Part shown: piece after piece, positions 1 through 33,896 of the stretch
How the letters are laid out: each line of letters begins with the position of its first letter
Numbering within the stretch: position 1 is the stretch's first letter
Assembly (NCBI GenBank): GCA_028292195.1
Contig: JAQGMU010000518.1
Span: forward strand, 1-33,896
Source of the DNA: Ramlibacter sp.
Lineage (GTDB): Bacteria > Pseudomonadota > Gammaproteobacteria > Burkholderiales > Burkholderiaceae_C
Length of the DNA: 33,896 nt
Reading direction: 5' to 3'
The notes under the pieces: model-generated
Seen by the model: only the letters and a program-made list of their open reading frames with translations
What the model was told of the DNA's origin: nothing
Databases searched by the model: none
Position numbers and translations under genes: made by a program

Positions 1-493
1 ATCCTTGGGCTATCCACGTGCCCATCACGTCTGTGGCACGTTTCCCCTCTCGAAGAAGCACGAGCGAGTCGCCGACTTGGAACGTGTAAGGCGCAGGGCT
101 AGCAAACCGGAGCGTGTCCTGCCAAAAGCGCGCACCCGCATCTAGGTCAGAGACCCTCAACTCCACTGCAAGACCCACGACCCCCTCGAATCCCGGTGGA
201 ACTAGAACCAGTCGATTTCCATCTGGATCGCTCAACTCCACTGGCTCCTGTACCTCCCGGGCGGCGAGACGGACAGCGCCGATCCCGGAGCTTGGCGACG
301 ATGGCAAAGGTTGTTTGCTGTGGTTGATCTTGATGATCGAGCCGTTGGCGTGGAAGCGGTGCTGATGGATACCATCGCCAAGCTTTAAACGATGGTCAAA
401 CGATAGGCCAACCCTCTGCTGCCAAAACAGCAGTTGCTCCGAAAGCTCGGTGGTGAAGAGACCGATGTCGAGATGTTGCTTTGCAAGCCGCAT
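1..493 (-). CDS. VOC/glyoxalase-family protein (two-domain, extradiol-dioxygenase-like), partial at window edge
   Basis: Read from the minus strand; absent from the ORF track because it runs off the window. Translation: MRLAKQHLDIGLFTTELSEQLLFWQQRVGLSFDHRLKLGDGIHQHRFHANGSIIKINHSKQPLPSSPSSGIGAVRLAAREVQEPVELSDPDGNRLVLVPPGFEGVVGLAVELRVSDLDAGARFWQDTLRF..., with typical VOC 'DPDGN' and 'VSDLDAGARFW' motifs. Confidence 0.75.
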   Translation of the reverse strand, partial: MRLAKQHLDIGLFTTELSEQLLFWQQRVGLSFDHRLKLGDGIHQHRFHANGSIIKINHSKQPLPSSPSSGIGAVRLAAREVQEPVELSDPDGNRLVLVPPGFEGVVGLAVELRVSDLDAGARFWQDTLRFASPAPYTFQVGDSLVLLREGKRATDVMGTWIAQG

Positions 494-575
494 GGGCCGA
501 CCGAAGAAAAACGCAAGCGCCGTCAGTTGGCCCGCATCAGGGCATGGCACACATCCCCGACACTGCCGACGAGGC

Positions 576-1373
576 CTACAGGCTTCCGACGTTCTTGCCG
601 AGATTCAGCTCGAACTCGCCGGCTTGGCCGATACCGCGCTGAATCAACTTCGGGACTCGCTCCTTGAAGCCCTCCCATGCGAACGTCTGGAAGAACGTGT
701 CTTGTGTGTCCTGCAGCTCGCTCCTGCTTGGCAAGCCGTGCTTGCTGATCGTCGACTTCACCACGCTAAGGATCCGCTTGTCGAAGGACACCACGCGCCT
801 GACGAAATTGGCGACGTGTGCATCGAGTTCTGCCTCTGGGAGGGCGCGATTGATCCACCCGTAGCGCTCGGCGGTTTCTGCGTCGTAGTCATCCCCGCCG
901 AGCACAATCTCCAGCGCTCGGGCCCTGCCCACCAAGAGCGGCAGACGCTGCAAAGCGCCGCCGCCGGGGATCAGTCCGCTGCCCACCTCCGGCTGACCGA
1001 AAATGGCCTTCTCCCGGCTGGCAAAGCGTAGGTCGCATCCCATCGCGAATTCGCTGCCGCCGCCTCGCACCCTGCCGCGAATGACGGCGATGCTCAGAAC
1101 GTCGCTGGCAGCCAGCCGCTGCGCGGTGTCGATCCAACGAGGCGTGCCGAAGCGACTGCGCGGCTCCGCGGAGCTGTAATGGGCGAGAAAGAAATCGGGA
1201 TTAGCGCTCTCGAACGTGACGACCTTCAGCGTGGGCTCGGCCTCGATTTCACCCACCAAGTCGTACAGCTCGTCGTACATGCTGTCGTCGATCAGGTTGA
1301 TCGGAGGGTTGTTGAGGGTGACCCGCCAGTAACCCGGACTCTTTTCGACGGCCACCTTCTTCGGATTGCTCAT
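576..1373 (-). CDS. enoyl-CoA hydratase/isomerase family protein
   Basis: 265-aa ORF; crotonase-fold motifs IRGRVRGGGSEFAMGCDLRFAS and FGQPEVGSGLIPGGGALQRLP. Confidence 0.85.
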   Translation of the reverse strand: MSNPKKVAVEKSPGYWRVTLNNPPINLIDDSMYDELYDLVGEIEAEPTLKVVTFESANPDFFLAHYSSAEPRSRFGTPRWIDTAQRLAASDVLSIAVIRGRVRGGGSEFAMGCDLRFASREKAIFGQPEVGSGLIPGGGALQRLPLLVGRARALEIVLGGDDYDAETAERYGWINRALPEAELDAHVANFVRRVVSFDKRILSVVKSTISKHGLPSRSELQDTQDTFFQTFAWEGFKERVPKLIQRGIGQAGEFELNLGKNVGSL

Positions 1374-2566
1374 GATCTTTCCTTCGCTGCGTTGGGAACA
1401 ATGAGGAACTTCTCGCCCGTGGCCGGGCGCGCGTATTGCGCGATGGTCTCGGCCAGCAGCGCCTGCGACAGCGAGATTTGCCGCGAGTAGTGGCTGGCAA
1501 AGGTGGTCTTCAATTCACGGCAGATCCGGTCCCGCAGGCGTTGCACCGTCTCGGCGCCGGCCTTGCGCAGGAACGACGAGAGGAGCCAGCCGCCCATCGA
1601 CCAGGCCATCCCGAAGTTGAAGACAATCTGCGCGGGGCTGTTGTCGAGCAAGCCGTACACATAGACCTGCTTGCGGATCGCGGAGCCGTAGCGGCTGTAC
1701 TCCTTGGCGTTGCGGTTCAACGCCCTCTCCATGCAGCTGAGGATCTGTCCTGCGAGTTTGCCGCCGCCCGTTGCGTCGAATGCGATGGTGGCGCCCGTGG
1801 CAGCCAGGGCATCGGTGAGATCGGCCATGAAGCTGTCTGCACTGCTGTCGCACACATAAGCGGCTCCTTGGTCGCGAAGCAGCTTGGCCTGTTCCGGCCG
1901 TCGGACGATGTTGACCAGCTGCACGCCATCGGCCTGGCACACGCGACTGAGCATCTGGCCTAGATTCGATGCGGCGGCGGTGTGCACAAGCGCACTGTGG
2001 CCTTCGCTGCGCATGGTTTCGACCATGCCCAACGCAGTCAGAGGATTGACGAACGCGGATGCACCGTCGACGGCGCTCGCATCCTCAGGCAACGGCATGC
2101 ATTGCTGAACGGGCACACAACGATATTGCGAGTACATCGCATCACCGAACACGGCAACTTTGCGATTCAGAAGCGCCTGGGCGGCTGGCGAGGATCCTGC
2201 CGCCACCACCAGACCGGCGCCTTCATTTCCCACGGGCATCGAGCGGTCCAGACGGGCTGCAAGCCCTCGGAGCGCTCCTTCGGGCACCGTTGCACTCGTA
2301 ACGGGCCGCTCGAGGGTGCCTCCCACGTTAATGGTCGAGAGATCCGCAGGACCCAGCAGCAGGTCCACGTCGGACGGATTGACGGGCGCGGCATCGATCC
2401 GAACGACGACGTCGCCAGGACCTGGCGCGGGTAGCTCCTCATCAGCCAGCGTCAGCTCCAGCTGTCCGTTGCTTGTGATGAGTGAGCGCAGTTGCAAGCC
2501 GGAGCTCAGTACGGGGTTACTCATAAGTCTTCCAACGTCCATTGAGTCGAGGCAACTATACTCCAA
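1370..2566 (-). CDS. zinc-type alcohol dehydrogenase-like / MDR-family oxidoreductase
   Basis: 398-aa ORF; N-terminal GroES-like region (PGPGDVVVRIDAAPVNPSDVDLLLG) and a Rossmann region (ALVHTAAASNLGQMLSRVC). Stop overlaps the start of the downstream hydratase by 4 nt. Confidence 0.8.
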   Translation of the reverse strand: MEYSCLDSMDVGRLMSNPVLSSGLQLRSLITSNGQLELTLADEELPAPGPGDVVVRIDAAPVNPSDVDLLLGPADLSTINVGGTLERPVTSATVPEGALRGLAARLDRSMPVGNEGAGLVVAAGSSPAAQALLNRKVAVFGDAMYSQYRCVPVQQCMPLPEDASAVDGASAFVNPLTALGMVETMRSEGHSALVHTAAASNLGQMLSRVCQADGVQLVNIVRRPEQAKLLRDQGAAYVCDSSADSFMADLTDALAATGATIAFDATGGGKLAGQILSCMERALNRNAKEYSRYGSAIRKQVYVYGLLDNSPAQIVFNFGMAWSMGGWLLSSFLRKAGAETVQRLRDRICRELKTTFASHYSRQISLSQALLAETIAQYARPATGEKFLIVPNAAKERS

Positions 2567-2699
2567 TCAGTCTGGTTATTGAACTAATGGACCGCACGAC
2601 TCCCGCCGAGCTTGCGCGGCGTTTTGCTGCTGAATGTTTCGTTGATCGCCCAGCTGAGGCAGGCCTCCAAAAGGACTAGACGTGCGCAGCGCGCCCCCT

Positions 2700-3306
2700 G
2701 ATGCTGCCGATCACGTCGGATTCAGACGCGGCCCCGCGGCGCCGACGCTTCGCGGCGCGAAGGCTGCGAGCGAGTCTACTTTGGCATGTCGGTATCACCT
2801 GACTACCTGCAGGCGACGGTCCCGTGGTGCACATACGCCCGACGGTGTTCCTCGAAGGCTTCTTTCTGCGCTTCGCCGCGGGCGGCATCCGTCGCAGCGA
2901 CGAACTGGCGCTGCCCATGGGCAGCGGCAAGACCTCACCGATCTCGGCATACGACGTCGCCCCGGGCGGTCGCCGCGATCCTGCAGGCCCCCGGGCGGCA
3001 CGTCGGGCAGATCTACAACCTGACTGGGTCGCGCTCCAAGCACCTGCATTGGTATGCAGGCGAGTACTCGGAAGCACTCGATCGCCGCATCAGTTATCGC
3101 GACGTGGATCCGGCCGCCTGGCGCGAGCAACTGGTTCAATGGAAGCTGCCGGCACACCTGCCCGAGCACGTGACCGCCATGGCGCAGCTGAATTGCGAGA
3201 ACCGCTACGACCGCCTGACCGACGACGTCGAGCAGTTGACGGGGCGGCCGGCCATGGGAATGCGGAGTTCGTGCGGCGACACGCGGCGGAGTTCACGCCA
3301 CGGTAG
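2700..3306 (+). pseudogene. NmrA-like NAD(P)-binding oxidoreductase remnant
   Basis: Family-like segments scattered over frames: 'YFGMSVSPDYLQATV', then 'GPVVHIRPTVFLEGFFLRFAAGG..LPMGSGKTSPISAYDV', then 'RAVAAILQAPGRHVGQIYNLTGSRS...', then '..EFVRRHAAEFTP'. Frame changes plus an apparent internal deletion near 2820. Confidence 0.65.
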
Positions 3307-3433
3307 CGTGCGTGAACCTGAGCGGGGAATCACCCACTCAGTTCCGTGAAAACCCCATTTTTTCCCCTGATTGTTCCATCGCCCGCAAAACTGAATTGGC
3401 GTGCGTTACGTTTTTCGGCCCCGGGTTTCCGCA

Positions 3434-3444
3434 TAGATTGGCGG
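3434..3444 (+). promoter_or_regulatory. candidate promoter -10 region (TAGATTGGCGG) upstream of GNAT gene
   Basis: TTTTTC (3411-3416), 17 nt, then TAGATT (3434). The same 11-mer occurs at 18637-18647. Confidence 0.35.
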
Positions 3445-3472
3445 CATCGAAGACGGAGCCCCGGAGAGCACG

Positions 3473-4027
3473 ATGAACTTGCACGAAACCCTGGACATAC
3501 TGGTAGTCGACAGGACCCTGCGGGGAGCGCTGTGGGTGGCGCGGGACGGCGCGGCGATCATCATCCGTTCGATTCGCGACACGGACCTTCCGCTGATGCA
3601 GGAGTTCGTGCGCACGCTGTCGCGAAACACTGCCTACCAGAGGCTCATGTCCCCGCGGACGCCCAGCGACGAAGAGCTGCGCCGCTGGACGGAAATCGAT
3701 TCGTCGCGCGAGCATGCCCTGGTGGCCATCGGCAGTGACGCCAGCCTGAAGCGGATTCTCGGCGTGGCCCGCTATGTGATGCAGTCCGGGGGGGAGGCGG
3801 AATTCGCGGCCGTGCTCGCCGACGACTGGCAAGGACGCGGCCTGGGTCGCGAGCTCCTGACCCGGCTCGTGGCTGCTGCGAGCCGCCGGGGACTGCAGCG
3901 GCTGACGGGCACCACCCTTTCCACCAACGCCCCGATGCTCGCCCTGGCCCGCGCGCTGGGCTTCCGCTTTTCCCGTGTTCCCGGTTCAGCCTTCGTGACG
4001 ACGCTGACCCGGGACCTGTGTGTGTGA
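3473..4027 (+). CDS. GNAT-family N-acetyltransferase
   Basis: 184-aa ORF; 'FAAVLADDWQGRGLGRELLTRLVAAASRRGLQRLTGTTLSTNAPMLALARALGF' matches GNAT motif A/B. Confidence 0.85.
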   Translation: MNLHETLDILVVDRTLRGALWVARDGAAIIIRSIRDTDLPLMQEFVRTLSRNTAYQRLMSPRTPSDEELRRWTEIDSSREHALVAIGSDASLKRILGVARYVMQSGGEAEFAAVLADDWQGRGLGRELLTRLVAAASRRGLQRLTGTTLSTNAPMLALARALGFRFSRVPGSAFVTTLTRDLCV

Positions 4028-4069
4028 TCGACAGCCACCGGCCCAGACCGGTCAAAACGAGGAACTCCC

Positions 4070-5251
4070 ATGACCAAGGACATCGTCATCTCTTTTCCAG
4101 TACGCACTGCGATCGGCAGCTTCGGCGGATCATTCAAGGGCACTCCTGCCGCGGCACTTGGAGCCCATGTGATCGCGGCGACCCTTCGCCGGGCGGGGCT
4201 CGATCCGAATCACGTCGACACGGTCGTGATGGGCAACGTCGTGCAGGCGGGCAATGGCATGAACGTCGCTAGGCAGGCTGCCATCCATGGCGGGCTGCCC
4301 GTGAGCGTTCCGGCCATGACGGTCAACCGCGTTTGCGGTTCGGGCGCCCAGGCCGTGGTGACGGCCTACGCCGAGATCGCCGCGGGACTGGCGCGCGTCG
4401 CCATCGCGGGCGGGACCGAAAACATGGACCGCGCACCCTACCTGCTACCCGGCATGCGCCTTGGAGCGCGCATGGGTCACGCCGAAGCAATCGACTCGCT
4501 GCTGACCGACGGTCTCCATGACGCCTTCTCCGGCAAGCATTCGGGCTGGCACACGGAGGACCTGGTGAGCAAGCTGCAGATCGCACGCGAAGCGCAGGAT
4601 GCGTTTGCGGCGCAGAGCCAGCAACGCTTCGCGGCTGCTCAGGCGGCCGGTCAGTTCCAGGAGGAAATCGAGCCGTTCACGATCAAGACGCCCAAGGGCT
4701 CGACGAGCTTCGCTGCCGACGAGTCAGTACGCGCGGAAACGACGGCGGCATCGCTGGGGAAGCTGAAGCCGGCATTTCGTCCTGACGGCACGATCACAGC
4801 GGGCAACGCGCCCGGCGTCAATGCGGGAGCCGCCGCCATGATCGTCTCCGACGCGGCGATTGCAGGTGATCTCCAGCTCGAACCCATGCTGGCGATCCGG
4901 GGCGTGGCCGTCGCCGCCGTCGAACCCGGCTTCTTTGGACTAGGCCCGCTGCCTGCGATTCGCCAGGCGCTGGATCGCGCTGCCTGGAACGTGGACGAGG
5001 TCGACCGATTCGAGGTGAACGAGGCCTTTGCGGCGATCGCGATCGCCGTTCGTGACGAGCTGAAGATCGACGCCGGGAGGTTCAACGTCGACGGCGGCGC
5101 CATTGCTCACGGCCACCCGATAGGCGCGACGGGCGCCATCCTCATCACGAAGGTGGCGCATGCGCTACGGCGCACCGGCGAGCGCAAGGCCGTCGTCTCC
5201 CTTTGCATCGGCGGCGGGCAGGGCATCGCGCTTTGCCTCGAGCGCGTCTGA
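4070..5251 (+). CDS. acetyl-CoA C-acetyltransferase / thiolase
   Basis: 393-aa ORF; 'NRVCGSGAQAV' (nucleophilic Cys), 'NVDGGAIAHGHPIGATGAIL', 'CIGGGQGIA'. Confidence 0.92.
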   Translation: MTKDIVISFPVRTAIGSFGGSFKGTPAAALGAHVIAATLRRAGLDPNHVDTVVMGNVVQAGNGMNVARQAAIHGGLPVSVPAMTVNRVCGSGAQAVVTAYAEIAAGLARVAIAGGTENMDRAPYLLPGMRLGARMGHAEAIDSLLTDGLHDAFSGKHSGWHTEDLVSKLQIAREAQDAFAAQSQQRFAAAQAAGQFQEEIEPFTIKTPKGSTSFAADESVRAETTAASLGKLKPAFRPDGTITAGNAPGVNAGAAAMIVSDAAIAGDLQLEPMLAIRGVAVAAVEPGFFGLGPLPAIRQALDRAAWNVDEVDRFEVNEAFAAIAIAVRDELKIDAGRFNVDGGAIAHGHPIGATGAILITKVAHALRRTGERKAVVSLCIGGGQGIALCLERV

Positions 5252-5270
5252 AAACAAGCAGCGTCCTTGC

Positions 5271-5957
5271 ATGACTCTCCGATACAGCCCCGTTCCGACC
5301 TTCTGCGCGACCAAGCATGAAGCGACGCGCGGGCGATTGATCGAGGGAACGTTGCTGCGGGCAGTCCTTTCTGACGCGCCTCCAGGCATCAGGCTTCGTA
5401 CCGACGCGGAGATGGAAGGGACCCTGGATGCCGTCCTGCGCGCCCATGAGCCCGCCCAGGACCTGCATGTCTTCGGGTACGGCTCGCTGATGTGGAATGC
5501 CGCCATGGAGATCGTGCAGGCGAGCGTCACGCGCGTGCAGGGTTGGCACCGGCCCTTCTGGTTTCGCACGATCCTGGGCCGGGGAGCCCGGCGCCATGCT
5601 GGCGCTGGACAGCGGCGGTGCCTGTGACGGTCTGCTGTTCCGCGTTGAGGCCGCCAAAGTGCAGGCGGAACTGCGGCTGCTGTGGAGGCGCGAGATGCTG
5701 CCGGGTTCCTGCGCCGCACGCTGGGTCAGCGCCTGCGTGGAGGGTCGCACGGTCCGGGCGCTCAACTTCGCGGCCGATCGAAGCAACGAGAGGTACATCG
5801 GGGGGCCAGCCGGTCGACTCCATCGCGCGCCTCATTCGTATCGGCAAGGGGCCGCTAGGGACGTCGCGCGCGTACTTCGAGTCCACGCTGACCGCCTTCG
5901 AAAACCTCGGAATCCACGACTTCGGCATTGAGCGGCTCCGCCGCGCGATCCTGCGCC
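5271..5957 (+). pseudogene. gamma-glutamylcyclotransferase (ChaC-like), frameshifted
   Basis: 'DLHVFGYGSLMWNAAMEI...VQGWHRPFWFRTILGRG' (frame of 5271), then 'EPGAMLALDSGGACDGLLFRVEAAKVQAELRLLWRREML' in the next frame, then 'GQPVDSIARLIRIGKGPLGTSRAYFESTLTAFENLGI' in the third frame. Confidence 0.75.
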
Positions 5958-6009
5958 CCGACCCAGGAAACACGTCGCGCCTGAACGCTGAGGCGCGACG
6001 CGGGCGTTG

Positions 6010-6290
6010 GTGTTGCTCGAACAACCCGATCGTCGAGTCGATGAAGACATGAGCCTTGGCGCTGAGGTAGCGGTTGGGCCCATACGGCAACCGGGCTGGC
6101 GGCTGTCTGGCAGTCCTCGAGCAGGGGCACGTGTTTCCCGGCCCGGACGGCGTCATGCACGCGTACGTGGGCACTTGGATGAAGCCCAGACGGGCGAGGC
6201 CGGCGGCAACATACGCGTTCGTGTCGTTGACGATGGGCCTGTGTTCCGGAGCAAGCAGCGGAACTAGGCGACGCGCCGATGCGGTCATTT
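6010..6290 (-). pseudogene. C-terminal remnant of a LysR-type regulator
   Basis: Minus strand: 'LVPLLAPEHRPIVNDTNAYVAAGLARLGFIQVPTY', then frameshift 'MHDAVRAGKHVPLLEDCQTAASPVAVW', then shift back 'GPNRYLSAKAHVFIDSTIGLFEQHQR', which is the typical LysR effector-domain C-terminus. Confidence 0.65.
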
Positions 6291-6374
6291 CAAGTCCGAC
6301 AAGAATCGACGCGTCCCGATATGATGAGCGACATCTATGGGCATGACCTTCGGAATTGCAAGGAAATCGAGGCG

Positions 6375-6944
6375 ATGCGAGTCAGCCGTGACCAAGCCGC
6401 GCTGAACCGTGAGCGGGTGCTGGACACCGCTGCGAGGCTGTTCCGCGAACGCGGTTTCAACGGCGTCGGCGTGGCGGACCTGATGGCGTCCGCGGGACTC
6501 ACGCACGGCGCCTTCTACCGCCAGTTCGAGTCGAAAGAAGACCTGATGACGCAGGCGTGCGAACGCGCGTACAAAGGCCTGCGAGAGCGCTGGAGCGAGG
6601 CGGCCGCCCGGAAGCCGGACAAGCCTCTGACTGGCGTGGTGGCATCGTACCTGTCCACGGCGCACCGCGACAGTCCCGGAGAGGGCTGCGTCGTTGCCGC
6701 CCTCGGTTCCGAGGCCGCCCGCGAGGGGCCTGCTCTGCGACGCGCGATCACCGACGGCACCAGGGCGCAACTCGACGTCCTGACCGAACTGGTGCCAGGC
6801 GAGGCGCACTCCGCGAAGCGCCAGCGGGCGGTGGTCACGCTGGCGGCCATGATCGGCGCGCTGGTGCTCGCGCGCGCGCTCGACGATGAAGCGCTGTCGA
6901 AGGAACTCCTGCGGTCGGTGAAAGCGGCGGTATCGCAGGACTAA
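6375..6944 (+). CDS. TetR/AcrR-family transcriptional regulator
   Basis: 'NRERVLDTAARLFRERGFNGVGVADLMASAGLTHGAFYRQFESKEDLMTQA' is a canonical TetR HTH. Start placed at MRVSRDQ rather than the ORF-track start. Confidence 0.88.
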   Translation: MRVSRDQAALNRERVLDTAARLFRERGFNGVGVADLMASAGLTHGAFYRQFESKEDLMTQACERAYKGLRERWSEAAARKPDKPLTGVVASYLSTAHRDSPGEGCVVAALGSEAAREGPALRRAITDGTRAQLDVLTELVPGEAHSAKRQRAVVTLAAMIGALVLARALDDEALSKELLRSVKAAVSQD

Positions 6945-6974
6945 GCGAACGCCCTCACCATACCTCGCGCCAGA

Positions 6975-7637
6975 ATGCCGAAACCGTCTCCCGCGGAAAC
7001 GCCTTACCACCATGGTGACCTGCGCAATGCACTGATCGCGGAAGGGCGGCGCCTGCTCGAGGAGGTCGGCGCGCGGGAGCTGAGCCTGCGCAACGTGGTG
7101 CGTGCGGTCGGCGTCTCCATCGCCGCGCCGTCGCGCCATTTCGAAGGCAAGGAAGGGCTGCTCGCCGCGATTGCTGCGGACGGCTTCACGGAACTCGCCG
7201 CGCAGCGCCGCCGCATCACGGCCTCGAGCCCGGATTCGCTCGCCAGGGTGTACCGCATGTTGGACAACTACGTGCGGTTCGCACAGCGCCGGAAGGGCCT
7301 GTTCGACCTGATGGTGGGCCCCCGCATCCTGGCGCGGGACGCCTATCCCCAACTGGCCGCTGCCAGCTCGGAATCTTTCGACCTGTTTGCGACCGCGGTA
7401 AGCGAGTACGCGCGCGGTTGCGGCTGGCAGGAGAAAGACCTGAACCTAGTCGTGCACTCGGCTTGGTCGACCGAACACGGTATCGCGACCCTGCTCATTG
7501 CTGACCGAGTGCCGCGGGCGGACCGGCCGATCGACGTGGCCCGGATGGTTCGCTTTTCGCTGTCGCTGCTGCTGACCGGCATCGCTGTCGGGCCCGCGGC
7601 GGCCGACCGCATCGCGAGCGCATTGCCGCCCCGTTAG
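6975..7637 (+). CDS. TetR/AcrR-family transcriptional regulator (WHG-type C-terminus)
   Basis: 'YHHGDLRNALIAEGRRLLEEVGARELSLRNVVRAVGVSIAAPSRHFEGKEGLLAAIAADGF' TetR HTH. Confidence 0.87.
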   Translation: MPKPSPAETPYHHGDLRNALIAEGRRLLEEVGARELSLRNVVRAVGVSIAAPSRHFEGKEGLLAAIAADGFTELAAQRRRITASSPDSLARVYRMLDNYVRFAQRRKGLFDLMVGPRILARDAYPQLAAASSESFDLFATAVSEYARGCGWQEKDLNLVVHSAWSTEHGIATLLIADRVPRADRPIDVARMVRFSLSLLLTGIAVGPAAADRIASALPPR

Positions 7638-7746
7638 CCTCGCCACGGCGGTACTCCCCGGCGCGCGCCGCGTCACCTCGTTCCCACACCGGTCCTTCTG
7701 CAAGATGATGATCATCATCTAAGGGAAATCCCGCATTTTATTTTTC

Positions 7747-7765
7747 ATGTTATCACCGATAACAT
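7747..7765. promoter_or_regulatory. candidate TetR-type operator within a promoter spacer
   Basis: Perfect inverted repeat ATGTTATC-ACC-GATAACAT. Candidate -35 TTTTCA (7742-7747), 17-nt spacer, -10 TATAGA (7765-7770). Confidence 0.7.
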
Positions 7766-7822
7766 ATAGATCGGCTCACGCAATCTCCCTCCCGACCAAC
7801 CGCCAAGGAAAGGCACTCCCCC

Positions 7823-8599
7823 ATGAGCGAAGACATCATCCTGAAGGAACGACACGGACTCGTCACCGTGCTGTCGATGAACTACCGGCCCTACAACCTG
7901 GTCGGCCCGACGCTGAACCGGCCACTGCTCGCCGCGCTGCACGAAGCGGTGGAACAGGGCAGCCGCGCGATCGTGCTGCGCAGCGCGTTGCGCCATTTCT
8001 CCGCGGGCGCCGACGTCTCGCTGTTCGCGGCGCGCGCCGACGCGCAGGGCCAGGGCGTGATGAGCCCCCTCGAGACACTGCGGGGCTTCGAGACGCTGCC
8101 GGTGCCGATCGTCACCAGCGTGCACGGAGTCTGCCTGGGCGGCGGCTTCGAACTGGCGCTCGCGAGCGACTACATCATTGCCGCCGCGTCGGCGAAGATC
8201 GGTTCGGTCGAAGTCGCGCTGGGGCTGCATCCGCTGATGGGCGGCATCCAGCGCCAGGTGCAGCGCGCCGGCGTCGCGCGCGCCAAGGAGTTGTCCATGC
8301 TCGGACGCCGCTATGACGCAGCCACGCTCGAGCGCTGGGGCCTCATCAACCTCGTCGTGCCCGACGCCCAGCTCGACCAGGCGGCGCTCTCCGTCGCGCA
8401 GGAACTCGCACACGGACCAACGCTGGCGCACGCGGCGACCAAGCAGCTCGTCGCGATTGCCGCCAACGAGGGGGTGGATGCCGCCGACGAAGCGATGGCC
8501 GAACTGCAGAAGCCGATCTGGGCGTCCCAGGACCTGAAGGCCGGCCTCGCGTCGTTCCGGGCCAATGGCCCCGGCCTGGCGCAATTCGAGGGGCGCTGA
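7823..8599 (+). CDS. enoyl-CoA hydratase/isomerase family protein
   Basis: 258-aa ORF; 'HGVCLGGGFELALASDYIIAAASAKIGSVEVALGLHPLMGG'. Confidence 0.88.
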   Translation: MSEDIILKERHGLVTVLSMNYRPYNLVGPTLNRPLLAALHEAVEQGSRAIVLRSALRHFSAGADVSLFAARADAQGQGVMSPLETLRGFETLPVPIVTSVHGVCLGGGFELALASDYIIAAASAKIGSVEVALGLHPLMGGIQRQVQRAGVARAKELSMLGRRYDAATLERWGLINLVVPDAQLDQAALSVAQELAHGPTLAHAATKQLVAIAANEGVDAADEAMAELQKPIWASQDLKAGLASFRANGPGLAQFEGR

Positions 8600-8600
8600 C

Positions 8601-9905
8601 ATGACCGGACCCCTGCAAGGACTGAAGGTCGTCGACTTCTCGCGCGTGCTCGCGGGCCCGCTGTGCGCCCGCACGCTGGCAGACCTCGGCGCCGACGTGG
8701 TCAAGATCGAACCACCGCGTCCGGACGTGTCCCGCATGTCGTTCCCGTTCGACGACGGCATGTCGGGCTACTACGCGCAGCAGAACGTGGGCAAGCGCAA
8801 CGTGAGCATCGACCTCAACGTGCCGGGTGCGCGCGAACTCGCGCTGATGCTGTGCGACGGCGCCGATGTCGTCGTCGAGAACTTCCGTGCCGGAACCCTG
8901 AAGTCCTTTGGCCTCGACTACGAGACGCTGTCCCGGCGCAACCCGCGGCTCATCTATGTCTCGATCACCGGCTACGGCCAGGGCGGCCCGTGGGCGGCGC
9001 GCATGGCGTACGCACCCACGGTGCAGGCCGAAACCGGCTTCGCGCACAACACGCTGCGGCATTTCGGCGATGCGCTGACGGAGCCAAAGACCGACGCCCT
9101 GTCGCACGCAGACGTCTACTCGGGCCTCCAGGCGACGATTGCCGTGCTGGCCGCGCTGAAGCGGCGCGAGGTGACGGGCCGGGGCCAGTACATCGACGTG
9201 GCCATGGCGGCCGTCATGATGGCGGTGAACGAGCGCGCGCACGTGGACCTGGCGGGCATCGACACCGGCGCGGAGCCGGCGGTGCTCGGCGCGACCGACG
9301 GCGCCTTCTTCCGCGGCCCCGCCGACGAGCGCATCGTCCTGCCGTCGAGCCTGGTGGGCAGCCTGACCTTCCCGAACTACCTGCGCGCGATGCGGCGGGG
9401 CGACCTCGCCACCGATCCGCGTTTCGCGACCCCCGCGCTGCGCCGGCAGAACTACGCGGCGCTGCACGCGGTCGTGCAGACCTGGATCCTGACCTTCCGC
9501 GACCTCGCCGGGCTCGACGCGCAGTTCGACGAGGCCAAGATCGCCATGGGACAGATCCGCACGCTGCAGGAGATCGGCAACAGCGAATGGGCGACGTACT
9601 GGGGTGCGGTGCACGAGGTGCCCGACCGGCACGGCGGCAGCTATCGCCTGCACGGGCGCCCGTGGCGCTTCTCCGATGACAGGCTCGAGCCGCCGGGGAT
9701 GCCGGCCTTCCGCGGCGAGCACAACGCGGAGATCTTCACCGAGCTCGGAATGAGCCAGCGCGACATCGAAGCCTCGATCACGGCGGGGATGCTGGTGGGG
9801 CACGCGCACCAGACGCGCCCGGCGGCCAGCGGGTCCGTCCCCGCGCCCGCCGCGGCCAACGCTCCGAACGCGGCGGACGCGACGGCGCGGCGCATCGCTG
9901 TCTGA
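8601..9905 (+). CDS. CaiB/BaiF family (class III) CoA transferase
   Basis: 'LQGLKVVDFSRVLAGPLCARTLADLGADVVKIEPP' and 'NVGKRNVSIDLNVPGARELALMLCDGADVVVENFRAGTLKSFGLDYETL'. Starts 1 nt after the upstream stop. Confidence 0.92.
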   Translation: MTGPLQGLKVVDFSRVLAGPLCARTLADLGADVVKIEPPRPDVSRMSFPFDDGMSGYYAQQNVGKRNVSIDLNVPGARELALMLCDGADVVVENFRAGTLKSFGLDYETLSRRNPRLIYVSITGYGQGGPWAARMAYAPTVQAETGFAHNTLRHFGDALTEPKTDALSHADVYSGLQATIAVLAALKRREVTGRGQYIDVAMAAVMMAVNERAHVDLAGIDTGAEPAVLGATDGAFFRGPADERIVLPSSLVGSLTFPNYLRAMRRGDLATDPRFATPALRRQNYAALHAVVQTWILTFRDLAGLDAQFDEAKIAMGQIRTLQEIGNSEWATYWGAVHEVPDRHGGSYRLHGRPWRFSDDRLEPPGMPAFRGEHNAEIFTELGMSQRDIEASITAGMLVGHAHQTRPAASGSVPAPAAANAPNAADATARRIAV

Positions 9906-9920
9906 ACGAAAGGACACATC

Positions 9921-10919
9921 ATGGAACACCGGCCCATCGGGCGCCGCGGCTTTGCCGCGGGCATCGTTTCACTGCTCGCCGCCGCGAGCCTTCCGCACGC
10001 GAGAGCCCAGGGCGGGGCCGACCGGCCCTGGCCCTCCGGCGCGATCAGGATCATCGTGCCCTATGCGCCGGGCGGCGGCACCGACGTGGCGGCGCGCCTG
10101 GTCGCGCGCAAGCTCCAGGAGTCGCTGAAGCAGTCGGTCATCGTCGACAACCGTCCCGGCGGCAAGTCGGTGATCGCGTACGAGGCGCTCCTGCGCGAGC
10201 CGCCCGACGGCAACACCTTTCTCTTCAACAACTCCTCGCACGCCATCCAGGCCGCCTTCAAAGGCTTGCCCTATGACGTGCTAGCCGACTTCACGCCGAT
10301 CTCGCCGATCGCCAATTCCGCGGTGGTCTTGGCGGTCGCGCCCGATGCGGCGGCCAGGACGCTGGCCGAATTCATCGGCCACGTGCGCAGGAACCCGGGC
10401 AAGGTGTCGTTCGGCTCGTTCGGCGTCGGCACGTCCTCGCACCTATATGGCGAGATCCTCAATGCGTCGGCCGGCATCGACATGCTGCACGTCGCGTACA
10501 AGGGGTCGGCGCCAGCCCTGACCGACCTCATGGGCGGGCATGTGCAGGCCCTGTTCGTCGACGCCATCGCGGCCAAGCAGTTGACCGACAGCGGGAAGAT
10601 CCGCGCGCTCGCGATCACCGGAACGAAGCGCTGGCAGGCCTATCCGAACCTGCCGACGTTCGGCGAGCTGGGTTACGCGGAACTCGGCAAGCCGGGGTGG
10701 TGGGGGATGCTCGCCAGCAGCAAGGTGTCGCCGCGCATCGTGGCACGCATGGCCGAGGAACTGCGCAGGATCGCCGCCATGCCCGATGTGGCGGCCCAGC
10801 TCACTCAGCTCGGGGCGGAGGCGGCCTCCGACACGCCCGCCAACTTCGCCCTCTCGGTGCAGGCCGATGCGGTGCGTTGGAAGCGCATCGTCAGGGACCG
10901 CAACCTGGCGCTCGAATGA
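9921..10919 (+). CDS. Bug-family tripartite tricarboxylate transporter substrate-binding protein
   Basis: Tat/Sec-like N-terminus (RRGFAAGIVSLLAAASLPHARAQ), 'IRIIVPYAPGGGTDVAARLVARKLQESLKQSVIVDNRPGG' and 'DMLHVAYKGSAPALTDLMGGHV'. Confidence 0.92.
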   Translation: MEHRPIGRRGFAAGIVSLLAAASLPHARAQGGADRPWPSGAIRIIVPYAPGGGTDVAARLVARKLQESLKQSVIVDNRPGGKSVIAYEALLREPPDGNTFLFNNSSHAIQAAFKGLPYDVLADFTPISPIANSAVVLAVAPDAAARTLAEFIGHVRRNPGKVSFGSFGVGTSSHLYGEILNASAGIDMLHVAYKGSAPALTDLMGGHVQALFVDAIAAKQLTDSGKIRALAITGTKRWQAYPNLPTFGELGYAELGKPGWWGMLASSKVSPRIVARMAEELRRIAAMPDVAAQLTQLGAEAASDTPANFALSVQADAVRWKRIVRDRNLALE

Positions 10920-12247
10920 GCCGCGGGGGCACCATGCCGGAAATCGATCATACGCACGACGCGGCGGCGCCAAGCTGGGTGGCGAGCGCCAACGACGCGG
11001 GAACCGAGTTCCCGATCCAGAACCTGCCGCTCGGCGTGTTCGAGACCGAACGCGGCACCGGCGCGCGCATCGGCGTTGCCATCGGCGACCAGGTGCTCGA
11101 CCTGGCGGCGGCGCTGGATCGCGGCCTCCTGCCTGGCCTGCAGGGCATGGCGCCCGCGCTGCGCGCCGACAGCCTGAATGCGCTGATGGCGCGCGGAGCG
11201 GCCGATCGCCACCGGCTGCGCCACACCGTCTTCGGGCTGCTCGAAGCCGGTCACTCGCGCTCGGCGGAAACGTCTGGATGTCTCGTGCCCATGGCGCTGG
11301 TGCGCATGCAGTTGCCGGCGCGCATCGGCGACTTCACCGACTTCTTCACGTCGATCCACCATGCGCGGCGCACCGGTGAGCTGTCGCGGCCGGACATGCC
11401 ATTGCTTCCGAACTTCCGCCACCTGCCGATCGCCTATCACGGCCGCGCCTCGTCGGTAGTGGTGAGCGGCGGGCCTTGCATGCGGCCGCGCGGGCAGGCC
11501 CTGGGCATGAGCGGGGACACGCGCTACGTGCCGACGCAGAAGCTCGACTTCGAGCTGGAGGTCGGCTGCTACGTCGGTCCGGGCAACGCGCTGGGCGAGA
11601 CCATCCCCCTGGACCAGGCGGAGGACCACGTGTTCGGGCTGTCGCTGGTGAACGACTGGTCGGCGCGCGACATCCAGCGCTGGGAAGCCCAGCCCCTCGG
11701 ACCTTTCCTTGCCAAGAGCTTCACGACCAGCGTTTCGCCGTGGGTCGTCACGCTGGAGGCCCTGGCGCCGTTCCGCACGGCGCCGCGCCGCCCGCCGGGC
11801 GACGATGCACCGCTGTCGGCCACGCTGACCTCGACAAGCCACGCGCGCCATGGCGCGATCGAGATCGCGCTCCAAGCGCTGCTGCAGACCGGGCAGATGA
11901 GCCGTGACGGCCTCGCCCCGACACCCATCGCGCAGCCGCGCTTTGGCGACCAGTACTGGACGCTGTTCCAGATGCTCACCCATCACGCGAGCAACGGCTG
12001 CAATCTGCGCAGTGGCGACCTGATCTCGAGCGGCACCGTCTCGGGTCCCGAGCGCGCGGACAGCGGCTGCCTGCTCGAACTGACCGCCGGCGGCCGGGAG
12101 CCGCTGCGCCTGCCCTCGGGCGAGGAGCGGCGCTTCCTCGAGGACGGAGACACCGTCGTCCTGCGCGGTGTCTGCCGGCGCGACGGCTTCAGGACCATCG
12201 GCTTCGGCGAGTGCCGGGCGCAGGTCGCGCCGGCCAACCAGGAGTGA
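10916..12247 (+). CDS. fahA: fumarylacetoacetase (FAH)
   Basis: 'IGDFTDFFTSIHHARR', 'LPNFRHLPIAYHGRASSVVVSG', 'KLDFELEVGCYVGPGNALGETIPLDQAEDHVFGLSLVNDWSARDIQRWEAQPLGPFLAKSF'. ATGA overlap with the upstream stop. Confidence 0.9.
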   Translation: MSRGGTMPEIDHTHDAAAPSWVASANDAGTEFPIQNLPLGVFETERGTGARIGVAIGDQVLDLAAALDRGLLPGLQGMAPALRADSLNALMARGAADRHRLRHTVFGLLEAGHSRSAETSGCLVPMALVRMQLPARIGDFTDFFTSIHHARRTGELSRPDMPLLPNFRHLPIAYHGRASSVVVSGGPCMRPRGQALGMSGDTRYVPTQKLDFELEVGCYVGPGNALGETIPLDQAEDHVFGLSLVNDWSARDIQRWEAQPLGPFLAKSFTTSVSPWVVTLEALAPFRTAPRRPPGDDAPLSATLTSTSHARHGAIEIALQALLQTGQMSRDGLAPTPIAQPRFGDQYWTLFQMLTHHASNGCNLRSGDLISSGTVSGPERADSGCLLELTAGGREPLRLPSGEERRFLEDGDTVVLRGVCRRDGFRTIGFGECRAQVAPANQE

Positions 12248-12251
12248 TTCA

Positions 12252-12731
12252 ATGAACGAACAACGCATCACGATCGATGTCAACGGAGCGGCCGTCGCTG
12301 CCACAGTCGAGCCGCGCGAGCTGCTCGTGCACTTCCTGCGCGAGCAGGCCGGCCTCACCGGAACGCACATCGGCTGCGACACCACGCAATGCGGGGCCTG
12401 CACCGTGGCGATGGACGGGAGGACCGTCAAGTCCTGCACCGTCCTGGCGGCGCAGGCCCAGGGCCACCAGGTCACCACGATCGAAGGCGTGAGCAGTCCG
12501 CAGCGCATGACGCCGCTGCAGCAGGCCTTCAATGAGCTCCACGCGCTGCAATGCGGCTTCTGCACGCCGGGAATGGTCTTCGCGGCCCAGGCGCTGCTCG
12601 ATCGCGTGGCCGATCCCACCGAAGCCCAGGTGCGCGACGCCCTGCACGGCAACCTGTGCCGCTGCACGGGCTATCAGAACATCGTCGACGCGGTCCTGCT
12701 GACTGCCAGGCGGGCGAAGGAGCTGCAATGA
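12252..12731 (+). CDS. (2Fe-2S)-binding subunit of xanthine dehydrogenase-family Mo hydroxylase (CoxS-like)
   Basis: 'GCDTTQCGACTVAMDGRTVKSC' and 'LQCGFCTPGMV...GNLCRCTGYQNIVDAV' 2Fe-2S motifs. Confidence 0.93.
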   Translation: MNEQRITIDVNGAAVAATVEPRELLVHFLREQAGLTGTHIGCDTTQCGACTVAMDGRTVKSCTVLAAQAQGHQVTTIEGVSSPQRMTPLQQAFNELHALQCGFCTPGMVFAAQALLDRVADPTEAQVRDALHGNLCRCTGYQNIVDAVLLTARRAKELQ

Positions 12732-15103
12732 ATACCAATGTCATCCCGGTGCACGTGCCGCAGGTCGGACAGCCGATCCGGCGCCGCGAAGATCCGCGCC
12801 TGCTCACCGGCCGCGGTCGCTACACCGACGACATCGCCATTCCGCACTTGGCCCATGCGGCCGTTCTGCGCTCGCCCCACGGCCACGCGGTCGTGAAGAC
12901 GATCGACACCTCCGCTGCGCTGGCAATGGACGGCGTGGTCGGCGTGCTGACCCATGCCGACATCCAGGGCCGCATCGGTGACATCCGCCCGAACTGGGTG
13001 GTCGCCAACTCGATCGTCCCGCCGCACCCGGTGCTCGCCGCCGCCCACGTACGCCATGTCGGGGAGCCCGTGGCGTTCGTCGTGGCGAACACGCGGGCGC
13101 AAGCCGTCGATGCGCTGGAAGCGATCGTGGTGGACTACGAGACCTTGCCTGCCGTGGTCGACGAGGAAGCGGCGCTCGCGCCGGGTGCGCCCCAGCTTCA
13201 CGCGAATGTGCCGGGCAACCTGGTCGGCACCTGGCGCATCGGCGGCGGCGACTACGCGGCGGCCGCGGCGCAAGCGGACAGGATCGTGCAGGTGCGTCTC
13301 GTCAACAACCGGTTGATCCCGAGCCCGATCGAGCCGCGGGCGGTGCGGGCGGTCTACGACGAGGCCGACGACCGCCTGACTTTCTACCTGCCGACGCAGG
13401 TGCCGCACATGTCCCGGCGCTGGCTGGCCGAGACGCTCGGCTGGCCCGAGCACCGGATCCACCTCGTCGCACCCGACATCGGCGGCGGCTTCGGCGCCAA
13501 GATGCATTTCTACGCCGAAGAGATCCTGGTCGCCTTCGCGGCACGCCATTTCGGGCGGCCGGTGGCGTGGACCGAGACGCGCAGCGAAGCGCACATGGCC
13601 ACCACGCACGGCCGCGCTCGCGTCGACCACGTGGAAGCGGCGGTCCGCCAGGACGGCCGCGTGCTCGGCATCCGGCTGCGCTCGGTGGCGAACCTGGGCG
13701 CCTATGTGTCGAACATGGGGACCGGCGTCCCGACGGTCAACGTCGGCTCGTTCGCTCTCGGCAACTACGACATCCCGGTGCTCGATGCCGAAGTGCGCCT
13801 CGCGACCACGAACACGACCTCGGTCGACGCCTATCGCGGCGCCGGGCGGCCGGAGGCCTCGTACATCATCGAACGGACGATGGACGCGGTAGCGCACCAG
13901 CTCGGGATCGACCCGCTGGAGCTGCGCCGCATCAACCTGATCCGCAAGCACCAGTTCCCGTACCAGCCGTACCAGCACCCGATGTGGCGCTGGGACAGCG
14001 GCAACTACGAGGGCTGCCTCGAGTCGGCGGCGGATCTGATCGGCTACGACGGCTGGCGCGCCCGCCAGGCTGCGCTGCGCGCGCAGGGCCGCTACGTCGG
14101 CGTAGCGGTGACCTGCTACATGGAGATGGTGGGCATGGGCATCTCGCGCACGCTCGCAACCCGTGGCTTCGACCGCGGCGGCTGGGAAAGCGCGCAGGTG
14201 CGGGTGCACTCGGATGGCAAGGTGACGCTGTTCTCCGGATCGATGCCGCAAGGCCACGGCCATGCCACCAGCTTCGCCCAGATCGCCGGCGACGTGCTGC
14301 AACTGCCGATGGACTATATCGACGTGGTCCAGGGCGACACCGACCGCGTGCCGGCCGGGCACGGCACCTTCAACTCGCGCTCAATGGCTGTCGGCGGCTC
14401 GGCCGTGCACAGCGCGGCGAGCAAGGTGCTCGCCAAGGCAACGCGGATCGCGGCTGTGATGCTCGAGGCGCAACCGGAGGCCGTGGGCTACGCCTCCGGC
14501 ACGTTCTTCGTGAGCGGGGACCCCGGGCGGCGGCTCGGATTCGCGCAGGTGGCGCGCATGGCCTACGTCGCGAGCAAGCTGCCGTCCGGCATGGACCCCG
14601 GGCTCGACGAAACGGTGTTCTACGAGCCGCGCGGGATGGGCACGCCAAACGGCAGCCATGCGGCCGCCGTGGAGGTCGACCTCGACACTGGCCAGGTCAC
14701 GGTGCTCGACTACGTGGCGGTCGATGACGTCGGCAACCTGATCAATCCGCTGCTGTGCCACGGCCAGATGCACGGCGGCATCGCCCAGGGGATCGGCCAG
14801 GCGCTGTACGAAGGCGTCGACTACGACGAGAGCGGCCAGCTGCTGACTGGTTCCCTGCTCGATTACGCAGTGCCCCGAAGCGACCAGCTCCCACGCATGC
14901 GCACCAGCTTCCAGATCACGCCGACGTCGACGAATGCGTTGGGCGTCAAGGGGATCGGGGAGGCCGGGTGCGTGGGTGCGCCGACCGTGATCGTCGCTGC
15001 GGTCTGCGATGCCCTGCAGACCCTGGGCATCACCCACATCGACATGCCGCTCACCCCGCCCAGAGTGTGGCGCGCGATCCAGGCCGCACAGACGAGGAGC
15101 TGA
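12728..15103 (+). CDS. molybdopterin-binding large subunit of xanthine dehydrogenase-family hydroxylase (form II CoxL-like)
   Basis: 791 aa; 'DIGGGFGAKMHFYAEE', 'VDAYRGAGRPEASYIIERTMD', 'GVKGIGEAGCVGAPTV'. Active-site loop AYRGAGR rather than AYXCSFR. ATGA overlap with the 2Fe-2S subunit gene. Confidence 0.93.
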   Translation: MNTNVIPVHVPQVGQPIRRREDPRLLTGRGRYTDDIAIPHLAHAAVLRSPHGHAVVKTIDTSAALAMDGVVGVLTHADIQGRIGDIRPNWVVANSIVPPHPVLAAAHVRHVGEPVAFVVANTRAQAVDALEAIVVDYETLPAVVDEEAALAPGAPQLHANVPGNLVGTWRIGGGDYAAAAAQADRIVQVRLVNNRLIPSPIEPRAVRAVYDEADDRLTFYLPTQVPHMSRRWLAETLGWPEHRIHLVAPDIGGGFGAKMHFYAEEILVAFAARHFGRPVAWTETRSEAHMATTHGRARVDHVEAAVRQDGRVLGIRLRSVANLGAYVSNMGTGVPTVNVGSFALGNYDIPVLDAEVRLATTNTTSVDAYRGAGRPEASYIIERTMDAVAHQLGIDPLELRRINLIRKHQFPYQPYQHPMWRWDSGNYEGCLESAADLIGYDGWRARQAALRAQGRYVGVAVTCYMEMVGMGISRTLATRGFDRGGWESAQVRVHSDGKVTLFSGSMPQGHGHATSFAQIAGDVLQLPMDYIDVVQGDTDRVPAGHGTFNSRSMAVGGSAVHSAASKVLAKATRIAAVMLEAQPEAVGYASGTFFVSGDPGRRLGFAQVARMAYVASKLPSGMDPGLDETVFYEPRGMGTPNGSHAAAVEVDLDTGQVTVLDYVAVDDVGNLINPLLCHGQMHGGIAQGIGQALYEGVDYDESGQLLTGSLLDYAVPRSDQLPRMRTSFQITPTSTNALGVKGIGEAGCVGAPTVIVAAVCDALQTLGITHIDMPLTPPRVWRAIQAAQTRS

Positions 15104-15107
15104 AACC

Positions 15108-15995
15108 ATGATCCCGAGTGCATTCGATTACCTGCGGCCCAACAGCCTTTCCGAGGCACTGTCCACGCTCGCGGCCCACGGCGACGCCGCCCGGGCGATG
15201 GCAGGCGGCCACTCGCTGCTGCCGATGATGAAGCTGAGGTTGGCCACGCCGGCCTTGCTGGTCGACATCAACGAGCTGCGTGAGCTGCACGGCATCCGCT
15301 TCGGTTCCGGCGAAGTCGTCATCGGCGCCGCCACGACGCATGCGACCCTGGAACACGATCCGGCCGTGGCCCGCGTGCTGCCCCTGATTCCGGCCGCCGC
15401 GCACCAGATCGCCGACCCGACGGTGCGCAACCGGGGCACGCTGGGGGGATCGCTGGCGCATGCCGACCCGTCGGCCGACTGGCCCGCAGTGATGCTGGCG
15501 CTGGACGCGACGATGGACGTCGCGTCGCCCGCCGGATCCCGCTTGGTCGCGGCACGCGATTTCTTTGCCGGCCTGTTCGAGACCGCGTTGCGCCCAGGCG
15601 AGCTGATCGTCGCGGTGCGCATCCCCGTGAAGGCCGATACGCGGGTGGCCTACCGCAAGTTCCGCCATCCGGCGTCTGGCTATGCGGTGGCCGCGGTCGC
15701 AGTGGTGCTCACCTTCGAACGCGGCGCCTGCAGCGGCGGGCGGATCGCGGTGACCGGCGTCGCCGACCATGCGTTCCGCGCGGCGGCGGCCGAACCGCTG
15801 CTCGCGGGCTACGCCGGCCAGCCGGACCGCACCGCCAGATTGCTCGACCTCGTCTTCGGCGGCGTGGTGCCGCTCGAGGACCGCTTTGCCGATGCCAGCT
15901 ACCGGTTGCAGCTTGGCCGCACGATGCTGCGCCGCGCGCTGGCCGACGCCCTGTCCCCCTCCCCCTCCCCCTCCTCCTCCAAGGAAGCCGCATGA
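15108..15995 (+). CDS. FAD-binding subunit of xanthine dehydrogenase-family hydroxylase (CoxM-like)
   Basis: 'AMAGGHSLLPMMKLRLATPALLVDINEL' and 'DPTVRNRGTLGGSLAHADPSADWPAV' FAD-binding motifs. Confidence 0.92.
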   Translation: MIPSAFDYLRPNSLSEALSTLAAHGDAARAMAGGHSLLPMMKLRLATPALLVDINELRELHGIRFGSGEVVIGAATTHATLEHDPAVARVLPLIPAAAHQIADPTVRNRGTLGGSLAHADPSADWPAVMLALDATMDVASPAGSRLVAARDFFAGLFETALRPGELIVAVRIPVKADTRVAYRKFRHPASGYAVAAVAVVLTFERGACSGGRIAVTGVADHAFRAAAAEPLLAGYAGQPDRTARLLDLVFGGVVPLEDRFADASYRLQLGRTMLRRALADALSPSPSPSSSKEAA

Positions 15996-17359
15996 ACACC
16001 CGCCCCCCATCCGCCACGCTCGATGTCCAGCAATTCATCGACGAGCGGCCGTTCTCGCCGTACCAGGTCCTGATCTTTGTGCTGTGCTTCCTAATCATGG
16101 CGGCCGATGGTTTCGACACCGTCGCGATGGGCTTCGTCGTGCCGGTGCTGGCGAAGGAATGGAGCTTCGCGACGCACCTTTTCGGGCCGGTGCTCAGCGC
16201 ATCCCTCGTCGGGCTGGCCATCGGCGCGCTGATCGCCGGGCCGGTCGCCGACCGGGTCGGCCGCAAGCCTGTGCTGATCGTGTCCGTACTCGCGTTCAGC
16301 GCGTTCAGCCTGGCCACCGCCTACGCCGAATCGCTGACCGCCCTGACGCTCTGGCGCTTCCTGACCGGCCTCGGGCTCGGCGCGGCGACGCCGAATGCGA
16401 CCACGCTGCTTGCCGAAAGCGTGCCGGCGCGGCGGCGCGCGTTGCTGCTCAACGGCATCTACTGCGGCTTCACGCTCGGTGCCGCGACCGGTGGCTTCGC
16501 CGCGGCCGCGATCATCCCCGCTTTCGGCTGGCGCGGCGTGTTCGTCGTGGGGGCCGTCGTGCCTTTCCTGCTGGCGGTGGTGGCGGCGCTCACCTTGCCG
16601 GAGTCGATTCGCTTCATGGTCGCCCGCGACTGGCCCGCCGACCGCGTGCGGTCGGTGCTGCGCCGGCTCACCGGTGTGGCGGAAATCGCCGCCACGCGGT
16701 TCATCGTCGAAGGTGAATCGCAGCAGCAGGCAGCGCGCGGCCGTTCGCCGGTGGCACAGATCCTCGCGCGGGAACATCGGGTGGGCACGCTAATGCTGTG
16801 GGCTGGCTACTTCATGGGCGTGCTAGTGCTCTATCTCGTCACCAGCTGGCTGCCGACGCTGATCAAGGAGTCCGGCGTCGATCTGCGCACGGCATCGCAG
16901 GTCGCCGCGCTGTTCCCGCTGGGAGGGGCGCTCGGAGCCGTCCTCTGCGGCTGGCTGATCGATCGCCTGGAGGCGCACCGGATCGTCGCGGGCGCCTTCG
17001 TGGCGGCGGGGGTGCTGGTCTGGGCATTGGCGCAAGTCCTGGGGGATGCCGCCTGGTTGCCAGCGCTGACTTTCGGCTCGGGCTTCTTCACCGGCGCCGC
17101 GATCGTCTCGATGCCGGCGCTGGCCGCCGCCTTCTACCCGACGCAGTCGCGCGCCAGCGGCATCGCCTGGATGCTTGGCATCGGCCGGATCGGCGGGATT
17201 CTCGGTGCGGTCCTGGGCGGCGTACTGCTGCAGATCGGCTTCGGCGCTGCGGCGATCGTCGCCCTGTTGGCGGTTCCGGCCTTCATCGCTGCCGCCGCGG
17301 TCATCTTCAAGGGCGCGCGGCGAGCGCCCCGGCGCCCCGCCATCGTGGTGGGAGCATGA
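15992..17359 (+). CDS. MFS transporter, aromatic acid:H+ symporter (AAHS)-like
   Basis: 455 aa; 'LCFLIMAADGFDTVAMGFVVPVLAKEW' (DGxD motif in TM1), 'GPVADRVGRKPVL'. 4-nt overlap with the upstream gene. Confidence 0.85.
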   Translation: MNTRPPSATLDVQQFIDERPFSPYQVLIFVLCFLIMAADGFDTVAMGFVVPVLAKEWSFATHLFGPVLSASLVGLAIGALIAGPVADRVGRKPVLIVSVLAFSAFSLATAYAESLTALTLWRFLTGLGLGAATPNATTLLAESVPARRRALLLNGIYCGFTLGAATGGFAAAAIIPAFGWRGVFVVGAVVPFLLAVVAALTLPESIRFMVARDWPADRVRSVLRRLTGVAEIAATRFIVEGESQQQAARGRSPVAQILAREHRVGTLMLWAGYFMGVLVLYLVTSWLPTLIKESGVDLRTASQVAALFPLGGALGAVLCGWLIDRLEAHRIVAGAFVAAGVLVWALAQVLGDAAWLPALTFGSGFFTGAAIVSMPALAAAFYPTQSRASGIAWMLGIGRIGGILGAVLGGVLLQIGFGAAAIVALLAVPAFIAAAAVIFKGARRAPRRPAIVVGA

Positions 17360-17937
17360 GCATGCACGCCAGGCTGACGCTGGCCACACTGGCCGTGGCC
17401 TTGCTGGCGAGCCCGTCGCTCGCGCGCGCGCAGGCCAGCCTCGACGAACGTGTGACCAGCCAGCGCTTCACCATCGAGCACGTCCTCATCGCCTCCAGGC
17501 GCAGTTTCGACGAGGTCAGGGCGGCGCTGGAGGCGAAGCTACAGCACTACGACGAGCGCATCGCCGCGATGCTGCGGCAGGGCGAGGCAGAGCGAGCCCG
17601 CGTCGAACTCGAGCGCCTGGCTGCACCCACCGGGCTGACGATCCTCCAGACGCTGAACCACGGGAGCGCGCTGGTGCTTCGTGGCGGGCGCCGCAATGCC
17701 ATCCAGTACGGCATCGGCAACGTCCTGATCGCCACCGAGATGACACAGCACCGCCTGGCCGCAGGCCTGTATGCGCCGATACGTGTGTTGCTGTACGAAG
17801 CGGAAGGCAGCACCGCCGTCTTCGAATACGACCGCCCGTCGACGGCGTTCGCGCTGTTCGGCGACGACCGCATCGACGCGGTCGCGAAGAGACTCGATGC
17901 GCAATTGCAGTCGGTGCTGCAGGACGTGAGCCGGTGA
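17356..17937 (+). CDS. DUF302-like protein with N-terminal signal peptide
   Basis: 'MSMHARLTLATLAVALLASPSLARAQ' signal; 'LNHGSALVLRGGRRNAIQYGIGNVLIATEMTQHRLAAGLYAPIRVLLYEAEGSTAVFEYDRPS' resembles DUF302. Confidence 0.75.
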   Translation: MSMHARLTLATLAVALLASPSLARAQASLDERVTSQRFTIEHVLIASRRSFDEVRAALEAKLQHYDERIAAMLRQGEAERARVELERLAAPTGLTILQTLNHGSALVLRGGRRNAIQYGIGNVLIATEMTQHRLAAGLYAPIRVLLYEAEGSTAVFEYDRPSTAFALFGDDRIDAVAKRLDAQLQSVLQDVSR

Positions 17938-17953
17938 AACCAGGGGATTCGTG

Positions 17954-18517
17954 ATGGAACTGATTGGAGAACGATGGATTGCGGCCCCGCTGGCGGTCAC
18001 CTGGGAAGCGCTGAACGACCCCGCAACACTCAAGGCCTGCATCGCCAGCTGCGAGTCGCTCGAGCGCACAGCGCCCGACACGCTGGCAGCGGTGCTGGCT
18101 TTGAAGGTCGGCCCGGTCAGCGCGCGCATGCGCGGCACGCTGAAAATGCACAACGTGCAGGCGCCGCACCGCTATGCAATCGCCTTCGACGGACAAGGTG
18201 GGGTAGCCGGCTTCGGCAAGGGGACGGCCGAAGTCACGCTGTCGGAAGATGGCACCGGCACCCGCCTGCGCTACACCGCACACGCCCAGGTGGGTGGCCG
18301 GCTGGCCCAGGTGGGTTCGCGCCTGATCGACGCTGTTGCAGCCAGGCTGGCCGAGGACTTCTTCTCCGCCTTCGAGGCGAGGCTGGAGCCTGCGCCCCAG
18401 GCGGCATTCCAGGCGGAGGGGCCAGTGTCGGCCGCGCCGCGGGCGACCGGCATGCAGTGGTCCTGGCTGCTGTGGGCGGTCGGGTTGCTGGCGCTGGCCT
18501 GGCTTCTGCTGGGGTGA
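17954..18517 (+). CDS. CoxG-like SRPBCC protein (carbon monoxide dehydrogenase subunit G family)
   Basis: 'ELIGERWIAAPLAVTWEALNDPATLKACIASCESLERTAPDTLAAVLALKVGPVSARMRGTL' plus a C-terminal TM segment (WSWLLWAVGLLALAWLLLG). Confidence 0.88.
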   Translation: MELIGERWIAAPLAVTWEALNDPATLKACIASCESLERTAPDTLAAVLALKVGPVSARMRGTLKMHNVQAPHRYAIAFDGQGGVAGFGKGTAEVTLSEDGTGTRLRYTAHAQVGGRLAQVGSRLIDAVAARLAEDFFSAFEARLEPAPQAAFQAEGPVSAAPRATGMQWSWLLWAVGLLALAWLLLG

Positions 18518-18636
18518 CGCGCAAGTTCCATCCGGTCACGGCCGGCCAAGGCGGCCTGTCGAGCGCGCGCTGGGTGTTTCAACTCCGACAATTGTCCTTT
18601 GTGGCCACTGCCCTTGGTCGATGCGGCGCCATCGCC

Positions 18637-18647
18637 TAGATTGGCGG
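18637..18647 (+). promoter_or_regulatory. candidate promoter -10 region (TAGATTGGCGG)
   Basis: TTGGTC (18614-18619), 17 nt, TAGATT (18637). Shares the 11-mer with 3434-3444. Confidence 0.4.
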
Positions 18648-18671
18648 TTATCCAATGCGAAGGAGACTGTC

Positions 18672-18884
18672 ATGACGAACGAATCGATGCACGCCGCGCC
18701 GAGCTTCCAGCTGCGTTTCCGTTCCCTCTTTCGGGAGGGCCGCGGCTACACCTTTCCGTGTGACCCAGCCGGAAACGTCGCGATCGACAAGCTCAGCGAG
18801 CGCGGTCGCATCAACTACCTCTTCGTGCGGGCGATGGTCGGCCGCGACTACACGCCGCCCGAAGTCACGCCTGCGTGGGCATGA
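18672..18884 (+). CDS. small hypothetical protein (70 aa)
   Basis: MTNESMHAAPSFQLRFRSLFREGRGYTFPCDPAGNVAIDKLSERGRINYLFVRAMVGRDYTPPEVTPAWA; preceded by AAGGAGA. Resembles small proteins seen in Burkholderiales. Confidence 0.7.
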   Translation: MTNESMHAAPSFQLRFRSLFREGRGYTFPCDPAGNVAIDKLSERGRINYLFVRAMVGRDYTPPEVTPAWA

Positions 18885-20095
18885 ACATGAACCATCCCTC
18901 TTCCGAACACGCCGGTGCTCCGTCGGCTGCCGGGCGGCTCACCTCCGGCCAGGCTCTCTGGCTCAAGGGCGTGATCCTCATGAGCTTCCTGGCTGCCTCC
19001 AGCGTACCTTCGCCGCTCTATGCCCTGTACCGGGCGAGCTGGGGCTTCTCCGCGCTGACGCTCACCATCGTCTTCGCCAGCTATGCCCTGGCGCTGCTGC
19101 TCGCCCTGCTGGTATTCGGCGCCCTCTCCGACTACCGCGGACGCCGCGAGGTGCTCCTGGCAGGGTTGGTCCTCGAGATCGTGGCGATCCTGCTGTTCTG
19201 GCGGGCGGATTCGGTCGGTTGGCTGCTGGCCGCACGCATCCTCCAGGGCGCGGCGACGGGGATCGCAACCAGCGCGCTCAGCGCGGGCCTGATCGATCTC
19301 CACCCCGAACGCGGCCCGCTGATCAACAGCGTGGCTCCGATGGTGGGCCTCGGCGTCGGCGCGCTGGGCGTCACCATCCTGGTGGAATTCGCCCCAGCGC
19401 CAACGCGCTTGGTGTTCGACCTCCTGCTGCTCGTGTTCGCGCTGCAGCTGGTAGCCGCGTACTTCCTTCCCGAAACGGCGCAGCGCCGGCCCGGCGCCTG
19501 GCGCTCGCTGCGGCCGAGCGTCGGCATCCCGCCGTACGCGCGATCGACCATGATGCGCGTGCTGCCAGTGAACACTGCCCAATGGGCGCTCGGCGGTTTC
19601 TATTTCTCCCTGGGTCCCACCCTGGCGCGGTCGGTCACCGGCAGCAAGGCGCCTTTGATCGGGGGCGTGTTAATCGCAGTGATGGCATTCAGCAGCGCCG
19701 CGGCCATCGCGCTGGTGCGCAACCTCAACCCGCGCACGGCGACCACGGCCGGCGCCGTCGGGGTGGCGGCCGGTGTGGTGCTCACGTTGGGCGGGATCCA
19801 CTGGCTCTGGTCTGGTGCGGCCCTCGCGGGTACCGTGATCGCCGGCCTGGGCTTCGGCGCCGCGTTCAGCGGCTCCTTGCGCAGTCTGGTGCCACTGGCG
19901 CAGGCGCACGAGCGCGCTGCGCTGATGTCCGGCTTCTTCGCAGCGAGCTACCTCGCCTTCAGCGTGCCCGCAATCGTCGCGGGACTGCTGGCGAGCCGGT
20001 TCGGCCTTCAGGCCACGGCGATCGGCTACGGCCTCGCAGCTGCCATGCTGGCCTTGACAGCCCTCGTCCCGACACGGACGAGGCAGCGCGCCTGA
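18875..20095 (+). CDS. MFS transporter
   Basis: 406 aa with many TM segments; 'VFGALSDYRGRREVLLAGLV', 'LLAARILQGAATGIATSALSAGLIDL'. Start may be 18875 or 18881. Confidence 0.85.
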   Translation: MGMNMNHPSSEHAGAPSAAGRLTSGQALWLKGVILMSFLAASSVPSPLYALYRASWGFSALTLTIVFASYALALLLALLVFGALSDYRGRREVLLAGLVLEIVAILLFWRADSVGWLLAARILQGAATGIATSALSAGLIDLHPERGPLINSVAPMVGLGVGALGVTILVEFAPAPTRLVFDLLLLVFALQLVAAYFLPETAQRRPGAWRSLRPSVGIPPYARSTMMRVLPVNTAQWALGGFYFSLGPTLARSVTGSKAPLIGGVLIAVMAFSSAAAIALVRNLNPRTATTAGAVGVAAGVVLTLGGIHWLWSGAALAGTVIAGLGFGAAFSGSLRSLVPLAQAHERAALMSGFFAASYLAFSVPAIVAGLLASRFGLQATAIGYGLAAAMLALTALVPTRTRQRA

Positions 20096-20199
20096 CCAAG
20101 GCGCACACGCGCGCATCGCTGTCCTGCCCTGCGCACTCGCCCTCCCTTGGATGAGCCATGAAATGACGGCTTCCGGACGGCGTCCGGAACTGCGCTGAC

Positions 20200-20865
20200 A
20201 CCGGTGCCTCCGGTGGCATGCGCGCTGTCAACGCAGACCGGCTCGCCCGGCGCGGACATGACCTGATTCCCGTGGCGCGCAGCGCCGATCGATTGAACAG
20301 TGTTGCCGCCCCAACGTGGCGCAGACTGGATGCAGGGTGGAAGTGTTGGCGGCCGACCTCAGCGCCACGGAAGGCCTGGTCGGGATCGAGCAGCGGCTGG
20401 CCCAGGATGATGCCATCCGCCTGCTGGTGAACAGCGCCGGCTTCGATATCGGAACGCCGCCTCCCAGTCCGACCCCGACCGGCTGGACACGGCATCTAGC
20501 TGAACGCGGTGGCGCCGACCCGGCTGTCCCGCGCAGCAGCCCCGCGTTCGTGGCGCGAGGCGGCGGGACCATCATCAACATCGCCTCGGTGGCCGCGATC
20601 GCGCCGCCGGGCATCCTGAATGGGGTCTACAGCGCCAGCAAGGCCTTCGTCGAGAGCTTCTCGCAGGCACTGCAGCACGAGCTCGGGCCCAAAAGGCCTG
20701 CGTGCGCAGACGGTGCTGCCGGGCGCGACCCGCACGCATTCTGGGACGCATGCGGTATCCCGGTCGCGGCCCTGCCGCAGCAGATCGTGATGAAGGCGGA
20801 GGACACGGTGGATGCGGCCCTCGCAGGCCTGGATCTCACCGGGAACCGCCTGCCTGCAGCCACTC
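20200..20865 (+). pseudogene. short-chain dehydrogenase/reductase remnant, multiply frameshifted
   Basis: 'TGASGGMRAVNADRLARRGHDLIPVARSADRL', then another frame 'VEVLAADLSATEGLVGIEQRLAQDDAIRLLVNSAGF...GGGTIINIASVAAIAPPGILNGVYSASKAFVESFSQALQHELGP' (SDR YSASK motif), then further shifts near 20700-20740. Confidence 0.75.
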
Positions 20866-22032
20866 GTCGAGCACCTCCTGCGTGTGGGCACCAAGCACCG
20901 GCGGCCCCAGCCGGTAGGCCACTGGCGTAGCAGACAGACGCAGGGGGTTGGCCACCACGTGAATGTCTGCGCCTTCTCCATGGGGAACCTGCACCTGCAG
21001 CCCTCGCGCGATGACATGCGGGTCCGAGAACACCTGCGCGATGTCGTTGATCGGCCCACAGGGAACCCCCGCTTCCTCAAGCAAGCGTACCCACTCCCGA
21101 GTGGGACGCGTCATCGTGACGGATCGCAGCAGGGCCAGCAGTGCATCGCGGTGCACGACGCGCGCCGCATTGGTAAGGAACCGCGGATCAACTGACCATT
21201 CCGGGTGCCCAGCGGCCTCGCAGAACCTGGCGAACTGGCCGTCGTTCCCCACCGTGAGAATCATGTAGCCATCCGCAGTGGGAAAGTCCTGGTAGGGCAC
21301 GATGTTCGGATGTGCGTTGCCCATTCGCGATGGCACGCGCTCGCCGACCAGGTAGTTCGCCGCCTGGTTGGCCAAGGCAGCCACCTGCACGTCCAGCAGT
21401 GCGACGTCGATGTACTGCCCCTCGCCTGTCCTGTTCCGGTGCTGCAGCGCGGCCAGGATCGCGTTCGAGGCGTAGAGCCCGGTGAGCAGGTCGACGAGCG
21501 CCACCCCCACCTTCATAGGCCCGCCACCGGGCTCGGTGTCCGGCCGCCCGGTAACGCTCATCAAACCGCCCATTCCCTGGATGAGGAAGTCATAGCCAGG
21601 CCGCTGTGCATACGGCCCGGTCTGGCCGAAGCCGGTGATCGAGCAATAAATGAGGCCACGGTTGCTCTTGCGCAGGGTCTCATGGTCAAGGCCGTACTGT
21701 TTCAAGCCGCCGACCTTGAAGTTCTCCACCAGGACATCCGCTTGCGCGGCAAGCTGCCGTACCAGCTCCTGCCCATCGCCATTGGCCAGGTCGATGGCGA
21801 CCGAGCGCTTGTTCCGGTTCGCGCAGGTGAAGTACGCCGAAACGTCCAGCCGTTCTTTTTCCGCGTCCTCCACCCATGGCGGACCCCAGGCGCGGGTGTC
21901 GTCCCCTGTCCCTGGGCGTTCGACCTTGACGACATCCGCTCCGAGATCGCCCAGCATCTGGGTGGCCCAGGGACCTGCCAGCACGCGCGACAGGTCGAGG
22001 ACCTTTACACCTTGCAGCGCACTCATGTCCAT
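20836..22032 (-). CDS. CaiB/BaiF family CoA transferase (glutarate/succinate-type context)
   Basis: 'MDMSALQGVKVLDLSRVLAGPWATQMLGDLGADVVKVERPGTGDDTRAWGPPW'. Sits directly after the glutaryl-CoA dehydrogenase gene. Confidence 0.92.
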   Translation of the reverse strand: MDMSALQGVKVLDLSRVLAGPWATQMLGDLGADVVKVERPGTGDDTRAWGPPWVEDAEKERLDVSAYFTCANRNKRSVAIDLANGDGQELVRQLAAQADVLVENFKVGGLKQYGLDHETLRKSNRGLIYCSITGFGQTGPYAQRPGYDFLIQGMGGLMSVTGRPDTEPGGGPMKVGVALVDLLTGLYASNAILAALQHRNRTGEGQYIDVALLDVQVAALANQAANYLVGERVPSRMGNAHPNIVPYQDFPTADGYMILTVGNDGQFARFCEAAGHPEWSVDPRFLTNAARVVHRDALLALLRSVTMTRPTREWVRLLEEAGVPCGPINDIAQVFSDPHVIARGLQVQVPHGEGADIHVVANPLRLSATPVAYRLGPPVLGAHTQEVLDEWLQAGGSR

Positions 22033-22034
22033 GC

Positions 22035-23207
22035 TCAGAAGGCGGCGATGCCGGTCTGCGCACGGCCTAGGATCAGCGCGTGGATGTCGTGCGTACCCTC
22101 GTAGGTGTTCACCACCTCCAGGTTCACCAGATGGCGCGCCACGCCGAACTCGTCGCTGATGCCGTTGCCGCCCAGCATGTCGCGCGCGGTGCGGGCAATA
22201 TCGAGCGCCTTGCCGCAGGAATTGCGCTTCATGATGGAGGTGATTTCCACCGCGGCCGTGCCCTCGTCCTTCATGCGGCCGAGGCGCAGGCAGCCCTGCA
22301 GGCCCAGCGTGATCTCGGTCTGCATGTCGGCCAGCTTCTTCTGGATCAACTGGTTGGCCGCCAGCGGCTTGCCAAATTGCTTGCGATCCAGCACGTACTG
22401 GCGGGCGCGGTGCCAGCAGTCCTCCGCCGCGCCGAGCGCGCCCCACGCGATACCGTAGCGCGCGGAGTCCAGGCAGGTGAAAGGCCCCTTGAGCCCGCGG
22501 ACCTCGGGAAAGGCGTTCTCCTCCGGGCAGAACACGTCTTCCAGCACGATCTCGCCGGTGATCGAAGCCCGCAGGCCCACCTTGCCGGCGATGTTGGGCG
22601 CGGACAGGCCCTTCCAGCCCTTCTCCAGGACGAAGCCGCGGATCGCGCCCTCGTCGTCCTTGGCCCACACGACGAATACGTCCGCGATCGGTGAGTTGGT
22701 GATCCACATCTTGGAGCCGGTCAGCTTGTAGCCGCCATCGACCTTACGGGCGCGCGTCACCATGCTGCCCGGATCGGAGCCGTGGTTTGGCTCGGTCAGG
22801 CCAAAGCAGCCGATCCACTCGCCGGTGGCCAGCTTGGGCAAGTACTTCTGCCTGGTGGCTTCATTGCCGAACTCGTGGATGGGCACCATCACCAGCGAGG
22901 ACTGCACGGACATCATCGAACGGTAGCCCGAATCCACCCGCTCAACTTCACGCGCGACGAGGCCGTAGCACACGTAGTTCAACCCGCCCCCGCCGCAATG
23001 CTCGGGAATCGTGGGTCCCAGCAGGCCCAGCTCGCCCATCTCGCGGAAGATCCGGACATCGGTGCGCTCGTTCCTGAAAGCCTCCAGCACACGGGGTGCG
23101 AGGCTGTCTTCGCAATACCGCCGGGCGGCATCTCCAACCGCGCGCTCGTCTTCCGTGAGCTGCTGCCCTAGCAGCAGCGGGTCGGCCCAGACAAAAGTGG
23201 ATTTCAT
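22035..23207 (-). CDS. gcdH: glutaryl-CoA dehydrogenase (acyl-CoA dehydrogenase family)
   Basis: 390 aa from [10 protein letters not shown]; '[20 protein letters not shown]', '[21 protein letters not shown]', '[24 protein letters not shown]', '[24 protein letters not shown]'. Confidence 0.92.
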
Positions 23208-23306
23208 GTGCTTTCCTTGCATGGATGCGGCACTTTCGGCCAGCCACTCTCCTTTGACAAACGATTCTTTCGCGTCAAGATGTGCGGAAAACGCACTTCG
23301 AATCCA

Positions 23307-24227
23307 ATGCGCCGAAAAATTCCCTCCACTGCGGCGATGGCCGCCTTCGAGGCCGCCGCGCGGCACCAGAGCTTCACGCTCGCAGCCGACGAACTGGCCC
23401 TGACACAAAGCGCCGTGGGTCGCCAGATCGCCAACCTGGAAGATTTTCTCGGGGTCAAACTCTTCCGGCGCACCCGGCGCGGCGTGGTTCTGACGCCCCC
23501 TGGGCTGCAATACAGCCGCATGGTGCGGGCACGCCTCGACGATGTGGAGCGCGACACGCTGCATCTGCTGTCCTGCGGCGGCGGTGGCGGCTCGCTGGAG
23601 CTCGGCGTGGTCCCCACGTTCGCTACGCACTGGCTCATTCCACGGCTTACCGGCTTCAAGCAACTCCATCCGGGAATCCATCTTCACCTGCATGCGCGCA
23701 CGCGCCCTTTCCTGTTCGAGGAATCAGGCCTGGATGCAGCGATCTACGCCGGCGTGGGTGGCTGGCCCGGAACGCATGCCGAACGGCTGATGCCGGAGCC
23801 GATGGTGGTCGTCTGCGCGCCGGCCCTTGCCGGCCGCAGGAAACGGCTGAAAGCGGCGGACCTTGCCGGGCTGCCCCTGATCCAGATGACGACGCGTCCG
23901 TATGCGTGGCGCGAATGGTTTCGCGCACAGGGCATGGAGTTCGAGGGCGACATGGCGGGCCCCCGAATGGAGCTGTTCTCGATGGCGACCCAGGCTGCGA
24001 TCCACGGCCTGGGCGTGGCGCTCGTTCCCGAAATCTTCGTGCAGGAGGAACTCCGGCGGGACGTGCTGGTTGCCCCGTTCGACCACGCGGCCCTCAGCGG
24101 ATTCGGGTACTACCTCATCCATCCCGAGGCGCAGGCGGACCACCCAGAACTGTCGTTGTTCCGCAAGTGGATCCTTTCCGAAGCCAGCTCCTACTTAGGC
24201 AACGTCGAATCCGCTGAGGGTTGCTGA
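23307..24227 (+). CDS. LysR-family transcriptional regulator (GcdR/GcvA-like), divergent from gcdH
   Basis: '[60 protein letters not shown]' HTH. Start could also be 23280. Confidence 0.88.
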
Positions 24228-24249
24228 CCCCGCAAGGAACTTGCCTAAG
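24194..24249. repeat. inverted repeat CTTAGGCAA ... TTGCCTAAG spanning the LysR stop codon
   Basis: Arms 24194-24202 and 24241-24249, perfect 9-bp complements. Confidence 0.6.
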
Positions 24250-24676
24250 GTTGCCGCGGACTACCTGATAGTCCGTGGGCGTGGTATGGAAGGCCACTCA
24301 CCAGGCTGTGGAACCGAGCGTTCTCAATGGCGAGGAATGGCGGCACTTCGGCAGCCGACGTTTCGAAGAGGAAAGACAAAGACGCTGCGTCCAATCGCAG
24401 GTGGAGAGCTTCGATGGGCAAGGTCGCGCCCATGACAAAGTGTCGGCCGGGATGCTCGCGCACGGGAGCGATGTTCTGGTCGCGGAAGTTGGTCAGCACA
24501 CGAAGCTGCTCGGAAAGGATGAAGACGGCCTTGTTGCACGCGTCTACCTTCGCGTCCAGCAGGTTGCGTTCCTCTCGCTCTCGGTTCCATCTGAACGCGT
24601 AGTACGCCCCTGCGAAGCTGGCAGCAATCCCTCCCAAGCCGGAGATCAACAATTCGAAGATCTTCGCCATGTCCAT
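24245..24676 (-). CDS. hypothetical single-TM membrane protein, C-terminus possibly truncated or fused at island junction
   Basis: MDMAKIFELLISGLGGIAASFAGAYYAFRWNREREERNLLDAKVDACNKAVFILSEQL...; start chosen by the GGGAGAGAGC RBS. C-terminal '..GLPYHAHGLSGSPRQP' runs into the hairpin region. Confidence 0.55.
   Translation of the reverse strand: MDMAKIFELLISGLGGIAASFAGAYYAFRWNREREERNLLDAKVDACNKAVFILSEQLRVLTNFRDQNIAPVREHPGRHFVMGATLPIEALHLRLDAASLSFLFETSAAEVPPFLAIENARFHSLVSGLPYHAHGLSGSPRQP
24254..24278. repeat. strong hairpin CCGCGGACTA-CCTGA-TAGTCCGTGG
   Basis: Perfect 7-bp core CGGACTA/TAGTCCG, extended by one G-T wobble and two pairs. Confidence 0.65.
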
Positions 24677-24780
24677 GCTCTCTCCCTTTGATCGACAATT
24701 TTGCGCCATGTGCAGCCGCTACCGCACCCGAGCAGCATGCGCAACTCTCGGAGCTTCGAAGCGGGATGCGCAACCCGGGG

Positions 24781-25497
24781 CTAGAACAGACCTGTTTGCT
24801 CAGGAGGCGGTGGGGGTCGCGAGGTTCGCACACTGCTTGACGGCGGCGCCCGCGGCGGCAAAGGCGCCGGCTCGCCGTCCAAAGCACCCTCGTACAGCTG
24901 GAAGAAGTTCGGCGCCGCGGTGACGTCGCAGGCTAGCCAGGCGTCGTACTCGGACTCGTCCAGGATGACCGGCATGCGCTTCTCTTCGCCCGGCTTGTGG
25001 AACCGGCTGTAGAAGGGATGGCTGTCCGCGTTGACCGTCAGCATGGCGAAGGAGAAGGCCTTGGTGCCGTCCGGCGCGCGCCAGTGACGGTAGATGCCGG
25101 CCACACCCATCGGCACGCGCCCAGGCCTGGTGATGGCCCAGCGCATCGGCCTGCCGCCCTCTGGCGGGTAATACGGCTCGAAGAGGATCTCGGCCGGGAT
25201 GATGCAACGCCAGCCCTTGTTCCACGCCTCCTTGAAGCTGGCCAGCGAATGGACGGTCTCACTGCGTGAGTTGTACGTGCGCCGGCCGTAGGCGACTTCC
25301 TTGGCGAAGCTGGGCAGCAAACCGTAGTGCCCGTGCTCCACTACACGCTTGTTGCCGGACCCGGGCTCGGCAAGCCGAATGAAGGGCGCCAAGCCAGTGG
25401 GCCAGATCTCGGGCGGCAGCTTGGGATCGTCGCGGTAGACACCGAAGAAGTGAAGCAGCCGCTCCTGGGTGCTGACGGAGATGTAGTTGCTGCACAC
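24781..25497 (-). CDS. SRAP-family protein (SOS response-associated peptidase, YedK/HMCES-like)
   Basis: Starts MCSNYIS (catalytic Cys2); 'YGRRTYNSRSETVHSLASFKEAWNKGWRCIIPAEILFEPYY', 'FAMLTVNADSHPFYSRFHKPGEEKRMPVILDESEYDAWL'. C-terminus PPPPPEQTGLF. Confidence 0.92.
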   Translation of the reverse strand: MCSNYISVSTQERLLHFFGVYRDDPKLPPEIWPTGLAPFIRLAEPGSGNKRVVEHGHYGLLPSFAKEVAYGRRTYNSRSETVHSLASFKEAWNKGWRCIIPAEILFEPYYPPEGGRPMRWAITRPGRVPMGVAGIYRHWRAPDGTKAFSFAMLTVNADSHPFYSRFHKPGEEKRMPVILDESEYDAWLACDVTAAPNFFQLYEGALDGEPAPLPPRAPPSSSVRTSRPPPPPEQTGLF

Positions 25498-25580
25498 GGC
25501 CTATTATCTGTTCAGCTGCGTTCGCACCCCAGCACCCGATCAAAAGGGGTCGCCAGCTCCGCCGCAAATGAGGCACAAAA

Positions 25581-25600
25581 AAGCCCGCCGAAGCGGGCTT
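25581..25600 (-). terminator. Rho-independent terminator (minus strand)
   Basis: Minus strand reads AAGCCCGC-TTCG-GCGGGCTT-TTTTGTG: 8-bp stem, UUCG tetraloop, T-tract. Lies between the SDH_sah and SRAP genes. Confidence 0.85.
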
Positions 25601-25633
25601 CCTTCCATTGGGTGCGGTTACTCCGCGCGACGT

Positions 25634-26644
25634 TCACGCAGCTGCTGCACCAGCGTCTTGCTGGCCTCCTGCAGGTGGTTGTTGGCCGCCATCGACTGGC
25701 GCAACTGCTCCAGCATTTGGCTCGGCGTCAGCGGCTGCGGGTCCCGTGGCCTGCTCGGGTCTTGGCTGAGCTGCTTGAGCGGCATTCTGTGCTCCTTGCG
25801 TAGGGAAAATAGACTCTAAAAATTTGCACACATCCATGGTGTGCGGCTTTGTCTTGTATCGGGGCCAGAGGTTTTCTGCGATGAATCGACCGAAAACGCC
25901 TTCCTGCGGGTTCGGGGAGTCTACTCGCTCGAATAGAGTCCTTGCTTCAGCACGGTCGATTACGAAACCGTGATTCGGGTAACTATTGATCAGCTTAGCC
26001 AATGCGCCTGTCTTGAGATTCTTGGACTTCTCTGTCAGCCTAGTGCCGTACTCGTGCGCGATTTGAAGCGCTGCATTCATCTCGCCCAACCTAATCGGGT
26101 CGATTTGTGCGTACATGGGTTCGTAAATGCCCATCACCAGCTTGCTCGCGATCTCGGAGGCAACTTTCGTGCTCAACCCGCTACTCGCGTTGATGTCAAA
26201 GAGGTAGTCGTTGAACGCGGAAAGAGCGTCTGTCTTCAGATAGGTCATCCCGCGCAGAATGTCCAAGCCCGAGCTCTGCTGAAACATCTCGTCTTGCTTC
26301 TGGAATTGCACGTCCAGTGGTCCGAGCTCGCCACGGTCAAACACCACCAGCGTATGGGCACCAATGCCCACCAGAGTGCCCGCGCTCTTGCACTCTGCTG
26401 GGACCGCCATGCGAAAGTTGTCAGCACCGTAATGGTGAAGCAGAGCACGCGCCATCCGATAGCCAGAGTTTGGATTGCCACCCCCTGTGCACAAGATGAG
26501 AAGGACCTTCTTCCTCTGCTTCGCCTTGTTGTCCTCAAGCAGATCGCACAGCGAGTCGTACCCAGCCTTCTCAATTGACCCGCAATACGAGTAGACATCA
26601 GTGTCGTCAGCAGCAAATGCCGCCAAGGCGGCCGGGTAATCCAT
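25634..26644 (-). CDS. ClpP-class serine protease, SDH_sah (serine dehydrogenase proteinase)-like
   Basis: 'CTGGGNPNSGYRMARALLHHY', 'VPAECKSAGTLVGIGAHTLVVFDRGELGPLDVQ' (SxG nucleophile context, GPLDVQ); Pro/Ala/Gln-rich C-terminal tail. Confidence 0.8.
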   Translation of the reverse strand: MDYPAALAAFAADDTDVYSYCGSIEKAGYDSLCDLLEDNKAKQRKKVLLILCTGGGNPNSGYRMARALLHHYGADNFRMAVPAECKSAGTLVGIGAHTLVVFDRGELGPLDVQFQKQDEMFQQSSGLDILRGMTYLKTDALSAFNDYLFDINASSGLSTKVASEIASKLVMGIYEPMYAQIDPIRLGEMNAALQIAHEYGTRLTEKSKNLKTGALAKLINSYPNHGFVIDRAEARTLFERVDSPNPQEGVFGRFIAENLWPRYKTKPHTMDVCKFLESIFPTQGAQNAAQAAQPRPEQATGPAAADAEPNAGAVAPVDGGQQPPAGGQQDAGAAAA

Positions 26645-26748
26645 ACCGAATTATGGTTGAGCCCGCGGGCGATTGGCAACCCGACCAAAGGCTACCCCAA
26701 GGCACACCGCAGGCTGGCGGCGTAAAGGCCGGCCAGCGTTCGAAAGAA

Positions 26749-26768
26749 TACTGTATTCTCGTACAGTG
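26749..26768 (+). promoter_or_regulatory. LexA/SOS box
   Basis: TACTGTATTCTCGTACAGTG; core CTGT-N8-ACAG at 26751-26766. Matches the E. coli-type LexA consensus CTGT-N8-ACAG. Confidence 0.8.
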
Positions 26769-26785
26769 ATTGAGCGAAACCCTGT

Positions 26786-27082
26786 ATGCATAAGCCTTCC
26801 AAGCACCTTTACCTTGTGACCTTGTGCGGCATGCCGGAGGCATTCGGCGAGCGCCGCCGCGAGTTGGAAGCGGCCTTCCGCGCCGGGATCGACTGCCAAT
26901 ACGGCGACCAAGTCCGCGCCGCGGAGGCATTACACATGCTGGTGGACGGCGACCTCAAGGAGCCGAACCTGCCCTGGCCGCGCGCCGTGGCGATGGCGAT
27001 GCAGCAGCTCGCTAGCCGCCTGCCGCCCGGGGCCACCTTCGATTGCGACCTGAACTGGCCAGAGATCTCCAAGCCGGATTAG
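26786..27082 (+). CDS. hypothetical protein (98 aa), first ORF after the SOS box
   Basis: MHKPSKHLYLVTLCGMPEAFGERRRELEAAFRAGIDCQYGDQVRAAEALHMLVDGD...; 17 nt after the extended SOS box. Confidence 0.65.
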   Translation: MHKPSKHLYLVTLCGMPEAFGERRRELEAAFRAGIDCQYGDQVRAAEALHMLVDGDLKEPNLPWPRAVAMAMQQLASRLPPGATFDCDLNWPEISKPD

Positions 27083-27086
27083 GACC

Positions 27087-27482
27087 GTGCTGCTGTTCGT
27101 CTACCGCCTGCGCTACCGAGGTGAGCGCATGGGCCGCATCGCCATGGCGAACGAAGGAATCCCGGGCGACTTGCGCCTGGAGCCCTACGAGAGCGGCAGG
27201 CACGGCAGGCCAGTCAACGTCGCCAAACTCTTCCGCAGTGGCACCCGCGAGGAGCTGATACCGAGCCTCGATCGGGCGCGCATCGTGCGGGTGCGCGAAG
27301 CCTTGCTCGTCGTCGGCATTGAGCAGGTGCCGCGCGGCCGCAAGGGCGTCGAGCAGTTCCGCCAGGCGTGGGTCTGCGCGGTCCAGGAGATCGCGCTGCA
27401 GCGCTGGCCGGAGCTGCGCCAGCTGCCGCGTACTACCTCGTCAACCGGCTTCGACCCGGCCGACGATGACTGCGGGACCTGA
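27087..27482 (+). CDS. hypothetical protein (131 aa), GTG start
   Basis: Follows the 98-aa ORF by 4 nt; 'LVVGIEQVPRGRKGVEQFRQAWVCAV' shares a motif with the next ORF. Confidence 0.65.
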   Translation: MLLFVYRLRYRGERMGRIAMANEGIPGDLRLEPYESGRHGRPVNVAKLFRSGTREELIPSLDRARIVRVREALLVVGIEQVPRGRKGVEQFRQAWVCAVQEIALQRWPELRQLPRTTSSTGFDPADDDCGT

Positions 27483-27484
27483 CT

Positions 27485-27934
27485 TTGCCTATCCCTCCGA
27501 CCTTTGGCCCCGCCACCGGCTGGTACCAGGCCGGCCAAGGCGCCCCCAATTCGGATGCCGATCGCCGCGGGATGCGCGCCGCAGCCATCCCAGCCACAGT
27601 GGTCGTGCTGCGCCGGCTGGGCCAGCGCATCCCGGCCGCCCAGCTGCTGCGCGCCGCGGCGCCGCCGGCCGGCTGGCTGGTGTGCATGGACCGGTACACG
27701 CAGCCAAACTGGCACGCCTGCCTGTTCGCCGACGAGACCATGCTGAAGGAGTTGCTGCCGAAGCTCCTGCACGCCCGACTGGAACGGGAGAACGGCGGCG
27801 TCAGGCTCTTCGGCGGGATCGAGGTCGACGCCCAGGGCCGGCAGGAATACCGACAGGCCTGGCTGTGCACCCCGACGCCGGCGCGGGCTCGCGAGATCCT
27901 GCTGGCCATGGTCGACGAAGGCGGCGCAGCATAG
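27485..27934 (+). CDS. hypothetical protein (149 aa), TTG start
   Basis: Starts 2 nt after the upstream stop; 'LFGGIEVDAQGRQEYRQAWLCTP' parallels the motif in the 131-aa protein. Confidence 0.6.
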   Translation: MPIPPTFGPATGWYQAGQGAPNSDADRRGMRAAAIPATVVVLRRLGQRIPAAQLLRAAAPPAGWLVCMDRYTQPNWHACLFADETMLKELLPKLLHARLERENGGVRLFGGIEVDAQGRQEYRQAWLCTPTPARAREILLAMVDEGGAA

Positions 27935-27972
27935 CCTCACACAGGCTTAGGGCTCTGTCCTATGCTGCGGGC

Positions 27973-28236
27973 ATGCGGACCCTTCATCTGGCCACAGACG
28001 ACTACGAGCACCTGCTGCGCACGCTCTTGGACGCGCAGCACTTCTTCCACGCCTTCGATCAGACCGAGGTTCGGCAGGAGGGCGAAACCTACACCTTCGA
28101 GGCGGCCGGGTTCACGAAGGCGCTCGAGCGGACGCTGGGCATCGTCGGCTGGCGCGCGGGCGACCCGATGCCGCCCGGCCTTCCCTTCGAGCGGCTGTCA
28201 CCGCGCCCGCTGGAACCCGGCAAGCCAGGGCAATGA
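27973..28236 (+). CDS. hypothetical protein (87 aa)
   Basis: MRTLHLATDDYEHLLRTLLDAQHFFHAFDQTEVRQEGETYTFEAAGFTKALERTLGIVGW...; ATGA overlap with the downstream ORF. Confidence 0.6.
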   Translation: MRTLHLATDDYEHLLRTLLDAQHFFHAFDQTEVRQEGETYTFEAAGFTKALERTLGIVGWRAGDPMPPGLPFERLSPRPLEPGKPGQ

Positions 28237-28424
28237 GCCAGGCGCCCTACCGCTGTCTCCAGTGCCAGGACGGCCGCTGGGTGTGCGCCGACCATCCTGC
28301 TGTGGCCTGGGGCGAGGGAAAGGGCTGCAGTTGTGGGGCCGAGGGTGCGCCGTGCCCGGCCTGCAACCCTGAGGGCGAGATGCCACCTGGCTTCGTCACG
28401 CTGGTCACCAACGGGCCTCAGTGA
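28233..28424 (+). CDS. small Cys-rich (zinc-ribbon-like) hypothetical protein (63 aa)
   Basis: YRCLQCQDGRWVCADHPAVAWGEGKGCSCGAEGAPCPACNPEGE: seven Cys including CxxC-type pairs. Confidence 0.65.
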   Translation: MSQAPYRCLQCQDGRWVCADHPAVAWGEGKGCSCGAEGAPCPACNPEGEMPPGFVTLVTNGPQ

Positions 28425-28575
28425 TCGCCATCCCGCGGCCGATGCGCGCCACCGAGGCGGCAAGCCCTTCGCCGATCCCGGCTATATCTACCAGATCAAG
28501 TTCGACGGCTACCGCTGACTGGCGCGCGCCGGCGGGCGGCAAGCCAACGAACTGCGCGCGAAGAGCGGCGGTCAC
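28421..28575 (+). pseudogene. N-terminal remnant of ATP-dependent DNA ligase (LigC/LigD ligase-domain type)
   Basis: 'IAIPRPMRATEAA' (frame of GTG 28421), then a 1-nt shift to 'KPFADPGYIYQIKFDGYR*LARAGG..NELRAKSG'. KFDGYR is the KxDGxR adenylation motif; TGA sits where TGG (W) would be expected. Confidence 0.7.
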
Positions 28576-28754
28576 TTAGAAGGCCTTGCGGTGTCCGGCG
28601 ACTGACCCAACGCTGCTTGCAAACGCCAGAGCCGTAGTTGGAGCGCTTGGTCGTTCCTCTGGGCGACCAAGTGGCGTTCGACAACGAGCGCGTCGGACAT
28701 CGCCTCTTTAATGAAGGAATCCCGGGCGGCTACAGCTTGGCTGTATCGATACAT
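28572..28754 (-). CDS. small hypothetical protein (60 aa)
   Basis: MYRYSQAVAARDSFIKEAMSDALVVERHLVAQRNDQALQLRLWRLQAALGQSPDTARPSK; AAAGG ribosome-binding site 5 nt before the ATG. Confidence 0.4.
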   Translation of the reverse strand: MYRYSQAVAARDSFIKEAMSDALVVERHLVAQRNDQALQLRLWRLQAALGQSPDTARPSK

Positions 28755-29307
28755 GCTCACCTTTCTTGGTGCCTCCCCACGGTGCTCCTCAAATGACGTT
28801 TGTGCGGCTTCGGGGGCAACTTCACTTCGCGTTTGTTGATGTGGATCAAGGCCACAGGCAATGCCTATTGCCGCAGACGGCCACGAGAGAGCTGGCAGGA
28901 AGGTCGAACTTGGCGGAGCTGAGGGGGCCTTGTAGGACTAGGAGTTAGCGCTGGTCCTATGTGCGGGGCCGAACAGACCCCAATGGGCGAATTTTCTACC
29001 GTAGAAGCTTCATGCTGTTCTGGGCGCCCGTCGCCCTTAGACCTCACCATGTCCCAAACCGGTCTACTTGATGGTCCAGCGGACCCTGTCGGTCAAGAGG
29101 CAACGCGCTCCGGTGAAGGAGTCTCCAGCGTGTTGCGAGAACTAACCAATCGCCGAAGTCGGCCGGAAGAAACCCCGTCTTCCGAAAGCGCCCCGGAGGA
29201 GTCACCTTCAACGTCTACCGGACAGGCTTGAGCCCTGCGAAAGGTCGCACCTAGAAGCGGTGACTCGGGTCACTGGACCGCCCCAGCGCCGGCGGCATGC
29301 TGGAGTC

Positions 29308-29439
29308 ATGGGAACAATGCTCGCAGGCGCGGCGTTCGGCGGCGGCGCCGCCCTGATATTGAACGACCCGGTGTTGATCGTGCTGGCCACTGTGGCCGCG
29401 TGCGCCGCCTTCGAACTCGCCAGCCGCTGGATGCTGTAG
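29308..29439 (+). CDS. possible 43-aa hydrophobic small protein
   Basis: MGTMLAGAAFGGGAALILNDPVLIVLATVAACAAFELASRWML; one or two TM segments; upstream CTGGAG. Below the ORF-track length cutoff. Confidence 0.35.
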   Translation: MGTMLAGAAFGGGAALILNDPVLIVLATVAACAAFELASRWML

Positions 29440-29597
29440 GCCGGACCTTCTCGCTGTACCCGGCCAGAGGTTTTCGGCTCGCTGCGCGCGGGCCATTTTT
29501 TGGGCCTGCCCAGCTAGGCAAGAGCAGGTAGCCGGGAGAGACTTATGCGGAAGGAGTAAACCGGGCATCGGCGCATCATGGACGCCGCCTGACCGGA

Positions 29598-30161
29598 CTA
29601 AGCAGTGGGGTGCTCCGGCGATGCCGGAGGGACGGGAGGAGTGGTGTCGGTAGCCACCACTTCTTCAGCCAGCTTCTCGAACAACCCCGGCATCGGATTG
29701 ACGGGCGGCGTGCAGATGGTGAGTGGCTTGCCGTCGCGTCGCTTCACGCTGTGGTTCAAGATCAGCAGATTTACCTCGTCGTAAGTGTGAAACTCGTCTA
29801 AGTTGTACAGAACAGCAGTGGCCAAGTGAATCGCGTCCGCGGGCTTCCGTAGCTTGGCGTGCATACGCAGCAAGCGACGAGCCAGCACACCGATGTCGAA
29901 ATCGACTTGCGCCACCACGACGAATTCCTGTTCGATGTACTGCTCGAACTCCAGGTCTTTAGTCTCCGGCAGTTTCAGTGGGTTGCCTCCAACCGTCTTC
30001 TTGAACACTTCGGCCAAAGTGAAGGCGGAGGTCCAGATCTGAAGATTGCCTGTGCGCGCCTGGTCGACTACATAACGGCAGCACTCGGCGCGGCCGGGCT
30101 CGTCCTTGATCAGTGCGATCCAGGCACAAGCATCCCAATAGACCTTCTTTGGATCAGCCAA
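29598..30161 (-). CDS. PIN-domain ribonuclease-like protein
   Basis: 'KVYWDACAWIALIKDE' (first Asp), 'TSAFTLAEVFKK' (Glu), 'LRKPADAIHLATAVLYNLDEFHTYDEV' (Asp cluster). Confidence 0.85.
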   Translation of the reverse strand: MADPKKVYWDACAWIALIKDEPGRAECCRYVVDQARTGNLQIWTSAFTLAEVFKKTVGGNPLKLPETKDLEFEQYIEQEFVVVAQVDFDIGVLARRLLRMHAKLRKPADAIHLATAVLYNLDEFHTYDEVNLLILNHSVKRRDGKPLTICTPPVNPMPGLFEKLAEEVVATDTTPPVPPASPEHPTA

Positions 30162-30996
30162 GGGTTCCTTCCCTCAGCTGCTCCAAGTAATCGATGACGC
30201 TCAGACCTGCAGTAAAGCCTTTGTCGGTGAGCTCGCCTTCAGCGACGTTGCGAGCTTCGACGCGGCGCACGTCCGTGGCAACCACCCGAGACAGCTTGCC
30301 ATCGGCGCCGTAAACAAGAGTGCCGCGCACGACCACGCGACTGCCCTTCCAAACGTCCTCCACGGAGGTGTGCTCGGAGATCTCGTGTTGGAAGGCCTCT
30401 GGCACGATGCACCAAACCTCATTGCCACTCTTGCGCTCCACCAGCTGAATTGCGGGCTGGTTGTAGTGGGTAGCAACCTGAACCAGTGTTCCATCCAGGG
30501 AACCTACCTGCTGCTTGGTTACGTGCGGCGTCGGCTGGTGAACTGCGACGGCAATCGCGGCACGCGCGGCCTCGTCTGGGGTGATGACGATCGGCTTCTC
30601 GGTTTTGACGCCCGCGTCAATGCGCGTGACGCCAATGCCATTGCGATTGCGCGCCAGAACCTTGGAAACGGTCTCGCGGACCTTCGGCGTCGACCACGCT
30701 AGTGGAACGCTGCCTTGTTGTAGTTGGCGCAGGTTGTTGCGGAAGGCGCGCTTTTGTTGCTTTGCAATCTGCTCCACACGAACATCGGGCCGGGCGGCCA
30801 CCGCTTCGGCGGTGACGGTGAACGGGCTATTCATGGTGGCACTCACCAGACGCCAGACGACTTGTTCCCGCGCCTCTGGGTCCGACTCGTTCACCAGCTG
30901 GAACAGATCGAGGACGTGCGCGAACACGTCCTGAACCGTCATGAGGTCAGGGTGTTCTCTGGACGCATCGACGCTGATGATCAGCTTTTGGCTCAC
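30154..30996 (-). CDS. uncharacterised 280-aa protein, translationally coupled to the PIN gene
   Basis: GTG start; 8-nt overlap with the PIN start. C-terminal 'VEDVWKGSRVVVRGTLVYGADGKLSRVVATDVRRVEA' looks like a beta-barrel/OB-like segment. Confidence 0.8.
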   Translation of the reverse strand: MSQKLIISVDASREHPDLMTVQDVFAHVLDLFQLVNESDPEAREQVVWRLVSATMNSPFTVTAEAVAARPDVRVEQIAKQQKRAFRNNLRQLQQGSVPLAWSTPKVRETVSKVLARNRNGIGVTRIDAGVKTEKPIVITPDEAARAAIAVAVHQPTPHVTKQQVGSLDGTLVQVATHYNQPAIQLVERKSGNEVWCIVPEAFQHEISEHTSVEDVWKGSRVVVRGTLVYGADGKLSRVVATDVRRVEARNVAEGELTDKGFTAGLSVIDYLEQLREGTLG

Positions 30997-31280
30997 AAGA
31001 TTGCCCTATTGTCTAGTCATCTTAGCGCCAGCACCGTGGCGGCGGCTAGGGTTTTATAAGGGATTCTGACGATCCCGGGACGCAGCGGCGTGCCACATCC
31101 GCTCGACGGCACTTTACGTGAGGGCGGGCTGAGTCGGTGTTCACTACACTGGCCGCGAGGAGGGCCGCATCGGGGCGTTGCAATTTCGTTTCGGCAGATC
31201 AGGACTAGCATCCGGTTGCGCGAGCGCGTGCGGACCTGGGAATGCTGGTACCGCGTGACCCCCATGCATAACAGTCAGCC

Positions 31281-32951
31281 TCACGCGGGCTTTCTCACGT
31301 TCCACACCGCGGGCCGATCTGCTGAAGACGTTTCTGCCGGGATCTGCCCTGAGCATCCTCTCAGTCTCGCAACCAGATCATTGGCCGACTGGAGTCGTAC
31401 CCCCACTGCCACATCCCCCTCTTCGAGCCATGTAGAGTGCTGTCGATATTCTTCATCGGTCAGCAGCACGAAGTCGGCGGCCGTTTTGTTTTCCAACATT
31501 CGCGCGAGAAGAACGTAGTGGCAATCCTTGCAACGGCCCTTGTTCACATACCACCGCACGTGCGCAAGCGGAGAAGTCGCTTGCTTCCAGATCAGGCGCA
31601 CCCAAAGCCTGGTGCAGTCGCCTATCTGGAGAGCGCCCGTTCTGTGCGGAACGTGCTCGCAACGTATGTCGTTCTGACGAAGAAGCCGCAGCAGATCTGC
31701 CGAAAACAAGTTCGTCAGGCAAATGTGCTCCATGCGACACCGACTCCCAGTGTCACGACTGATTGAGTCATCGCGCCCAGCCAAGCGGACTGCCGCCACG
31801 AACGACCCAAACTCCTTTCGGAGTACAGACTCTGACGGGCATTCGTACGCTGTCAGCTCCCACGCCCTCAATGCCGGATTCCGCCGCACTGCAATCCGGA
31901 GCTTTTCGATGATCCCTTCCCTAGAGATACGAGCAGGCTGTTGCGGATGAGCGCGCTTCCATTGAACACGATCCCAGATCTCCCTACTGACCAGAGCCGG
32001 CAGCACCGCTGGTAATCGCTGAAAGGCCGGGTCATCTTCACAACGACGGAGGCCGGTGCGATCATCCCTGCGGCCCCAGACGAAATTACCGATGAACGCC
32101 TCGCAGCTCAGCAAATTTGCAATGGTGTTGACCTTGAAGCGCAGACCTCTGTGAGAGACAGCTCCTAGCGCATTGAGGGCCTTCGTAATTTGCTCCATGG
32201 ACACTTGAGTTGTCGCGTACTGTAGAAACACGCTCTTGGCCAACTCGACTTCATCTGGAGGACCCAGCACCCACCGGATTCTGTCGGTCGGGTAGGACTT
32301 GCGTTCTAGCGGTTCGAGTAGTCGCTTAGTTCGCCCCTCGCTGCTGACGGCCAACCGCCGAAACCCGATGCATGGGAGGGCTCCCATCTGATACCCACGC
32401 GTGAGCGCCCAAGCTTGGCCGGCACGGGTCTTCACGCCCAGCTCGCGGCTGTATTCCGCGGCCATGGCACGCTTCAGGTTTTTAAGCAGCACTGCCATCG
32501 GAGATCTATCCGCCGGAAACGTCTCTCGTACGTAAACAACGTCCACGCCGTTAAGGCGACAGTGGTACTCGTAGTAGGCCGAAGCATCGGTGTCTTCAAA
32601 TCTGCCCCAACGACTGACGTCATACACCAGCACAACGCTGTAGGGGCAACCGGCCGCGGTTACCTCTTGGAGGAGCTGACGCATGGCGGGACGGTACTTG
32701 AGACTTACGCCGCTGCGCCCAGCGTCCTCGTAGGTCGCGGCTACCGTCATTCCGTGCGCCTCGGCGTATTCGCGGATAGCGGCCCTCTGAATCGCTGGCG
32801 ACAGATCCTGAACATCGGTAGACATGCGGATGTACTGGGCTGCTTGGTTCTGGCGCTGGTCCACGAGCTTCTTCCCTTTCACGCTTCGAGCCTTCCCCGC
32901 GGGAAGCACCCTATGCGCGTGCGGCTCACGGGCGGCTCGAATGGCCGTCAC
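31281..32951 (-). CDS. large serine recombinase
   Basis: 'AAQYIRMSTDVQDLSPAIQRAAIREYAEAHGMTVAATYEDAGRSGVSLKYRPAMRQLLQEV' (resolvase catalytic domain), 'VLVYDVSRWGRFEDTDASAYYEY', recombinase domain 'LLSCEAFIGNFVWGR', long C-terminal extension. Start uncertain. Confidence 0.9.
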   Translation of the reverse strand: MTAIRAAREPHAHRVLPAGKARSVKGKKLVDQRQNQAAQYIRMSTDVQDLSPAIQRAAIREYAEAHGMTVAATYEDAGRSGVSLKYRPAMRQLLQEVTAAGCPYSVVLVYDVSRWGRFEDTDASAYYEYHCRLNGVDVVYVRETFPADRSPMAVLLKNLKRAMAAEYSRELGVKTRAGQAWALTRGYQMGALPCIGFRRLAVSSEGRTKRLLEPLERKSYPTDRIRWVLGPPDEVELAKSVFLQYATTQVSMEQITKALNALGAVSHRGLRFKVNTIANLLSCEAFIGNFVWGRRDDRTGLRRCEDDPAFQRLPAVLPALVSREIWDRVQWKRAHPQQPARISREGIIEKLRIAVRRNPALRAWELTAYECPSESVLRKEFGSFVAAVRLAGRDDSISRDTGSRCRMEHICLTNLFSADLLRLLRQNDIRCEHVPHRTGALQIGDCTRLWVRLIWKQATSPLAHVRWYVNKGRCKDCHYVLLARMLENKTAADFVLLTDEEYRQHSTWLEEGDVAVGVRLQSANDLVARLRGCSGQIPAETSSADRPAVWNVRKPA

Positions 32952-33024
32952 ACCCTCCGGGCCTATATACGACTCATCACTGGTTTGAAGCCCGCACAGT
33001 CGGGCGCGTCAGGTCGCGCAGACC

Positions 33025-33896
33025 CTACAAGACCTCCGCTGCAGATCGCAGACGCAACGCCACAAAATCTCCTTCGTCGCTCAGCCACTTAGGAAGCCCC
33101 AGGTACTCGCTCCACGAAAAAAGCAGCAGGTCGGCGGCCGTATCGTCCTCCTCCATTCGGACCAACAAGCCGAAGTGACAGGGCACGTTTCTGCGCGCTA
33201 CAAACCACCATCGCAGTTGGTCGCGCCAGCGGCGGCGACGAACGACGTGGACCCGTACCCGGACTTCGTCGGACAGCAAAAGGACGTGGTGACGGGCGAG
33301 ACGACTGCAATGCGCACCGTCAGCCTGCAACAGTGCGCAGACATCTTCCGTGACTCGTTTGCCGAGCCCATGAACCCTCAGTTGCCCTGCAAGCCGCAGA
33401 CGGTTCGCGGCAGCAGAGTCCTGCCCGGCAAGACGCAGCGCCTGCCGGAATGAGCCAAACGCAGTGACGAAGGCTTTGTACCCCGGACATCCATACGCCT
33501 GTAACTCGAGTAGTCCCAGCGCCGGGTTACGTGCCAAAGCCAAGCGCAGGCGACGCAGAAGTTCCTCGCGAGCCAGCACAAAGCCCGCACAGTGATTACG
33601 CTTGGCCTGCGAGCGTTCCCAAATGTTCTTGTCCACCAGGGGCTGGAACATTCCCTCAGATCGCTTAAAGCCTTCATCGGTCTCTTCCCGACGAAGCGGG
33701 CGCCTTCGCATGGAGTGGTCGTACCGTCCCCACAGGAACCGGCCAATGAACGCCTCGCACCGAAGGAGCGAGGACAGCATTCTCTCGGAGATTGGACGGC
33801 CATTTTCGGCCGCAATGCCCTCCAGAGCCAGCTGCCGCGCGAGGGCTCTGATGATCAATTCTGTAGTCGCATATAGCTCGAAGATACGGCGCACGG
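33025..33896 (-). CDS. second large serine recombinase, C-terminal part only (continues past window end)
   Basis: 'LLRCEAFIGRFLWGRYDHSMRR', 'ARNPALGLLELQAYGCPGYKAFVTAFGSFRQALRLAGQD', 'TAADLLLFSWSEYLGLPKWLSDEGDFVALRLRSAAEVL' parallel the first recombinase. Confidence 0.82.
   Translation of the reverse strand, partial: VRRIFELYATTELIIRALARQLALEGIAAENGRPISERMLSSLLRCEAFIGRFLWGRYDHSMRRRPLRREETDEGFKRSEGMFQPLVDKNIWERSQAKRNHCAGFVLAREELLRRLRLALARNPALGLLELQAYGCPGYKAFVTAFGSFRQALRLAGQDSAAANRLRLAGQLRVHGLGKRVTEDVCALLQADGAHCSRLARHHVLLLSDEVRVRVHVVRRRRWRDQLRWWFVARRNVPCHFGLLVRMEEDDTAADLLLFSWSEYLGLPKWLSDEGDFVALRLRSAAEVL

Follow-up and report, generated by a model that had tools for sequence, protein, structure and literature searches.

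A LexA-boxed operon of small genes in Ramlibacter as a candidate mobile SOS accessory module beside SRAP

Damage-response gene sets outside the model bacteria are known mostly through orthologues of E. coli genes. One protein of interest here is SRAP, which is known to cap single-stranded DNA at abasic sites. SRAP-containing SOS operons were described by Aravind, Anand and Iyer (2013, PMC3765255), and SRAP is named there together with umuDC, imuAB-dnaE2, dinB, Ku and an ATP-dependent ligase. Another system that resembles the present locus is tum of coliphage 186, which belongs to a LexA-controlled operon at the end of the prophage. The DNA analysed here, called the window, is the whole stretch of 33,896 nucleotides and a single contig of a Ramlibacter metagenome-assembled genome that is 82% complete. 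It carries a LexA box followed by a run of small genes, of which the first three are called o1, o2 and o3. We propose that o1-o2-o3 is a LexA-repressed operon that acts as a mobile SOS accessory module beside SRAP, and a probability of about one half is given to this reading. In Burkholderiales, this module would be shared between islands of the chromosome, plasmids, temperate phages and a transposon.

The boxed operon and the island around it

The LexA operator (SOS box, no strand assigned) is located at 26749–26768. Its sequence, TACTGTATTCTCGTACAGTG, has one mismatch to TACTGTATN6ACAGTA on the plus strand. It is the one site on both strands of the window within three mismatches of TACTGTATNNNNNNACAGTA, and shuffled sequences are expected to hold 0.10 such sites. 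Five ORFs follow on the plus strand. The first, o1 (26786–27082, 98 aa), begins with ATG 17 nt past the box. A gap of 4 nt separates it from o2 (27087–27482, 131 aa, GTG start), and 2 nt separate o2 from o3 (27485–27934, 149 aa, TTG start). After a further 38 nt comes o4 (27973–28236, 87 aa), which is overlapped through ATGA by o5 (28233–28424, 63 aa). The original prediction of a LexA box 17 nt ahead of a tight run of small ORFs was reproduced in all its coordinates by an ORF and motif scan. The sigma-70 scan found no plus-strand promoter at the window box, and an Rfam search found no RNA.

Two genes on the minus strand are divergent from the cassette. The nearer one (25634–26644) encodes a ClpP/SDH-like protease and starts 104 nt from the box. 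It matches NCBIfam Clp_like_SDH at 1.8e-6, which is under the curated cut-off, and the phage family phrog_21683 at 1.4e-92. Judged by this arrangement, the box could serve both directions, including the ClpP/SDH-like gene. The second is a YedK/HMCES-like SRAP gene (24781–25497; Pfam SRAP, 2.4e-29). It lies about 1.25 kb from the box, where an SRAP gene on the other strand had been predicted.

The GC content drops from about 70% to about 60% from about 24 kb on, with the exception of the o2-o3 stretch at 69.6%. Two genes for large serine recombinases are found at the window end. One is at 31281–32951 on the minus strand (Pfam Resolvase, 3.3e-23, and Recombinase), and the other is next to it at 33025 (Recombinase, 1.3e-10). 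The two recombinases and the fall in GC suggest that the cassette region is an integrated serine-recombinase island. The island also holds a PIN-domain gene (4.1e-12) that overlaps a 280-aa gene without an assigned function (29598–30996, minus strand), and these two are a possible toxin-antitoxin-like pair.

As a control, the rest of the same genome was scanned for the operator. Exact or one-mismatch boxes stand ahead of lexA, a radical-SAM gene, a tyrosine integrase and a further gene pair. The lexA gene (Pfam LexA_DNA_bind and Peptidase_S24) has two tandem boxes. The gene pair is imuA-imuB in our own reading. The tyrosine integrase (G000:C504, L008, minus strand of 455–1582), with its near-consensus box at the 5' end, looks to us like an integron integrase.

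The o1 and o2 families and their operator

The small proteins had been called unrecognised. The o1 and o2/o3 families match no Pfam or NCBIfam model, and Pfam, NCBIfam and PHROGs searched with each single ORF assigned no function. The third protein, o3, is a paralogue of o2 with an N-terminal extension (blastp between o2 and o3, E 1.6e-5). It matches the o2-family profile (A1), which was itself built from o2, o3 and their first relatives, at 1.5e-25. A relative of o3 in another locus (L038) is 56% identical and has a box at its start. The profile search yielded o2-family members for 57 of the 401 genomes examined in the taxonomic family, and few in the rest of the class. A scan of named genomes with the close o2 set gave matches in two Ramlibacter strains only, and a viral-contig search with L032 as the query gave no match. 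Both Ramlibacter sp. Leaf400 and R. paludis XY19 carry an o2 gene with a box. The weak matches at L025 and L026 and the two weakest of the 401-genome search were left out of the family; the match at L040 is inside a long unrelated ORF. None of 65 members matches Pfam or NCBIfam. On the PHROG side, 25 of the 65 match phrog_5560, a family with no assigned function, the best at 1.9e-10. The AlphaFold2 model of o2 consists of an all-beta domain and one short helix, with a pLDDT of about 95 over residues 1–100. Fold searches of this model against the PDB and BFVD gave no match at E of 0.001 or below, and the best PDB match is the Ran-binding domain of RanBP3 (E 0.067, TM 0.44–0.48).

Members of the o1 family were found in 63 of 301 genomes of the taxonomic family by the o1 profile search. 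The o1 protein is homologous to each half of a 216-aa protein in another genome (G034, L028), and its predicted secondary structure is strand-helix-helix-helix-strand. A comparison of 34 members with Pfam, NCBIfam and PHROG gave no naming family and one chance-level match to SbcC. The PDB fold search with o1 gave no match at E of 0.001 or below, and a PDB profile search with the o1 and o2 families likewise stayed above this E value. In the open-licence literature, no description of either family was found. For o4 and o5, no relatives were found in 98 genomes, and conservation gives no support for the reality of o4 as a gene. One o5-like ORF adjoins a boxed o2 in another locus (L077). The o5 product is cysteine-rich and probably binds zinc, judged by its residues. 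Among the five ORFs, only o1, o2 and o3 appear to be genes of conserved families, as they are backed by relatives.

The homologues were gathered by protein similarity alone, and the box was not used in their selection. A box was counted when at least 12 of 16 consensus positions were matched together with CTG-N10-CAG. Such a box is present within 300 nt upstream of o2 in 38 of 60 non-seed loci, representing 22 of 31 genera. The 300 nt downstream of o2 served as a control and held a box in none of the 60. The background in the same loci is a box at about 0.1% of random positions and at 2 of 467 other ORFs. About 37% of the o2 loci lack a box in the 300 nt upstream, and in some of them o2 is a second operon gene, as in the window. 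For o1, a box was found in 25 of the 30 top loci, or 22 of 27 without the three seeds. Homologues had been named as the test of SOS control, and in chromosomes, plasmids and phages both o1 and o2 keep a LexA box far over background. Therefore, LexA control of the cassette can be inferred with good support. From the position of the box and its conservation, repression by LexA and induction by DNA damage are very likely.

The operator overlaps or abuts the start codon of o2 in 19 of 43 boxed loci (offsets –17, –19, and –20). Examples of a box that touches the start codon are ACAGTATG and ACAGTG. Boxes in this position would place the transcription start at or very near the codon, and the mRNA may thus be leaderless.

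Partners and carriers of the module

SRAP lies within 4.5 kb of 22 of the 71 o2 loci, and the genomes hold just about 0–5 SRAP genes each. The predicted link between SRAP and the cassette is thereby supported. SRAP is mostly on the strand opposite to o2, the window included, and a box of its own is rare. In this orientation, SRAP falls outside the LexA-driven transcript of the cassette. A separate observation concerns a family of 60–76 aa with the pattern WIAACAHHLQLHWRTVDP...AAxxWLxPI. In about ten loci (L074, L076, L084, L086, L087, L091, L115, and L125–L128), it is divergent from or just before o2 and has the box in common with it. No Pfam match above the cut-off was found for this family.

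The families were found on several plasmids. On Pandoraea plasmids, the box of o2 is at –29 nt in all five copies. A Variovorax plasmid carries an annotated SRAP, a box, small genes and o1. On a Polaromonas plasmid, o1 is a neighbour of umuD and of a Y-family polymerase, and a box lies between them. Acidovorax phage Aval (OP131589) is a temperate phage of an orphan genus (PMC11619371). It holds, in the same order as in the window, a box, gp48c (o1), gp47c (o2, with an overlapping start) and gp46c. This operon is at the extreme end of the phage genome, opposite the integrase. The window is without recognisable prophage character, and the LexA-driven operon at a prophage end was seen for phage Aval. 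In IMG/VR, an adjacent box is present at 16 of the 17 o1/o2 loci that have enough upstream DNA. For instance, one viral contig (L209) has SRAP on the opposite strand followed by a box, o1 and o2, and another (L228) has a box, o1, o2 and a gp46c-like gene. Two LexA boxes about 35 bp apart stand ahead of o1-family genes in viral contigs L210, L212–L216, and L219.

Two further observations were made in these loci. First, a small family ending in GDHIRA or GQHIRA accompanies o1, o2 or SRAP in 11 loci, including L205 (897–1088, gp46c of Aval), L207, L111, and L225–L228. Second, an o2 branch beginning with MKVEV (L101, L106, L121, and L124) is found in a run of a LexA-like S24 repressor gene, the o2-family gene, a 240-aa gene and an IS1595/ISXO2-type transposase gene. 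From its gene content, this run looks like a transposon with its own LexA-like control.

The following working is proposed for the module. Judged from the position of the box, LexA would normally be bound there and block transcription. Upon DNA damage, RecA filaments would form and LexA would be cleaved, and the small proteins would then be made. As a guess, o1 and o2 could be non-enzymatic accessory proteins that join SRAP where single-stranded DNA is damaged or forks have stalled. In some copies, they might also act alongside Pol V or a minimal ligase. The site of action and the partners are thus the guessed part of this scheme. The linkage to SRAP, Pol V and ligase favours damage tolerance. 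On the other hand, neither family has a fold or sequence match with a biochemical function, and many copies have no SRAP nearby. In a more ambitious form, considered less likely than not, o1 and o2 would be a pair of SOS effectors so far undescribed, common in Burkholderiales and exchanged among chromosomes, plasmids, phages and transposons. Its operator would lie over the start codon of an mRNA that may be leaderless, and its products would act together with SRAP on single-stranded DNA with abasic sites or other damage.

The carriers themselves point to another explanation, namely that o1 and o2 are SOS-triggered modulators of the elements that hold them. They might be a Tum-like antirepressor that aids prophage exit, or they might dampen RecA and the SOS response in the manner of PsiB/DinI while the element is being transferred. 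The operon is at the end of Aval opposite the integrase, at the ends of viral contigs and on conjugative plasmids, and the MKVEV branch has a LexA-like S24 gene on one side and an IS1595-type transposase gene on the other. All of this favours control of mobile elements, and such a role suits the distribution over phages, plasmids and transposons about as well as repair or tolerance does. However, the same families are found beside SRAP, Pol V and ligase genes, paralogues occur in one operon, and no repressor partner was recognised. This explanation is considered unlikely, and the damage-tolerance reading is ranked ahead of it. It is also conceivable that the small proteins are an SOS-induced growth inhibitor or toxin that slows or kills the cell after damage, like TisB or SulA. 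Their small size and tight LexA control would fit. So would the operator position in about 20 o2 loci, right next to or over the start codon, which suggests that leaky expression does harm. However, no transmembrane or toxin-like sequence was noticed, there is no antitoxin partner, and two or three different families travel together with paralogues. This makes a toxin quite improbable.

The lost ligase and the comparison with known systems

The run ends in the remnant of a minimal ATP-dependent DNA ligase (28421–28580, plus strand), in which the start of the adenylation domain with motif I, KFDGYR, is retained. This end of the cassette had been predicted and was confirmed by tblastn with an intact 213-aa Ramlibacter ligase (L030), whose N-terminus is matched. 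The matching segment, PFADPGYIYQIKFDGYR*LA, is 51% identical over 37 aa (E 3e-6), and a second remnant segment, VIAIPRPMRATE, is found just ahead of it in another frame. The remnant has a frameshift and an in-frame TGA, and nearly everything after motif I is gone. About 50 first residues are left, and a complete adenylation domain is absent from the window ligase. The proposed loss of a terminal ligase is supported by two intact copies. One occupies the equivalent position in Ramlibacter sp. Leaf400, in the order box-o2-106 aa-ligase, and the other follows a box and two 87-aa ORFs in a second Ramlibacter. The locus with box-o2 is L030, and the one with the two 87-aa ORFs is L159.

The small ligase was found in about 15 Ramlibacter loci, including L030 (8485–9126) and L159 (5681–6346), and many copies have stops or frameshifts. 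The intact protein is 213–230 aa long and has an adenylation domain (PF01068, 3.6e-26 in L030), with no OB domain seen. The idea that o2 is the OB domain absent from the ligase was rejected, because o2 has no fold match and most o2 genes have no ligase nearby. Broken copies of the ligase adjoin a boxed o2 (L169) and a boxed gene of o1 type (L174), and in L166 the ligase is next to SRAP. As a general cassette neighbour, the ligase was upheld only in part. Two Ramlibacter loci have it intact behind a LexA box. Most o1/o2 loci, however, have no ligase, and the small Ramlibacter ligases are mostly found outside such cassettes. Judged by these comparisons, the lost ligase is real here, yet a local addition rather than a core member. 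The dead ligase and the orphan o4 and o5 suggest that the window copy of the cassette may itself be decaying. A narrower version of the original prediction is a repair cassette that depends on the ligase, with small proteins that assist it. It is supported by the intact and broken ligases beside boxed genes. In addition, 5 of 17 small ligases have a box no more than 1.5 kb away (one of the boxes weak; 1.4 expected on an elevated background, p 0.015). On the other hand, the great majority of o1/o2 loci are without a ligase, and most small ligases are without a nearby box. This version is very improbable.

In dozens of genera and on mobile elements of several kinds, two protein families that no curated model describes have retained a LexA operator and are found near SRAP. 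Should induction be borne out, the o1 and o2 families would be an overlooked part of the SOS response. They would also offer a handle on SRAP-linked protection of damaged DNA, or on SOS control of mobile elements, in Burkholderiales.

Four known systems can be compared with the locus. First, the intact relative of the remnant has an adenylation domain like that of the Ligase D type ATP-dependent ligases (TIGR02779, PF01068). It differs from them in its length of 213–230 aa and in that no OB domain was seen, and the window copy is dead. Second, phrog_5560 overlaps the o2 family; it has no function or regulation on record, and the o1 family is not covered by it. Third, the SOS-driven operon at the end of the temperate phage Aval is like tum of coliphage 186. 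However, o1 and o2 are also found on plasmids, in a transposon and beside SRAP, and the likeness is one of position and LexA control. Fourth, the passages of PMC3765255 that list operon members name SRAP, ImuB-C, DUF955 and Zn-chelating domains and not the o1 or o2 families. In contrast to the operons given there, SRAP at the present loci is mostly encoded on the other strand, and it is the small genes that have the box. As in those operons, SRAP, Pol V and an ATP-dependent ligase recur here near LexA-controlled genes.
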